The translations under genes were made by a program, and so were the position numbers. The notes below the pieces were generated by a model. That model saw nothing but the letters and a program-made list of their open reading frames with translations, did no database searches and was not told the DNA's origin. DNA of 64,000 nucleotides. It comes from Phycisphaerales bacterium. Lineage in GTDB: Bacteria > Planctomycetota > Phycisphaerae > Phycisphaerales > UBA1924. Of the stretch, positions 1-64,000 are shown piece by piece (within the stretch, counting starts at the first letter, position 1; the number at the start of each line of letters is the position of its first letter). Where the stretch lies: positions 62,001 to 126,000 of the forward strand of contig JADYYE010000036.1 of NCBI GenBank assembly GCA_020853815.1, read 5' to 3'.

Positions 1-61
1 GTAGATTCGGGTAAAATGTATTGAATTGGATCAGCGAAGGAAAAAGGGCGAAGAGTGGTGC

Positions 62-616
62 ATGTCGATTGACTGTCCAAAGCTCGTTCAGATTGCGGCG
101 GCGTTTCTGCGCGAGTCGCCCGGTCATCGCATGAGCTACCTTCGACTCCTGAAATTGATGTATCTGCTTGATCGCGAGTCGGTGGCCGAGACCGGGCTGA
201 CGGCGAGCGGCGATCGCTCATTCGCCATGAAGCACGGCCCAGTGCTTAGCGAGACGTTTGACATCATCAAGAGTGAGAGCATCCACTCGCCGGAGTGGGA
301 GTCGTACATCGAGAAGTCGGGCTATTCCGTTCTGCTCCTGCGGGATCCCGGGAACGACCGACTCTCCAGGTTTCAGCTTCGGGCGATCCAAGGTTTGACC
401 GATCGGTTCAGGAGCGATGACGATTGGAGCCTGGTGGAGCACACCCACACGCTCCCGGAGTGGCAGCGGAACGACCCCGGAAATTCGTCGCGCGAGATTC
501 CCTTCGAGCATGTGCTCGAAGCCGTAGGGCGGGGATCAGAGTCCGAGGCAATCCGGGCCGAGGTCGAAACGGAGGACGCCATCCGGCGGTTTCTTGAATC
601 GAAGCGCCAGGCTTGA
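62..616 (+). CDS. Panacea-domain (SocA-like) antitoxin
   Basis: A 184-residue protein whose N-terminal two thirds match the Panacea (SocA-like, formerly DUF4065) domain: the segment LKLMYLLDRE near residue 30, then a region with MKHGPV and a run of conserved hydrophobic residues. In known systems the Panacea domain binds and neutralises a toxin encoded next to it. The frame is open from 26, but the ATG at 62 gives the normal N-terminus for the family. The stop codon overlaps the TTG start of the next gene by four bases (TTGA), the arrangement of a co-translated antitoxin-toxin pair. The family call is from motif recognition; neutralisation of the neighbour is inferred. Confidence 0.8.
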   Translation: MSIDCPKLVQIAAAFLRESPGHRMSYLRLLKLMYLLDRESVAETGLTASGDRSFAMKHGPVLSETFDIIKSESIHSPEWESYIEKSGYSVLLLRDPGNDRLSRFQLRAIQGLTDRFRSDDDWSLVEHTHTLPEWQRNDPGNSSREIPFEHVLEAVGRGSESEAIRAEVETEDAIRRFLESKRQA

Positions 617-972
617 AGCTGGGTGACGCATTCCTCTACACCGAGGTAGCGATCGGTGCCCATTTGCATTTCGTGATTTCGGATCCCTACATGAACGCCG
701 AGCGGGTCGTGGTGGTGAGCGTCACAACGCTACGAGCCCAAGCGGATCAGGCGTGCGTGCTTCATCCCGGCGAACATCCGTTCATTGAGAGGCCTTCGTA
801 CGTCTTCTACGCCAAGGCGAAGATTCTGCCTCTTGCCTTCATCACTCGCTACACGACGCGCATGGAGCCCGCGTCGGATCGGGTGTTGGAGAGGCTACTG
901 GAAGGAGCGGCGAGTTCAGAACATCTGGAAACGGGAATCCGGTTTCTGCTGGAGCAGCAGGGCCTCGTCTGA
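613..972 (+). CDS. Probable toxin partner of the Panacea antitoxin
   Basis: A 119-residue protein starting at a TTG that overlaps the upstream stop codon. It begins with GDAFLY, continues through short alternating hydrophobic stretches (HLHFVISDP, RVVVVSVTT), and has a HPGEHPFI segment and a final helix. The layout is that of a small beta-barrel similar to PemK/MazF-type toxins, but no diagnostic active-site motif can be named with certainty. Its role as a toxin rests mainly on the overlap with the Panacea antitoxin gene, since this domain is known to pair with many unrelated toxins. It could also be a non-toxic accessory protein. Confidence 0.6.
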   Translation: MKLGDAFLYTEVAIGAHLHFVISDPYMNAERVVVVSVTTLRAQADQACVLHPGEHPFIERPSYVFYAKAKILPLAFITRYTTRMEPASDRVLERLLEGAASSEHLETGIRFLLEQQGLV

Positions 973-1078
973 ACACGCACGCCGCTGATGGTCTGATGAC
1001 CGGAACGGGGCGCGGATCGCGAGCGAGTCCCGACGCTTGCCACCGGCACCGCGGCCTGTGTTCGAGGTGGACAAGCTA

Positions 1079-1624
1079 TCACATCGGCTTCTTCTCGATG
1101 GTGACGTCGTACATGTGCAGCAGCTTTTCCTTGTCGAAAACCATCTCCTGACGGGAGAGGCCGACGATGTCGTATTCGGTGGTGAGCTCGATGGCGTCGA
1201 CGGGGCAGGCCTCTTCGCACATGCCGCAGTAGATGCAGCGGAGCTCGTCGATCTCGAACTTCTTGGGGTATTTCTCGCGGTCGTTCCAGGGGGATTCGGC
1301 GGCCTCGATGTGGATGCAGCGGGCGGGGCAGATGGTCGGGCACATCATGCAGGCGACGCACTTGACGCGGCCGTTCTCGTCGCGGTTGAGGCGGTGCACG
1401 CCGCGGAAGTTCTTGGGCTCAAAGCCGGCCTGCTCGGGCGAGAAGTGCTCGCGGCGTTCCTCGGGGTATTGGAGGGCGCGGCTGGTGCGTCCCTGGCCGA
1501 AGCTGGTGAAGAAGTGGCGCATCGTGATGCCGAACCCCTTGACGATCTCGGGGAGGTAGACCGCCTCGGCGCGGGTCATGGGTGGCACTTTGATGGTGAC
1601 GATGTCCTGGTCGCGGATGGCCAT
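1079..1624 (-). CDS. nuoI: NADH-quinone oxidoreductase subunit I (NuoI)
   Basis: The 181-residue protein carries two 4Fe-4S ferredoxin motifs, with cysteines at 89, 92, 95 and 99 and at 130, 133, 136 and 140. Both sit in sequence typical of NuoI (CVACMMCPTICP and CIYCGMCEEACP). NuoI holds clusters N6a and N6b of respiratory complex I on the cytoplasmic arm and passes electrons towards quinone. The usual neighbours nuoH and nuoJ are absent: upstream is a divergent SPOR-like gene and downstream lies the TA pair. The subunit is therefore encoded apart from any nuo operon visible here. Length and motifs are normal for a working subunit. Confidence 0.93.
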   Translation of the reverse strand: MAIRDQDIVTIKVPPMTRAEAVYLPEIVKGFGITMRHFFTSFGQGRTSRALQYPEERREHFSPEQAGFEPKNFRGVHRLNRDENGRVKCVACMMCPTICPARCIHIEAAESPWNDREKYPKKFEIDELRCIYCGMCEEACPVDAIELTTEYDIVGLSRQEMVFDKEKLLHMYDVTIEKKPM

Positions 1625-1701
1625 GCGCGGAGAGTATACCGCTCGCGGAGGGTCATTTTCCGGGTTCTGAATGGGAGGCTGGCGTCTGCTACGATGTCCG
1701 C

Positions 1702-2616
1702 ATGGCTTCCGGGCGATCCAACAAGCCGCTGTTTGAGCTTCTGCGTGAGGACACGGGGGCGGGCATGTTCGGTCGTCGCGCCAGCGCGACGTTCAGCGAG
1801 CTAAAGCCCGGGGAGACGGGGCGGGCGCGATCCGCGTATGTCACCGTGCCGCGGACGTGGGTGTACTTCGGCGTGGCGATCGTGCTGGGGTTGATCGCCG
1901 GGGCGTGGGTGATCGCGTATCGGAGCGGGCATGGGGCGGCGGAGAAGGAACTGGCCGGGTCGCTGGTTGGCGGAACGCGGACGGATCAGCCGAAGGTGAA
2001 TGAGCCCGAGAACCCGGCGAAGCTCGCTGAAAAGCCGATCGGCGTCACGCCGACCGCGCCAAAGGACGGCGGCAGGCCGACCGGGGCCCAGCCACCCAAG
2101 CCCGAGCCCAAGAACGAGCCCAAAGCCGAATCGAAGCCAGAATCCAGGCCCGAGACCAAGCCGAAGCCGGAGGCCCCGAAACCGGAGGCCGGTAGGAAGG
2201 CCGAGGAGGGGGTGCTGATCACGCTCCCGGTCGATGATCCGGGCAAGCCGGTGCTGACGTCGAAGGGGGCGGTGGACGCTGATCCGCGCCAGCCGGGGAT
2301 GAATTACATGGTGCTGGTGGGGGGTCTGCCGCGGGACGAGGCGCGAACGATGATCGCGTATCTTTCGGCCAACGGTCTGGAAGCCGTTGGGGTACCGATG
2401 AACGTGGTTGATCGAGCGGGGCGTGTGGTCAACAATCAACCCCTGTTCAAAGTGGTTTGCGTCGGGGGCATTTCGCGGCAGCAGTTCCGCGACAAGGACT
2501 CGGCGAGGACGAATCTTGAGCAGGCCGCGGCCGGGCTGAATGAGCGTTGGCTGCGGGACACCAAGAGCCGCTGGAGCTTTGCGAAGACCTACTGGGAGCT
2601 TCTGCAGGGCCCGTGA
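1702..2616 (+). CDS. Single-pass membrane protein with SPOR-like C-terminal domain
   Basis: A 304-residue protein with a cytoplasmic N-terminus of about 50 residues and one membrane helix (about residues 54-74). A low-complexity linker rich in Lys, Pro, Glu and Ala follows (about 90-165, with repeated KPE and KPES units). The folded C-terminal part starts with NYMVLVGGLP and contains a helix-strand pattern resembling the SPOR peptidoglycan-binding domain. SPOR proteins usually sit in the inner membrane and bind denuded glycan strands at division sites; whether this one does is inference. It is divergent from nuoI, with only 77 bases between the two start codons. Confidence 0.55.
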   Translation: MASGRSNKPLFELLREDTGAGMFGRRASATFSELKPGETGRARSAYVTVPRTWVYFGVAIVLGLIAGAWVIAYRSGHGAAEKELAGSLVGGTRTDQPKVNEPENPAKLAEKPIGVTPTAPKDGGRPTGAQPPKPEPKNEPKAESKPESRPETKPKPEAPKPEAGRKAEEGVLITLPVDDPGKPVLTSKGAVDADPRQPGMNYMVLVGGLPRDEARTMIAYLSANGLEAVGVPMNVVDRAGRVVNNQPLFKVVCVGGISRQQFRDKDSARTNLEQAAAGLNERWLRDTKSRWSFAKTYWELLQGP

Positions 2617-2690
2617 GGCTCGGGGATCGGGTCGGGTGAAGTGAGCACGACGGTGCGCGATCGCGTGCCGAATTGACGGGAGTTTGCGCG

Positions 2691-2852
2691 ATGAGCATCG
2701 ATCGTTCGCTGAAGGTTTCCAAGAAGACGGGCGGCAAGCGGAGCGTGATGACGCGGGCCGAGCGGGTGGCCAAGATGGTCGCCGACAAGAAGCTCGACCC
2801 GTCGAAGAACGGCGTGCTGGGCATCCCCAAGACGCTGGTCCCCAAGGCCTAA
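2691..2852 (+). CDS. PVC-type small basic protein
   Basis: A 53-residue, lysine- and arginine-rich protein starting MSIDRSLK, with a central VMTRAERVAKM segment and an ending GIPKTLVPKA. This matches the short basic protein family seen across Planctomycetes, Verrucomicrobia and Chlamydiae, thought to be ribosome-associated. It is short enough to be missed by length-filtered gene finding. It lies 74 bases after the SPOR-like gene in the same direction. The ribosome link is family knowledge, not visible in this sequence. It is a useful marker for assigning the contig to the PVC group. Confidence 0.75.
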   Translation: MSIDRSLKVSKKTGGKRSVMTRAERVAKMVADKKLDPSKNGVLGIPKTLVPKA

Positions 2853-2970
2853 CGTGTTTCGCGTGGCCGCCCCGCGTGGGCCCCGGAGTGGGTCTTTGTC
2901 GGGTGGCGTCATCGCCTGAATCGCCCGCGCCCCCCATGGTGCGCCGGGCGCGATGGCATTGGAGGCGAGC

Positions 2971-4197
2971 ATGATCGGTCCCAACCTTCTCTCGTCGCGT
3001 GCGCAAACGATCAACGGCTCGGGCATTCGGCGCGTCTTCGAGATCGGCGCCGGAATACCGGCGGCCCAGAAGATCGATCTCTCGATCGGGCAGCCCGATT
3101 TCCCCGTGCCGCAGGCGATCAAGGACGCGGCGATCCGTGCGATCCAGGAAGATCGCAACGGCTATCCGCTGACGCGCGGGATTGTCGAGCTGCGCGAGGT
3201 GATCGCGGAGCAGATCAAGCGCGACCTGGGCTGGTCGATCGGCGGACTGCCGTTGAATCCATCGGCCAGCGATCCGGGCGTTTTGGTCACGTCCGGCACG
3301 TCGGGCGCGCTGATTCTCTCGTGCATGGCGCTTCTGAATCCGGGCGACGAGATCATCATCCCCGATCCGTGGTTCGTGCTGTATCCGTACCTGGCGACGC
3401 TGTCGAACGGCGTGGCGGTGAAGTGCCCGGTCTATCCCGATTTCCGCATGACGGCCGAGCGCGTGGAGAAACTCATCACGCCGCGGACCAAGATGGTGCT
3501 GCTGAACTCTCCGGGCAACCCGGGGGGCGTGGTGGCGAGCGAGCGCGAGTGCGCGGACTTGCTTGACCTGTGCAAGAAGCGGAACCTCGTGCTGCTGTCG
3601 GACGAGATCTACGACGAGTTCACCTACGACGAGTTCCGCACGCAGCCGATGGCGAGCAATCCCAAGAAGCTCATGTGCCCGAGCCCGGCGCGATTGCCGG
3701 GCGCTCAGGAGCACGTGCTGGTGGTTCGCGGCTATGGCAAGACGTACGGCGTGACGGGCTGGCGGCTCGGCTATGCCGTGGGCCCGCGTTGGCTGGTCGA
3801 GGAGATGACCAAACTCCAGCAGTATGTGTACGTTAGCTCGCCGCACCCGTTGCAGTGGGGCGTGATGAAGGCGTTTGAGGTCGACATGTCGGGGCACGTG
3901 AGTGAGTACCAGCGCCGGCGTGACGTGGTGGTGCGGGCGCTCTCGCCGCATACCAGCATCCCGACGCCGGGCGGGGCGTTCTATGCGTTCCCGGCGGTCC
4001 CGGAGCGATTCGGGGGCGAGACCGAGCGTGGCGAGAAGTTCTTCCAGGCGGCGGTGCGGCACAACGTGCTGGTGGTTCCGAGCCGGACGTTCTCGACGCG
4101 TGACACGCACTTCCGGCTGAGCTACGCGACGCCGATGGAGAAGCTGTCGCGCGGGCTCGAGGTGCTGGCGGGTCTGATGGAAGGGAAGCTGAGCTGA
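2971..4197 (+). CDS. Class I/II PLP-dependent aminotransferase
   Basis: A 408-residue fold-type I aminotransferase of the aspartate aminotransferase superfamily. Visible landmarks are the N-terminal LSIGQPDFPVP, the TSGTSGAL cofactor loop, NSPGNPGG, the DEIYDEF aspartate/tyrosine region, the PLP-binding lysine K257 in GYGKTYGVTGWRLGY, and a C-terminal FRLSYA arginine that would bind the substrate carboxylate. An in-frame ATG exists at 2953, but GGAGG at 2961-2965 is correctly spaced for the ATG at 2971. The substrate cannot be deduced from sequence; aspartate, alanine or an aromatic amino acid are all possible. A heptanucleotide array starts three bases after the stop codon. Confidence 0.9.
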   Translation: MIGPNLLSSRAQTINGSGIRRVFEIGAGIPAAQKIDLSIGQPDFPVPQAIKDAAIRAIQEDRNGYPLTRGIVELREVIAEQIKRDLGWSIGGLPLNPSASDPGVLVTSGTSGALILSCMALLNPGDEIIIPDPWFVLYPYLATLSNGVAVKCPVYPDFRMTAERVEKLITPRTKMVLLNSPGNPGGVVASERECADLLDLCKKRNLVLLSDEIYDEFTYDEFRTQPMASNPKKLMCPSPARLPGAQEHVLVVRGYGKTYGVTGWRLGYAVGPRWLVEEMTKLQQYVYVSSPHPLQWGVMKAFEVDMSGHVSEYQRRRDVVVRALSPHTSIPTPGGAFYAFPAVPERFGGETERGEKFFQAAVRHNVLVVPSRTFSTRDTHFRLSYATPMEKLSRGLEVLAGLMEGKLS

Positions 4198-4199
4198 GT

Positions 4200-4234
4200 G
4201 GGAGTCGGGAGTCGGGAGTGGGGAATGGGGAGTC
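4200..4234. repeat. Heptanucleotide array, five GGGAGTC-like units
   Basis: Five contiguous seven-base units read GGGAGTC, GGGAGTC, GGGAGTG, GGGAATG, GGGAGTC. The reverse complement is CACTCCC/GACTCCC, related to the CCNAGTG arrays elsewhere in the window. The array begins three bases after the aminotransferase stop codon. Confidence 0.8.
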
Positions 4235-4359
4235 GTGGCGGCGCTCGTGATTCGGCGCTTGCTTTCGCGGCTCGTGGCGGATGAGGTGTGCGTGCTCGCT
4301 GATGAGCCGCGGGATTGAGCGACGAAGTTGGGCACCTGACCGAAGTTCGGACCATCCCG

Positions 4360-6147
4360 ATGACGCGAGGCACGCTCCGCGACATCCTGATCCTGACGCT
4401 GCTCTCGGCGATTGTGTATTTCATCGCGCCGGCGTCCTTCGGGCTGACCAACTGGCAGGAGGCAAAGCGGGCGCTGGTGGCGCGCGAGATGTACGACCGG
4501 CTGAAGACCGATTCGGGGGCATGGCTGGTTCCGACCGACGGCGGGCGGGCGTATCTGGCCAAGCCGCCGCTCATCTACTGGTGCCAGGTCGCGCTGGCGA
4601 AGGTTCGGGGCGCGCGCCCGAGTGAGCTTGATCTGCGGCTGACGGTGGCGATTGCGGGCTGGCTGGGCGTGCTGGCGACGTATTGGGCGGGGCGTCGCGT
4701 GCTGTTGCTCCACGACGCGGAGCATCCGCAACCCGACGCGGAGCGATGGGCGCGGCGCGGCGCGTTCTGGGGCGCGGCCATGCTGGGGACGGGCACGCTG
4801 TACGTGCGCTCGAGCCGATTCGGCGAGCTGGATGTGTTGCTCGTGCCGTTCACGAGCGCGGGCGTGGCGTTGCTCGCGATCGCGTGGAGGACCGCGATCG
4901 AGCAAAGGCGAACGAACTTCGGCGCGGTGGCGGGGGCGGCGGCGTGCGCGGTGGGGGCGGCGATGGCCAAGGGCCCGCCGGGCGTGCTGACGCTGGGGCT
5001 GGCGGCGTACGGCGGGATGGCGCTCCTGGTGGCGCACCGATCGCGCGCCGAACGAGCAATGCCGGCGGCGATCTCGTGGCCGGCGTGCTTGGCCGCGGCG
5101 GCGGTGGTCGCGATCTTGAGCGCGCGGCAGGTCGACGAGCGCGCCGATTGGGTCGGCATGGCGATGATGAGCGCGATGGCGGGGTGGACCGCGTGGGCGC
5201 TGCTCCCGCTCGTCCGCTGGGCGGCGTTCAAGCGGCTCTTCGCGCTCTTTGCACGCACGCACCCGGTGGGCGTGATCGGCGCGGGGCTGGGCGTGCTCTG
5301 GTGGTGGACGCACGTGGTCGCGGGGCGCGTGGGAAACTCGGGGCTGGCGTCGTCTGTGGCTGAAGAGATCGAGGACAACCTGCGTCTGCTGGTGCCCGAT
5401 TCGCCGCTCATCAATCTCGGGGCGGCGGGGTACGGCGTGGCGATGGGGTCGGCGGCGGCGATCATCGCGATCATCTGGATCATCAAGGATCGCCCGCGTT
5501 TTCCGCTTGGGATGTCGATGGTCTTTGCGTGGGCGGGCCTGGGGCTGGTCGCGTTCTCGCTCTTGGGCAAGGGCGTGCCGCGGTACCTGACGCCGGTGTG
5601 GCCGGGGATCGCGATCATGGGCGGCGCGTGGGTGAGCGCGGCGATCCGGGATTTTCGGAACCCCGTGCCGATGCGGATCGGGTGGACGATCGGGGTGGTG
5701 GTGCTCGGGCTCGGGCAGGGGTGGTGGTATGCGTCGGGGCTGGAGGCGCAGGAGCATGACCGATCGCCGCGTGCGATGGTGGGGGAGATCCTGTCGCGTG
5801 GGACGAGCGCGGGGGAACTGGTGACGTTCGAGTTTTCCACGCCGGCGATCGACTATTACGCGGAGCGGGACGTGGAATCGCTGCTCGACGTGGTGGAGCG
5901 GCCGGGGATTCGCTTTGTCGGCCCGCGGACGCTGGCGGAGTTGAAGGCGGGGTTGGAGAGTGAGCCTTCGCGGCGCGTGACGATGCTGGTGAGGCGGACG
6001 CAGCCGCCCACGATGGACCCGGCGCGTGCGGTGGAGCGGTTGCGATCGCTGGGGTTTGAGGTGGAGGCGCTGGCGATGAACGCGGAGTTCACGATCGACA
6101 ACGGCCGCACGCCGGTGGACGTGGTGCGGGTGTCGGTGGGGAAGTAG
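4360..6147 (+). CDS. GT39/ArnT-like membrane glycosyltransferase
   Basis: A 595-residue multi-pass protein of the PMT/ArnT (GT39, GT-C fold) type. An N-terminal membrane helix is followed by NWQEAKRA, which corresponds to the acidic first-loop motif of the family, and then by AYLAKPPLIYWCQ, the family's KPPL-YW signature. About ten further hydrophobic helices follow, then a soluble C-terminal domain. Such enzymes transfer a sugar from a polyprenyl-phosphate carrier to an acceptor on the periplasmic side. The frame is open from a TTG at 4315, but the ATG at 4360 places the first helix at the normal distance. The acceptor (lipid A, protein or glycan) is unknown. Confidence 0.78.
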   Translation: MTRGTLRDILILTLLSAIVYFIAPASFGLTNWQEAKRALVAREMYDRLKTDSGAWLVPTDGGRAYLAKPPLIYWCQVALAKVRGARPSELDLRLTVAIAGWLGVLATYWAGRRVLLLHDAEHPQPDAERWARRGAFWGAAMLGTGTLYVRSSRFGELDVLLVPFTSAGVALLAIAWRTAIEQRRTNFGAVAGAAACAVGAAMAKGPPGVLTLGLAAYGGMALLVAHRSRAERAMPAAISWPACLAAAAVVAILSARQVDERADWVGMAMMSAMAGWTAWALLPLVRWAAFKRLFALFARTHPVGVIGAGLGVLWWWTHVVAGRVGNSGLASSVAEEIEDNLRLLVPDSPLINLGAAGYGVAMGSAAAIIAIIWIIKDRPRFPLGMSMVFAWAGLGLVAFSLLGKGVPRYLTPVWPGIAIMGGAWVSAAIRDFRNPVPMRIGWTIGVVVLGLGQGWWYASGLEAQEHDRSPRAMVGEILSRGTSAGELVTFEFSTPAIDYYAERDVESLLDVVERPGIRFVGPRTLAELKAGLESEPSRRVTMLVRRTQPPTMDPARAVERLRSLGFEVEALAMNAEFTIDNGRTPVDVVRVSVGK

Positions 6148-6149
6148 TG

Positions 6150-6251
6150 GAAGTCACGAAGTCACGAAGTCACGAAGTCACGAAGTCACGAAGTCACGAA
6201 GTCACGAAGTCACGAAGTCACGAAGTCACGAAGTCACGAAGTCACGAAGTC
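6150..6251. repeat. Octanucleotide tandem repeat, 12.75 copies of GAAGTCAC
   Basis: Twelve perfect copies of GAAGTCAC plus a six-base partial copy, 102 bases without a mismatch. It starts three bases after the glycosyltransferase stop codon and ends about 90 bases before the 3' end of mutL, so it lies between convergent genes. The unit is too short and lacks spacers for a CRISPR. The perfect copies suggest recent slippage expansion. Confidence 0.95.
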
Positions 6252-6343
6252 GAAGACGCCGTGAGTCTTGAAGCGGCAATCGGGACTGGCGAAGAGAGAG
6301 GCGAAGAAACGGCCTCCCGCTGGTGCGCATTCTTGCCAAGAAA

Positions 6344-8398
6344 TTAGGTTCGCCCGAAGAGCTTCTCGAGCTCCTTGATTGTCAGGCGGATGCTGGTCGG
6401 CCGTCCGTGCGGGCAGTTGCTCGAGCGTTCCACGTCGTCGCGGAGTTCCATGAGCGCTTGCAGGTGCGTTTCGGCGAGGTGATCACCCGCCTTCACCGCG
6501 GCCTTGCACGCCATCATGTCGAGCACGTCGCGCAGCGCCTGCTCGGAGCCCGGCATGAACGCCTGCGATTCGGCGCGCTCGAAGAGATCGCGCAGAAACT
6601 CGATCGGCTCCACGCCGCGGTCGAAGAGGAACGTCGGAAAGGCGTGTACGCCGATGTCGGTCGGGCCGATCGGCGACACATCCACGCCGATGCGATCCAG
6701 CAGGGGCTTGAGTTCGTCGAGGCGCGCGATCTGTGCCTGCGTCGCGGGGACGACCGCGGGCACGAGCAGTCGCTGGCTCTCGAGCGCCCCCGAGCCGACG
6801 CGCGAGAGCAAGTGCTCGAACATCACGCGTTCGTGGAGCGCGTGCTGATCGACGATGAGCATCCCCTGCTCGTCCTGCGAGACAAGGTAGCTCTTGTGGA
6901 CCTGGAGCACGCGCGTCGCGGGACGTGGCGGGGCGACGAGCATCGGGTCGGCCGCGGGCGAAGCGAACTCGCCCGGAGGCGCGGCGACGGGCGGATGGCC
7001 CACGCCGATCTCTCCGGGCGTTGCGGTGGATTCGAGGCTCGATGGCAACGCGGCTTCAGCGAGCGCGGCAGCGCGGGCCGCATCGCCCTCGATCGGTCCG
7101 CGCGGCGAGCCGGTGGCAAAGTCGCCGAATGCGCTCGGGATGGATGCGGCACTCTGCACGGCTTCGCGCAGCTCGCCCGCGCTCGGCGTGCCGCGCGCGA
7201 CCGAGCCAAGCTGTTTCAGGTAATCCGCGAATCGCTGGGCCGCGTTTGTTGGCGTCTGCGGCGCGAGCCCCGGCGCGCCCGGCAGAACCGCGCGGGTTCC
7301 CCACGCGGGCGTTGCGGGCTCGACGCGCGGCAGGATGGAGGGCGTGAGGTCGGCGGCGCGGAGCGATCGCTTGATGGAGCCCTGGATCGTGCCGTGGACC
7401 ATCGAGCCGTCGCGGAAGCGCACCTCGGCCTTGGCGGGGTGAACGTTGACATCGACGCCCTCGGGGCTCATGTCGAGCATGAGAAACGCGGTGGGGTAGC
7501 GCGAGGGCTCGATCAGGCCGCGGAACGCCTCGGCGATCGCGTGCTGGATCATGCGGTCGCGGATGGGGCGTCCGTTGACGAAGACGTGCTGCGACTTGTT
7601 GGTAGCGCGGGCCAGGCTCGGGCGGCCGACCATGCCCCAGAGCGCGAGTCCCCGCGCGTCGTCGAACTGGTCCGCGTGGACCTCGAGCAGCTCGGATTCG
7701 AGCTCGCGCCCGAGGATGTCCAGGGCGCGGTCGCGCGGTCCGCCGCCCGGCGGAAGATCGAACACCACGCGCCCGTCGCACTTCACGGCCACGCCCAGCG
7801 CCGGATTTCCGAGCGAGAGATCGCGCACGGTGTCGACGCAGCGGGCCTGCTCGGTCGCGACGGTCTTGAGGAATTTGCGGCGTGCGGGCGTGTTGAAGAA
7901 GAGGGTGCGCACGGTGACGCAGGTTCCGATCGGGCCGGCGGCGGGGCGCGGGCCGACGATGCGCCCGCCCTCGCATTCGATCTCGGTCGCGCCGGTGTGT
8001 TCGCGCGTGCGCGAGCGGATGGAAAGGCGCGAGACGCTGGCGATGGAGGCGAGCGCCTCGCCGCGGAAGCCCATGGTTGCGATTCGATCGAGGTCGGCGG
8101 CGGCGGAGATCTTGCTGGTCGCGTGGGGCGCGAGGGCGAGGGCGAGCTCTTCGGGCGGGATACCCACGCCGTCGTCGGTGATGCGGATGAGCTCGATCCC
8201 GCCCTGCTCGATCTCGATGGTGACGCGGGTGGCGCCGGCATCGATGGAGTTCTCGACGAGCTCCTTCACGACGCTCGAGGGGCGTTCAACCACCTCGCCC
8301 GCGGCGATCTGGTTGACGAGCAACTCGGGGAGCGCGCGGATCGGGCGGTGTGCCGACGCGGCGTCGAGCTGATCGGGATTGCTCGGCGTTTCGCCCAC
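6344..8398 (-). CDS. mutL: DNA mismatch repair protein MutL (endonuclease type)
   Basis: A 684-residue MutL. The N-terminal GHKL ATPase has NQIAAGEVVERP, ELVENSIDAG, DDGVGI and MGFRGEAL. A variable linker follows, and then the dimerisation domain with DQHALHERVMFE (about residue 517), which fits the DQHAx2Ex4E metal-binding endonuclease motif. The ACKAAVKAG and NCPHGRPT motifs and a terminal F-x-R are also present. It should nick the new strand after MutS recognition, without a need for MutH. The frame is open to 8545, but a GGAGG eight bases before the GTG at 8398 decides the start and removes an overlap with the neighbouring membrane-protein gene. Confidence 0.95.
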   Translation of the reverse strand: MGETPSNPDQLDAASAHRPIRALPELLVNQIAAGEVVERPSSVVKELVENSIDAGATRVTIEIEQGGIELIRITDDGVGIPPEELALALAPHATSKISAAADLDRIATMGFRGEALASIASVSRLSIRSRTREHTGATEIECEGGRIVGPRPAAGPIGTCVTVRTLFFNTPARRKFLKTVATEQARCVDTVRDLSLGNPALGVAVKCDGRVVFDLPPGGGPRDRALDILGRELESELLEVHADQFDDARGLALWGMVGRPSLARATNKSQHVFVNGRPIRDRMIQHAIAEAFRGLIEPSRYPTAFLMLDMSPEGVDVNVHPAKAEVRFRDGSMVHGTIQGSIKRSLRAADLTPSILPRVEPATPAWGTRAVLPGAPGLAPQTPTNAAQRFADYLKQLGSVARGTPSAGELREAVQSAASIPSAFGDFATGSPRGPIEGDAARAAALAEAALPSSLESTATPGEIGVGHPPVAAPPGEFASPAADPMLVAPPRPATRVLQVHKSYLVSQDEQGMLIVDQHALHERVMFEHLLSRVGSGALESQRLLVPAVVPATQAQIARLDELKPLLDRIGVDVSPIGPTDIGVHAFPTFLFDRGVEPIEFLRDLFERAESQAFMPGSEQALRDVLDMMACKAAVKAGDHLAETHLQALMELRDDVERSSNCPHGRPTSIRLTIKELEKLFGRT

Positions 8399-8486
8399 CT
8401 GGCGTTCCTCCGGGCAGATGGTACCCGAGGCGGGGCGCTGGCGAGAGCCGCGTTTCAACCGGATGTTCAGGTGAAAAACGGGAGAA

Positions 8487-9146
8487 TCATGCCGCGGATT
8501 CGGGCTCGCGAGCGATCGCGAACGCGCGGACGGCCAGGTGAACACCGCCGCAGGCGCCGATGACCGCGAGGATGGCGGCGATTCCGAGGCCGATGAGGCG
8601 AGCGCCTTCGCGCCAGCCTTCCATCTTGTCCATGATCGGCGCGTTGCGGAAATAGGCGAAGGCGGCGGCGATGGCGGCGAAGACGAGGGAGTAGACGATG
8701 GCCTTGGCGAGCGTGACGGCGGCGGGGCGTGAGTACCAAACCTCGCTGATGGCGGCCAGGGCGTAGAGGGTTCCGGCGACTCCGAGGCGCGCGAGCATAA
8801 AGGGCTTGAGATTCAACCCGGCGTGGACTTTGTTGGCGCCGAGCCAGGCGAGCACGCCGCCGGTCATGATGAGGCCCGCGATACACAGGATCGTGAGTCC
8901 GGGGCCGTCGGCGAACTTACCCCGGGCGACCAGCAGGCCGAACACGCAGGCGAGGATGGTGACGATCTCGAAGCCGACGAGCGGCCACGCGATGCGCGGC
9001 CAGAGCCCGGCGAGCCCCCAGTACGCGCCCGCGAGCGCGGAGAGAAGCGTCAGGCCGCAGAGCAATCCTGTTAGTCCGCGGATCAGTCCGGGCACCTGAC
9101 GCATGGGCGGGATGCAGTTGGCGGCGGGAGCAGAAGCGTCGGTCAT
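8487..9146 (-). CDS. Uncharacterised multi-pass membrane protein
   Basis: A 219-residue protein with about six hydrophobic helices arranged as a compact integral membrane protein. No family motif was recognised. An upstream ATG in frame at 9200 is possible, but the ATG at 9146 (MTDASAPA) is preceded by GGAG at suitable spacing. It lies 88 bases upstream of mutL in the same direction and may be co-transcribed with it; no functional link is evident. The C-terminus is short and charged and probably cytoplasmic. Confidence 0.7.
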   Translation of the reverse strand: MTDASAPAANCIPPMRQVPGLIRGLTGLLCGLTLLSALAGAYWGLAGLWPRIAWPLVGFEIVTILACVFGLLVARGKFADGPGLTILCIAGLIMTGGVLAWLGANKVHAGLNLKPFMLARLGVAGTLYALAAISEVWYSRPAAVTLAKAIVYSLVFAAIAAAFAYFRNAPIMDKMEGWREGARLIGLGIAAILAVIGACGGVHLAVRAFAIAREPESAA

Positions 9147-9861
9147 GCACCAGTCTCCGAGTAATTCAGCACGCCGCGGAGCATTGCGGCCTGGGATCAT
9201 CGCGTGGCGGGATCAAGCGAGCAACTCGTGCCGGCGAGTCACGCGAGAGTGATACATCGGCCAGCGGACCAGGGTTCTCGGCGAATCGCGGGAGTGATCC
9301 TAACGGATCGCGACTTCGCACGCGCGGAGCCTGCGCGGGGCGGGAACGGAATCGGGCGGCGTCTATGGGCTCTTTGACGGGCGTTCTGAACCAAGCTGAT
9401 TGGGCAACCGATGTTCTCGGAACCTGGCGGAGACCGGCGTGAATCTGGGCCGCCTGGCCCGTCGTTCGCGGAGTGAATCGGTTGGTCGGCGGCGACGCGA
9501 CTCCAGCCACGGGTGCGCGCGGCCCGATCTTCATGGCGGAAGCAGCGGGGTTTTCATGAGTTCCAGTGCCAAGAGCCCAGAGTCGTTTCGCTTTTGCGAG
9601 TGTCAAGCACTCGCGCACGTTCGGGCTATGTATGGACGGGTGCTTTCGGCCTGGGCCGTGGACCTTCTGTCGCTTCGCGCGTCGGGTCTCGATCGTCCGA
9701 GCGCGCGCCGCGCCGAGCGGGCGGTGTCACTGGGTCGGATGAGAGTCGGGAGCGATCGCGCGTGGGGTGGGCCGGATTTGCCGCGATGGCGACTGGGGCG
9801 TCGGGCGGCGTGAGGTGTGGTTCATGTGTCCGCGGCTTTGGCGCGGGCGGGAGAAGATGCG
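9147..9861. other. 715-base region without a recognisable gene
   Basis: Open frames exist on both strands (for example 9400-9813 plus and 9166-9618 minus), but their translations are Arg/Ser-rich, lack hydrophobic cores and resemble no known family. The region separates the divergent membrane-protein gene and fliD, so it should hold both promoters. No convincing sigma-54 or sigma-28 element was found by eye. Confidence 0.5.
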
Positions 9862-12720
9862 ATGAGCGGCGTGACTTCCGGCGTCGGACTGTTCAGCGGG
9901 ATCGACCGCAACCAGATCATCGCCCAGCTCTTGCAGCTGGAGGCCAGGCCGCGCACACAGGCCCAGGCACGGCTGGTTCAATTCCAGGCGATCAACGCGG
10001 CGTATCTGGACCTCAGCTCGCGGATGCAGGCGCTCAAGACGGCGTCGAACACGATCCGCACCAAGAACGTCTTCGGCAGCGCGGCGGCGACGAGCTCGGA
10101 CGACAAGGTGCTGACGGCGACCGCGAGCGCCGACGCCGCGGTCGGTTCGTACACGTTCATCGTCGACCGATTGGTCAGCACCCAGCAGCGACTTTCGAAG
10201 GGCTTTGCGGACAAGACGACGACCGGGCTGGGCGCGACCTCGTTCAGCTTCGAGTCCGGCAAGGCGCGGCTGGACCGCGACATGTCGCTGTCGGACCTGA
10301 ACGACGGCAAGGGCGTGGAGCGCGGCAAGGTTGTCATCACGGACTCCAAGGGCAACGCGGCGACGATCGACCTTTCCAAGGCCGCCAGCGTGAACGACGT
10401 GCTGGAGGCGATCAACGGGAACGGCGTGGCGAAGGTGACGGCCAGCGTGCGTGATGGCAAGTTCGTGGTCAAGGACGCCGCGGGCGGCACGAGCGCTTGG
10501 TCGATCAGCGACGCGACCGGATCGACGACCGCGACGAGCCTGGGGATCGCGGCGACCGGCCTGGCGGCGGGCGCGACGTCGACGGGTTCCACGGTCTACC
10601 GCGCTCACAGCGACACGCTGCTCTCGACGCTGAACGATGGCAACGGCGTGTCGATCAAGAGCACGGTCGGCAACGCCGCGTACAACTTCTCGATCAATGT
10701 CGATGGCGACACGATCAAGGTAAATGTCGGAGACATGTACGACACCGACAACAAGCTGACCGAGAGCGCCGTCACGACCATGGGGGGCGTGGTCAAGCGC
10801 ATCAACGACGCGCTGACGGCGGGCGGGCACTCCGAGGTCGTGGCCTCGATCGATGAATCGGGAAAGTTCAAGCTCACGGGCGCCGCGTCGTCGGTCGTCA
10901 CGGTCGCCGAGAACAACAGCACGACGGCCAAGGACCTGGGCATTCTCGGAAACTCGGATGCGAACGGCTTGCTCACCGGCAAGCGGGTCCTGGCCGGGAT
11001 CAACAGCACGCTCGCCAGCACGCTCAACGGCGGTCAGGGGATCGGCGGCGACGGGCAGGTCAATTTCACCACCCGCGACGGGTTCTCGTTCAGCGTCAAC
11101 CTCTCGTCCGACGCGTCGCTCGACGAGATCATGCGCCAGATCGAGACCGCCTCGGGCACCGGCACGAACGGCAAGGCTCGGCTCACGATCAGCGTTGCGG
11201 ACAAGGGCACGGGCCTGCAGGTCACCGACAACACGGGTGGGACGAGCAATCTCTACATCACCGGCTCGCCGCTGGCGGACACGGCGCAGTCGCTGGGCAT
11301 CTCGACGGGCGCGCTGGGCGTGTCGTCGTCGAGCGTGGCGGGATCGAATCTTCAGCACCAGTACATGGCGCGCTCGACGCGTCTGGCCGACCTGAACGCG
11401 GGGAAGGGCGTTGGCACCGGCAAGATCAAGCTCACCGATTCCTCCGGCGCGACCGCGACGATCGACATCGGCGACGACGCCAAGACGCTCGGCGACATCA
11501 TCGACGAGATCAACTCCGCCAGCGGCGGCACGCTCAACCTGGTCGCCTCCATCAACAGCAACGGCGACGGCGTGATCATCAAGGAGCGCACTTCGGGCGG
11601 CACGGTCAAGCTCAGCATCGAGGACCAGTCGGGGAGCGTCGCCAAGTTCCTGGGCATCGCGGGGACCGCCTCGGGCACCGACGCCGCCAATAAGCTCGAC
11701 GGCTCGCTGGAGAAGACGGTGACGTTCGAGGCTTCGGACACGCTCCAGAAGGTGATGGACAAGATCAATGCCGCCGGCGTGGGGGTTTCGGCGACGATCA
11801 TCAACGACGGCTCTTCGGTGGCGCCGTACCGCCTGAGCCTGACGTCGAAATCGACGGGCTCGAACGGTCGGGTGCTGATCGACACCGGCTCGTTCAACCT
11901 CGGGCTCTCGACGATCGACAAGGGGCAGGACGCCAAGGTCTTCTTCGGCTCGACCGACCCGGCCAAGGCCGTGCTGCTGACGAGCTCGACCAACACGCTG
12001 GACGGCGTGATCTCGAACGTGAAGATCGACCTCAAGGGCACGAGCACGGACCCGGAGACGCTCACGATCTCGCGCGACACGCAGGCGATCGAGGACCAGA
12101 TCAAGGTGTTTCTCGACGCGTTCAATACGGCCGTCACGCGCGTCGGCCAGAACATGCGCTACGACGAGGCGACGAAGCAGAAGGGCGCGCTGCTCGGCGA
12201 TTCCACGGCGCTCGAGCTGCGTTCCGCGCTCTTCCGCATGGTGCAGTCGCCCGCCAAGGGCCTGACCGGCAAGTACACGCGCCTGGCCGACATCGGGATC
12301 AAGGTCGGCGACGGCGGCACGCTCTCGCTCGATTCGGACAAGTTCCGCGCGGCGCTGCAGGACGATCCCGAAGCGGTCAAGAGCCTGTTCGTGGCCCGCG
12401 AGGTCGACAGCGACGAGTACATCGACCTCGGCGGCGGCGTGAAGGTTCGCAATCCGAACTTCGGCAAGGAGTTCTCCAAGCTGGGCGTCGCCAGCGCGTT
12501 CGAGGAGTTCGCCAACCGCTATGTCGACAGCGCGACGGGCATCCTCACGCTTCGCAAGAAAGCGATGGAAAATCAGATCGAGGCCCAGAACAAGAGAATC
12601 AACGACTTCACGGCTCGTCTCGAAGACCGCCGGGCGATCCTTGAGGCCCAGTTCATCGCGATGGAGAAGGCGATTGGTCAGATGCAGACGCAGCAGCAGG
12701 CGCTGGGCTCGCTGGGGTGA
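9862..12720 (+). CDS. fliD: Flagellar filament cap protein FliD, enlarged
   Basis: A 952-residue FliD, about twice the usual 450. The N-terminal domain (GLFSGIDRNQIIAQLLQLE) and the C-terminal domain (from about residue 700, ending in the coiled IEAQNKRINDF region) are both present. Between them are four tandem modules of 100-130 residues starting near residues 141, 254, 383 and 508. Each opens with L-x-x-LN-x-G-x-G(V/I) and ends near LGI, as in flagellin-hook IN motifs. FliD forms the distal cap that folds flagellin into the filament. The ATG at 9862 has GGGAGAAG upstream and gives the standard N-terminus, better than the GTG at 9817. fliS follows 61 bases later. Confidence 0.93.
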   Translation: MSGVTSGVGLFSGIDRNQIIAQLLQLEARPRTQAQARLVQFQAINAAYLDLSSRMQALKTASNTIRTKNVFGSAAATSSDDKVLTATASADAAVGSYTFIVDRLVSTQQRLSKGFADKTTTGLGATSFSFESGKARLDRDMSLSDLNDGKGVERGKVVITDSKGNAATIDLSKAASVNDVLEAINGNGVAKVTASVRDGKFVVKDAAGGTSAWSISDATGSTTATSLGIAATGLAAGATSTGSTVYRAHSDTLLSTLNDGNGVSIKSTVGNAAYNFSINVDGDTIKVNVGDMYDTDNKLTESAVTTMGGVVKRINDALTAGGHSEVVASIDESGKFKLTGAASSVVTVAENNSTTAKDLGILGNSDANGLLTGKRVLAGINSTLASTLNGGQGIGGDGQVNFTTRDGFSFSVNLSSDASLDEIMRQIETASGTGTNGKARLTISVADKGTGLQVTDNTGGTSNLYITGSPLADTAQSLGISTGALGVSSSSVAGSNLQHQYMARSTRLADLNAGKGVGTGKIKLTDSSGATATIDIGDDAKTLGDIIDEINSASGGTLNLVASINSNGDGVIIKERTSGGTVKLSIEDQSGSVAKFLGIAGTASGTDAANKLDGSLEKTVTFEASDTLQKVMDKINAAGVGVSATIINDGSSVAPYRLSLTSKSTGSNGRVLIDTGSFNLGLSTIDKGQDAKVFFGSTDPAKAVLLTSSTNTLDGVISNVKIDLKGTSTDPETLTISRDTQAIEDQIKVFLDAFNTAVTRVGQNMRYDEATKQKGALLGDSTALELRSALFRMVQSPAKGLTGKYTRLADIGIKVGDGGTLSLDSDKFRAALQDDPEAVKSLFVAREVDSDEYIDLGGGVKVRNPNFGKEFSKLGVASAFEEFANRYVDSATGILTLRKKAMENQIEAQNKRINDFTARLEDRRAILEAQFIAMEKAIGQMQTQQQALGSLG

Positions 12721-12781
12721 AGCCCGCCTTCCGCGCAGGCCCGGTAAAGTCGCGGTTCCCGAGTTCCGATAGACCCTACCG

Positions 12782-13270
12782 ATGAGTCAGAACGCCAACG
12801 TCAACGCGTACCTCCGCACCAAGGTGCTGACGGCTCCGCCCGAGGAGCTGCGCCTGCTCCTGCTCGACGGCGCGATCAAGTTCGCCGTTCAGGGACGCGA
12901 GGGGCTTGCCGCCAAGAACTACGAATCGAGCTTCAGCGGCATCTCGCAGTGCCGCGACATCGTCGTCGAGCTGATGACCACCATCGCCCCGACGGTCGAT
13001 GCGGAGTTGGCGGCGAAGGTCCGCGGCGTGTTCTCGTTCCTGTTCACGGAACTGACCGAGGCGAGCCTGGAAAAGAACCCGGCGCGCTTGGACAAGGTGA
13101 TCGAGATTCTGCAGTTCGAGCGTGAGACGTGGGTGCTGGCGATGCAGAAGATCGCGCAGGAGCGGGCCGCCGGCACGGCCGGCACGATCACGCCCGCCGC
13201 CAGTGCGCCGGTCTCATCTCCGGCGAGCGGGCCGAACGCGCCGCGCGTGTCGGTCAGCCTGAGTGCGTGA
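12782..13270 (+). CDS. fliS: Flagellin export chaperone FliS
   Basis: A 162-residue, mostly helical protein with the FliS fold: an N-terminal NVNAYLRTKVLTAPPEELRL segment, then LLLDGAIKFA, and a helix pair ending in ERETWVLAMQ. FliS caps the C-terminus of flagellin to stop early polymerisation and delivers it to the export gate. The extra C-terminal 25 residues, rich in Ala, Pro and Ser, are probably disordered. It follows fliD in the common fliD-fliS order, although the flagellin gene itself is not in the window. A strong bidirectional terminator lies 37 bases downstream. Confidence 0.92.
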   Translation: MSQNANVNAYLRTKVLTAPPEELRLLLLDGAIKFAVQGREGLAAKNYESSFSGISQCRDIVVELMTTIAPTVDAELAAKVRGVFSFLFTELTEASLEKNPARLDKVIEILQFERETWVLAMQKIAQERAAGTAGTITPAASAPVSSPASGPNAPRVSVSLSA

Positions 13271-13306
13271 GGGCGTCGGATCAGGATCGAACATTCCAAA
13301 TGAAAG

Positions 13307-13335
13307 CGGGCCGCCCGGAGATTCCGAGCGGCCCG
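13307..13335. terminator. Bidirectional terminator hairpin
   Basis: An eight-base stem CGGGCCGC/GCGGCCCG surrounds an inner CGGA/TCCG stem with a three-base loop. It is followed by TGTCGTTT on the plus strand and by a T-rich stretch on the minus strand. It lies between the convergent fliS and TlpA-like genes and could end both transcripts. Confidence 0.8.
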
Positions 13336-13367
13336 TGTCGTTTGATTCTCGCGCGACGGCGCGGCGC

Positions 13368-14024
13368 TTACTTCTTGGCGGGCTTGTCGGCGTGGGGCTT
13401 GTCCTTCTTGGAGTCGCCGCCCGCGAGTTCGGCGAGCTTGTTCGAGAACTCGTCCTTGGCGGGATGCCCGATGAACGCGACCTTGCCATCGCCGTCAACG
13501 ATGAAGGCGCAGGGGATGCCGTTCTGTCCGGCGGCCTGCATCCAGTCCTTCGACATCTCGCGATCGGAGTCGAACGCGACGCGATAGCCCATCTCGTCGC
13601 CCTTCTCCTTCACGAACTTCTCGACCTTGTCCTGTTTGGACTTGGCGTCGTCGCCGCGTTCGGAGGCGGCCACGCCGATGAATGCGACGTCCTTGTATTC
13701 CTTCTGGAGCTCGGTGAGGTGGGGGATGTTCTTGATGCACGGGCCGCACCAGGTCGCCCAGAACTCAACCACGTACACTTTGCCCTTCTCGAAGCCGGTG
13801 ATCTGCTCGCCCTTGACCCAGGCGTCGATCTTGAGCTCGGGCGCCTTGTCGCCGACCTTCAGCGTGACGGCCGGCTTCTCCGCGTCCTTCTTCTTCACGT
13901 CGGGCTTGCCGGCGGGCTGGGCCTGCTTGGGCTTGGCCTGGTCGGCGGGCTTCGCGCCGTCCTGGGCGAGCGCGGCGGTGGGAAGAACGAGCGCGAGAAT
14001 CGACGCGGCGACAATCCGTTTCAT
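13368..14024 (-). CDS. Exported TlpA-like thiol-disulfide oxidoreductase
   Basis: A 218-residue protein with a signal peptide (residues 1-20, ending AALA) and a Lys/Pro/Ala-rich linker. A thioredoxin-fold domain follows, with WCGPC (Cys93 and Cys96) in VEFWATWCGPC and the cis-proline loop GIPCAFIVD. It probably reduces or exchanges disulfides in the periplasm, as TlpA/ResA proteins do in cytochrome c maturation, but no cytochrome gene is nearby. The frame is open to 14213; the ATG at 14024 gives the signal peptide and has GGAG upstream. A cysteine next to the cis-proline (IPC) is unusual. A second WCPPC protein lies at 56371-57801. Confidence 0.85.
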   Translation of the reverse strand: MKRIVAASILALVLPTAALAQDGAKPADQAKPKQAQPAGKPDVKKKDAEKPAVTLKVGDKAPELKIDAWVKGEQITGFEKGKVYVVEFWATWCGPCIKNIPHLTELQKEYKDVAFIGVAASERGDDAKSKQDKVEKFVKEKGDEMGYRVAFDSDREMSKDWMQAAGQNGIPCAFIVDGDGKVAFIGHPAKDEFSNKLAELAGGDSKKDKPHADKPAKK

Positions 14025-14190
14025 ACCGGTGGGCTCCATGACGGCGTGCAAGGCGTGCGGCGCTCGGCCCGGCCGTCCCGGGCAGCGCTCTTCACAGAAT
14101 ACCGAGCCATCGACACCGAGTTCGCGCCGGCTAGACATGTTGGCGCAAATCCCGAGCATTGAAGACAGGCAAGTGCGTTGTTCGTGCGAA

Positions 14191-15423
14191 TCAATCCCGA
14201 GCGACGGCCTCAAAGGCGGCGCCCCACTGGGCGACCAGATTGCCCAGAAGGAGGCCGGCGCTGACGTTGGAGCCCGCGTGGCGCTCCGCGTTTCGGATGT
14301 GGTCGAGGGCCGCCAGCCAGAACGGGACGCGCGGGCCGCCCTCGCGAAGCCCGGCGCGGCAACGCTCGGCGAGCATGCGGAAGAGCACCTCCATGGCGGC
14401 GTGGTTGGCGGCTTCCTTGCTGGCGTTGGCGTCGCGCTTCACGAACGCCGCGGACCACTCCTCGACGAGCGAGGTCATGGCGGGGCCAAGCTCCGGGGCC
14501 GCCCCGCCCTGTTCGAGCGCGGTCAGTTTGGGGTCGATCGCCGCGTGCCACGCGTGCAGGTTGTCGCGCATCGCCTCCAGCAGCGCACCGGGTGAGCCCG
14601 CGGCGTGCGCGAGCAACCAGGTCGCCTGCTCGCGCGGCAACTCAACACCCCGCACCCTCATCCACCTCTTCATCGCGTCGTCGTCGAGCGGTCCGAAAGC
14701 GACGCGCTGCGAGCGGCTGCGGATCGTCGGCAAGAGGCGATCCTCGCTGCAGGTTACGAGAATCGTCACGGTGCCCGGCGGCGGCTCCTCGAGGGTTTTC
14801 AGGATCGTGTTCTGCGCCGATGCGTTGCGTTCGAGCGTTTCGGCTTCGTCGATGATGAACACCTTCGATGCGAGCCCGCCGGGCGTGATGGACGCGGCAC
14901 GGGCCGCGCGATCCGAATAGAAATAGTCCAAGACGTCTTTCGGAAACTTGACGAGCTTCTGGTTCCTGACCTTGGGTTCAGGATGGAACCGAGCGAGCTC
15001 TTTCACGATCACATGTAGGTCCGGGTGGGTGCCGCTCTTGAGCAATCGCGCGACCTGACTTGTGGCGTCGGGCTCAATGAATCCGTCGGCGCCCGCGCGG
15101 CTGGTCGGATCAAGCAGCGTGGCGGCGAAGGCGACGGCGGCGGTGAACTTTCCCACGCCCGCCGGGCCGTGGAAGAGCCATGCGTGGTGCATCCGCCCGC
15201 TGGCGAGTGTTTTCTGGAGCACGTCGATGGCGCGGGTCTGGCCGACGACATCGCGCATGGAGCCGACAACCACCGGCGGGAGTTCTGCGCGCTTCTTGGC
15301 GGGCGATTCTTCGATCAGGCCCGCGCCCTTGGCGCGCGAGGAAGACCTGCCCGTTGATTTGCCCGCGGGCTTGGCGGCGTCGGACTTCGACGCGGGGGAC
15401 TTGATGGACGGGGACTTGGCCAC
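14191..15423 (-). CDS. holB: DNA polymerase III delta' subunit (HolB-like clamp loader)
   Basis: A 410-residue AAA+ protein. After a basic, low-complexity N-terminal tail of about 45 residues come VVGQTRAIDVL, the Walker A-like GPAGVGKFT, a Walker B region FIIDEAETL, NTILKTLEEPP, and SRSQRV at the position of the SRC sensor motif. The set fits delta'/DnaX-type clamp-loader subunits rather than a general AAA+ protease. Delta' acts in the clamp loader that opens the beta ring. The family is often paired with tmk, but here the neighbours are unrelated. The serine in place of the SRC cysteine is tolerated in many bacteria. Confidence 0.85.
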   Translation of the reverse strand: MAKSPSIKSPASKSDAAKPAGKSTGRSSSRAKGAGLIEESPAKKRAELPPVVVGSMRDVVGQTRAIDVLQKTLASGRMHHAWLFHGPAGVGKFTAAVAFAATLLDPTSRAGADGFIEPDATSQVARLLKSGTHPDLHVIVKELARFHPEPKVRNQKLVKFPKDVLDYFYSDRAARAASITPGGLASKVFIIDEAETLERNASAQNTILKTLEEPPPGTVTILVTCSEDRLLPTIRSRSQRVAFGPLDDDAMKRWMRVRGVELPREQATWLLAHAAGSPGALLEAMRDNLHAWHAAIDPKLTALEQGGAAPELGPAMTSLVEEWSAAFVKRDANASKEAANHAAMEVLFRMLAERCRAGLREGGPRVPFWLAALDHIRNAERHAGSNVSAGLLLGNLVAQWGAAFEAVARD

Positions 15424-15513
15424 GGAAAAAGCGTAGCTTGATCCCTTCGCGCGTGCGAGAACGATCCCCCTCCCCGGCGGGCCGACGCACGCGCCCGGCT
15501 TGGTCCGCTCTCT

Positions 15514-16470
15514 TTAGCTCCCGACGTTGTATTCCTTGACGCTGAGCTTGGCGTCTTCCATGAGGTAGAGCCCGACGAGCCAATCACCGGCGAGGTAGGG
15601 CTTGACACCGAGCTTGCCCTCGATCGTGCCGTAGGTCGCCAGCCGCTCGCTGGCGGTCGCGACCTTGGCAAGCTTGACCTCGATGGCATCGTAGGGCGTG
15701 GGGGGGATGCCGATGCAGCAGCCGTCCCATTGGTTGAGCATGGAGAGCAGTTCGCGCGGTTGCTCGACGAACATGGGATACGCGACGTAGCCGGCGATGC
15801 GCACGAACTTCCCGTCGAACATCATGATTCGACCCGGGAGTTCTTTCTTGCCCTGCTGGGGCTTGTAGACCTCTTCGGCGGAGGTCAAAAGCTCCCACGG
15901 AAGGACATAGGGGTCGTCCTGGGTGCCGGCGCCCTTGATGGTGAATCGCCCGTCGATCAGCATCGAGCCGTCGTCCTTCTTCTCGACCTTGGCGGCGGGA
16001 AGGGGCGCGGCCTCAGGCGCGGCGAGCGGGTTCTCTTGCTTGTCCGCCGCGGGATCGGCCGGCTTGTTCTCCAGAACGCTCGGCTCCTCTGGCCTTGCTT
16101 CCGCGGGCTTGGTCTCCGCCGGCTTGGTCTCCGACGGCTTTGTCTCCGTTGGTTTGGTCTCGACGGGCTTGACCTCGGCTGTTGCGGGCGTGGGTTCCGC
16201 AGGCTTGGACTCGGCGTTCGGCTCTGGTTTGGTCTCGGGCTTGGCTTCCGGTTTGGAATCCGGCGCGGGGTCGGGCTTGACCGGAGCGCCTGTCTCCTTG
16301 ACCGGACTCCGCTCGCTGGGCTCGGGGAGCGGTTCGGTGGGCGGGTGCGTCGTGGCCGCCGGCCCGCCGGTCGGAATCGACTTGGGCGAAGAGACGCCGC
16401 GGTCGGTCCAGAGGAGCGTCGCCACAGCGCCGATCAAGAGCAGTCCGATGATCGCCCAGAACACTCTCAT
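15514..16470 (-). CDS. Membrane-anchored periplasmic protein with DUF3299-like domain
   Basis: A 318-residue protein with an N-terminal signal anchor (about residues 4-21) and a long linker rich in Lys, Pro, Glu and Thr with repeated ETKP units. A folded C-terminal domain contains VRIAGYVAYPMF and CCIGIPPTPYDAIEV. The latter pattern resembles DUF3299, an exported family of unknown function often encoded next to ABC/FtsX transporters. Here the ABC permease and ATPase genes lie immediately upstream in the same direction (32 bases), so the three probably form one transcription unit. The DUF3299 call is from motif memory and is tentative. Confidence 0.6.
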   Translation of the reverse strand: MRVFWAIIGLLLIGAVATLLWTDRGVSSPKSIPTGGPAATTHPPTEPLPEPSERSPVKETGAPVKPDPAPDSKPEAKPETKPEPNAESKPAEPTPATAEVKPVETKPTETKPSETKPAETKPAEARPEEPSVLENKPADPAADKQENPLAAPEAAPLPAAKVEKKDDGSMLIDGRFTIKGAGTQDDPYVLPWELLTSAEEVYKPQQGKKELPGRIMMFDGKFVRIAGYVAYPMFVEQPRELLSMLNQWDGCCIGIPPTPYDAIEVKLAKVATASERLATYGTIEGKLGVKPYLAGDWLVGLYLMEDAKLSVKEYNVGS

Positions 16471-16502
16471 GGCTCAACTCCTCGCCGACGTTCCGGCACG
16501 CG

Positions 16503-17786
16503 CTACGCGAGCGGCTTGAGATTCTTGGCGACCGGCGTGCCATAAGCCATCACCGCCGGGACCAGTCCCGCCAGGGCCGCCAGGGCCACCGCCGCCCCCG
16601 CGACGACGATTGCGACGTCGGGCGTCAGCGTCGGGTGAACCACCAGTCCGAACTTGGCTTTCATCAGAAGCACGACCGACTGGGCCCCAATGAGGCTGAT
16701 GACCAATCCCGCGGCCGCCCCCATCACGCCCAGCACCGCCGACTCGGTCAGCACCAGCCCGAAGATTCGCGGGCGGCTGCATCCCAGCACGCGCAGCACC
16801 GCGATCTGGCGTCGACGCTGCTCCATCGAGTTGTACAGCGCGATCATGATCGAGATCGCGCTCGACACCAGCACCACGCCCGCCATCGCCCGGAACACGA
16901 TGTCGATGTTCCCGACGATCACGAGCAGCTTCCGAGCTTCGTCGGACGGCGACGCGACCATGATCGACGAGTCCTTGCGGAGCATGTCGAAGACCTGGGG
17001 CAGGTTGGCGGGCGCATCCGAGTCGCCGCGGGTCGCGAGGCGAACGTACACGCCGGTCACCTTGCGATCCGCGTCGGTGAGGTCGGCGGCCGATGTGTCG
17101 ACGTGCTGGCCCTGGGCCTCGCGTTCGCGCCGGTCCTGGGCGTGGATGATCCAGGTGCTCTCGACTGAGGTGAACAGGGCGCGGTCGTGTGGCCCGCCGG
17201 TGGGGGCGAGAATGCCGACGACCTCGTACTTGTGCTCGTCGTGGACGTGAGCGCCCTCGCGCGATTCGCCCGTGCCGTGGGTCAGGACGATCTTGTGCCC
17301 GAGCTTCAGGCCGGTCGCTCGTGCCGCCTGTGCGCCGAGAACGACCTGGAAATCACCATCAAACGCTTTGCCGTGGGTGAAAACCCACGCCTCGCCGGGA
17401 TTCGGCCTGAGCTTGGAGAAGAACTCCGCATCGGTCGCCATCACGGGCTGGCCGAGGAAGCTGTCGCCCATCTGGGTGGGGATGGCGTAGCCGTTGTCGC
17501 CCAGGGGCAGCGACTGGCGGAGCTGTTGATAGCGTGCCCAGGGGATCGGCGCCCGTGGCGGGTTGGCGTAGAGCACTCCGTTGAGGAACGACACCATCGA
17601 GGATTGGTCGGCGGAAACGAGCAGGTGCATGTCGCCGCCGCCGCGTCGGAAGGCCTGTTGGGCGGCATCGCGCATCATGAGGAGCACGAGCATGAGCGCG
17701 ACCGCGATCGCGACCAGGGCCGCGGTGGTGACGGTGGAGAAGAGGCGTGCCCGGAGGCTTCGCAGGATGATGGTCCAGTCGTTCAT
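16503..17786 (-). CDS. ABC transporter permease, FtsX/MacB-LolC type
   Basis: A 427-residue protein with one N-terminal helix (about residues 15-40), a large periplasmic domain and three C-terminal helices, the topology of FtsX/MacB-fold permeases. The C-terminal half has the SMEQRRRQIAVLRVLGCSR coupling region typical of the family. The frame is open further upstream, but the ATG at 17786 overlaps the stop of the ATPase gene by four bases (ATGA), which supports translational coupling. Type VII ABC systems do mechanical work across the inner membrane, for example lipoprotein release or export. The substrate is not known. Confidence 0.87.
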   Translation of the reverse strand: MNDWTIILRSLRARLFSTVTTAALVAIAVALMLVLLMMRDAAQQAFRRGGGDMHLLVSADQSSMVSFLNGVLYANPPRAPIPWARYQQLRQSLPLGDNGYAIPTQMGDSFLGQPVMATDAEFFSKLRPNPGEAWVFTHGKAFDGDFQVVLGAQAARATGLKLGHKIVLTHGTGESREGAHVHDEHKYEVVGILAPTGGPHDRALFTSVESTWIIHAQDRREREAQGQHVDTSAADLTDADRKVTGVYVRLATRGDSDAPANLPQVFDMLRKDSSIMVASPSDEARKLLVIVGNIDIVFRAMAGVVLVSSAISIMIALYNSMEQRRRQIAVLRVLGCSRPRIFGLVLTESAVLGVMGAAAGLVISLIGAQSVVLLMKAKFGLVVHPTLTPDVAIVVAGAAVALAALAGLVPAVMAYGTPVAKNLKPLA

Positions 17787-18547
17787 CGCGCGCCTCCCGC
17801 GCCTGTTGCGGCGCCGGTTGCAGAGGTGGCCGCCGTACTCACCAGCGAGCCGAGCTTTTCGCGCCGCTCGAATCGTGCCGACATCGCCGGGTCGTGGCTG
17901 ACGCACAGGAGCGCCGCTCCCAGCTCGCGGCAAACGGATTGGATCAGGTCCATCGCGTGCTCGGCGTTCTCAGGATCAAGGCTGGCCGTCGGTTCATCGG
18001 CGAGCACCAGCGCCGGGCGGCACACGACCGCCCGCGCCACCGCGACGCGCTGCTGCTGACCGACCGAGAGTTCTTCCGGGGCGGCGTGGATGCGCGTGAT
18101 TCCAAGGCGCGAAAGAGCCGCCTCCGCAAGTTCCTGGTGGTTGGCCGGCGGCACGCTCGAAAACATCAGCGCCGCCAGCACGTTTTCGAGCGCCGAGAAT
18201 CCCGAGAGAAGGTTGAAGGTCTGGAAGATCATGCCGATCGCGGTGCCGCGGAAGCGATCGCGCGGCGCTCCGGCCAGCGCGTGGATGTTCGTGCCGTCCA
18301 CGAGCACCGTTCCCTCCGTGGGATCGACGAGGCCCGCGATGAGGTGGAGGAGTGTGCTTTTGCCGGTGCCAGAGCCGCCGGTGAGGAGCACCTGTTCTCC
18401 GTGCGCGACGTTGAGCGTGGGGAGGTCGATGGTCCACGCGTCCGGGGGCGTGTCGACCGCGCCGACGTAGCGGAAGCGCAGGCCGTTGACAGAGAGGGCC
18501 GGGGGCTTGGCCCCCGATCCATCGCGGAGCTTGGGTGTGTTGGTCAT
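17783..18547 (-). CDS. ABC transporter ATP-binding protein, LolD/MacB family
   Basis: A 254-residue ATPase with Walker A GGSGTGKST, signature LSVGQQQR and Walker B ALVLADEP followed by TASLD, all in the usual order. The sequence is closest in style to LolD/MacB/FtsE ATPases that partner FtsX-type permeases. Its stop overlaps the start of the downstream permease gene, and the anchored DUF3299-like gene follows, giving a likely three-gene export or lipoprotein-handling unit. The first 20 residues and the last 20 (Ala/Gly-rich) lie outside the ATPase core. Confidence 0.92.
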   Translation of the reverse strand: MTNTPKLRDGSGAKPPALSVNGLRFRYVGAVDTPPDAWTIDLPTLNVAHGEQVLLTGGSGTGKSTLLHLIAGLVDPTEGTVLVDGTNIHALAGAPRDRFRGTAIGMIFQTFNLLSGFSALENVLAALMFSSVPPANHQELAEAALSRLGITRIHAAPEELSVGQQQRVAVARAVVCRPALVLADEPTASLDPENAEHAMDLIQSVCRELGAALLCVSHDPAMSARFERREKLGSLVSTAATSATGAATGAGGAR

Positions 18548-18654
18548 CGTGCTCCTGACTTCGTGAGGTCGCCGCCCGGGCCGCCCGGGCCGCCTGGCCG
18601 CGCCCCGAAGAGAGTACGCGGAACGGGGCGTATCCGGCTTGTACTCTGCCCAAT

Positions 18655-18684
18655 CCCGGCGGGGCGCTTTCGCGCCGTGCCGGG
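18655..18684 (-). terminator. Hairpin with GAAA tetraloop downstream of surface-protein gene
   Basis: On the minus strand a GC-rich stem of about 13 bases with two internal mismatches closes on a GAAA loop. It lies 24 bases after the stop of the VPAPGA surface-protein gene. No T-tract follows, so termination is only likely. Confidence 0.45.
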
Positions 18685-18707
18685 TGCTCTCTCTCCCAGT
18701 AATCAGA

Positions 18708-19397
18708 TCAGCGGCGACGGCGCAGCGCGATCAGCCCGCCGAAGGCGAGCATCCCCGCGGCCCCGGGAGCCGGGACCAGGTTCTCCTCGGTCCAATCGAT
18801 CGCCGCGTCATGCTGCGTGTCGTCCGCACCGTCGTTGAACACCACCCAGAAGCTGGGCGAGTTGATGATGCCCGCCTGCGTCGTGGTGAGCTCGAGCTCG
18901 AGCAGATAAATCCCCGGCCCGGTCCGACCATTCACATAGTAAATCGGGTGGTCGTCCAGATCGCCCGATCCGGGGAATGAAAATCCCCAGCCGGCGGCGA
19001 TGGGTGAAGAGGGATCGGCAAATGGCGTGTCGACGAACGCCGTGCCCGCCGGGTTCTCGATGCGCATCGTCTCGCTGGCGATGGTGTCGAAGTCCATGCC
19101 GTTCCACACGCGAAGGGCCTTGCGGACGTTGAAGCTGATGAGTTCGCCGGAGCCAAGGGTGCCGGCCTGGGCGAAGAAACCGGGCTCGTCGGAAACGCCG
19201 TCGGAAATGAGCATCTCGCCGCCGAAGACGCGCTCGCCGGGTTGCACGAATTCGCCGAAGCCGTTGTCGAGCACTTCGCCAACCTTGAGCGAGCCCCCGA
19301 CGATCTTGAAGCCGATGTCGCCGCCGTGGGCCAGCACGCCCCCGGTCATCGAAGCCGCCGCGACCGCCACCAGAATGCTCGAAGTAACCTTGTTCAT
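18708..19397 (-). CDS. Secreted protein with PEP-CTERM-like sorting tail
   Basis: A 229-residue protein with a signal peptide (residues 1-23, ending VLA) and a C-terminal tail starting VPAPGAAG, followed by a hydrophobic helix and a final RRRR. This is the exosortase-type (PEP-CTERM-like) signal common in Phycisphaerae. The mature domain is related to the neighbour at 19575-20357: both have FNVRKALRVWNGMDFD or a close variant, a segment ending in GIYLLELEL, and an SFWVVFN/SYWLVFN strand. Function unknown; a surface or matrix protein is likely. A 35-base CT tract lies 97 bases upstream of the start codon. The ATG at 19397 is chosen because the signal peptide begins there. Confidence 0.8.
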   Translation of the reverse strand: MNKVTSSILVAVAAASMTGGVLAHGGDIGFKIVGGSLKVGEVLDNGFGEFVQPGERVFGGEMLISDGVSDEPGFFAQAGTLGSGELISFNVRKALRVWNGMDFDTIASETMRIENPAGTAFVDTPFADPSSPIAAGWGFSFPGSGDLDDHPIYYVNGRTGPGIYLLELELTTTQAGIINSPSFWVVFNDGADDTQHDAAIDWTEENLVPAPGAAGMLAFGGLIALRRRR

Positions 19398-19490
19398 CTG
19401 ACTCTCTCCTGCTCGCCCAGAGCGCGAGCTCTCATGTGAATTTGATGCCGTGTGCGGAGCGTCGAAACACACGACGCCGAAGACCGCCCG

Positions 19491-19572
<82 letters not shown>

Positions 19573-19574
19573 TC

Positions 19575-20357
19575 TCAACATCCCGCGTCGAATGCACTGG
19601 CGAACATGTCGTAGTCGTCGCCGTTGACGAATCCGTCGTGGTTGATGTCCGCGGCCGGGTCCGCGATGTCAAAGACGCTGGCGAATGCGTCGTAGTCGTC
19701 GCCGTTGACGAATCCGTCGTGGTTGAAATCCGCGACGCATCCGCCGCCCAGGTAGTGGTCTTCCACCCACGCGAACGCGGCGTCCTGGTTCTCCTGGGTG
19801 TCGTTCTGGTTGAACACGAGCCAGTAGGAATCGCTGGTCTGGATGCCGGAGGTGCTCCAGAGTTCGAGCTCCAGCAGGTAGATGCCGCTGCTCGCGGGCG
19901 AGAGAAGGGTGTACCCCCAGTGGTGATGGAACTTTCCGAACGAGTTTGCGGCCAGCGAAAAGCCGACGACCGGCGTGTCGTTCAGCGGCGTGAGGATCGG
20001 CCCAAGGTTGCCGAGCCTGATCTGAATCCGCTCGCCCGGGATCGCGTCAAAGTCGAGCCCATCCCACTTGCGGAGCGCCTTGCGGATAGTGAATCCCACG
20101 CCGCTGCCGGCGGGGAACGTCTCTTCCTCGGAGTCCATGCCCGGGTCGTTGGTGAAGTTCGGCGACTCGCCGAAATCCGCCTGGAACACGCGAACGCCGG
20201 GCTCGGGAAGCCCGGTGTCGACGTTGACCTGCCCGGTCACGATCCTATTGCTCTGGGCGTAGAGCAGGATGTCGCCCGCGTGGAGCTGCGCCATCGCGGT
20301 CCCCGCGAAGATGGCGAGCGTCGCAGCCGCAACCATGCCCCTTTTCAGTGTGTTCAT
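19575..20357 (-). CDS. Secreted protein with two C-terminal dockerin-like calcium loops
   Basis: A 260-residue protein with a signal peptide (residues 1-23, ending AMA). Its domain is paralogous to the adjacent VPAPGA protein (FTIRKALRKWDGLDFD, GIYLLELEL). The C-terminus has two near-identical segments, DFNHDGFVNGDDYDAF and DINHDGFVNGDDYDMF, which fit the Asp/Asn-x-Asp calcium loops of dockerin type I and EF-hand modules. Dockerins bind cohesins in cellulosomes, but in planctomycetes such tails are common on secreted proteins with no known scaffold. The ATG at 20357 has AGGAGA six bases upstream, which favours it over the ATG at 20375. Confidence 0.8.
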   Translation of the reverse strand: MNTLKRGMVAAATLAIFAGTAMAQLHAGDILLYAQSNRIVTGQVNVDTGLPEPGVRVFQADFGESPNFTNDPGMDSEEETFPAGSGVGFTIRKALRKWDGLDFDAIPGERIQIRLGNLGPILTPLNDTPVVGFSLAANSFGKFHHHWGYTLLSPASSGIYLLELELWSTSGIQTSDSYWLVFNQNDTQENQDAAFAWVEDHYLGGGCVADFNHDGFVNGDDYDAFASVFDIADPAADINHDGFVNGDDYDMFASAFDAGC

Positions 20358-20405
20358 GTCGATCTCCTGACTCAATCGGATGTGCTGAGGACTCTCTGGC
20401 GCGGC

Positions 20406-21317
20406 CTACTTGGAGTAAGGAGTCGCGCCGGGGTTGAACTTATTGTGATCGAAATCTGTGTACACCTCGCCGAACTTCAGGGTCTTGGCGTGCCCGTCAA
20501 GAAACCCGTAGTTGGCGACACTCGCAAACGACCTTTCGGGACCGCCGTGGGCGTTCAGCTCCAATTCGGAACTGGCGACGCTCGGCGCGTTTTCGTCGCC
20601 GCCGTCGCTCCATCCTTCGGCGTGGATATGGTCCGACTTGGCATAGTCGCTCCCCGTATGCCCCTCGTTCATCATCACGAAGTGAACGGTGGAATCCGGG
20701 AACGGCACTTTCGTGCGTCGGTCGTAGGGCTCTTTCTTTGGATCAAACCCCGGATTCACGCTGCGCGTGAGCCAGTTGTTCAATCCGTAGCTGGTCCAGC
20801 GCGCCAGCTTCCGCGTGTCGGGCGACAGGCCGTCCCGCACCGCGGCCATCAGGTCATCAAACGTCATTCCCGGGTCCTGCCCGCCCTGCTTGATCGCCCA
20901 CTTCGGTGAATCATCGCCGGGTGAACGCAGGATCAGAGAGCCTCCCGCGTACTCCGCGAGCGTGACCGGCCACGCCCGCTTCACCTCGGCCAACGTCGCG
21001 CTCCCGCCGTGCGAGAGTGCGGCGTCGACAAACGCCTCCTTATTCGCGTCCATGTAGAACTCGTGGGCGAGTTCCAACTGACGCATCTGGCTGAGGCATT
21101 TCACCGTACGGCCCGATCGTCTCGCCGACGAGAGCGCGGGCAGCAGGATCGAGATGAGAATCGCGATGATGGCGATGACGACCAGAAGCTCGATCAGCGT
21201 AAACGCCGCGCGAGCCCGAGGACGCCCGCTAGGGGCGGATCCGGGAATGCATGACATGGGATGGGATCCATCGCCGAGCGAGTTCATCGCATCGGCGGAG
21301 ATGCTGGAGAAAGCCAC
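20406..21317 (-). CDS. Type II/IV pseudopilin-like protein (prepilin N-terminal signal)
   Basis: A protein of up to 303 residues. Its hydrophobic segment AFTLIELLVVIAIIAILISI is the prepilin cleavage-methylation motif with the conserved glutamate at +5 after the cleavage point. The body ends in a strand resembling the FLDGHAKTL ending of planctomycete DUF1559-type pseudopilins. Internal ATGs at 21287 and 21257 are alternative starts; no ribosome-binding site decides between them. Many such proteins occur in planctomycetes, and most have no assigned role in a pilus or secretion system. It is the third exported protein in a row on this strand. Confidence 0.8.
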   Translation of the reverse strand: MAFSSISADAMNSLGDGSHPMSCIPGSAPSGRPRARAAFTLIELLVVIAIIAILISILLPALSSARRSGRTVKCLSQMRQLELAHEFYMDANKEAFVDAALSHGGSATLAEVKRAWPVTLAEYAGGSLILRSPGDDSPKWAIKQGGQDPGMTFDDLMAAVRDGLSPDTRKLARWTSYGLNNWLTRSVNPGFDPKKEPYDRRTKVPFPDSTVHFVMMNEGHTGSDYAKSDHIHAEGWSDGGDENAPSVASSELELNAHGGPERSFASVANYGFLDGHAKTLKFGEVYTDFDHNKFNPGATPYSK

Positions 21318-21378
21318 GCCGCGACGGGCCGTCCCTCGGCCGTCGCCACTTCAAAGGATGCAACGTGACCGGATTGGC

Positions 21379-21801
21379 TCAGGCGACCGGTGGTGCACGC
21401 GAGCGGATCGAGGCCGCGGGCCGTATTGACCGCACCTGATCGTCGAACGGGATGCAGCGGTCAATTGCAAAATCGGTGTGGACGTAGACGGGAGCCGGCG
21501 TGGGCGTTCCCGTCTTGGTCAGGCGAGCCCATTCAAGATCCCGGCATGTGTCGCAAGACGCTGAGACCTCGTCTCCGCCGAACCCGGCCGAGTTCGCGTG
21601 CTGTTCAGCGTCGTGATCGTGGCCCCCGTGGAGGGTGATCGAGGCGGCGAGGTGAAGGTGATCGTGCGAGGCCGCAAGGTGAACGCGCTGAACGCCGCCC
21701 GGCCCGAGGCACAGGACGCCGATCAGCGCAAAGCACAGCCACCGCCACCAGTCGCTTGGGGCGCGGGTCACTGCCAGGGGTTCGGCTCGTCCTGTCACCA
21801 T
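21379..21801 (-). CDS. Small His-rich membrane-associated protein
   Basis: A protein of up to 140 residues with one hydrophobic helix near the N-terminus (WLCFALIGVLCLGPG), a histidine-rich stretch (HDHLHLAAS and HGGHDHDAEQH) and a later CDTC pair. The histidine and cysteine content suggests metal binding on the outer side of the inner membrane. An 18-bp palindrome ends nine bases before the ATG, so transcription is probably controlled by a metal-responsive repressor. No ribosome-binding site is visible at 21801, and a GTG at 21771 is an alternative start. No established family is claimed; a role in zinc or iron handling is inference. Confidence 0.55.
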   Translation of the reverse strand: MVTGRAEPLAVTRAPSDWWRWLCFALIGVLCLGPGGVQRVHLAASHDHLHLAASITLHGGHDHDAEQHANSAGFGGDEVSASCDTCRDLEWARLTKTGTPTPAPVYVHTDFAIDRCIPFDDQVRSIRPAASIRSRAPPVA

Positions 21802-21809
21802 GCGCGGGC

Positions 21810-21827
21810 GTGAGAATCGATTCTCAC
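21810..21827. promoter_or_regulatory. 18-bp perfect palindrome, Fur/Zur-like operator
   Basis: GTGAGAATCGATTCTCAC is a perfect palindrome. Its seven-base halves TGAGAAT/ATTCTCA equal the halves of Fur-type 7-1-7 boxes, but with two central bases instead of one. It lies immediately upstream of the His-rich protein gene and within the 58-base gap after the LuxR gene, where it would block transcription or translation start. Confidence 0.6.
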
Positions 21828-21859
21828 TGGCAACAGGCTATCGGGGGACGGGCGGTTCG

Positions 21860-22561
21860 TCAAGAGATTTCGCGAGCGACGGGCGTGGCGGTGCCGCCAT
21901 GGATGCGGTCGATTTCCTGATCCCGAACCAGCCCCAGCCGGAGGGCGATCTGGGCAAGCTCGACGCGGTTCGAGACGTTGAGCTTGGTCCCCAAGGACGC
22001 ACGATGCCACTCGATGGTTTTCACGCTACGGTGCAGGCGATTGGCGATCTCGGCCGTGGAGAGCCCCTCTCCGATAAGCGACAGCACCTCGCGTTCGCGT
22101 TCCGTGAGCTTTTCGAGTTCACCGAAGTCGTCGTGGCGGAGGCGGGTCGTGGTCACGCCGTGCGGATCGCGCCCGGCGATGCCCAGGACGTGAAGAACCC
22201 TGGGGGTGCTGCCGGGCGGCGTCGGGAGGGGGCGGAAAGCGCACTGCGACGTGACGCCCCAGGTCGTCCCGATGGTGTTCTCGGGGCGGCCCGAGGTGGC
22301 GACTCGCCGGATCACCTCGATCCGATCCTGAAAGATCTCAGGCGTCATGAACTCGGAGAGGTTTCGTCCTACCAGCCCGCCCGGAGCGACCTGGAACGCA
22401 CGCTCGATCAGGTCGTTGGCCGCGAGAAAACGCCCATTAATGTCTAGAATCGAAACCGGACTTTTGCTTGCGTAGAACAAAAGTTGCCAGAGCACCGCCG
22501 CATCGTTGGTCGGGCTTTGGTCCGGGCACCATCCGTCGCAAATCACCAGCTCGTCAGACAT
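21860..22561 (-). CDS. PAS-LuxR transcriptional regulator
   Basis: A 233-residue regulator with an N-terminal PAS-like sensor (about residues 20-125, including SPVSILDINGRFLAAND) and a C-terminal LuxR/FixJ helix-turn-helix (LTEREREVLSLIGEGLSTAEIA followed by SVKTIEWHR). It lacks a receiver domain, so the signal is probably bound or sensed by PAS directly. The ATG at 22561 is preceded by GGGAG with five-base spacing. The downstream gene in the same direction is the His-rich protein, separated by the Fur-like palindrome. Target genes are unknown. Confidence 0.85.
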   Translation of the reverse strand: MSDELVICDGWCPDQSPTNDAAVLWQLLFYASKSPVSILDINGRFLAANDLIERAFQVAPGGLVGRNLSEFMTPEIFQDRIEVIRRVATSGRPENTIGTTWGVTSQCAFRPLPTPPGSTPRVLHVLGIAGRDPHGVTTTRLRHDDFGELEKLTEREREVLSLIGEGLSTAEIANRLHRSVKTIEWHRASLGTKLNVSNRVELAQIALRLGLVRDQEIDRIHGGTATPVAREIS

Positions 22562-22808
22562 GGAAGCTCCCACATGGCCTCTTGGGACAGCGCCCCACGC
22601 GTGTCCGTCGAGAATCCGTTCCAGACGCTACCGCGATCGGGCCTCCCATGAGTTCGCGCGGGCGATCTCAGCGCCGAAAGCTCCAACGGGACTCGCCGGT
22701 CACACCCGACGCTCCCGATTCTGTCCGATGCTCCTCCTCGTTGACTGGCCGCGTACCGGAAGAACTCCGATCACGCGTGCATACCCCTCTAGGAAGCGCC
22801 GGAATGTC

Positions 22809-22859
22809 CCGGCGTGGCGAGCCAGAAGTCAAACTTATATTGAAATATCGCCACGCCGG
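22809..22859. repeat. 12-bp perfect inverted repeat in the 381-base gap before crcB
   Basis: CCGGCGTGGCGA at 22809-22820 is matched by TCGCCACGCCGG at 22848-22859 around an AT-rich 27-base loop. It lies about 84 bases before the crcB start, in the divergent gap (22562-22942) shared with the LuxR gene. The rest of this gap shows no clear promoter, riboswitch or ORF. Confidence 0.8.
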
Positions 22860-22942
22860 ACCCCTGGATGCACATTCCCCACCAAACCAGAGTTTTCCCT
22901 GAGCGATCGGGCGAGGAGATCCGCTCGCGGTAGAATGTGCCG

Positions 22943-23323
22943 ATGTGGCGAGAATGCTTGATCGTCGGGGGGTTCGGCGGCGCCGGTGCGATGGTTCGAT
23001 TCGTGCTGTCTGCTTGGGTAAACACCCGCTTTCCCACCCATTTGGGTGGGGGCACGCTCGCGGTCAACGTCGCCGGCTGCCTTCTCGGCGGCGTCATTCT
23101 CGCCCTGCTCGAAACCCACCGCCCGATCAACGACACGCTGCGATTGGCGATGACGATCGGGTTTCTCGGCGGTCTGACCACTTTCTCCGCCTTTGGCTGC
23201 GAGGTTTTCCAGCTCATCCGCGACCAACGACCGATGGTGGCGGCGGGGCTGGCGGCCGCCAACGTGCTGCTCGGTCTCGTCGCCGTTTCGATCGGATTCC
23301 TCCTGGTCCGCCGGGTCTTGTGA
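22943..23323 (+). CDS. crcB: Fluoride channel CrcB/Fluc
   Basis: A 126-residue protein with four membrane helices. It carries the family landmarks GGFGGAGAMVRF near the N-terminus, GTLAVNVAGC in helix 2 and GFLGGLTTFSAFG in helix 3, where the TTFS residues line the pore. Fluc channels are dual-topology dimers that export fluoride passively. The ATG at 22943 is preferred over the GTG at 22937. No fluoride riboswitch consensus was recognised upstream, although an inverted repeat is present. The LOG-family gene follows 48 bases later. Confidence 0.93.
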   Translation: MWRECLIVGGFGGAGAMVRFVLSAWVNTRFPTHLGGGTLAVNVAGCLLGGVILALLETHRPINDTLRLAMTIGFLGGLTTFSAFGCEVFQLIRDQRPMVAAGLAAANVLLGLVAVSIGFLLVRRVL

Positions 23324-23371
23324 AGCCGTACCGTTTGGTCTTGGATTTCCTGAAGAACCGATCGGTTCCCC

Positions 23372-24148
23372 ATGACGATCGACCTGAATTCCAAAGTCGG
23401 GAACGCCGGCAAGGCCTGGGTCAAGCCGTCGCACCCGGACGAGCACAGCTTCCTGGCCGGCCCGCTGTCGCGCGGCGAGGAGTTCCTTCGCGCCTGCCGA
23501 ATCTTCGCCGAGTTCATCAAGGGTTTTCGTTCGCTGCACTTCGTCGGGCCGTGCGTGACGGTCTTCGGCTCGGCGCGATTCCCCGAGGATCACCCGTATT
23601 ATGCGCTGGCGCGCGAGGTCGGGCGAAAGGTGGCGGAGCTGGACCTGACGGTGATGACGGGCGGCGGACCGGGGATCATGGAGGCCGCCAACCGAGGGGC
23701 CAAGGAACGCGGCGGGCGCTCGCTGGGTTGTAACATCACGCTCCCCAAAGAGCAACAACCCAATCCATATCTGGACAAATGGATCGAGTTTCGCTATTTC
23801 TTCGTTCGCAAGGTGATGCTGGTCAAGTACTCGTATGCCTTCGTGGTGCTGCCCGGCGGCTTCGGCACGCTCGATGAAGTCTTTGAGACCGTCACGCTCG
23901 TCCAGACACAGAAGATCCGGAACTTCCCCGTCATTCTCATGGGTGTCTCGTTCTGGGCACCCCTGATCGATTTCCTCCGCGACAAGATGCTCGCGATGGG
24001 GACGATCGGGCACGGCGACCTCGACCTCCTCATCCTCACCGACTCGCCCGACGAAGCGATGGAGCACATCAAGCGCGGCGTGGATGCCAACTACCCCGAA
24101 ACGCTCAAACGCCCGCTCCGGCGGCGCTGGTGGTTGTTGGAGAGGTAG
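23372..24148 (+). CDS. LOG-family (TIGR00730) nucleotide 5'-monophosphate phosphoribohydrolase
   Basis: A 258-residue Rossmann protein with MTGGGPGIMEAANRGA and PGGFGTLDEVFE. The second is the PGGxGTxxE motif of the LOG/YgdH 'lysine decarboxylase' family. These enzymes release the base from nucleotide 5'-monophosphates, including cytokinin nucleotides in plants; bacterial members work in nucleotide salvage or PpnN-like turnover. An N-terminal region of about 50 residues precedes the fold and helps distinguish the longer bacterial type. The gene follows crcB, and an inverted-repeat element lies downstream. Confidence 0.85.
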   Translation: MTIDLNSKVGNAGKAWVKPSHPDEHSFLAGPLSRGEEFLRACRIFAEFIKGFRSLHFVGPCVTVFGSARFPEDHPYYALAREVGRKVAELDLTVMTGGGPGIMEAANRGAKERGGRSLGCNITLPKEQQPNPYLDKWIEFRYFFVRKVMLVKYSYAFVVLPGGFGTLDEVFETVTLVQTQKIRNFPVILMGVSFWAPLIDFLRDKMLAMGTIGHGDLDLLILTDSPDEAMEHIKRGVDANYPETLKRPLRRRWWLLER

Positions 24149-24276
24149 GCATCGGGGATCGGGAAAGCCCAGACGTGGCGGGGCAGAGCCAAATGGCCGA
24201 AGTGAAAAACGGCGAGGTGGCAGAGTGGCACGTTGGACTGCGCCGCGCACGACCAACGAATTCCCGAAGCCCCATT

Positions 24277-24373
24277 GGAACCTCTGAACAATTCGAGTTC
24301 AGCCGCGAGGTCCGCTTCCAGTGGGCTGAAAAACCGCCTCGGAGAGGCGGGCCACCAAATACTCAGAGGTTCC
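24277..24373. repeat. 97-bp element with 11-bp terminal inverted repeats
   Basis: GGAACCTCTGA (24277-24287) and its exact inverse TCAGAGGTTCC (24363-24373) enclose a region that includes a CCGCCT/AGGCGG hairpin. Flanking bases continue an imperfect pairing (CATT against AATG). It is intergenic between convergent genes and looks like a small non-autonomous palindromic element. Confidence 0.6.
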
Positions 24374-24409
24374 CATTGCCTGTTTGGACGTCTCGCCGTC
24401 TTGGCTCTT

Positions 24410-24444
24410 CCCAGTGCCTATTGCCCAGTGCCAAGTGCCTTCTT
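24410..24444. repeat. Heptanucleotide array overlapping a gene's 3' end
   Basis: Units read CCCAGTG, CCTATTG, CCCAGTG, CCAAGTG, CCTTCTT. The array overlaps the last codons and stop of the minus-strand TlyA-like gene, so it supplies the protein's C-terminal residues. Confidence 0.8.
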
Positions 24445-25044
24445 CAGTTCCACCAGCCATTCGCGATTGCCCGTGCCGCCCGAGCTCTTGCCCGCCTTGC
24501 CACCCAGGATGGGCGACTCGACCACGCCCAGCACCTGAGCGCCCAATGACGGCATTTTCTCGATCACTCCAGCGAGCACCGATTCGGCCAACTCCGGCGA
24601 GAGCACGCCGCCGCGCGGGAGTTCCTGGCCCTGATCCTTCAGCTCATAGTGGGGCTTGACGAGCGTGATGATGCGCCCCTGGGGGCGCAGCCACTTGAGT
24701 GCCGCGGGCACAACCAAGCGCTGCGGCGTCCATCCAAGATCGATGACGACAAGGTCCACGCCGCCCTCGATCGGCGTCGCGTGCAGCGCGTTGGTGCGTT
24801 CGCGCAGCGTGACGCGGGGGTCGTTGCGGAGCTTCCACGCGAACTCGCCGTAGGCCGTGTCGACCGACACGACGCGTTCGGCGCCTGCTTGGAGCAGACA
24901 ATCGGTGAACCCGCCGGTGCTGCAGCCAAGATCGGCGCAGACGAACCCGCGCGGCTCCATCGCAAAGTGCGTGAGCGCGTGTCGGAGTTTCAGCCCGCCG
25001 CGGCTGACGTAAGGGTTGTCGGGGTCTTTTCGTGTCGCGGACAT
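24418..25044 (-). CDS. TlyA/FtsJ-like rRNA methyltransferase lacking the S4 domain
   Basis: A 208-residue SAM-dependent methyltransferase with YVSRGGLKLRHAL, the SAM-binding DLGCSTGGFTDCLLQAGA, VVIDLGW and TLVKPHYE. These supply the Asp and Lys of the FtsJ-type catalytic set, with a late glutamate in WLVELKK. TlyA proteins 2'-O-methylate rRNA and normally begin with a 60-residue S4 RNA-binding domain. Here nothing resembling S4 precedes YVSRGG, whichever in-frame start is used (25044 or 25119). A shortened protein or an accessory substrate-binding partner would be expected. The final residues are encoded by a heptanucleotide array. Confidence 0.8.
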   Translation of the reverse strand: MSATRKDPDNPYVSRGGLKLRHALTHFAMEPRGFVCADLGCSTGGFTDCLLQAGAERVVSVDTAYGEFAWKLRNDPRVTLRERTNALHATPIEGGVDLVVIDLGWTPQRLVVPAALKWLRPQGRIITLVKPHYELKDQGQELPRGGVLSPELAESVLAGVIEKMPSLGAQVLGVVESPILGGKAGKSSGGTGNREWLVELKKALGTGQ

Positions 25045-25104
25045 ACGGTCTCGGAGTGAACGCGCGCGGATTCGACTTGATTCGCGTGTTTGAGGGTAAC
25101 CGAC

Positions 25105-25132
25105 CCGGACCTTCGCCAAGCCTCAGGTCCGG
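25105..25132. repeat. GGACCTGAG-type hairpin, copy 1
   Basis: Arms CCGGACCT (25105-25112) and AGGTCCGG (25125-25132) with a 12-base loop. On the minus strand it reads GGACCTGAG...AGGTCC, matching copies at 27319 and 56281. It lies between lpxI and the TlyA-like gene. Confidence 0.75.
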
Positions 25133-25163
25133 CGTCCAAAGACAGGGCTTGTCGCGAGTCGAG

Positions 25164-26048
25164 CTAGTGGTGGGCCGCCGGGATGCCGACGATGGACACG
25201 CCGAGTTCGTCGGCGGCGTCGAGCATGCGGGCCTTGTCGAGCATGATGACCTCGCCCGCGGCGAGCGCCAGGCACCCGCCCCCGTTCGACGCGAGGTTCT
25301 CGATCGTCTTGATGCCGACCGTCGGCACATCGGAGCGACGGTCGTGCCCGGCCCGCGCGCCCTTGCAGAGCGTCCAGCCCTTGGAGCGGCAGAGCTGCCC
25401 GGTGCGCTCGATCATTCGGTCCGTGCCCTCGACCGCTTCGACCGCGATCACGTCGCGCTCGCGAACCGCGACCGCCTGCCCGATGTCCAGGCTCAGCGTC
25501 TGGGCGAGGAGCGGCCAGGCAAAGTCGATGTCCGCCCGCTGCTCGGGCGTCGGCTGACGGCGCGTCATCACGCCCTCGGTCGAGAGCTCGTCGGGGATCG
25601 GCGCGGTGGAATCGAGGAGCGCCACGCCGCAGCGGTCGAGTTCTTCGGCGATCGCGCTCAGCACCGCGTGCGAGCGTTTGTCGTGGCGAAGGTGGCGGTA
25701 CCAGGCGACGAGCGTGCGCCAGTCGGGGATGTTGCGCAGGACCCGCAAGGGGTCGTGCATCAGCTTGGCCTTGTCGACCTTGCCGACCATGATCGCGTGG
25801 CGGACGCCCATGCCGGAAAGGATTCGCCCCCAAGTGCCGACGCGAAGGACGCCGACCTCGCGGAACGAGGAGCACATGGTGGGAAGCTCGGGCTCGTATT
25901 GCTTGGACAGGCCGAGAGCGTGGACCGGATGTCCCGCCGAACGAAGCCCGCGCGCCACCAAGATGGGCAATCTTCCGCCGCCGGCGATGAGGCCGACCGG
26001 CGTGGGCGGGGGTGGGGGATCGGGCAGGATGGTCAGGGCGCCAGTCAT
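25164..26048 (-). CDS. lpxI: UDP-2,3-diacylglucosamine pyrophosphatase LpxI
   Basis: A 294-residue protein of the LpxI (DUF1009) family. It has the N-terminal GLIAGGGRLPILVA, a central AIMVGKVDKAKLM, and the C-terminal catalytic region with VEAVEGTDRMIERT and SDVPTVGIKTIENL. LpxI hydrolyses UDP-2,3-diacylglucosamine to lipid X plus UMP, an early lipid A step on the inner face of the cytoplasmic membrane. Its presence supports a lipid A-containing outer membrane in this organism. An upstream ATG at 26063 is also in frame; MTGALTIL at 26048 is the likelier start. Other lpx genes are not in the window. Confidence 0.88.
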   Translation of the reverse strand: MTGALTILPDPPPPPTPVGLIAGGGRLPILVARGLRSAGHPVHALGLSKQYEPELPTMCSSFREVGVLRVGTWGRILSGMGVRHAIMVGKVDKAKLMHDPLRVLRNIPDWRTLVAWYRHLRHDKRSHAVLSAIAEELDRCGVALLDSTAPIPDELSTEGVMTRRQPTPEQRADIDFAWPLLAQTLSLDIGQAVAVRERDVIAVEAVEGTDRMIERTGQLCRSKGWTLCKGARAGHDRRSDVPTVGIKTIENLASNGGGCLALAAGEVIMLDKARMLDAADELGVSIVGIPAAHH

Positions 26049-26284
26049 TTCTTCGTGCGGCACACCGCGGACCGGGCCGCGGAAGGGAACACTTTATATC
26101 GGCTTGACGGTTCGTTCCACGATGATTCGGTGATGATGCCAAAAATAATCCGAACACAAAGGGCAACTCGGAATCGCCCGGACCGGCGCACACGCCCGCT
26201 TCCTGACCGACTCGGTCCGGCGTTCCATGTCGTGCCGCGGTTCGGCCGATGTAATCGTGGCCGAACCGGCGACGAGGTGAGATC

Positions 26285-26572
26285 GTGAGCGAGGCGCCAA
26301 AGTCATTCTCCTTGGACATCGTGGAAGGCGGGCCACGTGGCGCGATGCCCGCGGGGTCGGGCGGTCCGGCGGCGTCTTCGTCGGGGGCGGATGGCGATCG
26401 CCCGTACCTGCGAGTCTACTTCTCTTGCGCCAACCAGTACGTCCGCGTCTTCCGCGACCGCGCGGGCGACGGCTACGCGGCCCGATGTCCGACGTGCGGT
26501 AGGTGTATGAAGTTCCGCGTCGGCGACGGCGGGACGTCGCAGAGGTTCTTCGAACTGTCCTGCCGCCGGTAG
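26285..26572 (+). CDS. Small uncharacterised protein with a zinc-ribbon-like C-terminus
   Basis: A 95-residue protein. The first 38 residues are Gly/Ala/Ser-rich and probably disordered. The remainder reads like a compact domain: YLRVYFSCANQYVRVFR, then CPTCGRCMKFRVG, and a terminal ELSC. Four or five cysteines in C-x2-C spacing suggest a metal-binding ribbon. The same layout is found in planctomycete proteins of unknown function. It starts the co-directional run 26285-32557 and is divergent from lpxI across a gap of about 236 bases that must hold both promoters. Confidence 0.65.
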   Translation: MSEAPKSFSLDIVEGGPRGAMPAGSGGPAASSSGADGDRPYLRVYFSCANQYVRVFRDRAGDGYAARCPTCGRCMKFRVGDGGTSQRFFELSCRR

Positions 26573-26608
26573 CACCACGGGCGTTTGGCGTTCGTACACT
26601 CGCCCAGC

Positions 26609-27217
26609 ATGAGCACACCCAGCGCCGGTCCGTATCCGCTCTCGAGACCCACGGGCGTTTGTGCCGCCAGCGGGCGGTCGCTGGCGGTGGGGGAGCGGTA
26701 CGTCGCCGTGCTGGCTGAGTTGCCCGACAGCGACGCGATGGTGCGCCAGGATTTTTCCCTCGACGCGTGGGAAGGCGGCGCGCGTCCCGCGGCTCCCGGT
26801 CGCGTGTTCGCGACGTGGCGCTCGGTCATGCCCGAGCTGACGGCGCCGAAGAAGCTGCTGGTGATGAGTGACGATGAACTGCTCGACCTGTTCGAACAGA
26901 TCTCGGAATCAACGGACCACAAGAAACTGGCGTTTCGGTATGTGCTGGCGATCTTGCTCGTTCGCCGCAAACTGCTGCGGTACTCCGGGGTTCGCGGGCG
27001 CGGCCCGGGTTCGAGGATGCTGGTGTCGCGCAAGCCCACCGCGCCCGGCGCGGAGATGCCGACGCTGGAGGTGGTTGATCCGGGATTGGACGAGGACACG
27101 CTCACGGGCGCGATGCAGCAGATCGGCGAGCTGATGGGGATCGAGGCGACGCCGATGGTTGCGGAAGGCGTGGAGCCCAAGGCCGCGGGCGAGATTCCCG
27201 CCGGAGGGGGCGCATGA
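26609..27217 (+). CDS. Conserved uncharacterised protein of planctomycete type
   Basis: A 202-residue cytoplasmic protein. The N-terminal part has CAASGRSLAVGERYVAVL, followed by an aromatic FSLDAWEGG. The middle has DDELLDLFEQISE and KKLAFRYVLAILLVRRKLLRY, and the end is acidic with DPGLDEDT. The pattern is recognisable from planctomycete genomes, where it stays unnamed. No catalytic motif is visible. The stop overlaps the ATG at 27214 of the lipoprotein frame by four bases, and the genes up to 29951 overlap in the same way, suggesting one operon. The ATG at 26609 is chosen over 26585 because it starts the conserved part. Confidence 0.65.
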   Translation: MSTPSAGPYPLSRPTGVCAASGRSLAVGERYVAVLAELPDSDAMVRQDFSLDAWEGGARPAAPGRVFATWRSVMPELTAPKKLLVMSDDELLDLFEQISESTDHKKLAFRYVLAILLVRRKLLRYSGVRGRGPGSRMLVSRKPTAPGAEMPTLEVVDPGLDEDTLTGAMQQIGELMGIEATPMVAEGVEPKAAGEIPAGGGA

Positions 27218-27318
27218 GCGATCGAGCCGGGGCACGCCGGGGTTCCGCGCCGGGGGACGTGCCGGTGATCGCGAGCACGCGGTCGGGGTGGTTCTCGTGC
27301 GGTTCGCCATCGTGCCAC

Positions 27319-27336
27319 GGACCTGTCCTCAGGTCC
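27319..27336. repeat. GGACCTGAG-type hairpin, copy 2
   Basis: GGACCT (27319-27324) and AGGTCC (27331-27336) around a six-base loop. On the minus strand it reads GGACCTGAG then AGGTCC, like the copies at 25105 and 56281. It lies just before the probable lipoprotein start at 27367. Confidence 0.65.
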
Positions 27337-27366
27337 TTGCGATTGTGGTGCGTGCCTCGCTTCGCC

Positions 27367-28281
27367 ATGTTTCTCGCCACGTTTCTTCTCGCGGCGATCG
27401 CGACCACTCTGCTTCCCGCCTGCGGCGATCAGCCCGTGAAGCCGGGCGACAAGGGTGTCGTGTCCAAGCCCATGAAGCCCGCGCCGTCGTATGAGGACAT
27501 CGCGCGGGCCCAGTCGCTGCGCGTCGCGGACCTCGATCGCCTGTGGGCCCGCGCCACGCTCCGCCTCTACACGATCGACAAGAACGGCGATACCAACGAG
27601 GAAGAGGCCGACGGGCACGTGCAGTACATCCGAGATCGCAAGCTCTTTCTCGCGGTGAAGAAGCTCGGCGAGACCTATTTCCAGCTCGGCTCGAACGACA
27701 CGCTCTTCTGGTGGATCGACCTCTCCGACAGCGATCACAAGGTCGCGCTGGTGGGCGAGCACGCCAAGGCCACGCCCAAGACCGCGGCCCGCTTCGGCCT
27801 CCCCGTTCATCCGCTCGATCTCATCGACGTGCTGTGTCTCCTGCCGTTCCCTGATAAGCCGATCACTTCGCCCAACTGGACGCCCGACGGACGCTATGTC
27901 CGGTTGACGCTGCAGGGACGTTGGGGTCAGCGGAGCGTGTTCCTTGATCCCAAGACGCTTGTGCCGCGGAAGGTCGAGGCGTTTGACGGGCGCGGGGCCC
28001 TGGTGCTGTCGGCGACGATGAGCGAGGACGAGCCCGTGAAGGTGAAGGGCTTGGAGAAGACCAGCGCGACGATCGCGACCGAGATCGAGATCGAGGTGCC
28101 CGCGAGCAGGACCCGCGCGAAGATGTCGCTCCACGATCCCGAGAACCGGCGCGACGGCATCTCCGCGTCGGCCTTCGACCTCAAGTTTCTCCTCGAGCGT
28201 TACGGCGTGAAGGACGCCCGCCTGATGGAGGGCGACGTTGAACCCAAGCCCACGCCTTATGCCGGCGTGAAGATCAGATGA
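27367..28281 (+). CDS. Uncharacterised lipoprotein
   Basis: A 304-residue protein whose N-terminus is a lipoprotein signal: a hydrophobic stretch ending LLPAC, with the probable lipidated Cys19. The body is rich in beta-strand patterns (RATLRLYTIDKNGD, KLFLAVKKLGETYFQL) and resembles LolA/LolB-like lipid-carrier folds in general style, though no motif proves this. An in-frame ATG at 27214 overlaps the previous stop, but the added 51 residues look non-coding and contain a dispersed hairpin, so 27367 is preferred. The stop overlaps the next start (ATGA). Confidence 0.65.
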   Translation: MFLATFLLAAIATTLLPACGDQPVKPGDKGVVSKPMKPAPSYEDIARAQSLRVADLDRLWARATLRLYTIDKNGDTNEEEADGHVQYIRDRKLFLAVKKLGETYFQLGSNDTLFWWIDLSDSDHKVALVGEHAKATPKTAARFGLPVHPLDLIDVLCLLPFPDKPITSPNWTPDGRYVRLTLQGRWGQRSVFLDPKTLVPRKVEAFDGRGALVLSATMSEDEPVKVKGLEKTSATIATEIEIEVPASRTRAKMSLHDPENRRDGISASAFDLKFLLERYGVKDARLMEGDVEPKPTPYAGVKIR

Positions 28282-29951
28282 CGCAGCGCATACGGAACAG
28301 CCCTTGGATCTTGCCGGCGCGAATGCTCGCGATCGTGGCCTGCTGCGTGCTCTCCTTGGGCGCGATGACGGCGCGCGCCGAACCGCCCATGACCACGCGC
28401 GGCGCTGGCGCGCCGGCGGCGGATTCCGCCCCTTCTCACGCGTGGCTGTCGCTTCCTTCCAAGAACGAGTGGATCATCGCGCATGTCCCGCCGCGACGGC
28501 AGGCGATGCCCCCCGACGGCAAGGTGCGCGGCGCCGCCGACGGCACGCTGCGCCGGGCCGCCTCGCTGTCGATCGAACCTTCGGCGATGGCGGCGTTCGG
28601 CGAGGATGTGTACGTCGCCGCCGACGACTTTGACGAACACGGCCAGGCCCTGCGTCGCGTCTGGACGCTGCGCGCGGTGAACACCGGAGTGGGCGATCTG
28701 TGGTCATACGAACCGGGCGACGGCCTGCGCTCCTTGCGATCGCTCCCCTCCGACGGGCGAATGGTCGGACTGGCCGCTTCGGGCGCCGGATTGGTGGCGG
28801 TTCTCGCGGCGGATTCGCCGGCGTCGCGGGTGCGCGTGCTGTGGCTGAATCGCGGCGAGTGGCAAGAACTCGCGACGCCGCGTGATCTCGATCGCTGGGG
28901 CGTGCGGTTGCGGTGCGTCTCGACGCGCGAGGGGTTCACGCTCATCGCGCCGGATGATTCCGGGTCGGGTCGGATCTGGTCCGCGACGCTTCGCGACGGA
29001 AAGGAGCAGGCGCCCGCGATCACCTGGGGCGAGGGCGTGCTGGCGCGCGATCGCTCGCTCCCGACCGGGGCGGCGCCCGTCGAGTTTGCCACGGTGGGGG
29101 GGAGGCTGATCTCGATCGCGCCCGCGGGCCGGGGCGCGCGCGTGCTCTCGGGCGTCGATGCCACGGGATCGAGCGTGCTGGCCACGCTTGAAGGTCTGGA
29201 GCCCGATGCCGCGATCGCGCCGCTCGACAGCCAGGGGCGATTGGTGGTGGCGTGGACGCGGGGCGAGGGCTCGCCGCGCCGCCCGGGCGAGCCCCCCATG
29301 AGCGGTCGCGTGGTGGAGATGATCGAACTCTCGGCCAATACGGGGCGCGTGCTCTACGACGCGCCGAGCCGCGCCGATGGCCCGGTGACTCCCGGCGACC
29401 TTGGCCTGCTCGGGCTGTTGCTCATTGTCGCCATGGGCGTCGCGCTCGTGCTGGTTGTTCGCGGCGGCGAGGAGACCGAGATTTCGCTCCCGCCGGGCAT
29501 GGCGCTGGCGGAGCCCGGACGGCGCATGGTTGCCTCGCTGATCGACGGATTGATCGCGCTGGTGGTCGCCTCGCGTCTTCGCGGCACGCCGTTGCTCGAA
29601 CTGGCGTCGCCCAGCACGTTTGTCACGGGCGAGCTCGTGTGGGTGCTGGCGATCGGGATCGTGGCGGGAGCGACGCTCGGGGCGATGTTTGAGTTCCTGA
29701 CCGGGCGGAGCATCGGAAAGGCGATGGTGGGCGGCCGGGTGATACGCACCACGCCGAACGGCGAGCCGGCGCGGGCGTCGCTGTGGCAGGTGTTGCTGCG
29801 GAATGCGATGAAGTGGGCGCTGCCGCCGCTGTCAATGCTGGCGCTGGTCGAGCCGAGCCGCCGCTCGCGGGTGGACTTGTTGACGCGCACGGCGGTGGTG
29901 GTGGAGTTTGACCCGGACGCGGACGAGCCGGAGCCGGCGGACGATGCCTGA
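28278..29951 (+). CDS. Exported protein with C-terminal RDD membrane domain
   Basis: A 557-residue protein with a signal sequence (to about residue 35, ending ARA) and a large extracytoplasmic region with repeated strand patterns like a beta-propeller (about 80-370). A membrane helix follows near 378-398. The C-terminal RDD domain starts at EPGRRMVASLIDGLIAL and contains TGRSIGKAMVGGRVI. RDD proteins have been linked to ion or small-molecule transport, but the role of the extracellular part is unknown. It overlaps the lipoprotein stop by four bases. The join of a long sensor-like region to RDD is unusual. Confidence 0.65.
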   Translation: MTQRIRNSPWILPARMLAIVACCVLSLGAMTARAEPPMTTRGAGAPAADSAPSHAWLSLPSKNEWIIAHVPPRRQAMPPDGKVRGAADGTLRRAASLSIEPSAMAAFGEDVYVAADDFDEHGQALRRVWTLRAVNTGVGDLWSYEPGDGLRSLRSLPSDGRMVGLAASGAGLVAVLAADSPASRVRVLWLNRGEWQELATPRDLDRWGVRLRCVSTREGFTLIAPDDSGSGRIWSATLRDGKEQAPAITWGEGVLARDRSLPTGAAPVEFATVGGRLISIAPAGRGARVLSGVDATGSSVLATLEGLEPDAAIAPLDSQGRLVVAWTRGEGSPRRPGEPPMSGRVVEMIELSANTGRVLYDAPSRADGPVTPGDLGLLGLLLIVAMGVALVLVVRGGEETEISLPPGMALAEPGRRMVASLIDGLIALVVASRLRGTPLLELASPSTFVTGELVWVLAIGIVAGATLGAMFEFLTGRSIGKAMVGGRVIRTTPNGEPARASLWQVLLRNAMKWALPPLSMLALVEPSRRSRVDLLTRTAVVVEFDPDADEPEPADDA

Positions 29952-30091
29952 TTTGTTCGGTCGGCGTTCGATCGCTGAAGGAAAGTGCGCATTCCGACCG
30001 ATACCCAGACTCAGCGTCGCAGGCCGTCCGTCGGCGGAGGATCCGCCGAGCTTGTGGTCGCTTGGGCGTCGCCAGGTCGGGGGCCCGCGTC

Positions 30092-32557
30092 GTGGAACAG
30101 CCGGGCACGGAAAAGCCAGCGCCGAATGCCCGCCACTGGCGGGAGGTGTGGCAACTCCCGCTCTTGGTGCTGGCGGGCGTGATGCTGGTGGGCGGCGTCG
30201 GGTACCTCGTTTCCAAGAAGCCCAAGGTCGACGTCGAGGGAACGCTCGCGCGGGCCGAGGAAATGATGGGCGAGGACAAGTTCGGCGAGACGCTGGACTA
30301 CCTGAACGCCAACGTGCTCCCGCATCTGAGCCGTTCCGACGTCACGCCGGAGATGCAGGCGAAGTTTCATCAGCTGGTGGCGCGATCGCTGTACCTTGAG
30401 CAGCAGCGGCGTGGATTGGATGTGGCGGCGAACCACACCAATGTCGTGTCGGAGTATCGCGACGCGGAGAAGCTGGGCGCGGCGCTCTCGCCCAACGACG
30501 AGTACTACATCGCCGACACGCTGGCGATGCTGGGCCAACTCGACGAGGCGATCGAGTCGATGCGCAAGGTCGAGGGGATCAAGCCCGCGCAGCGTTTTTC
30601 GCTGTACCGGCGCCTCATCGAGGCGTCGCTGAGAAGCCGGGGCGCGGTGGCGGTGAGCGCCGAGCTCCTGGCGGCGATGCTGAGCGAGCCCGAGATTCCG
30701 CGCGAGGATCGCTTGTGGGCGACGGCGCGCCAGGCCGAGCTCTTCATCGATCACGACAAGCCTGGCGAGGCGATCACGCGGCTGCTGCGATCGCTCCCGC
30801 GACTGGGCGTGACCAGCAGCGAGGGCCTTGGCGAGTTGTACATGCTGCTGGGCGAGGCGTACCTGGCGACGGGCGCGACGGCGGACGCCGCCAAGCAGGC
30901 CGAACGGGCCGCGGAGTTGATGAATCCATCGTCAAATGACTACGCGCGGGTGCTGGTGATGCAGGCGCGGGTTGAGGAGGCGATGGGCGGTGACGAGGCG
31001 TCCCACGAGAGAGCCCGCGATCGCTACGCCGAGGTGATCAGTCGATACGGCGGGTCGGGGGCGGTGCTCGACGCGCGCCGGGGGCTGGCCGAATCCGAGG
31101 CGGCGCTGGGCAACACCAAGGAAGCGATCGAGGCGTACACCGAACTGGTCTCGGAACTGAACGAAGGGAAGTCGACGCGCGAGGTGACGCGGGAGGGCGT
31201 GACCGGCTCGCTCCTGGGCCGGTTCAACGAGCGGAACGCCGCGGGCGAGATGGAAGACGCGTTGCACTACGTGCGTCTGGCGGAGTCGATGTACAAGGGC
31301 GACGACACGCCGCCCGACGTGCTGCGCGCGATCGGCGACGCTTCGATGGCGCTGGGGCAGGAGAAGCTCCCGCCCGAGGACGCGGACGGCGTGCGCACGC
31401 TGATCGACGATTCCGCGGTGCTCGCCGACGTACAGCGGAACCTGATGGACGCGGGCGCGGCGTATCGGGACCACGCCGCCCGCGTGGTGCTCAGTTCCAA
31501 CGAGGACTATGCCAAAAGCCTGTGGTCGTCGGGTGTGGCGTATGACCTGGCGGGTGATCGAGAGAGCGCGATTTCGGCATTCCGGGAGTTCGTCGACGGT
31601 TTCCCGTCGGACCCGCGCCAGCCCGAGGCCAAGTTCCGCCTCGCCCGCGCCCACCAGTCGCGCGGCGAACTGGAGCAGGCCGGCGCCTTGTATCGCGAAC
31701 TCATCGACTCCGGCAGCGCCAGCGGCGAGGCGCGCAGCGGCCCGTGGAGCGACGCCAGCTTTGTGCCACTGGCCGAAACGCTGCTCATGGACAACGACCC
31801 GGCCAACGACGCCACGGCCGAGCAGTTGTTGAACAACGTTGTGGACGGCAAGGTCGGCGGCCAGGGCACCACGCGCTTCCGCGAGGCGCTCCTCCTGCTC
31901 GGCAGCCACTACCACGACGCGGGCAATCACGCCGCGGCGATCCAGCGGCTGACCGAGTTCACGCAGCGATTCTCCGATTCGCCGCGCCTGGCGGTGGCGC
32001 GGTACAAGCTGGCGGATTCGCTGCGGAACTCCGCCCTGGCGATCGACGAGGACCTGCGCCAACGGGCCAACTCCGGCGCCGAGGCACGGGAACTCCAGGC
32101 CGCCCGGCGCGATCGCCTGACCCGGGCGCTCGACCTGTTCGGCCAGGTGCGCACGACCCTGGAAGAGAAGCCCATCGCCAAGCGGTCGGCCCTGGAGGAG
32201 CTCTGCCTGCGCAACTCGTACTTCTACATGGGAGACTGCGCCTTTGACCTTGGTCAGTACGATCCCAAGATGTTCGATCAGGCGGTGGTTCACTACGAGG
32301 CCGCCAAGGACCGCTACAAGGGCGAGCCCGCGTCGATGGTCGCGATGATCCAGGTCGTTCACGTCTACCTGAAACAGGGCGATGTCGCGCGGGCGACGAC
32401 GGCCAACGCCCGCGCTCGCGCGTTCTATGAATCGCTCCCGGAAACCGTGTGGGATGACCCCTCGCTCCCGATCGCGCGGCGCGACTGGGAGCGTTGGCTC
32501 GACGCCACCGCGACCCTGAACCGTCAGGCGAGCGCCGGCGGCGAGGAAGGCCCGTAG
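30092..32557 (+). CDS. Membrane-anchored TPR-repeat protein
   Basis: A protein of about 821 residues with one N-terminal membrane helix (about residues 19-39) and then an almost entirely helical body of tetratricopeptide-like repeats, with pairs such as YYIADTLAMLGQLDEAIESM and FRLARAHQSRGELEQAGALY. TPR proteins of this size usually form scaffolds on the periplasmic side. The start is uncertain: GTG at 30092 gives a natural N-terminus, TTG at 30062 is also in frame, and neither has a clear ribosome-binding site. It lies directly upstream of the flagellar regulators, but a link to flagella is not shown. Confidence 0.75.
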   Translation: MEQPGTEKPAPNARHWREVWQLPLLVLAGVMLVGGVGYLVSKKPKVDVEGTLARAEEMMGEDKFGETLDYLNANVLPHLSRSDVTPEMQAKFHQLVARSLYLEQQRRGLDVAANHTNVVSEYRDAEKLGAALSPNDEYYIADTLAMLGQLDEAIESMRKVEGIKPAQRFSLYRRLIEASLRSRGAVAVSAELLAAMLSEPEIPREDRLWATARQAELFIDHDKPGEAITRLLRSLPRLGVTSSEGLGELYMLLGEAYLATGATADAAKQAERAAELMNPSSNDYARVLVMQARVEEAMGGDEASHERARDRYAEVISRYGGSGAVLDARRGLAESEAALGNTKEAIEAYTELVSELNEGKSTREVTREGVTGSLLGRFNERNAAGEMEDALHYVRLAESMYKGDDTPPDVLRAIGDASMALGQEKLPPEDADGVRTLIDDSAVLADVQRNLMDAGAAYRDHAARVVLSSNEDYAKSLWSSGVAYDLAGDRESAISAFREFVDGFPSDPRQPEAKFRLARAHQSRGELEQAGALYRELIDSGSASGEARSGPWSDASFVPLAETLLMDNDPANDATAEQLLNNVVDGKVGGQGTTRFREALLLLGSHYHDAGNHAAAIQRLTEFTQRFSDSPRLAVARYKLADSLRNSALAIDEDLRQRANSGAEARELQAARRDRLTRALDLFGQVRTTLEEKPIAKRSALEELCLRNSYFYMGDCAFDLGQYDPKMFDQAVVHYEAAKDRYKGEPASMVAMIQVVHVYLKQGDVARATTANARARAFYESLPETVWDDPSLPIARRDWERWLDATATLNRQASAGGEEGP

Positions 32558-32598
32558 GAATAAACCGATGCGTCGGCGGAGCCGGCGGTGAGGTCAGG

Positions 32599-33096
32599 AT
32601 GACCAGGGAACCCAGCACCAATTCCAGGCCGCGAACGATCGATCCCACGACGCAGGGCCTGTACGCGCGCTTGTGCCGCGTGCTCGATCGCCAGCGCGAG
32701 CTGCTCGACCAGCTCGCGGAGATGTCGCCGCGTCAGCAGGAGGCGGTCGAGGGCGAGGACCCCGAATCGCTCATCCAGGTGCTCTCGTCGCGACAGGAAT
32801 TGATCGATGAATTGACAGCGCTCGAGCCCGAGGTCGTGACGCTGCGGCGTGAGTGGGCCCAGCGCGCCGATTCCGACGACGTGCAACGCCGGGCCGTCGC
32901 CGAGCGATTCGACGCGACCACGCTGCTCGCGGCCAGGGTGACTTCCGCCGACACGCGATACCTCGAAGAACTCAAGCGTCAGCGTGAGCGGCTCGCGGGC
33001 GACCTGGCCGCGATCACCCGCGGCCAATCCGCCAATCGCGCCTACGAGGCCAAGCCCAGCGCGCCCGGCGCACGCTTCCAGGACCACGAAATCTGA
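32599..33096 (+). CDS. FlgN-like flagellar export chaperone
   Basis: A 165-residue helical protein with long amphipathic helices (LYARLCRVLDRQRELLDQLAE, and ALEPEVVTLRREW near the middle) and a basic C-terminus. Size and pattern suit the FlgN family, which escorts hook-filament junction proteins FlgK and FlgL to the export gate. The two-base gap to the kinase gene and the position at the head of the flagellar locus support a flagellar role. Sequence identity to FlgN is low, so the call rests on fold pattern and context. Confidence 0.55.
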   Translation: MTREPSTNSRPRTIDPTTQGLYARLCRVLDRQRELLDQLAEMSPRQQEAVEGEDPESLIQVLSSRQELIDELTALEPEVVTLRREWAQRADSDDVQRRAVAERFDATTLLAARVTSADTRYLEELKRQRERLAGDLAAITRGQSANRAYEAKPSAPGARFQDHEI

Positions 33097-33098
33097 CC

Positions 33099-34118
33099 AT
33101 GCTCGAAATCCCCAACCAATCTCGTGGTGCGGAGAGCAAGGCGATCACGCCCGGTGAGCTGGCCGAGCTGATGGCGGCGTTCAGCCAGGTGACCGCGCGT
33201 CTGGAGGCGACGCACGACCAGCTCCGAAGCGAGGTGGTCCGGCTGACCGGTGAACTGAAGAGCGCGAGCGAGCAATTGGAGCGGGCGCGGCGGCTTTCCG
33301 CCCTGGGAGAAAGGGCCGCGGGCATCGCCCACGAGGTGCGGAACCCTCTTGGCTCGATCCGCCTCTACGCCCGCCTGCTCGATCAGGACCTGAGCGATCG
33401 ACCCGGCGAGAGGGCGACGGTGGGGAAGATCGCGGCGGCCGCCAAGCACCTCGACGGCATCGTGGGGGATGTGCTGACGTTTTCACGGGAGTTCCGGATC
33501 CGACGCGAACCGGTCGAGGCCTCGGCGATCGTGGAGCGAGCGCTGGAGTGCTGCCGCCACGACGGCGTGCCGGGCGCGAGCGTGATCCCGGTCCACGTCG
33601 AGGTCCCGGACGTCGAGCTCTTTGTGGACTCGTCACTCTTCATTCAGGCCCTGGTGAACGTGATCCGCAATGCGTTCGAGGCGATGGCGGAATGTAAGCC
33701 CCCCTCTTCCGGGCACCTTCTCAATATTTCATGTGAGCGACGGATGGTGGCGGCGGGGAAATCCCGGCGTCGCCGGATGGTGTCGATCCGGGTCTCGGAC
33801 ACCGGGCCCGGCGTGCCGCAAGACGTGCGGGCACGGATGTTTAACCCGTTTTTTACCACCCGCTCGGCGGGGACTGGCCTCGGTCTTGCGATCGTTCATC
33901 GCATCATCGACGCGCACGAAGGACGAATTGTTGTGGAAAACCGGCAAGATTCCGACTCGACGAGCGGCGCGATTTTTGTTCTGATGGTGCCATGTGCCCC
34001 GCCACGCCCGGACGGCGCGGCCCGGCACAGCGAACGCGCGTCGGTCGTGGTCGTGCCCGCCAAGGCAGGGGAGCTCGCACGATCAGAACCATCCTGGTCG
34101 TTGACGACAAGGAAATGA
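33099..34118 (+). CDS. Cytoplasmic sensor histidine kinase, FleS/FlrB type
   Basis: A 339-residue kinase without membrane helices. A coiled N-terminal region is followed by the H-box ALGERAAGIAHEVRNPLGSI (His78). The ATPase domain has VNVIRNAFEAM (N-box), DTGPGVP (G1) and FNPFFTTRSAGTGLGL (F/G2). It should phosphorylate the adjacent NtrC-type activator, as FlrB/FlrC and FleS/FleR do in controlling mid-stage flagellar genes. After the ATPase domain the frame continues for about 40 residues that overlap the activator frame by 127 bases. These residues (ending SLTTRK) look unstructured. Confidence 0.85.
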   Translation: MLEIPNQSRGAESKAITPGELAELMAAFSQVTARLEATHDQLRSEVVRLTGELKSASEQLERARRLSALGERAAGIAHEVRNPLGSIRLYARLLDQDLSDRPGERATVGKIAAAAKHLDGIVGDVLTFSREFRIRREPVEASAIVERALECCRHDGVPGASVIPVHVEVPDVELFVDSSLFIQALVNVIRNAFEAMAECKPPSSGHLLNISCERRMVAAGKSRRRRMVSIRVSDTGPGVPQDVRARMFNPFFTTRSAGTGLGLAIVHRIIDAHEGRIVVENRQDSDSTSGAIFVLMVPCAPPRPDGAARHSERASVVVVPAKAGELARSEPSWSLTTRK

Positions 34119-35524
34119 TGCGGGACAGCGTCGCCTCCACGCTCCAGCGTGCGGGCATGAGCGTGGTCACCGCGCCCGATGCCCCCGCGGCACTCGACCT
34201 CATCGCCCGGAAACGCCCGGACTGCGTGGTCTCCGACTTCAAGATGCCGGGCATGACAGGCCTTGAACTCGTCGAGAAGGTCCAGCAGATCGACCAGGAA
34301 CTCCCCGTCATCATCATGACCGCGTTCGGGAGCATTGAATCCGCGGTCCGCGTCATCAAAGCCGGCGCGTTCGACTACCTCACGAAGCCCTTCGAGGGCG
34401 ATGAGCTGATCATCACGATCAAGCGCGCCTGTGAGGCCGCCAGGCTCGCCAGGGAGAACGCGATCCTCCGGGCCGAATCGGGCGAACGAGGGCAGGGCCC
34501 GGCCCAGAGCCCCCGCGGCGTGGAGCGACTGGTCGGATCGAGCGACGCCATGACCCGCCTCAAAGAGCAGGTCGCCTCGATCGCGGCCTCGCACGGCACG
34601 GTGCTTATCACGGGCGAATCCGGCGTGGGCAAGGAGGTCGTGGCCCGCGCGATCCACGAGTCCAGCCCTCGAGCGGGCGCGCCGTTCCTGGGCGTCAACT
34701 GCGCCGCGTTGTCCGAATCGCTGCTGGAATCCGAGCTCTTCGGGCACGAGCGCGGCGCCTTTACCGGCGCCGAGAAGCTCCGCAAGGGGCGCTTCGAGCT
34801 TGCCGACGGCGGGACGCTGCTGCTCGACGAGGTCAGCGAGATCTCGCCGCGGGTCCAGGCCAAGCTCCTGCGCGTGCTGCAGGAGCGGGCGTTCGAGCGG
34901 GTCGGCTCGAGCGTGACGATCGGCTCGGACGTCCGCGTGATCGCGACCAGCAATCGCGATCTGCCCAGGTCGGTCGCGATGGGCGAGTTCCGCCAGGACC
35001 TGTACTACCGGCTGAACGTGCTGCCGGTCTCGATCCCGTCGCTGCGCGAGCGGGCGACCGACGTGCCAGCGCTGGCGTCGCACTTCGTGCTGCTGATCTG
35101 CAAGCGAGAGGGGCGTCCCGTGCTCTCGTTCGAGGGCCCGGCGTTGGACGCGCTTTCGGCGTACCGCTGGCCCGGCAACGTCCGCGAGCTTCAGAACATA
35201 TGCGAACGGGCGGTGGTGCTCACCTCGCCCAAGGCCACATCGATCCCGCTGGCGATGATCGCGCCGTGGCTGCGCGAAACACCCACGACCGCGGTGGCCG
35301 CCGCCGGCCCGCTGGTCGAGCCCAAGACTGGAACGTTCGCCACCACGCCCGACATCGATGGGCGCACGCTGGAAGAGATCGAACGCGACGCGATCCTTCG
35401 GGCGTTGGGCCGCTTCGACGGGCACCGCCAGAAGACCGCGGCCGCCCTCGGCATCGGCGTGCGCACGCTCGGGCTCAAGATCAAGAAGTGGAAGGAACTC
35501 AACCTCGTCCCGCCAACTCTGTAA
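33992..35524 (+). CDS. Sigma-54-dependent response regulator, FlrC/FleR type
   Basis: A 510-residue NtrC-family activator with a receiver domain (acidic DD at about 38-39, phosphorylation Asp82 in VVSDFKMPG, lysine in YLTKPF). The AAA+ domain has Walker A GESGVGKE, GAFTGA at 255-260 for sigma-54 contact, and LLLDEVSE. A C-terminal Fis-type helix-turn-helix (RQKTAAALGIGVRTLGLKI) follows. The only ATG in frame before the receiver is at 33992, giving 30 odd Arg/Gly-rich residues that overlap the kinase gene. An AGGGGAG at 34067-34073 sits properly for the ACG (34079) or ATC (34082) codons just before the receiver. A sigma-54-like promoter lies 87 bases after the stop. Confidence 0.92.
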   Translation: MCPATPGRRGPAQRTRVGRGRARQGRGARTIRTILVVDDKEMMRDSVASTLQRAGMSVVTAPDAPAALDLIARKRPDCVVSDFKMPGMTGLELVEKVQQIDQELPVIIMTAFGSIESAVRVIKAGAFDYLTKPFEGDELIITIKRACEAARLARENAILRAESGERGQGPAQSPRGVERLVGSSDAMTRLKEQVASIAASHGTVLITGESGVGKEVVARAIHESSPRAGAPFLGVNCAALSESLLESELFGHERGAFTGAEKLRKGRFELADGGTLLLDEVSEISPRVQAKLLRVLQERAFERVGSSVTIGSDVRVIATSNRDLPRSVAMGEFRQDLYYRLNVLPVSIPSLRERATDVPALASHFVLLICKREGRPVLSFEGPALDALSAYRWPGNVRELQNICERAVVLTSPKATSIPLAMIAPWLRETPTTAVAAAGPLVEPKTGTFATTPDIDGRTLEEIERDAILRALGRFDGHRQKTAAALGIGVRTLGLKIKKWKELNLVPPTL

Positions 35525-35610
35525 CGGTGGGATGGATGCGCGAGCGCCAGCGAGGGGTTTGAGCTCGCAGGGGTTCGCGGGACAGGTATCCGCCCCAGGG
35601 ACAGGGCGTC

Positions 35611-35626
35611 CGGCACGGGCTTTGTG
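35611..35626 (+). promoter_or_regulatory. Sigma-54-like -24/-12 promoter upstream of flgB
   Basis: CGGCACGGGCTTTGTG matches the TGGCACG-N4-TTGC consensus in the GGCACG block and in the TTG block, with GT instead of the final GC and the correct GG-to-G(C/T) spacing of ten. It would place a transcript start about 14 bases before the flgB start codon, leaving room for the GGAGG-like ribosome-binding site at 35639. Confidence 0.5.
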
Positions 35627-35649
35627 AACAGGCGAGGCAGGAGGCCCAC

Positions 35650-36090
35650 ATGTTCATCGGCGACATCCTTAATTCCGGCGCGATGCCGGCGCTCGAAGCG
35701 GGAGTGCAGTTCGCGGCCCAGCGCCAGCGGCTGCTGGCCCACAACATCGCCAACATCAGCACGCCCGACTTCCGCCCGGTCGATCTCTCGATCAAGGATT
35801 TCCGGGCCACGCTGGCGGACGCGATCGATCGCCGGCGAGAGGCGACCGGGGGCGAGCAGGGGCGGCTGGACCTCAGGAAGACCAGCGAGATCGAGATGAT
35901 CGCCGGCGGGACGCTCCGATTTACCCCAAAGACACCCTCGGGCAACGTGCTGTTTCACGATCGGAACAACCGGGACGTGGAGCGGCTGATGGCCGACCAG
36001 GCCGAGACCGTGGCGGCGTACCGGGCCGCATCGGACTTGCTTCGCAGCCGCTTTGCCCTGCTCAAGAGCGCCATCTCGCAGCGGGTGTAG
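35650..36090 (+). CDS. flgB: Flagellar proximal rod protein FlgB
   Basis: A 146-residue rod protein with the family's N-terminal pattern AAQRQRLLAHNIANISTPDFRPVD (ANNIAN-type motif) and a C-terminal amphipathic helix. FlgB forms part of the proximal rod with FlgC, FlgF and FliE. An AGGAGG lies upstream of the ATG. The middle is shortened, as is typical for planctomycete FlgB. It is the first gene of the long structural operon, next to the sigma-54-like promoter and the kinase/activator pair. Confidence 0.92.
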   Translation: MFIGDILNSGAMPALEAGVQFAAQRQRLLAHNIANISTPDFRPVDLSIKDFRATLADAIDRRREATGGEQGRLDLRKTSEIEMIAGGTLRFTPKTPSGNVLFHDRNNRDVERLMADQAETVAAYRAASDLLRSRFALLKSAISQRV

Positions 36091-36106
36091 AAAGTTCTTG
36101 GCCTTT

Positions 36107-36141
36107 CCTAGTGCCTAGTCCCCAGTGCCCAGTGCCTCCTT
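36107..36141. repeat. Heptanucleotide array between flgB and flgC
   Basis: CCTAGTG, CCTAGTC, CCCAGTG, CCCAGTG, CCTCCTT, in perfect seven-base register, 17 bases after the flgB stop and 29 bases before the flgC start. It lies inside a presumed operon, so it would be transcribed. Confidence 0.88.
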
Positions 36142-36170
36142 CTGGCATCCCATTCGCGTAAGGACCGATC

Positions 36171-36599
36171 GTGTACGGCTCGCTTGACATCTCGACCAGC
36201 GGCCTGATCGCCCAGCGGAACCGCATGGCGGTGATCGCCTCGAACATCGCCAACCGGAACGTGATGCTCGACGAGAATGGGCAGGTCAACCCCTACCGCC
36301 GGCGCGAGGCGATGTTCGCCGTGGGTGATCCCGGCGCGGCGACCGAGGAAGGTCGAAAGCTCGGTGTCCACATGTCGGACATTTCGATCAACCAGGGCCC
36401 GTTGAGCTATCACTGGGACCCGTCGAGCCCCTATGCCTACAAGTCCGGGCCCAAGGCCGGCTATGTGCCCGACCCGGACATCGATATCGTGACCGAACAG
36501 ATCAACGCGATGGAGGCGTCGCGTGCCTATGAGGCCAACATCGCGGCGGCGGAGGCCTCCAAGGCGATGATCGCGCAGGCCCTGCGTCTTCTCGCGTAG
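36171..36599 (+). CDS. flgC: Flagellar proximal rod protein FlgC
   Basis: A 142-residue protein with N-terminal MYGSLDISTSGLIAQRNRM, the ASNIAN motif, and the C-terminal helix EQINAMEASRAYEANIAA that ends rod and hook proteins. FlgC joins FlgB in the proximal rod. The GTG start at 36171 has an AGGA ribosome-binding site. The usual order flgB-flgC-fliE holds. Confidence 0.95.
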   Translation: MYGSLDISTSGLIAQRNRMAVIASNIANRNVMLDENGQVNPYRRREAMFAVGDPGAATEEGRKLGVHMSDISINQGPLSYHWDPSSPYAYKSGPKAGYVPDPDIDIVTEQINAMEASRAYEANIAAAEASKAMIAQALRLLA

Positions 36600-36661
36600 A
36601 CTCCGGTGTTCTCGGCGCAGGATCGTGAGTGAGGCCGGGCGTTTCCCGGCGGAGCAGAACC

Positions 36662-36973
36662 ATGGCGGACCCCCTTGGGTTCATCAATCAGTCAGCGGCC
36701 GCCCGGAGCATCCAGCCCCGGAGCCTGTCGCCCCAATCAGGCCAGCAGGACGGTTCGTCCTTCAAGGACGTGCTGCTCGACAATCTCAAGGAGGTCAACA
36801 ACCTCCAGCAGGACGCCACCAAGGCGATGGAAGACCTACAGACCGGCAAGCGATCGGACCTCGAGGGCGTGATTCTGGCGACCCAGAAGGCGGACACCGC
36901 GTTCCAGATGCTCCAGGCCCTGCGCAACAAGGTCATGGAGGCGTACGAAGAGGTCAAGCAGACGCGGGTCTAG
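36662..36973 (+). CDS. fliE: Flagellar hook-basal body protein FliE
   Basis: A 103-residue protein with SFKDVLLDNLKEVNNLQQDA and a C-terminal segment with TAFQMLQALRNKVMEAYEEV, both hallmarks of FliE, the adapter between the MS ring and the rod. The start at 36662 (MADPLGFI) has GGAG upstream; earlier in-frame ATGs add unrelated residues. It follows flgC in the conserved flgBC-fliE order. Confidence 0.93.
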   Translation: MADPLGFINQSAAARSIQPRSLSPQSGQQDGSSFKDVLLDNLKEVNNLQQDATKAMEDLQTGKRSDLEGVILATQKADTAFQMLQALRNKVMEAYEEVKQTRV

Positions 36974-37152
36974 CGCCGCGGAACCGCATGGCGCAAGGTT
37001 GGCGCGGGGCGGGCGCAAGCTCCGCGCGTTGGCGCATTCCACCGACATTCAAGAAGATCGCCCCGGCGATCCGAATGGAGTAGTTGCGGGTGTCCGCGAG
37101 TGGTCGCCCATCCGCCGCGCGGGGACCGCGCGCATCGGCATGGAGGCCGGGC

Positions 37153-38901
37153 ATGGAAAGGCTCCGCAAGGCGCTGGCGACGATCGCCAGGGCCTTGGGC
37201 AGACTGGACACGACGCAGAAGCTGCTGATCGGCAGCCTGGCGGTGATCGCCGGGATGGCGTTGTTCCTGGTCGCCCAATACGCCGGGCGGGCGTCGTGGG
37301 CCGAGGTGCTGCCGGGCTCGACCCTGGCCGAGCAGCAGGCGGCCCAGATCGTGCTGACCGGCGCGGGGATCGACGCCCAGCTCACGGACAAGCTCACGGT
37401 GCCCGCCGAGGATCGCCAGCGGGCCCAGGCGGTGCTGGCGCAGTCCGGGGCGATGCCGGCCGACGCGGCCCTCATGTTCCGCAACATCATCGAGAAGCAG
37501 AGCTGGCAGTTCTCTCGCCAGCAGAACGATCGGCTTTACGCCATCGCCCTCCAGAATGAACTGGCGGGCGTCATCTCCAACTTCCGCGGCATCAAGTCCG
37601 CCACCGTCATCATCGACGCGCCGGATTCGGCGGGCTTCGGGCGGACCATGATCAAGCCCACGGCGTCGGCGACGGTGTTTTCCAAGAGCGGGCAGCCCGT
37701 CGACCAAGGCACGGTTGACGCGGTCGCGCAGCTGATCGCGGGGGCCCGCGCGGGGCTGCTGGTCGAAAACGTGCGCGTGATCGACGGGAGCAGCGGGCGA
37801 CAGCGCAAGGCATCGTCGGAGGAGGACGTCTCGAGCAGCACCTACATGGACCACGCGACCAAGATGGAAGGGTCGCTCCAGGCGAAGTTGATGGACCTGC
37901 TCGGCTACATCCCCGGACGGATCGTCGCGGTGACCGCCCAGGTGGATGTGACGCGGAGCAACTCCACGGTTACCAAGTATCTCGAGAAGGGGGCGGGGAC
38001 CACGTCGCTCATCAAGACGAGCAAGGAGTTGACGACGACCTCGGCGCAGGCCGCCCAAGGGGGCGCCGAGCCGGGCGTGAGATCGAACCAGGCGGCGGAC
38101 ATCAACAAGGGCGCGGGCGGCTCGGGGAATAAATCCGAGCAGACCGAAGAGAACCGCGAGATGGACAATCGCGTGGGCTCAACGACCGAGCACATCGTGA
38201 ATCCCAAGGGCAATCCGACGATGGTCGCGGTGTCGGTGGGAGTCCCGAGCGCGTACGTGGTTGACCTGATCAAGAAGGAAGCCGCCAAAGCCGGGGCGGC
38301 CCAGGGCGCGGGGGGCGCGGCGGCCCAGCCGACGCCGGAGCCCAGCGAGCAGGAGGTCCAGTCGAAGTTCGACAAGGACGTAAAACCAAAGTTGGAAGAA
38401 AGCATCCTGCCCCATGTGCGGGCCATGAGCGTTGATGTCGCAAAGGGCGCGGATGCGGGCCAGATCGCGGAACTTCTCAAGGGCCAGATCGCGATCAGCT
38501 TGATCCCGCTCGATATCACGCCGATGACAGGCGGGGGGGGCGGAGGTCTCATGGGCACCGGCGGCGGGTTCCTGGCGATGGGTGGCGGGCTGTTTGAGAA
38601 GGCGGTTCTGGGCCTGCTCGCGGCGGTCGCGCTCGGGCTGATGTTCATGATGACGCGCCGCACCGCCAAGAAGATCGAGCTTCCGACGGCCGAAGAGATC
38701 GTCGGTCTGCCTCCCACGCTGGAGTCGCGCAGCGACCTGATCGGCGAGGCGGAAGAGGGCGATTCGCCGCTGGCGGGCATCGAGCTGGATGAGTCCGAGG
38801 TGGCGGCCCAGAAGATGCTGGATCAGGTGAAGGACCTGGCAAAGTCGAACCCCGACAGCGCCGCGAGCATGATCAAGCGTTGGGTGACGGTCGAGAACTG
38901 A
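37153..38901 (+). CDS. fliF: Flagellar MS-ring protein FliF
   Basis: A 582-residue protein with an N-terminal membrane helix (about residues 23-45), two ring-building motifs in the periplasmic region, a long linker rich in Gly and Ala, and a second membrane helix (about 480-500). The acidic cytoplasmic tail ends IKRWVTVEN, which matches the FliF end that binds FliG. The ATG at 37153 follows GGAGG; upstream in-frame ATG at 37084 gives a non-conserved extension. FliF forms the MS ring on which rod and C-ring are built. The linker around 310-330 contains asparagine/glycine-rich stretches not seen in enterobacterial FliF. Confidence 0.95.
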   Translation: MERLRKALATIARALGRLDTTQKLLIGSLAVIAGMALFLVAQYAGRASWAEVLPGSTLAEQQAAQIVLTGAGIDAQLTDKLTVPAEDRQRAQAVLAQSGAMPADAALMFRNIIEKQSWQFSRQQNDRLYAIALQNELAGVISNFRGIKSATVIIDAPDSAGFGRTMIKPTASATVFSKSGQPVDQGTVDAVAQLIAGARAGLLVENVRVIDGSSGRQRKASSEEDVSSSTYMDHATKMEGSLQAKLMDLLGYIPGRIVAVTAQVDVTRSNSTVTKYLEKGAGTTSLIKTSKELTTTSAQAAQGGAEPGVRSNQAADINKGAGGSGNKSEQTEENREMDNRVGSTTEHIVNPKGNPTMVAVSVGVPSAYVVDLIKKEAAKAGAAQGAGGAAAQPTPEPSEQEVQSKFDKDVKPKLEESILPHVRAMSVDVAKGADAGQIAELLKGQIAISLIPLDITPMTGGGGGGLMGTGGGFLAMGGGLFEKAVLGLLAAVALGLMFMMTRRTAKKIELPTAEEIVGLPPTLESRSDLIGEAEEGDSPLAGIELDESEVAAQKMLDQVKDLAKSNPDSAASMIKRWVTVEN

Positions 38902-38915
38902 ACTGAGGATTCCGC

Positions 38916-39956
38916 GTGCCCCGCAAGCCCGGTGAAAAACTCCCGTCCGACGCCTCGCAGCTCGAGGGGATCACCAAGGCGGCGATCCTCTTGCTGTCAC
39001 TCGGGCCCGACAACGCCGCGACCGTGCTCAAGCAGCTCGACCAGGAGACCGTGCAGGAGGTGACGCGCGAGCTGGCGGGCCTGGGGCGCGTGCCTCCCGA
39101 CCTGCTCAACTCGGTCATCGCCGAGTTCTATCACACGATGATCGCGTCGCAATACGCCAACGAGGGCAACCTCGAGTTCGCGAAGCAGATCCTGACGCAG
39201 TCGATGGAGGCCAAGACCGCGGAGCGCGTGCTCCAGCAGATCCAGACGCAGGTGCAAAAGACACCTTTCGCGTTCCTGCAGCGGGCCGAGTCGGAGAACC
39301 TGCTGACGTTCATCCAGGACGAGCACCCGCAGACGATCGCGCTGATCGTGTGCCACCTGCCCTATCACAAGGCCGCGGAGATCATGGGCGGCCTGCCCAT
39401 GCAGAAGCAGATCGAGGTCATCAAGCGCATCGCCAACATGGAGCAGACGAATCCCGAGGTGATCCGCGAGGTTGAGAAGGGCCTGGAAAGCCGCCTGGCG
39501 AACATGCTGGTGCAGAGCATGGAGAAGGCGGGGGGCGTGCCGACGGTGTCTGAGATCCTGAACCTCGCCGATCGCGCGACGGAGAAGGCGATCCTGGAGG
39601 GCCTCGAGGCCGACGACCCGGACCTGGTCGAGCAGATCCGGCGCCTGATGTTCGTGTTCGAGGACATCATGCTGGTGAACGACAAGGGCATCCAGTCGGT
39701 GCTCAAGGAAGTGGACAACGACGAGCTAACGCTGGCCCTCAAGACCGCGTCGCCCGAGCTGCAGGCGAAGATCTTTGCGAACATGTCCGAGCGTGCCGCG
39801 GCGCTCATCAAGGAAGACATGCAGTTCATGGGCCCGGTGCGCGTCAGCGACGTCGAGGCGGCGCAGCAGCGCATCGTCGACATCGTGCGTCGCCTCGAAG
39901 AAGCGGGCGACGTGGTGATCCAGGGGCGCGGCGGGGACTCCGACCTGATCGTGTAA
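38916..39956 (+). CDS. fliG: Flagellar motor switch protein FliG
   Basis: A 346-residue protein with all three FliG domains. The N-terminal domain binds FliF, the middle domain holds EHPQTIALIVCHLPYHKAAEI, and the C-terminal domain has the charged helix region (EVDNDELTLALKT) that meets the stator. FliG couples stator movement to C-ring rotation. GTG start at 38916 with GAGG upstream; 14 bases after fliF. The EHPQ motif, which helps FliM binding, is intact although fliM is not in this window. Confidence 0.96.
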   Translation: MPRKPGEKLPSDASQLEGITKAAILLLSLGPDNAATVLKQLDQETVQEVTRELAGLGRVPPDLLNSVIAEFYHTMIASQYANEGNLEFAKQILTQSMEAKTAERVLQQIQTQVQKTPFAFLQRAESENLLTFIQDEHPQTIALIVCHLPYHKAAEIMGGLPMQKQIEVIKRIANMEQTNPEVIREVEKGLESRLANMLVQSMEKAGGVPTVSEILNLADRATEKAILEGLEADDPDLVEQIRRLMFVFEDIMLVNDKGIQSVLKEVDNDELTLALKTASPELQAKIFANMSERAAALIKEDMQFMGPVRVSDVEAAQQRIVDIVRRLEEAGDVVIQGRGGDSDLIV

Positions 39957-39974
39957 CGCGGGGGATCGCGGCCC

Positions 39975-40694
39975 ATGGCGCTCATCAAACAGGCCGAGTC
40001 CGCCCCGCACCTGCGCGACGCGATCGTGCTGGATTTCGGCGACCTGGCCGCCAGCGCCGAGGAGGCGCGGAAGAAGGCCAAGGCGCAGGCGCAGTCGATC
40101 GTCGATCAGGCGGGCAAGGAGCGCGAGCGGCTGATCGCCGACGCCGCCGCCGTGGGGCGCGCCAAGGGCTTTGAAGAGGGCAAACGCGAGGGGCTTGAGA
40201 AGGGGCACGCCGAGGGACGCACCGCGGCGATGAAGGAATACCAGGCGCGGCTCGACGCGCTGAATAAGTCCTGGGCGCGGGCGCTGGAATCGTTCCAGGC
40301 CGAACGTCGCCAGCTCTGGTCCGACGCGCACAACGACGTGGTGCGGTTGTCGCTCACGATCGCGGAGCGCCTCACGAAGCGGGCGTTCGACCTTGATCCG
40401 TCGATCGCCGCGTCGCAGGCGCAGGCGGCGCTGGCGCTGCTGGCGGCCCGCGCGTCGGTGAAGCTGCTCGTGAACCCAGAGGATCAGGAGCTGATCAAGG
40501 CCGCGATCCCCGGCATTCTCTCGTCGCTCGGCGCTTCGTACGACATCGAGCTCATCCCCGATGCCTCGGTCGCTCGCGGCGGGTGCGTGCTCCGCACGCC
40601 CGTGGGCGGCGAGATCGACGCCACGCTCTCGACGCAGATCGATCGCATCCGCGACGTGCTGCTTCCCGCGCCAGAACCCGCGGAGGGCGCATGA
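39975..40694 (+). CDS. fliH: Flagellar export protein FliH
   Basis: A 239-residue protein with a long N-terminal coiled coil that contains spaced glycines (GRAKGFEEGKREGLEKGH), typical of FliH, and a C-terminal domain like the ATP-synthase delta subunit (IAERLTKRAFDLD then VKLLVNPEDQELIK). FliH inhibits and positions the FliI ATPase at the export gate. The stop codon overlaps the fliI ATG by four bases. Confidence 0.88.
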   Translation: MALIKQAESAPHLRDAIVLDFGDLAASAEEARKKAKAQAQSIVDQAGKERERLIADAAAVGRAKGFEEGKREGLEKGHAEGRTAAMKEYQARLDALNKSWARALESFQAERRQLWSDAHNDVVRLSLTIAERLTKRAFDLDPSIAASQAQAALALLAARASVKLLVNPEDQELIKAAIPGILSSLGASYDIELIPDASVARGGCVLRTPVGGEIDATLSTQIDRIRDVLLPAPEPAEGA

Positions 40695-42061
40695 CCTCGC
40701 TCGCCGCCGCGTTCCAGACGGTTCACGCCGCCCAGCCCATCAAGCTCTCGGGGCGTGTGGCGACGCTGCGCGGCCTGTCGGTGCTGGTCGAGGACCTTCC
40801 CACGCCCGTGGGCACGCTGGTGAAGCTCGGGCGGCACGACGCGACGCGCGAGGCGGCGCTGGGCGAGGTGGTGGGCTTCACGCGCGAGCACACGATCGTG
40901 ATGCTGCTGGGCCAGGCCGCGGGACTGCGTGCGGGCGATCCGGCGGTGGCGCTTCAGGCGGCGCCGACGGTGCCCGCGAGCGAGGCGCTGCTCGGGCGGT
41001 GCGTGAACGCGATGGGTAGGCCGATCGACGACGGGCGTGAGATCGTGGGCGCGACGCCCGTTCCCCTGAATCCCGAGCCGATCACCGCGCTGCGGCGCGC
41101 GATCATCCGCGATCCCCTGCACACGGGCGTGCGTGCGATCGATCTCATGACAACCGTGGGGCGCGGGCAGCGCATGGGCATCTTCGCCGGCCCGGGGGTG
41201 GGAAAGTCGACACTGCTCGGAACGATCGCGCGGCGATCGGACGCGGACGTGAACGTGATTGCGCTCATCGGCGAGCGCGGGCGCGAGGTGCGAGAATTCG
41301 TCGAGCACTCGCTCGGGCCGGCGGGCGTCGCACGCTCCGTGGTGGTCGTCGCGACGGGCGATGAATCGCCTGTGATGCGTCTGCGGGCGGCCCGCTACGC
41401 CTGCGCCGTGGCGGAGTTCTTTCGGGACCTCGGGCGGAACGTCCTCTTGATGATGGACTCGGTGACGCGATTCGCGCACGCGCAGCGCCAGGTCGGGCTG
41501 TCCGTGGGCGAGCCGCCCACCACCAAGGGGTACACACCCAGCGTGTTCTCGCAGATGGCGCTGATGCTGGAGCGCGCCGGCTCGGTCGACGCGGCCCCGG
41601 GCACGCGGGCCGGCACGATCACGGGTCTCTATACGATCCTTGTCGAGGGCGACGAAATGACCGAGCCGGTCTCCGACGCCGCCCGAGGCATTCTCGACGG
41701 GCACTTGGTGCTCTCGCGCCGGCTGGCTCAGAAGGCGCACTATCCCGCGATCGACGTGCTCGATTCGATCAGCCGCGTGCAGGACCTGGTGGCGGACAAG
41801 GAGCACCTGGCGGCGCGGCGGCAGGTGCTGCGGCTCATGGCGATGTACAAAGAGGTCGAGGACCTCGTGCAGATCGGCGCGTACGCCAAGGGGAGCAGCC
41901 CGGAGACCGACGTGGCGATCGAGCTGCAGCCGCAGATCATCGATCTCCTGCGTCAGTCGCGCGAGGACGCGACTGACTTCGCCGCGGCGCGGATGCGTCT
42001 GCTGAAGCTGGCGCAGCAGGCGATGGACATGCTGGCCAAGGTGGGGCGAGGTCGGAAGTAG
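40691..42061 (+). CDS. fliI: Flagellum-specific ATPase FliI
   Basis: A 456-residue F1-beta-like ATPase with Walker A GPGVGKS (167-173), LIGERGREVREFVE, Walker B NVLLMMDSVTRFAHAQR, and PPTTKGYTPSVFSQ. FliI hydrolyses ATP to feed export substrates into the gate with FliH and FliJ. The ATG overlaps the fliH stop. An upstream ATG at 40583 would be inside fliH and is not conserved. The length is normal for the family. Confidence 0.97.
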   Translation: MTSLAAAFQTVHAAQPIKLSGRVATLRGLSVLVEDLPTPVGTLVKLGRHDATREAALGEVVGFTREHTIVMLLGQAAGLRAGDPAVALQAAPTVPASEALLGRCVNAMGRPIDDGREIVGATPVPLNPEPITALRRAIIRDPLHTGVRAIDLMTTVGRGQRMGIFAGPGVGKSTLLGTIARRSDADVNVIALIGERGREVREFVEHSLGPAGVARSVVVVATGDESPVMRLRAARYACAVAEFFRDLGRNVLLMMDSVTRFAHAQRQVGLSVGEPPTTKGYTPSVFSQMALMLERAGSVDAAPGTRAGTITGLYTILVEGDEMTEPVSDAARGILDGHLVLSRRLAQKAHYPAIDVLDSISRVQDLVADKEHLAARRQVLRLMAMYKEVEDLVQIGAYAKGSSPETDVAIELQPQIIDLLRQSREDATDFAAARMRLLKLAQQAMDMLAKVGRGRK

Positions 42062-42075
42062 CAGGGGAGTGACGC

Positions 42076-42558
42076 GTGGCGAAGTTCGTATTCCAGTTCG
42101 AGGCGGTGTTGAAGCAGCGGCGTGCCGTGGAGCGTGCCCGCCAGCTCGCCGTCGCGTCGATCGAGCGAGAGCGTCTGGCGCTGGAGGACACGATCCGCGG
42201 AATGCAGCGCCAGATCGTGCGTGAGAAGGAAGACCTGCGCGAGCAGTTGCTGGCGGCCCGAGACGGCGCGAGGGTCGATCTGCGATCCGTGCGGTTGCAG
42301 GCCGGCGCGTCGCTCGACGCAGTCGCCAGGACGCAGCGCGCCGTGCTGCAGCTGGCGGGCGTTCACTCGCGCCTCGACGCGGCGCGATTGCAGTTGCTCG
42401 ACGCCGCGACGAAGCGAAAAAGCGTGGAGTTGCTGAAGGAGCGCCGATTTGAGGAATGGAAGGCCGAGCAGGCCTCCATCGAGGGACGCATGCTCGACGA
42501 ACTCTCGGTGATGCGTGCGGCCCGGAAGGGCGAGTCCGGCGACGGGGGTGACGCATGA
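42076..42558 (+). CDS. fliJ: Flagellar export protein FliJ
   Basis: A 160-residue, fully helical coiled-coil protein starting AKFVFQFEAVLKQRRAVE, the usual FliJ N-terminus. FliJ sits in the centre of the FliI hexamer and links it to FlhA. A GTG at 42076 follows fliI by 14 bases, and the stop overlaps the next gene by four bases (ATGA). The sequence is rich in Arg and Glu as expected. Confidence 0.88.
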   Translation: MAKFVFQFEAVLKQRRAVERARQLAVASIERERLALEDTIRGMQRQIVREKEDLREQLLAARDGARVDLRSVRLQAGASLDAVARTQRAVLQLAGVHSRLDAARLQLLDAATKRKSVELLKERRFEEWKAEQASIEGRMLDELSVMRAARKGESGDGGDA

Positions 42559-43268
42559 AGTCACTGTGGACATTGATCGCCGTGCTGGCGCTGGCGAACC
42601 TGCTGGCGATCGGCGGGCTGGTGGCGTGGCTGGGCGCGACGCAGCGCCTGGACAAGGAGCGTGTGCTGGCGGTCAAGCAGATCCTGGCCGAACCGGTGCC
42701 GGTGACCAAGGCGAAGGCGGCGGCCGAGGAAGTCAAGGCCAAGGACGATGCCAAGAAGCAGGCCGAGGACGCCAAGCTGAAGCGTCAGCCGACGTCAAGC
42801 GAGCAGCAGCTCCGCGAACGATTGGAGGAGATCGAGCTGGATCGTCAGCGTGCGGCACGCCTGCGCTCGGAGGCATCGCTCCTCCAGAAGGCGCTGGCGG
42901 AGCAGATCGCGACCATCGAGTCCAAGCAGAAATCGCTGACGGACGAGAAGAAGAGCCTCGAGGCCGCCCAGAAGGCGATCGCCGACACCGAGGGCAACGC
43001 GCAGCAGCGCAAGGTTTTGAGCACGCTCGAGTCGCTCAAGCCCGCGCAGGCCAAGACGACGCTCAAGCAGCTCATCGACGAGGGCGCCGACGGGCGGGCC
43101 CAGGCGCTGCGCTACCTCGACCAGATGGACGAGGGTGTTCGCGGCAAGGTCATCAACGAGTTCATCAAGGAAGACCCGAAGTTGGCAGCGGAATTGCTCG
43201 AAGGACTGCGGACGCGGGGCCAGAAGGCCAAACCAAGTACTCCCGCGCCCGGAGCGCCGCCCAAGTGA
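42555..43268 (+). CDS. MotE-like coiled-coil membrane protein
   Basis: A 237-residue protein with an N-terminal membrane helix (about residues 5-27), a long Lys/Glu/Ala-rich coiled coil, and a C-terminal helical domain (LESLKPAQAKTTLKQLIDEG, then ALRYLDQMDEGVRGKVINEFI). The domain resembles the MgtE-N/FliG-M-like fold of MotE-type proteins found between fliJ and fliK in many phyla. MotE is a periplasmic chaperone for the stator protein MotC in some bacteria; here the role is inferred from context. The stop overlaps the fliK GTG (GTGA). Confidence 0.65.
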   Translation: MKSLWTLIAVLALANLLAIGGLVAWLGATQRLDKERVLAVKQILAEPVPVTKAKAAAEEVKAKDDAKKQAEDAKLKRQPTSSEQQLRERLEEIELDRQRAARLRSEASLLQKALAEQIATIESKQKSLTDEKKSLEAAQKAIADTEGNAQQRKVLSTLESLKPAQAKTTLKQLIDEGADGRAQALRYLDQMDEGVRGKVINEFIKEDPKLAAELLEGLRTRGQKAKPSTPAPGAPPK

Positions 43269-44713
43269 ACAACCGGGTTCAGCCCGATTCGACCGCATCC
43301 CGCCTTGTTGAGCCCCGCGCGTCCGACGCCCGTGTGTCGTCACGCCCAGCGTCGATTGATGCGCTCTTCGCGCAGGCTTTGGCGTCGGTGGCGGCGACGT
43401 TTGCGCCCGCGAGCACGCCAACCCTGAACGGGATTCCGACGGCGTCGAACGCGACTGCGCCGACGGGCCGCAGCGAGGCCAAGCGGAAACTGACGGAACC
43501 CGAATCACGCGAGGCGACGCGGTCGCCCGCCGACGATCGCCCGCACAACCCGGCGGTCTTGGATGTGAGCACGCCCATGTCGGCCGCGCAGCACGCGCGA
43601 CAGGAACTGCGCCGCGCCAGCGACTCCGGCGCGGCCAATGACGCGCCCACGCTTTCAGATCCGGCGGACGCCGACAGCGTCGAAGAGCGATCGAGCCCGG
43701 ATATGCGTGCCGCCAAGGCCACGACGACCCAAACGCAGGGTGGGCGCGATGAATCCCGTGCCACGGACCAGGCGGACCCGCGCCAAGAAGCTGGGCGCGC
43801 GACAAGCGCGGCGCGGTCGAGCAATTCGGCCTGCCCGAACGCCGCGAGCAACCGATCGGGCGACCAGCACGCGAGCAACCCGACGTCAGGATCACAGATG
43901 TCCGCGACCGTACCGGTGGTATCACCGACGAACGCGACGACGGCTCGGGCGGGCGGACAGGTCGCTGCCACCTCGGCGAAAATCGACGCCCCAGCCGGCG
44001 CCGCGTCCGGCTCCGCGTCCGGCTCCGCGTCCGGCGCCGCGTCAGGCAAGGCGGACCCGATGGCGGCGCTCGGTGCTCGTTCCTCCCGCGTGCGATTCAC
44101 GGCGGAGCTGCCGGCGAATCAGGCCGCCCCTCGCTCGGCGTCGCTACCCGATCAGGTCGCGCGAGGGCTGGCGACACTCCTGCGTCACCAGGGAGGCCGA
44201 GTCACGATCCGCCTCACGCCCGAAACACTCGGGCAGATCAAGATCAACCTCAAGATCGAGGACGCGCGCGTCTGGGCGACGTTTCAGCCGTCGTCCGATG
44301 CCTCGCGCGACGCGATCAATCAGTCGCTCGCTTCGCTGCGCGCCTCGCTCGAGTCACGCGGTCTCGTCGTTGAGCGGCTCGAGGTCGTGCCGACGGATTT
44401 GGCGAACTTTGGGCATTCGCTCCGCGACTCGAACCATCAGGCACATTCGCCGGATGGTCGTGGTCAGCCGAGCGACCCGAACGCGACGGGCTCGCCGTCA
44501 GGCTCGCACTCCGGCGCTCAATCGGGCGACGGCGGCGCTGGCCAAGGGTTTGGGACGCATCGCTCGCCCGGCACGTCCGCCGACGGCGAGCAGGCGCAAG
44601 CCTCCGATACCGAACTGCTCCCTGATTCGCTCGGTTCGGCGGTGATCTTCATGGATGAATCGCCCTCCGAATCCGGGATGGCCCGCCGCTTGCGTCTGGA
44701 CGCCGTGGCGTAG
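43265..44713 (+). CDS. fliK: Hook-length control protein FliK
   Basis: A 482-residue protein with a very long, variable N-terminal region rich in Ser, Ala, Thr and Asp, including a stretch built on SGSASG repeats near 245-260. The FliK C-terminal domain (about residues 295-385) has RVTIRLTPETLGQIKINLKI, the L-x-P-x-x-LG signature. FliK measures hook length and switches the gate to late substrates through FlhB. The GTG at 43265 overlaps the upstream stop. An open frame running back to 42515 is a shadow of the MotE-like gene. Confidence 0.85.
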   Translation: MNNRVQPDSTASRLVEPRASDARVSSRPASIDALFAQALASVAATFAPASTPTLNGIPTASNATAPTGRSEAKRKLTEPESREATRSPADDRPHNPAVLDVSTPMSAAQHARQELRRASDSGAANDAPTLSDPADADSVEERSSPDMRAAKATTTQTQGGRDESRATDQADPRQEAGRATSAARSSNSACPNAASNRSGDQHASNPTSGSQMSATVPVVSPTNATTARAGGQVAATSAKIDAPAGAASGSASGSASGAASGKADPMAALGARSSRVRFTAELPANQAAPRSASLPDQVARGLATLLRHQGGRVTIRLTPETLGQIKINLKIEDARVWATFQPSSDASRDAINQSLASLRASLESRGLVVERLEVVPTDLANFGHSLRDSNHQAHSPDGRGQPSDPNATGSPSGSHSGAQSGDGGAGQGFGTHRSPGTSADGEQAQASDTELLPDSLGSAVIFMDESPSESGMARRLRLDAVA

Positions 44714-44785
44714 GTGCCGCGCCGTCGCGGCGCCGCGCGTTTGGGCGAGTGACCGGCCGAACCTCGGCCAGTCGAAGGGGATGTC

Positions 44786-45223
44786 ATGGCGACAGTCGAC
44801 GCACTCACCGGAAGCCAGTCGGGCGGCTCGAGCGTCAGCTCGTTCTCGGGAATGTCGAGCGACGACTTCATGAAGATCGTGCTCTCGGAGCTCTCCAAGC
44901 AGGACCCGTTGAAGCCCAACGACACGTCCGCGCTCATCGAGCAGATCTCCCAGATCCGCTCGATTCAGTCCGACATCGACCTTTCCTCCACCCTCAAGTC
45001 GCTGGTCAAGGACGACCAGTTCTCCACGGCCGCCGGGCTTATCGGCACGAACATCAGCGGCCTGACCGACGCGAACCTGCGCGTGACGGGGATCGTCACC
45101 GCCGTGAGCCGCACCGACGCCGGCGCGGTGCTGACGCTGCTCTCGGGCGAGCGCGTGCCCATGTCAAAGGTCGACGAGATCAGCGTCTTTGCGGGCGAGA
45201 ACAACAGCAACTCGCAGGGGTGA
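44786..45223 (+). CDS. flgD: Flagellar hook scaffolding protein FlgD
   Basis: A 145-residue FlgD with the conserved N-terminal region DDFMKIVLSELSKQDPLKPNDTSALIEQISQI. The C-terminal Tudor/FnIII part of longer FlgD proteins is reduced to a short beta region (VTGIVTAVSR). FlgD caps the growing hook. The ATG at 44786 has GAAGGGG upstream. It stands between fliK and the operon protein gene, which follows after five bases. Confidence 0.9.
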   Translation: MATVDALTGSQSGGSSVSSFSGMSSDDFMKIVLSELSKQDPLKPNDTSALIEQISQIRSIQSDIDLSSTLKSLVKDDQFSTAAGLIGTNISGLTDANLRVTGIVTAVSRTDAGAVLTLLSGERVPMSKVDEISVFAGENNSNSQG

Positions 45224-45228
45224 TCCTC

Positions 45229-45720
45229 ATGGCCGTGCTCACCGGTGTTGAACTCCTTCGGGCGCTCCAGTCGGGACGCGGCGCGCTTCCCTCCGCCGGT
45301 TCTTCCAGGGCGGCCGTGGAGACGCTCGACTTTCAGGCGATGCTCGACCGCGTCAAGGCCGAGGGATTTCAGAGCGGCCTGGGCGTGACCGTCGCGCCGG
45401 AGGCGGGCGTGCAACTCTCCGACGATCAGTTACAGCGGATCGCGGCCGCCGCCGACGTGGCAAAGGCCCACGGCGCGAACCGAGCGCTCGTAACGATCGA
45501 CGGCATGAACCTCCTGCTCGACGTGGGGGTGCGCGCCATCACGGGCAAGGTCGACATCCAGCCCGGCGTGCCCGTGACGGGTGTCGACGCGGTGATGCGC
45601 GTGCCCGATTCCGCGGCCGCCAACGGCGCCGGCGCCGCGAGCACCACCCCGCTTTCCAAGTCACTCCCGCTCACCAATCCCTCGCTGCTGGCGGCCTTGT
45701 CCAAGGCCTCGGCCGCGTAG
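45229..45720 (+). CDS. Flagellar operon protein (TIGR02530-like)
   Basis: A 163-residue protein matching the small operon protein found between flgD and flgE in many Gram-positive and deep-branching flagellar loci. The diagnostic part is GVQLSDDQLQRIAAAADVA and ALVTIDGMNLLLDVGVRAITG followed by a short TGVDAVMRV. The function of the family is not settled, although a role in hook assembly is likely. The start at 45229 was chosen because it begins five bases after the flgD stop; upstream codons overlap flgD in another frame. Confidence 0.72.
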   Translation: MAVLTGVELLRALQSGRGALPSAGSSRAAVETLDFQAMLDRVKAEGFQSGLGVTVAPEAGVQLSDDQLQRIAAAADVAKAHGANRALVTIDGMNLLLDVGVRAITGKVDIQPGVPVTGVDAVMRVPDSAAANGAGAASTTPLSKSLPLTNPSLLAALSKASAA

Positions 45721-45773
45721 CGCGGCGACCGCACCGACTCCTCCCCGGCGCCCGCGCGCCAAGGAACCGACCC

Positions 45774-47531
45774 ATGGCCTCCACCGTCGCGATGTTCACC
45801 GCTCTTTCGGGGATGAACGCCAACGCGCGCAGCCTCGACGTCATCGGCAACAACATCGCCAACGTCAACACCACCGGCTACAAGTCCACCCGCCTCCTCT
45901 TCTCGTCGATGTACGCCCAGACTTTCTCGACCGGCACCGCGCCCGGCGAATCCTCCGGCGGCAAGAACCCCGGCCAGATCGGCCTGGGCGTTACCGTCGC
46001 CGGCACCCAACGCAAGTTCACCGGCGGCACGATCTCGCCCACCGGAAACCCGCGCGATATGGCCATCGAGGGCGACGGCTTCTTTGTCGTGGACCACGAC
46101 GGAGAGCAGCTCTACACCCGCGACGGTTCGTTCGCCACCAACTCCGACAGCGATCTGGTCACCTCCGGCGGCGACCGCGTCATGGGGTTCGGCATCGACA
46201 CCAACTTCAACGTCAACGAGACCGAGCTCACGTCCATCAAGGTGCCCATCGGCACCATGAAGATCGCCGAGGCGTCCACTCGCGTGCGTCTCAGCGGCAA
46301 CCTGAACGCCGCGGGCTCGATCCCGTCCCAGGGCTCTTCCACGCTTCTCATGGGCGACGCGACCAACTACCTCCGCGCGATCACGACGGCGAACCCGCCG
46401 CTCACCACGGGCAACGTGCTCCAGACCGATACGCGCCTGGTCGACATCGAGGACCCCGCGCTCCCCGCGTCGGACACGCCGCTCTTTGCCGTGGGCCAGC
46501 TCTTCGAGATCCGCCAGGCCGAGAAGGGGAGCAAGCAGCTGCCGACGCAGACGCTCGAGATCACCGACACCACGAGCGTCCAGGATCTCTTCGACTTCAT
46601 CGTGGAAACGCTCGGAATCAGCACCGACGCCGGCGACAACCCCGACGGCAAGACCCCCGGCGTCTCGCTCGACCCCACGACCGGCGCGATTACCATCGTC
46701 GGAAACGCCGGCGCCACCAACGATCTCTCGATCGAGCCCTCGGACTTCCGCCTGCTCAACGCCGACGGCACCTACAACAAGGTCCCGTTCTACACCGACA
46801 AGACCGCGGACGCCGATGGCGAGTCTGTCCGAACCACCTTCTTTGTGTACGACTCGCTCGGCAACACCGTGAACATCGACGTGACCTTTGTGCTCGACTC
46901 GCGCGGCAACACCGGCACGACGTGGCGATACTTCGCCGAGTCCGCCGACGACAGCGACGTGGCCCTGCAATTGGCGACCGGAACCGTCGAGTTCGACACC
47001 CGCGGACAGCTCGCGACCACCGAGCCCGTCTCGGTCGCGATCGACCGCACGGACTCGGGCGCGGACACCCCCCTGGCGATCTCCATCCGGCTCCGCGACG
47101 GGCAAGACAACGTGACCGCCCTGGCCGACACATCCTCCGCCGTCGCCGCCACCTCGCGCGACGGCGTGCCCATCGGCACCCTGACCTCGTTCGGCGTCGG
47201 AGCCGACGGCACCATCACCGGCTCGTTCTCCAACGGCATGACCCGCACCCTCGGGCGCGTGGCGCTCGCTAACTTCACCAACGACGGCGGCCTGGTTGAC
47301 GCCGGGCCCAACCTCTTCCGCGTCGGGCCCAACTCCGGCTCACCCGTCGTCACCAGCCCCGGCAACCTCGGCGCGGGGCGCATCGCCGGCGGCTCGCTCG
47401 AACTCTCCAACGTCGACATCGCCGAGGAGTTCATCAACCTGATCGTGGCCCAGACCGGTTATTCGGCCTCGTCACGCGTGATCCAGACCACCAACGACCT
47501 CTTCCAGCAGCTCCTCGTGCTCGCCCGCTAA
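45774..47531 (+). CDS. flgE: Flagellar hook protein FlgE
   Basis: A 585-residue hook protein with the D0 N-terminus MFTALSGMNANARSLDVIGNNIANVNTTGYKS, internal D1/D2 domains, and the C-terminal D0 helix (VDIAEEFINLIVAQTGYSAS ... LFQQLLVLAR). It polymerises outside the cell into the flexible hook. The length is above the 400 of enteric FlgE because of an expanded middle region. Two hairpins lie directly after the stop. Confidence 0.95.
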   Translation: MASTVAMFTALSGMNANARSLDVIGNNIANVNTTGYKSTRLLFSSMYAQTFSTGTAPGESSGGKNPGQIGLGVTVAGTQRKFTGGTISPTGNPRDMAIEGDGFFVVDHDGEQLYTRDGSFATNSDSDLVTSGGDRVMGFGIDTNFNVNETELTSIKVPIGTMKIAEASTRVRLSGNLNAAGSIPSQGSSTLLMGDATNYLRAITTANPPLTTGNVLQTDTRLVDIEDPALPASDTPLFAVGQLFEIRQAEKGSKQLPTQTLEITDTTSVQDLFDFIVETLGISTDAGDNPDGKTPGVSLDPTTGAITIVGNAGATNDLSIEPSDFRLLNADGTYNKVPFYTDKTADADGESVRTTFFVYDSLGNTVNIDVTFVLDSRGNTGTTWRYFAESADDSDVALQLATGTVEFDTRGQLATTEPVSVAIDRTDSGADTPLAISIRLRDGQDNVTALADTSSAVAATSRDGVPIGTLTSFGVGADGTITGSFSNGMTRTLGRVALANFTNDGGLVDAGPNLFRVGPNSGSPVVTSPGNLGAGRIAGGSLELSNVDIAEEFINLIVAQTGYSASSRVIQTTNDLFQQLLVLAR

Positions 47532-47566
47532 ACCCCGTTCAAGTCAAGGGGGCTTCCCCCCGATAA

Positions 47567-47591
47567 CTCCCAGCGTCCGGGGCGCTGGGAG
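47567..47591 (+). promoter_or_regulatory. Hairpin burying the ribosome-binding site of the MotA-like gene
   Basis: A perfect nine-base stem CTCCCAGCG/CGCTGGGAG closes a seven-base loop. The right arm contains GGGAG, the only Shine-Dalgarno candidate for the GTG at 47599 (seven-base spacing). A second GC-rich hairpin (GGGGG/CCCCC) lies between flgE and this stem. Confidence 0.6.
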
Positions 47592-47598
47592 TCGTCGC

Positions 47599-48303
47599 GT
47601 GCTGAGTTTCCTCGCTCAATCCTTCTGGTCCGAGTGGCCCTGGCAAGCGCTGGTCGGTGTCGCGTTGATCGTGCCCGCGTATTTCCTCGCGCGGCTGCTC
47701 GGAGGGCCGAAGTTGATCGAGCGGCTCGTCTACAGCACCAGCGGCAAGCCGTCGCGGCTCACCGACGCGCTCGTCGAGTACGCCGTGCTCGTCCAGGTCG
47801 CCGGCGGAAGGGCGGCCAGCGTGTCCTTGCCCCAGGCGATCAAGCACGATCCGGCCTTCCGTCTGGGCACGCGAATGCTCGCGGACGGCGCCGACGCCGA
47901 TCGCCTGCGCGATTCGATGGATCAGTACATGAACCGCTTCGCCGCCAGGGCCTCGCACCGTCGGCGCGTCGCCGTCCTCGCGGCCCTGGCGCCCATCGCG
48001 CTTCTCATATTCTTCATGCTCGCCGCCGCCCACATCATGGCGACACCCAGCTCCACCAACGCATGGTCCGCCGCGGCGACATTCGTCGCGCTGCTCGCCG
48101 GGCTTGCGGGCGTCACGCTCGGAATCCCACTCCTTGAGCGGCTCCCCCGCGCCGAGACGGCCCGGCTGATGGAGCTGATGTTGATCGAGGCCGCCCTGGC
48201 CTTGATCGCGCAGGGCCAGCCTCCCGCCGCGATCCGCGATCGCCTGCGCGAGCTGGTTCCCACGCCGGGTGCGTCACCCGCGCGAGCCCGAGCCGCTGCC
48301 TAG
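47599..48303 (+). CDS. Divergent MotA-like stator protein
   Basis: A 234-residue membrane protein with two N-terminal hydrophobic segments and two later ones. The C-terminal half keeps the MotA layout: an AP pair at the start of helix 3 (LAALAPIALL), a proline at the end of helix 4 (GIPLLERL) and a terminal LMLIEAALALIAQGQPPAAIRDRL, like the MotA loop after helix 4. The GLIGTV-type motif and the charged ARREG region of ordinary MotA are changed. No motB is present in the window. It may be a degenerate stator unit or a specialised one. Confidence 0.55.
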   Translation: MLSFLAQSFWSEWPWQALVGVALIVPAYFLARLLGGPKLIERLVYSTSGKPSRLTDALVEYAVLVQVAGGRAASVSLPQAIKHDPAFRLGTRMLADGADADRLRDSMDQYMNRFAARASHRRRVAVLAALAPIALLIFFMLAAAHIMATPSSTNAWSAAATFVALLAGLAGVTLGIPLLERLPRAETARLMELMLIEAALALIAQGQPPAAIRDRLRELVPTPGASPARARAAA

Positions 48304-48486
48304 GCGAACCGCTCGCACGGTCCGCGAACCACGCCGGTCGTTCGGTGTGCGCCGCTCGTGCGGCTTCTTCGTGTCACGCGGGCGATCGGCCGCGCAGGTC
48401 CGCCCACCCCCCGCGCCGATTCCGCCGATTCAAGAGGTGCGTCATGCGCCGGGCCATCCGACGCGAAGCGCGAAGGGAGTCACGGC

Positions 48487-49035
48487 GTGAGCAGTAAGCC
48501 CGAAGCAGAGAAAAAGCCCGAAGCCGGCGCCGAGGGGGGTGGCGAGGAGAAGAAGAAGGGCTCCAAGATGCCCATCATCATCGCCGCGATCATGATCGTG
48601 GAGGGCGCGGGCGTCTATTTCCTCGTCAGCATGCTCGGAAACAAGCCCGCCGATGCGGAAGCCCACCAGGTTGAAGGCGGCGGAGAGGCCGCGCTCGCCA
48701 ACGCCCAGGTCGAGATCCCCCTCATCGAAGACAAGTTCCAGAACTTGTCCACCAACAACGTGTGGCTCTGGGATGCCTCGATCGTGCTGAAGGCCAAGAA
48801 GAAACACGAGCCGGAGATCGCCAAGCTCTTGGAGGAGCGGAGCGCCGAGGTCAAGGAAGGGGTGGCCATGATCTTCCGAAAGGCGACCCACAACCAGTTG
48901 CGTGAGCCGGGGCTTGAGACCCTCAATAGGCAGGTTTCTGCGTTCGTGGGCAAAATCGTCGGCAACGACCACGAGGGCAACCCGATCATCGAGCGGGTGC
49001 TCATCCCCAAGTGCCGTGGTTTCCAGGCTGACTAA
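48487..49035 (+). CDS. fliL: Flagellar basal-body-associated protein FliL
   Basis: A 182-residue protein with a Lys/Glu-rich cytoplasmic tail, one membrane helix (about residues 28-48) and a periplasmic stomatin-like domain typical of FliL ([27 protein letters not shown]). FliL stabilises stators and the motor. GTG start at 48487 with AAGGGAG upstream. In the common order motA-motB-fliL-fliM-fliN both motB and fliM are missing around it here. Confidence 0.85.
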
Positions 49036-49226
49036 TCCGGCACCGATCGATCACTGAAAACTGTCGGCGGCGTGCCGAGTTATCCGATGCACCCTCGTTG
49101 CCGGGCGCGAGCGCTCGGCGCGGTGGTTATCGGTCCACGCATGGAGGCGAGGCCGGGCCATCGAGGTTGGACAGGCCGTGCCGAGGGGCGATCCCGGGGC
49201 CGGGCGGAGCGATCGAGGGGCTCAGG

Positions 49227-49748
49227 ATGAGCGACTGGTCGAGACGATTGCTGCGAGACTCGGACCCTCCCGGCGGGGGCGGCGCGGACTCCGCCGCCGA
49301 GGCAGCCCTGCGCGCGGCGCGCGAAGCGATCGCGTCGTTGGCGAACGATGCCAACGCGGCCGCTGCGGGTGTGCCGCCGACTCCGGTCGAGTCCGACGAA
49401 GAGCCGGCTCCCGCGCCGATCTCGGCCGGTACTCCATTGGAACTCCCGAAGTTCCAGCCCAGCGGCACGACGCTTCCGCCCAAGGCGATCGATCTGCTCG
49501 CCAACGTGGCGCTCAAGGTCCGCATCGAGCTTGGGCGAACGCGCATGCTCGTCGAGGACGTGCTGCGCCTCGGCGACGGCTCGGTCATCGAGCTCGACAA
49601 GCTCGCCGGCGATCCCGTCGACATCTATGTGAACGATCGCCCGGTCGCCAAGGGCGAGGTGCTCGTGCTGAACGACAACTTCTGCGTCCGCATCAACGAG
49701 ATCATCGATCCGGCGTCGCTCGAAGGAGGCGTCAAGGCCAGCGCCTAG
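49227..49748 (+). CDS. fliN: Flagellar motor switch protein FliN
   Basis: A 173-residue protein with a disordered, acidic N-terminal half and a C-terminal SpoA/FliN domain ([20 protein letters not shown] and [20 protein letters not shown]). FliN forms the lower C-ring and binds FliH during export. The start at 49227 has GAGGGG upstream; the frame continues further up but adds nothing conserved. Note that no fliM lies between fliL and fliN, and the 190-base gap there holds no ORF that resembles one. Confidence 0.93.
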
Positions 49749-49831
49749 CGCCGGCCCTTTCTTGCGCGGCATGACGCCGGCGTGCGATGGAGTCGCACGC
49801 GGACCCCGGTCCCGCTTAGCCAGGATGGCTC

Positions 49832-50827
49832 ATGCCGCACGACCACCGCCAATCCCGCGCCCTTGCTCTCTCCGTTGCTGTCGGCGCGAGCGGCATCCTC
49901 TTCCTGTCCACGGTTGCATCCGCATTCGGCGTGCCAACCGGCGTCGGGCCGAGCGAGCCCGAGATTGTCGCGCAGCCGCCGGAGTCCAGTCCCCCTCCAA
50001 CAGCGCGTCCCGAGATCGAATCGCGAGCGTTGGGTGCGCCGCGCGTGTCGAAGGACGCGACGGAGGCCGCCAGGCCCGCGACCAAAGCCGAGGCGACCAG
50101 CCCGACGGACATGATGAAGTCGATGTGGCGCACCGGTGGGGCGCTCGCGGCCGTGCTGGGGATTGCCGTCGGGCTGGCGTGGGCGACCAAACGCTTCGCT
50201 CGCACACGCGGCACGCTGGCCGCCGCCATCGGCGCGGGCGGCGCGTCGCCCTCGGGCGTGCTCGAAGTGCTCGGCCGCTACCCCCTCTCGCGCGGGATCA
50301 CGCTCGTCCTGCTCAAGATCGACGCCAGAGTGCTGCTGGTGTCTCAATCCGTGTCGCGTTCGGGCGCATCGATGCAGACGCTGTGCGAGATCGACGAGCC
50401 CGATCAGGTCGCGTCGATCCTGCTGAAAGCAAGCCGGAACGAGCGAAGCTCGATCGCGGACCGTTTCCAGTCGTTGCTCTCATCGAGCGACCGCGCGATG
50501 GAGAAGGAACTCGAACCCGCGGGCCGCCAGGTCTTTCGCACTTCGTCGGGCGACACCGTGGAACTGGCGTCGATGTCGACGCCAGTGCCGCTGGCACGCA
50601 AGAGTGAAAGCGGCGCGGCGTCTCGGCGTGACATCGGCGACGACCCGCCGGCTCGTCTCTCGCAGCCCAACGAGCGGCAGGCGCCTCGCGGGCCCGGTCG
50701 CGGCTCGGGCAACCCCGCGCCGGTCCGTGGCTATTCAGTCGCTGGTGCGTCTCGCCCGTTGACGGGCGCGGAACAACTCCGCCGGCGGCTCGACGCATGG
50801 CGTGATCAAGAGGAACGTGCGTCATGA
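49832..50827 (+). CDS. fliO: Flagellar biosynthetic protein FliO
   Basis: A 331-residue FliO, long for the family (often 120-230). A signal-like N-terminal helix (about 10-30), a Pro/Glu-rich region and a second membrane helix (about 100-117) precede the FliO domain (VLEVLGRYPLSRGITLVLLKI and VLLVSQS). A long, disordered C-terminal tail follows. FliO helps assemble the FliP pentamer in the export gate. The stop overlaps the fliP ATG by four bases. The tail is rich in Arg, Ser and Pro. Confidence 0.82.
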   Translation: MPHDHRQSRALALSVAVGASGILFLSTVASAFGVPTGVGPSEPEIVAQPPESSPPPTARPEIESRALGAPRVSKDATEAARPATKAEATSPTDMMKSMWRTGGALAAVLGIAVGLAWATKRFARTRGTLAAAIGAGGASPSGVLEVLGRYPLSRGITLVLLKIDARVLLVSQSVSRSGASMQTLCEIDEPDQVASILLKASRNERSSIADRFQSLLSSSDRAMEKELEPAGRQVFRTSSGDTVELASMSTPVPLARKSESGAASRRDIGDDPPARLSQPNERQAPRGPGRGSGNPAPVRGYSVAGASRPLTGAEQLRRRLDAWRDQEERAS

Positions 50828-51825
50828 TCCTTGCCGTGACCAACTCCGTGCTCCGGGGATTCCTTGTCGCGGCCGTATTGATCGCGGCGTTCATCACGGG
50901 TCCGGCGCGGGCCCAGGGCCTCGGCCCGCCCAAGCCAGACTTCCGCGGCGGCGAGCCGACCTCGCCCGTCGCGTTCCCGAATTCGCCCTTGACCTCGCGT
51001 GATCCCTCCTCGATGAATCCGTTCGACATGCTGGGTGACGCCGCGGACATGATCCGTGCTTCCCGAGACTCCGTGACTTCGCCGTCGCCCTCGCCGACAT
51101 CGGAGCGCCCGCGCGGGGTGTCGAGCGCGATCAACATCCTGATCCTGCTCACGGTCATCTCGCTCGTGCCGTCGATCATGCTGATGACGACGTGCTTCAT
51201 GCGGATCATCGTGGTGCTCGGGCTTCTCAAGCAGGCGATGGGCACGCAGACGATCCCACCGCCGCAGGTGGTGACGGGCCTGGCGCTCTTCATGACGATG
51301 CTGGTGATGGCGCCGACCGCCGAGCGCGTCTACGCCGAAGCGATTGTTCCCTACCAGCAGGGCGAGATCGCCGACCACGAGGACCTGTGGAACCGGGCCA
51401 AGCAGCCGCTCCGCGATTTCATGTTCGCCCAGATCGACGCGACCAACAACTGGTCCGCCGTGTACATGGTGCTCAACTACCGCGGCGTGGACACCAGCGC
51501 GCCGGAGAAGCTCACCCGCGCCGACGTGGACATGGTCTCGCTGGTCCCCGCGTACATGCTGAGCGAGTTGAAGACCTCGTTCCTCATGGGCTTCCGTGTC
51601 TACCTGCCCTTCCTCGTGATCGACATGGTGATCAGCAGCCTGCTGATCTCGATGAGCATGATGATGCTCCCGCCGGTCCTGATCTCGCTCCCGTTCAAGG
51701 TCCTGCTCTTCGTGCTCGTCGACGGCTGGCAACTCGTGGTTGGCAGCCTGATGAGCAGCTTCGCCCAGCCGACGCCCTCGCTCGCGTCGCTTCTCCTCTC
51801 GCCGCTCGCCCCGAGCTTTGGCTAG
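50824..51825 (+). CDS. fliP: Flagellar export-gate protein FliP
   Basis: A 333-residue FliP with a signal peptide (to about residue 30) and an extra Pro/Ser-rich segment of about 70 residues before the core. The core is classical: LLTVISLVPSIMLMTTCFMRIIVVL, LLKQAMGTQTIPPPQVVTGLALF, and the C-terminal SELKTSFLMGFRVYLPFLVIDMV. FliP, FliQ and FliR build the gate channel. The start overlaps the fliO stop, and fliQ follows within ten bases. Confidence 0.96.
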   Translation: MILAVTNSVLRGFLVAAVLIAAFITGPARAQGLGPPKPDFRGGEPTSPVAFPNSPLTSRDPSSMNPFDMLGDAADMIRASRDSVTSPSPSPTSERPRGVSSAINILILLTVISLVPSIMLMTTCFMRIIVVLGLLKQAMGTQTIPPPQVVTGLALFMTMLVMAPTAERVYAEAIVPYQQGEIADHEDLWNRAKQPLRDFMFAQIDATNNWSAVYMVLNYRGVDTSAPEKLTRADVDMVSLVPAYMLSELKTSFLMGFRVYLPFLVIDMVISSLLISMSMMMLPPVLISLPFKVLLFVLVDGWQLVVGSLMSSFAQPTPSLASLLLSPLAPSFG

Positions 51826-51835
51826 GAACCGCCGC

Positions 51836-52099
51836 GTGCCCTACGACGAAGTCACGATGGACATGGTGCGCCAGGCGCTCTTCATCACCCTGAAGATCTG
51901 CGCGCCGATCCTGGCCGCGGGCGTGGTGGTGGGGCTGGTCATCAGCATCTTTCAGTCCGTCACGTCGATCCAGGACCAGACGCTTTCGTTCGTGCCCAAG
52001 ATCATCGTGATGATCCTCGTGGCGGCCGTGCTCACGCCGTGGATCATCCAACGCCTCATCGACTACTCCCGCGAATTGCTGACGCTCACCGCCGGCTAG
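51836..52099 (+). CDS. fliQ: Flagellar export-gate protein FliQ
   Basis: An 87-residue, two-helix protein close to the family length. The helix VRQALFITLKICAPILAAGV and the later QDQTLSFVPKIIVMILVA pattern are FliQ hallmarks. The open frame goes back to a TTG inside fliP, but GTG at 51836 has an AGGA nine bases upstream and gives the correct N-terminus. It lies between fliP and fliR. Confidence 0.93.
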   Translation: MPYDEVTMDMVRQALFITLKICAPILAAGVVVGLVISIFQSVTSIQDQTLSFVPKIIVMILVAAVLTPWIIQRLIDYSRELLTLTAG

Positions 52100-52101
52100 C
52101 C

Positions 52102-52890
52102 ATGCCCTCGCTCGAACCCATCCTCCCGCACCTCGTCCCGTTCGTCCTGGTCGCGTTCCGGCTGGGTGGGATGTTCCTGCTGGCCCCGATGTTGACCAGC
52201 GCGATGATCCCGCCGCGCTTCAAGGTGCTTTTGGTCATCGCCATGGCGGGCTCGCTCTATCCGACGCTTCCTTTCTCTCCAGCGCCCGAGGTCGATCTCT
52301 TCTCGCTGCTCCCCATGGTCGTATGCGAGCTGGCGATCGGATTCGTCATGGGCCTGATCGCCGCCGTCCCGCTCGCGGCCATGGAGATGGCGGGCGTGGT
52401 GGCGGGCCAGCAGGTCGGCTTCGGCCTGGCCCGCGTGTACAACCCCGAGCTCGAGGCCGACACCGACATCCTCGGGCAGCTCCTGTTTTATCTAGCGATC
52501 GGCGCGTTCGTGGCGCTCAACGGCATGGAGACACTCTTCGTCTCGCTCGCCGACACGTTCCACCGCGTCCCGCCGGGCGGAATGCTCGCGATCACGCCGC
52601 CGCTCGACTTGCTCCTGGGCGTCATCATGTCGGGCTTCGAGCTGGCGATGCGCGTCGCGGCGCCCGTGACGGGCATCACGCTCCTCTTGGTCGTCGCGCT
52701 GGGCGTGGTGGGCAAGACCATGCCCCAGCTCAACATCATGGCCGTCGGATTCACGCTCAAGATCGTGGGCGCGATCTCGATCCTCGCGGCCGCGACGCAC
52801 GTCATCTCCGCTGTGGCGGGCGATGAAGTTCGCGATGTTCTTTCCCGCATCACCCAGTGGGCGCCGAGCGTGGCGCCCGCGATTCGCTGA
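52102..52890 (+). CDS. fliR: Flagellar export-gate protein FliR
   Basis: A 262-residue multi-helix protein with FRLGGMFLLAPMLTSAMIPPRFKVLL, MEMAGVVAGQQVGFGLARVYNP and a C-terminal NIMAVGFTLKIVGAI, all typical of FliR, the last gate subunit. The ATG at 52102 lies two bases after the fliQ stop and needs no longer upstream frame. FliR is separated from flhB by only 11 bases. Confidence 0.95.
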   Translation: MPSLEPILPHLVPFVLVAFRLGGMFLLAPMLTSAMIPPRFKVLLVIAMAGSLYPTLPFSPAPEVDLFSLLPMVVCELAIGFVMGLIAAVPLAAMEMAGVVAGQQVGFGLARVYNPELEADTDILGQLLFYLAIGAFVALNGMETLFVSLADTFHRVPPGGMLAITPPLDLLLGVIMSGFELAMRVAAPVTGITLLLVVALGVVGKTMPQLNIMAVGFTLKIVGAISILAAATHVISAVAGDEVRDVLSRITQWAPSVAPAIR

Positions 52891-52901
52891 AAGGACGCGT
52901 C

Positions 52902-53981
52902 GTGGCCGAGGACATGGGCGAACGCACCGAGCAGCCAACCGGGCGACGCCTCGACGATGCGCGCTCGCGCGGCCAGGTCGCCAAGAGCCAGGACCTTTCC
53001 GCCGCGCTGGAGCTCTCCGCGGCCCTGGTGCTCATCGTCTCGATCGGCGGGTTCCTTGTGGCGACGCTGTCGGGGCTGATGCGCCGCGTACTGGATGCGC
53101 GCCCGTCCGGCGGGCTGCTCGACGTCGCCGACATCGAGGACCTGGCCCGCACCGCCGCGATCGAAGGCGCCAAGGCCCTCGGTCCCATCCTTCTCATCGC
53201 GGGGCTGGTCGCGTACCTCGCCCAGGCGATCCAGGTCGGTTGGCACTTCTCCACCAGGCCGCTGGAACCCAAGCTCGATCGCCTCAACTTCATTGCCGGA
53301 CTTGGCAAGGTGTTCTCTCGGCGAAACCTGGTCAAGACGATCGTCAACTCCGTCAAGCTCTCGATCGTTCTGCTCGTCGCGTGGCTGTGGATCAGGGCGG
53401 CGCTCGCCCGCGTCGTCACGCTCCCCGAGCTGTCGATGCTGCCCGCGCTCTTCCTGTGCGGCAAGCTCGCGGTCGAGCTGGCGATCTGGCTCCTGGCCAT
53501 CATGCTCCTGCTGGGCGTCGCGGACTGGGCCTACCAGCGCTGGCAGCACCTGCAGGACCTCCGTATGACCAAGCAGGAAGTGAAGGACGAGCGGCGCAGC
53601 ATGGAGGGCGACCCGGAGATCAAGGGGCGTCGCTTCCGCATGGCGCGCGACATCGCGCTCCAACGCCTCAACCAGGCCGTGCCCACCGCCGACGTGATCG
53701 TGACCAACCCCACGCACTTCTCGGTCGCGATCAAGTACGACGCGGACACCATGAACGCGCCGAAGGTCGTGGCCAAGGGCGTGGACTTCATGGCGATGCG
53801 CATCCGCCAGATCGCGAGCCTCGAAGGCGTGCCGATGGTGGAGCGTCCGCCGCTGGCGCGCGCGCTGTACTACGGCGTCGACGTCGGGCGCGAGATCCCG
53901 CAGGAGCATTTCCAGGCCGTCGCCGAGATTCTCGCGTACGTGTATCGCCTCAACGAAAGGAACAAGGCCGCCGCCGTGTAG
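52902..53981 (+). CDS. flhB: Flagellar export switch protein FlhB
   Basis: A 359-residue protein with ERTEQPTGRRLDDARSRGQV at the N-terminus, four membrane helices, and a cytoplasmic domain with the self-cleaving NPTH (Asn269) in VIVTNPTHFSVAIKYD. Cleavage switches the gate from rod/hook to filament substrates when FliK signals. GTG start at 52902 with AAAGGA upstream; an earlier start would overlap fliR. A heptanucleotide array follows the stop. Confidence 0.96.
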   Translation: MAEDMGERTEQPTGRRLDDARSRGQVAKSQDLSAALELSAALVLIVSIGGFLVATLSGLMRRVLDARPSGGLLDVADIEDLARTAAIEGAKALGPILLIAGLVAYLAQAIQVGWHFSTRPLEPKLDRLNFIAGLGKVFSRRNLVKTIVNSVKLSIVLLVAWLWIRAALARVVTLPELSMLPALFLCGKLAVELAIWLLAIMLLLGVADWAYQRWQHLQDLRMTKQEVKDERRSMEGDPEIKGRRFRMARDIALQRLNQAVPTADVIVTNPTHFSVAIKYDADTMNAPKVVAKGVDFMAMRIRQIASLEGVPMVERPPLARALYYGVDVGREIPQEHFQAVAEILAYVYRLNERNKAAAV

Positions 53982-54003
53982 CGATTCCGTGCTTTTCATT
54001 TTT

Positions 54004-54030
54004 CCAGTGCCAAATGCCTAGTGCCTCCTC
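54004..54030. repeat. Heptanucleotide array between flhB and flhA
   Basis: CCAGTG, CCAAATG, CCTAGTG, CCTCCTC, starting 22 bases after the flhB stop and ending nine bases before the flhA ATG. It forms most of the operon's intergenic gap. Confidence 0.75.
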
Positions 54031-54039
54031 CCTTTCCCT

Positions 54040-56247
54040 ATGGCCAAAGCCCCCGCCCAACGCAAGCCCGCTCCCAAGCCCGCGCCGGCGCCCTCCACGC
54101 CCGCGGTCGATGTCGGCACGCTCCTCCCGCCGTGGATGCGTCGCCTGCGCCAATACCGCGGCCTGATCGTTCCCGTTTCCTTCATCCTCATGCTCGGCGT
54201 GCTGCTGGTCCCGCTCCCGCCGGTGCTGATGGACGTGCTCATCGCGCTCAACATCTCACTGGGCATCATCATCCTGATGACCACGATCTACATGGACCAC
54301 CCGCTGGATTTCAGCGTCTTCCCGTCGCTCCTGCTCGCCACCACGCTCTTCCGACTCGTGCTCAACGTCGCGTCGACCCGACTCATCCTCACCGCCGACG
54401 CCTCGACGCCCGAGCAGGCGATGGCGATCGCGGGCCACGTCATCATGGCCTTCGGGAACTTCGTCGCCGGCGACTCGCTCTTCGTCGGCATCGTCATCTT
54501 CCTGATCCTCAACATTGTCCAGTTCGTCGTCATCACCAAGGGCGCCACGCGCATCTCCGAAGTCGCCGCTCGCTTCACGCTCGACGCCATGCCCGGCAAG
54601 CAGATGGCGATCGACAGCGACCTCAACGCCGGCGTGATCGACGAGGCCGAGGCCCGCCGCCGACGCGAACGAATCTCGCAGGAAGCCGACTTCTTCGGCG
54701 CCATGGACGGCGCCTCGAAGTTCGTCCGCGGCGACGCCGTCGCCGGCATCATCATCACCGCCATCAACATCGCGGGCGGCTTCGGCGTGGGCATGATCGA
54801 GCGAGGCTGGCCCGCCGGCGACACCGCCGCCGTCTTCACCAAGCTCACGATCGGCGACGGCCTCTCGTCTCAGATCCCCTCGTTCGTCATCTCCATCGCC
54901 TCCGCCCTCATCGTCACCCGCTCGGGCACCAAGGCCCAGCTCGGCGATGAGCTCACGGGCCAGGTCGTCAGCCAGCCGCGCGGCCTCCTGATCACCGCCG
55001 TCTTCCTCGTTCTCCTCTCCTTTACGCCGCTCCCCACGATCCCGCTGCTCTCCACCGCCGCGGGACTGGCGTTCGTCGCCTGGGCACTGCGCCGCACGAC
55101 CACGACCAAGGCCCAGGCGGAAGCCGCCGCCACCGAGGCCGCCGCTTCCAAGCCCGAGCCTCCCCCGGTCGAGACATTGCTCAAGGTCGACGTGCTCGAG
55201 CTCGAAGTGGGCTACGCGCTGGTCTCGCTCGTTGACACCGCGCAGGGCGGCGATCTGCTCGAACGGATCTCCGCCGTGCGCCGCCAGCTCGCGGCCGAGA
55301 TCGGGCTCGTCATGCCGCCCGTCCGTATCCGCGACAACATGCAGCTCGCCCCCGACGCCTACCGCGTCAAGATCCGCGGCAACCCCATCGCCCAGGGCGA
55401 GACGCGCCCCGGACGACTTATGGCAATGGATTCCGGCATCGCCTCCGGCCCGATCGACGGCGAGCGCACCAAGGAGCCGGCGTTCGGCCTCGACGCCTGG
55501 TGGATCGACCCGTCGCTGAAAACTCGCGCCGAAACCATGAACTACACCGTCGTCGATCCGTCAAGCGTGCTGGCGACGCATCTCACGGAGCTCGTGAAGA
55601 AGCACGCCGACGAACTGCTGACCCGCGAGGAAGTCAACAACCTGCTCGAGCAGCTCAAGACCAAGGCGCCGAAGCTGGTCGAAGAGACCGTGCCCGCGCT
55701 GGTCAAGCCCGCGGAACTGCAGAAGCTCCTGCAGAACCTGCTGCGCGAGCGCGTGCCGATCCGCGACCTGGAAACGATCCTCGAGACGCTGGCCGACTGG
55801 GCCCCCAAGTCCAAGGACCTCGACGTGCTCACCGAGTACGTGCGCAACAGCGTGCGCCGGACCATCTGCGCCCAGTACATCACGCCCGACGCCGCCCGCC
55901 AGAGACTGATCTGCGTCACCCTCGACCCCACCATGGAGGACCTCATCAACTCCTACGTCGATCGCGGCCCGGCGGGCACCAGCGTCACCATGCCCGCGCG
56001 GATCGCCTCGCGCGTCGCCGACCAGATCGCCAAGGCCCTTCAGCTCGTGACGGCCGGCGGGCACCTTCCCGTCGTCATCGCCTCGCCCCAGGTCCGCGCG
56101 GTGGTGCGCCAGATCGTCGAGCCTTATGTGCCGACCGTGGCGGTGCTGGGCTACAACGAGGTGACGCCCAACGTCGAGGTCGAATCGATGGCGCTGGTCA
56201 TGCCGCCCGAGACCAGCGACAAGGGCGCGCAAACCGTTGCGGCGTGA
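54040..56247 (+). CDS. flhA: Flagellar export-gate protein FlhA
   Basis: A 735-residue protein with an N-terminal Pro/Ala/Lys tail, eight membrane helices, the FHIPEP-type loop (GATRISEVAARFTLDAMPGK and AIDSDLNAGVIDEAEARRRR), and a large cytoplasmic domain that forms the nonameric ring (AVRRQLAAEIGLVMPPVRIRDN then FGLDAWWIDP). FlhA uses the proton gradient and passes substrates into the gate. It is the last gene of the locus on this strand; a convergent gene and a hairpin follow. Confidence 0.97.
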   Translation: MAKAPAQRKPAPKPAPAPSTPAVDVGTLLPPWMRRLRQYRGLIVPVSFILMLGVLLVPLPPVLMDVLIALNISLGIIILMTTIYMDHPLDFSVFPSLLLATTLFRLVLNVASTRLILTADASTPEQAMAIAGHVIMAFGNFVAGDSLFVGIVIFLILNIVQFVVITKGATRISEVAARFTLDAMPGKQMAIDSDLNAGVIDEAEARRRRERISQEADFFGAMDGASKFVRGDAVAGIIITAINIAGGFGVGMIERGWPAGDTAAVFTKLTIGDGLSSQIPSFVISIASALIVTRSGTKAQLGDELTGQVVSQPRGLLITAVFLVLLSFTPLPTIPLLSTAAGLAFVAWALRRTTTTKAQAEAAATEAAASKPEPPPVETLLKVDVLELEVGYALVSLVDTAQGGDLLERISAVRRQLAAEIGLVMPPVRIRDNMQLAPDAYRVKIRGNPIAQGETRPGRLMAMDSGIASGPIDGERTKEPAFGLDAWWIDPSLKTRAETMNYTVVDPSSVLATHLTELVKKHADELLTREEVNNLLEQLKTKAPKLVEETVPALVKPAELQKLLQNLLRERVPIRDLETILETLADWAPKSKDLDVLTEYVRNSVRRTICAQYITPDAARQRLICVTLDPTMEDLINSYVDRGPAGTSVTMPARIASRVADQIAKALQLVTAGGHLPVVIASPQVRAVVRQIVEPYVPTVAVLGYNEVTPNVEVESMALVMPPETSDKGAQTVAA

Positions 56248-56280
56248 GCTGCGTCACGCCCAGACCCGCTCTCCCCGACG

Positions 56281-56313
56281 CCGGACCTGAGCGAGTCCGC
56301 GAGGAAGGTCCGG
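56281..56313. terminator. GGACCTGAG-type hairpin, copy 3, between convergent genes
   Basis: CCGGACCT (56281-56288) pairs with AGGTCCGG (56306-56313) around a 17-base loop, 34 bases after flhA. It shares the arm and loop-edge sequence (GGACCTGAG ... AGGTCC) with hairpins at 25105 and 27319. No T-tract follows, so termination is possible but unproven. Confidence 0.55.
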
Positions 56314-56370
56314 GTCGAGGCACCAAGAGTTCGAGTCCGCGCGTCATTCCGCGCGCCGACTCGCCCCCGC

Positions 56371-57801
56371 CTACTTCAGCGCCTCCTCGATTACTTTCGA
56401 CATCTGCTCTTCGTGCGACGGATCGTGGCCCACCGCGCTCCACAGCACCTTGCCCTGCCTGTCCAGGATGTAGAACGTCGGCCAGCCGTTCACCTTGTAC
56501 TTGTCCGCGATCGTGTCGGCCTTCAGCACCAGGTTGTACGTGTACCCGTTGTCCTTCATGAACTTCGCCGGATTCGCCGCCGCGTTCCGCTCGTAATTCA
56601 ACCCGACCACCGCCACGCCCTTGTCCTTGAACTTCTCGTGCAGCTTCTGAATCCCCGGCATCGCGGCACGGCACGGGGGGCACCAGCTTCCCCAGAAGTC
56701 CAGCACCACCACCTTGCCCTTGTAGTCCGACAGTTTCACGTCCTTCCCCTCGCCGTCCTTCAGCGTCCACGCCGGCGCCTCGGTCCCCTTGGCGAGCAGC
56801 CCGCGCTCCGCCATGGGCTGCTGCGGGCCCTGCTCACGCTTGGGCGCTTCGGGCTTGGGCTTCCGCGGCGTTTCAGACTTCACCATGAACCCATCGGGCG
56901 TGTTGAGCACGAACGCGCCGAGCACGCCGTCGTTCGCCGCGACTTCCGTCATGGTCGTCACGCGCGAGGTCGGCTTGTCCTGTGGCCTCTCGCTCGTCTT
57001 GTCACTTGGCTTTTCGCCGGGCTTCCCTTCCGGCTTCGCGTCGGGCTTCGCGTCCGGCTTTGCTTCGGGCTTGGCTTCCGCCTTCTGTGGCTTGAAGGTC
57101 CGCGACACCCGCCTCGGCAGGTGGTCGTCGATCGAAATCGCAAGCTCGACAACCTGCGTCGCGCCGTCGGCCCCCGTCGCCTCATACTGCACCACGTCGC
57201 ACGTTGCGCCCTCGACGTTGTCCGTGCCGATTGACTTGAGCGCCGGCGATGCAAGCGCCGACGCGAACGGCACATCCTCGATCGCTTCCCACACGACCGA
57301 CGCGCCCGCGTCGTGGTTATTGAAAAAGAGCTTGAGGTCCTCGGGCTTGCGCACGTCGTATTCGGCGACGATCTTCTCGTTCTGCTTGATCGAGCGGGCC
57401 GTGATGCCGTCGAACGCGACCTCGATGGTGCGCAGGCTCTTCGCCGACCCGTCGGGGTTCTTGGCAAAGAGTTCGCCCACCACGCTGACCTTCCACCCGC
57501 CCGCCTCGGCCTTGGCGAACGACACGCCAGTCTTGGCGAAGCTGCCCGCGCCCTCGCCGCCCGTGTTCGCGCGGTACCGCAGCACGCTCGCCTTCTTCAT
57601 CGCTTCCGCGGCCTTGCCCAGGATCGCCTTGGGGTCCTCGGCCTTGACCGACGGCGACTTGGCCTTGTCCACCGCGGGCTTCTGCAACGACGGCGGCACC
57701 GGCCGCTCCGGCGTCTTCGACTGCGCCAGCGTCGGCGATGCCATCAGCATCGCACCAAGAATCGTCGCGCGCGCTGTCCCGAGAATCATGCGTGCCGCCA
57801 T
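56371..57801 (-). CDS. Exported two-domain thioredoxin-like protein (TlpA-type)
   Basis: A 476-residue protein with a signal peptide (to about residue 27, ending LAQ). An N-terminal domain of beta-strands follows (about 45-240), resembling LolA-like or DUF2092 folds, then a Lys/Pro/Glu linker. A C-terminal thioredoxin domain carries WCPPC (Cys374 and Cys377) and a cis-proline in GWPTFYILD. It probably works in the periplasm on disulfides of envelope proteins. The fusion of a lipid-carrier-like fold to a TlpA domain is common in planctomycetes. It is convergent with flhA. Confidence 0.82.
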   Translation of the reverse strand: MAARMILGTARATILGAMLMASPTLAQSKTPERPVPPSLQKPAVDKAKSPSVKAEDPKAILGKAAEAMKKASVLRYRANTGGEGAGSFAKTGVSFAKAEAGGWKVSVVGELFAKNPDGSAKSLRTIEVAFDGITARSIKQNEKIVAEYDVRKPEDLKLFFNNHDAGASVVWEAIEDVPFASALASPALKSIGTDNVEGATCDVVQYEATGADGATQVVELAISIDDHLPRRVSRTFKPQKAEAKPEAKPDAKPDAKPEGKPGEKPSDKTSERPQDKPTSRVTTMTEVAANDGVLGAFVLNTPDGFMVKSETPRKPKPEAPKREQGPQQPMAERGLLAKGTEAPAWTLKDGEGKDVKLSDYKGKVVVLDFWGSWCPPCRAAMPGIQKLHEKFKDKGVAVVGLNYERNAAANPAKFMKDNGYTYNLVLKADTIADKYKVNGWPTFYILDRQGKVLWSAVGHDPSHEEQMSKVIEEALK

Positions 57802-57912
57802 CGCGAACCTCCGGTCGTGGGTTGCGTTGCCGCCTTCCGATACGACGATTGTATCGGGCGGCTTGTTCCCTCAAAACGCCTTTGACAAGCCCGTTACCCC
57901 CGCCTCTTGGTG

Positions 57913-57934
57913 GCACCGGTCTCCAGACCGGTGC
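57913..57934. repeat. 22-bp near-perfect palindrome upstream of the lipoprotein gene
   Basis: GCACCGGTCT and AGACCGGTGC are exact inverses around a two-base CC. It lies 71 bases before the lipoprotein start at 58006 and 111 bases upstream of the start codon of the divergent TlpA-like gene, so it could regulate either or be a dispersed palindromic element. Confidence 0.75.
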
Positions 57935-58005
57935 GAAGCGGCTGGAGCAGCCCCAGCCAAGCGTCCGGGCGGCACAAACGCCACCCGCTCGATACACTGA
58001 CACCG

Positions 58006-58689
58006 ATGAACCCGCTCCGCACCCTGCTCCAACGCGCGGCCCTGTTCCTGGCGCCCGTGCTCCTCGCCGCCCTGCACCTCGCCGGCTGCGCGTCGTCCGA
58101 AGGCCCGACCACCTTCGACGTCGCCCCGGGTCAATACACCCGCGCCTTCGACACCGCGCGCGAAACCCTGCGCGACCAGTTCTACTCGATCGATCGCGTT
58201 GACGCCGAGGCCGGCGTCATCAGCTCGTTCCCCAAGGACTCCGCGGGACTCGCCACGCCCTGGGACAGCGATCAGTCCTCGCTCAAGCAGGAATGGGAAG
58301 ACCTGGCCGCCGACCAGCGACGCACCATCCGCATCGTCTTCGAGCGTGAGCCCGGAAGCAGCGAACCCACGCTCGGGCGTGTCACGGTCGTCGTCGACCG
58401 TCGCTATCGCCCCGGCATCCGCGTCCCCGCCAAGGGCGTGAAATCAGCCTCGCTCACCCAGGACCCCGCGCTGGCGCAGCGCGGCATGTGGCCCGCCTAC
58501 GACGTCGCCGTCGAGGAGGACCGCGCCCTTGCCGCCCGCCTTGCCGGGCAAATCGCCCAACGACTGGCGGAACCAGGCGTACCTCAGTCCGCGCCTGTGG
58601 AAGCCGCGTCGGATGCGGTCGCTCCAAGTGAGCCTGCTCCCGCGGCGGCTCAATCAACCAACGGCTCCGCTGACGCCGAAGTGCCCTGA
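58006..58689 (+). CDS. Uncharacterised lipoprotein
   Basis: A 227-residue protein with a lipoprotein signal whose lipobox is LAGC (lipidated Cys28). The body has a helix-strand pattern (ARETLRDQFYSIDRVDAE) and a strand pair (GRVTVVVDRRYRPGIRVPA), then a Pro/Ala/Ser-rich tail of about 40 residues. No family was recognised. The last 40 bases overlap the 3' end of the convergent LuxR-type gene. The start at 58006 gives the signal sequence; the frame is open from 57907. Confidence 0.7.
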   Translation: MNPLRTLLQRAALFLAPVLLAALHLAGCASSEGPTTFDVAPGQYTRAFDTARETLRDQFYSIDRVDAEAGVISSFPKDSAGLATPWDSDQSSLKQEWEDLAADQRRTIRIVFEREPGSSEPTLGRVTVVVDRRYRPGIRVPAKGVKSASLTQDPALAQRGMWPAYDVAVEEDRALAARLAGQIAQRLAEPGVPQSAPVEAASDAVAPSEPAPAAAQSTNGSADAEVP

Positions 58690-59615
58690 ACTTCCGTTTC
58701 AGGATCCGGCCGGGGTGGCGGCGTGTCATCCGCCTCTCGAATCGCAGGCAATCGACCCAGCGCCCGCGCCACCAGTTCCGCGCGTGAATTGATCCCCATT
58801 TTGCTGTGCAGCGATTTCACATGATCGTGGATCGTGTGCCGGCTCCGCGACAAGATATCCGCGATGCGCGGCACGTCGTATCCGCTCGCCAGCATCTCCA
58901 TCACCCGCTCTTCCAACGGGCTCAGCCACTGCCGCCGAGGCAGCATGTTCGCCCCCAGCGCCATCGCCGCCCGGCGCGCGATGGTCGGCATCAACACCCA
59001 CAGCATCTCCGCCGCCTCGCCCGGCTCTCCGCCGCGCAGCACGATCGCGATCTGCCTCTGCCCGACGTCCCACAACGCCAGCGCCGCGCGCCCGGTTGTG
59101 ATCGCGCCCACCCGCGCGCCGCGGCGTTCGCTCGCTCCCTCGGATGATCCCGGCGTCGCTCCCATCTCCCATCCCGTCCCCAGCCTCGCCAGCGATGCGC
59201 TGCACGCGATGGGGGAGTCCAGCGCCACGACCATCGGCCATCTCCCATCCACGCGGACGCCCAGCGAACGCACGCCGCTCAATTGACCGCGAAGCTCGCA
59301 CGCCAGCGCCGCGCTCGCGTTCGCCCTTTCGCGGGCGTGAGCACGCGAGCTCGCTCCCGCGCCCGCATCGACCCAGACGCCCCCGAGTTCGCTCGCTTCA
59401 ACACGCCCCGCGAGGTCGATCCTCCCGGTGATCGCCAGCGCCGCCGCGCTCCCGCCGTCGACGCTCAGCCCCGTCGCGACCGCCGTGCATACCCGCTCGC
59501 ACCAGAGCCTCGACGGCGCGATCGCGATCGCGCCGACCCGCTCCGCCGCGGCGCACAGCCGCTCCATCCGCGCCACCCGCTCCCTCGACAACCCGCCGTC
59601 GCTTCCATTCGTCAT
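58650..59615 (-). CDS. LuxR-type helix-turn-helix regulator
   Basis: A 321-residue protein with a C-terminal LuxR-type DNA-binding domain (LSPLEERVMEMLASGYDVPR and TIHDHVKSLHSKMGI). The N-terminal 220 residues are rich in Ala, Gly and Val and have a pattern of strands and helices like a sensor fold, but no PAS or receiver motif can be named. The start at 59615 is preferred; the frame extends to 59840 without clear conservation. Its 3' end overlaps the convergent lipoprotein gene by 40 bases. Targets are unknown. Confidence 0.78.
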   Translation of the reverse strand: MTNGSDGGLSRERVARMERLCAAAERVGAIAIAPSRLWCERVCTAVATGLSVDGGSAAALAITGRIDLAGRVEASELGGVWVDAGAGASSRAHARERANASAALACELRGQLSGVRSLGVRVDGRWPMVVALDSPIACSASLARLGTGWEMGATPGSSEGASERRGARVGAITTGRAALALWDVGQRQIAIVLRGGEPGEAAEMLWVLMPTIARRAAMALGANMLPRRQWLSPLEERVMEMLASGYDVPRIADILSRSRHTIHDHVKSLHSKMGINSRAELVARALGRLPAIREADDTPPPRPDPETEVQGTSASAEPLVD

Positions 59616-59772
59616 GAGGCACCCCCAAGAGGTGCCCCAACATCGGGGATGCCCCGTTCGGCGTCGAGCAAACTCGCGCTCCCGAACTTCACGATTCACC
59701 GCGTCGCCGCCACTTGCCACATTTCTGTGGCGTTTTGGCCTCTTCGCCCCGCCCTGCCAATGATCCACCCGA

Positions 59773-61299
59773 ATGCCGACGACACACAACACGCACCCCG
59801 CCGCCCCACCCCGCATCGTCATCATCGGCGCCGGCCCCACCGGTCTCGGTGCCGCCTATCGCCTCAAGGAACTCGGCTACACCAACTTCCACATGTACGA
59901 CCGCCACCCCTATCTGGGCGGCCTGTCGCACAGCTTCGTCGACCCCGTCGGCTTCACCTGGGACATCGGCGGGCACGTCATGTTCAGCCACTACGACTAC
60001 TACGACAAGTGCTTCGACACCCTCATGGGCAACGACTACACGCTCAACGACCGCGAGAGCTGGGTCCGCATGATGGGACGCTGGGTCCCGTACCCCTTCC
60101 AGAACAACATCCGCCACCTCCCGCCCCAGGCCTGCTACGAGTGCCTCAGCGGCCTGATTCGCGCGCAATCAGGCCGCGGCACGACCAAGCACCACTCCGA
60201 GGCCGCCAACTTCGGCGAGTTCATCGACGCCGTCTTCGGCGAGGGCATCGCCAAGCACTTCATGCGCCCGTACAACTTCAAGGTCTGGGCCCACCCGCCC
60301 GAGATGATGAACAAGCAGTGGATCGGCGAACGCGTCGCCGTCATCGACGTCGAACGTGCCCTGAAAAACGTGGTCCTCGGCCTCGACGATTTCGGCTGGG
60401 GACCAAATAACCGCTTCAAGTTCCCGCTCAAGGGCGGCACCGGCGAGTTCTATCACCGCTTCGCCAAGCCCCTCGCCGGCCATTTCACCCTGCAGCGCAC
60501 CGTCAAGTCGATCGATGTCGACGCCAAGCTCATCACCTTCGCCGACGGCGGCACCGAGCGCTACGACACGCTCATCACCGCCTTGCCGCTCGACGTGCTC
60601 TGCCGCGACATCCTGAAGGGCGAGGTCCCCGCAACGATCCGCGACGCCGCGTGCCGCCTGCGCCATTCCTCCGGCTACATGGTGGGCCTTGGCCTCAAGC
60701 GCCCGTGCCCCTCGACCAAGTCGTGGATGTACTTCCCCGATTCCGATTCGCCGTTCTATCGCGTGACCTACCTCAGCAACTATTCGCCCTTCATGACGCC
60801 CGAGCCGTACACGACCGACGCCGCCGGCCGGCGCAACGGACGCTTCTACTCCCTCCTCTGCGAAACAAGCTGCAGCGAGTTCAAGCCGGTCGATGGCTCG
60901 CGCATCGTCGAAGACACGATCAGGGGCCTGGAAAGCTCGGGGCTCCTCGAGCCCGGCGAACGCGACGACATCGTCAGCACCTGGACCTATTACGCCGATT
61001 ACAGCTACCCCACGCCCACCGTCGACCGCGACGCCATCCTCGCGCAGGTGATCCCGTGGCTGGAATCACGCGGCATCTACAGCCGCGGGCGCTTCGGCAT
61101 GTGGAAGTACGAAGTCGCCAACACCGACCACACGCTGATGCAGGGCGTCGAGGTCGTCGACCGCCTCCTGAACAACGTGCCGGAAAGAACGATCGGCCTG
61201 GTCTACACCATCACCGACGACGGCCGCCAGGCCGCCACCCACGAACGCTCGTCCCTCGCCGGCTCGGGCGAAAAGCGCGTGGTCGAGGTGAAGGGGTAG
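59773..61299 (+). CDS. glf: Eukaryote-type UDP-galactopyranose mutase
   Basis: A 508-residue flavoprotein with the FAD-binding GAGPTGLGAAYRL and then a series of motifs that follow the fungal type of UDP-galactopyranose mutase. These are FMRPYNFKVWA, WIGERVAV, FPLKGGTGEFYHR, MYFPDSDSPFYRVTYLSNYSP and GRFGMWKYEVANTDHTLMQG. The enzyme interconverts UDP-galactopyranose and UDP-galactofuranose, a precursor of surface glycans. Typical bacterial Glf proteins are shorter (about 370-390 residues) and differ in these motifs. Divergent members of the NAD(P)/FAD amine-oxidase group remain an alternative. No glycosyltransferase is adjacent. Confidence 0.75.
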   Translation: MPTTHNTHPAAPPRIVIIGAGPTGLGAAYRLKELGYTNFHMYDRHPYLGGLSHSFVDPVGFTWDIGGHVMFSHYDYYDKCFDTLMGNDYTLNDRESWVRMMGRWVPYPFQNNIRHLPPQACYECLSGLIRAQSGRGTTKHHSEAANFGEFIDAVFGEGIAKHFMRPYNFKVWAHPPEMMNKQWIGERVAVIDVERALKNVVLGLDDFGWGPNNRFKFPLKGGTGEFYHRFAKPLAGHFTLQRTVKSIDVDAKLITFADGGTERYDTLITALPLDVLCRDILKGEVPATIRDAACRLRHSSGYMVGLGLKRPCPSTKSWMYFPDSDSPFYRVTYLSNYSPFMTPEPYTTDAAGRRNGRFYSLLCETSCSEFKPVDGSRIVEDTIRGLESSGLLEPGERDDIVSTWTYYADYSYPTPTVDRDAILAQVIPWLESRGIYSRGRFGMWKYEVANTDHTLMQGVEVVDRLLNNVPERTIGLVYTITDDGRQAATHERSSLAGSGEKRVVEVKG

Positions 61300-61347
61300 A
61301 GGACTGCGAGTTTCGCTCGGCGCAGCGACACTTGATAGACTGGTCGT

Positions 61348-61785
61348 ATGGCAAAGGGAAAAAGAACAAGTCGCCGTGCCAAGTCACCCGCGCGCGTGAC
61401 CTGCAGTTGTCTGGTCCTGTGCGACGAGGTGGTTCAGACTCATGCTCGCGACAAGCACACGCTCCAGGGGATTATCGGGGCCATGGTGGCCCCTTCCATC
61501 CAGCCGATCGCGGGTCCATTTGTCGCGTATCTCCGATTATCCAACGTACATTCCGATGAACGGGTGACCGTGGCGCTCGAATCACCAAGCGGCGAGAAAG
61601 TCTGGGAATTCGAGGCCCAACTTCTCAACCGGAACGATCCGCTTGCCGTACATACCCTCATCGCTCGGATTGGACAGTTTCGACTGCCTGCGTCGGGTCG
61701 GCATATGCTTGTTGCGAGCCACGACGGCGTGCCGGTCGCCCAAAGCCCCATCGAAGTGCGAATAATCGAGCTAGGTGTCGAATGA
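61348..61785 (+). CDS. DUF6941-type protein
   Basis: A 145-residue protein with a Lys/Arg-rich start. A domain resembling DUF6941 follows, with VTCSCLVLCDEVVQ then HTLQGIIGAMVAP and alternating strands (RVTVALESPSGEKVWEFEA). The function of this family is unknown, and the strand pattern suggests a small beta-sandwich. The stop overlaps the start of the next small gene by four bases, so the three genes 61348-62397 should be co-translated. It may supply a third component to the downstream MazF-type pair. Confidence 0.6.
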   Translation: MAKGKRTSRRAKSPARVTCSCLVLCDEVVQTHARDKHTLQGIIGAMVAPSIQPIAGPFVAYLRLSNVHSDERVTVALESPSGEKVWEFEAQLLNRNDPLAVHTLIARIGQFRLPASGRHMLVASHDGVPVAQSPIEVRIIELGVE

Positions 61786-62000
61786 AGCCAGAACTCTCCA
61801 ATTCGAAGCAGCCCGCGGATTTCAGCACGGAGACGACGATTGGCGGACGGCAGGCGGGCGTGAGCATCCGATGGACCGTGAAGCCCCAGACCGACTCCGC
61901 GATTGACGCGCTCAACAAGAGACTTACGGCCGAGCACACGCGGCTCGAACGTAAGGCTCGCGCGAATACCCGACGACTGACCGGCCGCGAATCGCTCTGA
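61782..62000 (+). CDS. Small antitoxin-like protein
   Basis: A 72-residue protein, charged and mainly helical towards the C-terminus (DALNKRLTAEHTRLERKARA), with a flexible N-terminal half (KPQTDSA). Size and position, directly upstream of the MazF/PemK-type gene, fit an antitoxin, but no standard DNA-binding motif (AbrB, RHH or Phd) is seen. Its ATG overlaps the DUF6941-like stop, and its own stop is followed by the toxin gene after 16 bases. Confidence 0.55.
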   Translation: MKPELSNSKQPADFSTETTIGGRQAGVSIRWTVKPQTDSAIDALNKRLTAEHTRLERKARANTRRLTGRESL

Positions 62001-62016
62001 CCGGTACACTCGCGCT

Positions 62017-62397
62017 GTGAATCGCGCGATCAGACAAGGACAAGTCTACTGGGTCGACGACGTCCCACCCCTCGATGGCGAGCGGATGAAGCGTCGCCCG
62101 GTGGTCGTGCTCAGTCCGCCACAGATCACAAGCGGGCCGGATGAGAAGTTGATCGTTGTCGCGATCACGACCAAGCCTGGACGCCGCAGCGCGATCGCCA
62201 TCCCCTCGAAAGCGACGCACGAGCGGAGTACGTCCGGGCTCACGAAGCCCGCGTGGGCTGTGCCTGCATGGTTTCTTTCGGTGGACCGATCTCGTCTCGT
62301 GGACCTCGCGGGCTTCGTATCTGGCACGACACTCTCTTCAATCATGGAAGCGACCCTTGCGGCCATGGATGCTGCGCAGGGCGGCGGATCGCCGTAG
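62017..62397 (+). CDS. MazF/PemK-type mRNA endonuclease toxin
   Basis: A 126-residue protein of the PemK/MazF family with GQVYWVDD near the N-terminus, RRPVVVLSPP, and strands ending LIVVAITTKPG, the core SH3-like barrel. The C-terminal part keeps FLSVDRSRLVDLAGFVSG. Such toxins cut mRNA at short motifs and are held off by a partner antitoxin. GTG start at 62017. The proximity of the small upstream gene and the DUF6941-like gene makes a three-gene unit. Confidence 0.82.
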   Translation: MNRAIRQGQVYWVDDVPPLDGERMKRRPVVVLSPPQITSGPDEKLIVVAITTKPGRRSAIAIPSKATHERSTSGLTKPAWAVPAWFLSVDRSRLVDLAGFVSGTTLSSIMEATLAAMDAAQGGGSP

Positions 62398-62431
62398 CTT
62401 GACTCTCCTCCCTCCTCCGCCACCATCCCTC

Positions 62432-62983
62432 ATGGCCACTTCGCTCAACTCCGTCGACCCCGCCCTCGCCGATTTTCTCCGCGCCCAGCACGTCTTCTTC
62501 GTCGCGACCGCGCCCCTCTCGCCCCACGGGCACATCAACCTCTCGCCCAAGGGCCTCGACACCTTCGCGATCCTCGATCCGCGCACCGTCGCCTACCTCG
62601 ATCTCACCGGCAGCGGCGTCGAAACCATCGCCCACCTCAAGGAAAACGCCCGCATCGTCCTCATGTTCTGCGCCTTCGATGGCCCGCCGAAGATCGTTCG
62701 CATCCACGGCACGGGCCGCGCGATCGAAGCTCCATCCCCCGATTTCGAGCCGCTCGCCGCCCGCTTCCCTGCGCGCCCCGGCGCGCGGGCCATCATCCGC
62801 ATCGACGTCGCGCGCGTCGCCGTCTCGTGCGGCTTCGGCGTCCCGCTCATGGACTTCAAGGGAGAACGCCCGACCCTCGACGACTGGTCACGCGCCAAGG
62901 GCGACGACGGCCTGCGCGCTTACCAACGCAAGAAGAACGCCGCCAGCCTCGACGGCCTGCCGGGGCTCGGCGCGCATGACTGA
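62432..62983 (+). CDS. Pyridoxamine 5'-phosphate oxidase-family protein
   Basis: A 183-residue protein with the flavin-reductase/PNPOx split-barrel layout: HVFFVATAPLSPHGHINLSPKG, then RTVAYLDLTGSG, VETIAHLKENARIVLMFCAF and KIVRIHGTGRAI. The family includes FMN-binding oxidoreductases and heme or F420-dependent variants, so the exact substrate is not known. The ATG at 62432 gives the conserved start. It follows the MazF-type gene by 34 bases but is unlikely to be part of the TA unit. Confidence 0.82.
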   Translation: MATSLNSVDPALADFLRAQHVFFVATAPLSPHGHINLSPKGLDTFAILDPRTVAYLDLTGSGVETIAHLKENARIVLMFCAFDGPPKIVRIHGTGRAIEAPSPDFEPLAARFPARPGARAIIRIDVARVAVSCGFGVPLMDFKGERPTLDDWSRAKGDDGLRAYQRKKNAASLDGLPGLGAHD

Positions 62984-63020
62984 CTCACGCCCACCCCGTG
63001 TCGCGAGCCGTGCTCAGTTC

Positions 63021-63062
63021 CAGTTCCATTGCCCATTGCCCATTGCCCATTTCCAATTGCCT
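63021..63062. repeat. Heptanucleotide array downstream of the PNPOx-family gene
   Basis: CAGTTCC, CATTGCC (three times), CATTTCC, AATTGCC, starting 37 bases after the stop codon. In CC-first register this is CCATTGC, the same frame as the CCNAGTG arrays at 19531, 24410, 36107 and 54004. Confidence 0.85.
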
Positions 63063-63152
63063 CGTCCGCGCACTCGACGCTCAACCAACGTCGATTCCAG
63101 TTGAGCCGAGTTCATCCGCACGCGCCTCTCCGTATTCCGTTAGCATCTCCCC

Positions 63153-63842
63153 ATGTCCGCGCCGCGCCCAACCCCGATCCCGATCCCCGAAGGCTGCGAG
63201 CGCGCCCTCTTCTTCGGCGGCACCTTCGACCCGCCCCACGCCGCCCACCTCGACCTCGCCTGCGCCGTCCGCGATGATTGGATGGGCGACGACGCCGCGC
63301 TCGTCGTCATTCCCGCGGCCCGCTCCCCCCACAAGCCGTCCAACCCCATCGCATCCGACGCCGATCGCGTCGCCATGTTGCGCCTGGCCGCCAAGCGCCG
63401 CGTCAACGTCTTCGTGTGGACCGACGAGATCGACCGCGAAGGCCCCAGCTACACCATCGACACGCTCCAGCGCGCCCGAGAGCAGCGCCCCGACACGACC
63501 ATGCGCCTCCTGATCGGCAGCGACCAGGCCCGCGAGTTCCATCGTTGGAAGCAGCCGCGCGAGATCATCGAGATCGCCGACCCGATCGTCATGCTCCGCC
63601 CGCCCGACACGCACGGGCGGCACCTGCTCGCCGCGATGCGCAAGGAGGATTTCTGGAGCGAAGAGGAACTCGCCAAGTGGTCCACGCGCCTCGAAACGCG
63701 CACCAGCAACGAGACTTCTTCCACGCAAGTGCGCGAGATCCTTGCCCGCAACCCCGACTCGCCCGATCTCGACGAACTCATCGACCCCGAAGTCCGCGTC
63801 TACATCACCGCGGCGGATCTTTATCGCGCCGATCGCCACTGA
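63153..63842 (+). CDS. nadD: Nicotinate-nucleotide adenylyltransferase NadD
   Basis: A 229-residue nucleotidyltransferase with GGTFDPPHAAH (22-32, including the HxxH-type motif) and the C-terminal SSTQVREIL that binds phosphate. The family adenylates nicotinate mononucleotide to make deamido-NAD in NAD synthesis. An added N-terminal stretch of about 18 residues (PRPTPIPIPEG) is unusual but does not touch the active site. The start at 63153 is the first ATG in frame. Confidence 0.9.
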   Translation: MSAPRPTPIPIPEGCERALFFGGTFDPPHAAHLDLACAVRDDWMGDDAALVVIPAARSPHKPSNPIASDADRVAMLRLAAKRRVNVFVWTDEIDREGPSYTIDTLQRAREQRPDTTMRLLIGSDQAREFHRWKQPREIIEIADPIVMLRPPDTHGRHLLAAMRKEDFWSEEELAKWSTRLETRTSNETSSTQVREILARNPDSPDLDELIDPEVRVYITAADLYRADRH

Positions 63843-64000
63843 ACAACGCCACCGCGGCGAGGCGTGCGCGATCAGACACCGACGACGTGCCTCCCGCGCC
63901 AACGTCCCACAGGCCAAACCCGCGCGAGGTTCTTCGCGTCGGCACTCCAGCGCGTTGTCGCAGCCATCCGAGACGATCATCCTTCGCGGGGCGATCCCGA

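Follow-up and report, generated by a model that had tools for sequence, protein, structure and literature searches.

DUF6941 as a candidate cofactor of headless antitoxins in three-gene toxin–antitoxin modules of planctomycetes

The window, by which we mean the whole 64,000-nucleotide stretch of Phycisphaerales DNA analysed here, carries at 61348–62397 a DUF6941 gene, a small open reading frame and a PemK/MazF-family toxin gene in tandem. In our best explanation, which we consider about evenly poised between right and wrong, these form a three-gene type II toxin–antitoxin (TA) module with MazF as the toxin and DUF6941 as a cofactor that holds a headless antitoxin. The wider claim, to which we give slightly less than even odds, is that DUF6941 is an antitoxin cofactor of planctomycetes, unrelated to SecB and independent of TA family, that acts as a portable Ig-like platform replacing the antitoxin head (a split antitoxin) and represents a second evolutionary class of toxin–antitoxin–chaperone (TAC)-like systems.

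The window belongs to contig 79 of a 4.5-Mb genome, and all three genes of the module are on the + strand. The first, the proposed antitoxin cofactor (61348–61785), encodes 145 aa and matches PF22091 at 37.3 bits against a cut-off of 27 (E 4.2e-9). The second, the proposed headless antitoxin (61782–62000), encodes 72 aa with no match in Pfam, NCBIfam or PADLOC; PADLOC also gave no match for the three-gene module. The third (62017–62397) has a GTG start and encodes 126 aa that match PF02452 PemK_toxin at 45.2 bits (cut-off 23.1, E 1.2e-11). It can be aligned to the solved MazF6 and MazF7 of M. tuberculosis and retains the basic KRRP motif, and on this similarity its product is a predicted PemK/MazF toxin with predicted endoribonuclease activity and toxicity. 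The DUF6941 stop and the start of the small frame share the four bases ATGA (61782–61785, + strand), as read from the sequence, and this overlap would couple translation of the small protein to that of DUF6941. A gap of 16 bp separates the small frame from the start of the MazF gene. The tandem arrangement, the four-base overlap and the lack of AbrB, RHH or Phd features in the small protein had all been described in the initial annotation. All three open reading frames were verified, the overlap recurs at other loci, and the small protein is without a Pfam or NCBIfam family. The upstream neighbour is a flavin amine-oxidase family gene that ends at 61299, and the first frame downstream of the MazF gene begins at 62433. 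Promoter and terminator scans gave nothing informative.

The module is accessory, and the site that it occupies is variable. A sister genome (G298; locus L238, contig G298:C118) has the left flanking gene at 95% identity and the right flanking region at 86%, and between these same flanks (window 61300–62432) it carries unrelated genes spanning 3.1 kb, the module being absent. The other three genomes of the genus (83–94% complete) did not yield the module either. The GC content is 58–64% in the module versus 63–73% around it. At about 63025–63065 the window contains a repeat of some 36 bp (CCATTGCCCATTTCC-type), many copies of which occur in this genome and in one other of the genus.

The surroundings of 130 DUF6941 loci were read in the class, from which 298 genomes were sampled. 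PF22091 is present in 110 of those 298 genomes and, across the phylum, in 185 of 392. In 23 of the 130 loci DUF6941 is followed first by a small gene and then by MazF, where about 0.01 would be expected by chance given some 140 PemK matches in the 298 genomes and, by our own estimate, about 3,800 genes per genome. The same search outside the class but within the phylum added three linked loci, two with MazF (L199 and L213) and one with HicBA (L186). Scans of public genome contigs returned no loci with a single-protein query and three with a clade query, two of them already known. An independent find of these scans is L189, a fifth member of the window's DUF6941 clade, which shares with the window the gene order, the ATGA overlap and the C-terminus of the small protein (..KASTKRLIGRESV versus ..RANTRRLTGRESL). 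The search for the same order in other genomes that had been called for at the outset thus found it conserved, at 23 MazF loci in the class plus L189, L199 and L213. Relatives of the small protein itself sit in the same position at L157, L159 and L189. All 24 linked small antitoxins scored for junctions start at −14 to +30 nt from the end of the DUF6941 stop codon, and in 11 of the 24 the junction is a four-base overlap. Plasmids and viral contigs gave no relatives at the sensitivity used, and none of the papers covered by a literature search names DUF6941.

The partners are not confined to MazF. In four of the 130 loci DUF6941 is followed by HicB–HicA, with the HicBs starting only a few bases away from the DUF6941 stop, and in one (L155, genome G086) a small gene comes next and then a RelE/ParE-type toxin gene (PF05016, E 7e-6). 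At L140 the HicA_toxin match reaches 1.4e-13. Four linked HicBs match HicB_lk_antitox at 2e-10 to 1e-4, two of them above the cut-off, and the L140 HicB has a weak UPF0150 match only. The initial annotation had suggested that DUF6941 is the third part of a MazF unit. Its evolutionary behaviour, in gene order, overlap and correlated divergence, fits a third part, but a MazF-specific unit is too narrow, since related DUF6941 proteins also head HicBA and RelE/ParE-type modules.

The remaining 102 of the 130 loci have no match to MazF, HicBA or RelE/ParE-type toxins, and such solo DUF6941 genes are widespread in the phylum. A Pfam search of the frames downstream of them (150 of 162) found no toxin among the families listed (25 of 53), which include a release factor, bactofilin, glycosyltransferases, ParA and others. 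At L098, L104, L110 and L112 the solo gene adjoins what appears by eye to be an xseB-like gene. Since DUF6941 is mostly found without TA genes, its basic function could be something else. Wide occurrence of DUF6941 without MazF had been named beforehand as speaking against the association, and taken literally this is what we see; the association still stands, with most solo copies in other clades.

This was read from a tree of 129 DUF6941 proteins, in which only supported groups were used because many branches are long and the tree is a quick search. Linked copies cluster, with 9 label changes compared to a mean of 25.8 when labels are shuffled. The four HicBA-linked proteins of the class all group together (SH-aLRT 97). 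The window's DUF6941 groups with those of G026 and G074, which precede MazF, and of G086, which precedes RelE/ParE (SH-aLRT 99), so that the toxin changed within a single clade. Linked and solo copies occur together in 11 of the 26 genomes that have a linked copy, and G239 and G266 each have one MazF-linked, one HicBA-linked and one solo DUF6941. The copies free of TA genes are mostly separate paralogues, and their abundance does not undo the association of DUF6941 with TA genes. Pairwise distances of DUF6941, MazF and the small protein are correlated (Mantel r 0.74, 0.74 and 0.81; p 2e-4, the minimum reachable with 5000 permutations), as would be expected of parts inherited together. A MazF module in G271 (L070, 3406–3774, − strand) has a DUF6941 close to that of L066, and its antitoxin, of 123 aa and HicB-like by eye with no Pfam match, is unlike the small antitoxin of L066; this is possibly another exchange of partners.

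The antitoxins suggest what DUF6941 may do. None of the 27 linked small antitoxins (that of the window and 26 counterparts) matches any Pfam or NCBIfam family. For comparison, small frames upstream of MazFs of the same class without an adjoining DUF6941 were collected, giving 79 candidate frames at 68 loci; their Pfam matches are to MazE (14), RHH_1 (12), DUF2281 (6), AF2212-like (3) and a few others. Counting only the 35 named matches, which represent distinct folds, the contrast is 0 of 27 linked antitoxins versus 35 of 68 control loci (Fisher p ~3e-7), the size of which should not be over-read because the controls are unmatched by MazF subfamily. The C-termini of the linked antitoxins fall into three types, FW..EDIY..DDG, PPQ.WWD..DPF and ..RRLTGRESL, the last being that of the window's clade. 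The first type recurs in control antitoxins whose N-terminal part is AF2212-like (L268, ..FDFLSDPREDIYSESDGEAV; the head of L268 was assigned by eye). As this tail is common to antitoxins that do have a head, the C-terminal tail seems to be the toxin-binding part, and what the linked antitoxins lack is the head. Their N-terminal segments have no clear alignable motif in common; a Trp motif considered there was dropped as not significant by a rough count. The AlphaFold model of the 72-aa protein (mean pLDDT 72.4) has two low-confidence strands at residues 13–30 and a helix at 38–67 with pLDDT of about 90 and over. The linked HicBs carry an N-terminal extension of 20–40 residues: 29–49 residues precede the conserved HicB motif, versus 8–19 in nearly all unlinked HicBs, a comparison in which the controls are unmatched by HicB subfamily.

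Structure prediction of DUF6941, also proposed in the initial annotation, gave a confident model from 75 aligned sequences (mean pLDDT 92.6), all-beta with ten strands and no helix. The predicted fold is an Ig-like beta-sandwich. Foldseek and VIA-align return Ig-like and other beta-sandwiches at TM ~0.45 and Z ~9, among them the PA1606 Ig-like protein, PDE6D/UNC119, the Wzt binding domain and glycosidase domains, and searching solved structures by sequence yielded nothing beyond weak matches of Ig type, e.g., to filamin and PD-L1. As modelled, the resemblance is to a common generic sandwich and carries no function. SecB contains helices; homology of DUF6941 to SecB was considered and rejected, as Pfam gave no SecB match up to E 10 and the model is all-beta without a helix; the fold-search lists played no part in this judgement.

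DUF6941 is retained across different toxin folds, the MazF antitoxins linked to it are headless and the linked HicBs have an added N-terminal segment; on these three grounds the partner of DUF6941 is probably not the toxin but the antitoxin. In the mechanism we propose, MazF would be the toxin and the small protein an antitoxin without a folded, usually DNA-binding head. DUF6941, made just before the antitoxin and presumably coupled to it in translation, would bind the antitoxin's N-terminal strand-forming segment and keep it folded or shielded from proteolysis, and meanwhile the C-terminal segment would occupy or block MazF. If DUF6941 were lost or diverted, the antitoxin would fail and MazF would cut RNA; displacement of DUF6941 could likewise release the toxin, in the way described for CmdC in CmdTAC. 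The same cofactor would also have been combined with HicB–HicA and with a RelE/ParE-type pair. Translational coupling, toxicity, neutralisation, the contact between DUF6941 and antitoxin, the dependence of one on the other and any trigger are what we infer here.

Other roles for DUF6941 can be weighed against the same evidence. It might be the missing transcriptional regulator, autoregulating the operon by binding its operator, either by itself or together with the antitoxin, and the absence of a recognised DNA-binding domain from all 27 linked small antitoxins and the basic N-terminus of the window's DUF6941 (MAKGKRTSRRAK) would suit that role. The helix-free Ig-like model would not, only some members have the basic tail, the stretch from the upstream gene to DUF6941 shows no conspicuous operator palindrome, and the HicB extensions would be left unexplained; we consider a regulator unlikely. 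It is decidedly unlikely that DUF6941 binds the toxin directly as the real or a second neutraliser, with the small protein merely a linker. The place of DUF6941 as the first gene, its overlap with the second and the correlation of its distances with those of MazF could be read this way; against it, related DUF6941 proteins head modules whose toxins have three unrelated folds, even inside a single clade, and every module retains, immediately before the toxin gene, an antitoxin-like gene, which for HicA is a recognisable HicB.

That DUF6941 is a phage or stress sensor, which a trigger pulls off the antitoxin so that the toxin is freed, has a precedent in CmdC (PMC11618068) and would suit an accessory module that is absent from the same site in the sister genome; PADLOC, however, recognises no such module here. 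This role is quite unlikely by our reckoning, and it is an extension of the cofactor explanation, not its opposite. The idea that DUF6941 is an unrelated host gene forming a hot spot beside which TA pairs insert draws on the 102 of 130 genes that have no TA neighbour. The four-base overlaps, the placement of linked copies in separate clades with few label changes, the solo paralogues beside linked copies in 11 genomes and the correlated divergence of the module parts do not fit a mere neighbour effect, which is strongly disfavoured and hardly credible to us.

SecB-like chaperones are a well-described third partner that has recombined with several TA families. If the cofactor explanation is true, a structurally unrelated second partner has joined MazF, HicBA and RelE/ParE-type pairs in the same way, and antitoxins came to depend on a third protein on more than one occasion in evolution. 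It would also explain MazF antitoxins without a recognisable head and give a first testable function to DUF6941, a domain family found in about 40–50% of sampled planctomycete genomes.

Among known systems, the best reading by analogy is that the DUF6941 module is a tripartite TA variant working like TAC and not a SecB-type member. As in TAC (HigBA-, MqsRA- and HicAB-SecB, and CmdTAC), a third gene has recombined with several unrelated TA families, here MazF, HicBA and RelE/ParE-type, and the antitoxins have an extra terminal segment that is dissimilar among themselves. In TAC this is the chaperone-addiction (ChAD) segment bound by the SecB-like chaperone, and ChADs have no significant similarity to one another (PMC5105189); in CmdTAC, a trigger displaces CmdC from the antitoxin and the toxin is freed (PMC11618068). 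Unlike TAC, DUF6941 has no SecB match and is a predicted Ig-like beta-sandwich, it is encoded first, the segment proposed for binding lies at the antitoxin's N-terminus and the dependence of the antitoxin is presumed. Like MazEF and PemIK, the module has a PemK/MazF gene preceded by a small antitoxin-like gene; classical MazEF has two genes, whereas here the antitoxin lacks an AbrB, RHH or other recognised head and there is an extra conserved first gene overlapping by four bases. Five DUF6941 modules, four in the class and L186 outside it, end in HicB–HicA as in HicAB, yet their HicBs follow DUF6941 and bear the extension described above. HipBST, SpoIISABC and paaR-paaA-parE also have three genes per module, with unrelated third parts (a split HipA, SpoIISC and a regulator, respectively). 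We know of none of these three systems that contains DUF6941.

DUF6941 also occurs in phages. Temperate phages of Firmicutes have true DUF6941 members, reached through the best viral fold matches (TM 0.74–0.80); these members match PF22091 over the cut-off and phrog_5881 and lie near the integrase in Anoxybacillus phage A403 (MG969427.1; L312, 35864–36822) and Leuconostoc phage phiMH1 (L313, 2917–3833). There, DUF6941 is directly followed by a coiled-coil protein of 167–184 aa, which in A403 has a C-terminal membrane-like segment. This arrangement is possibly another accessory cassette with DUF6941 as the first gene.
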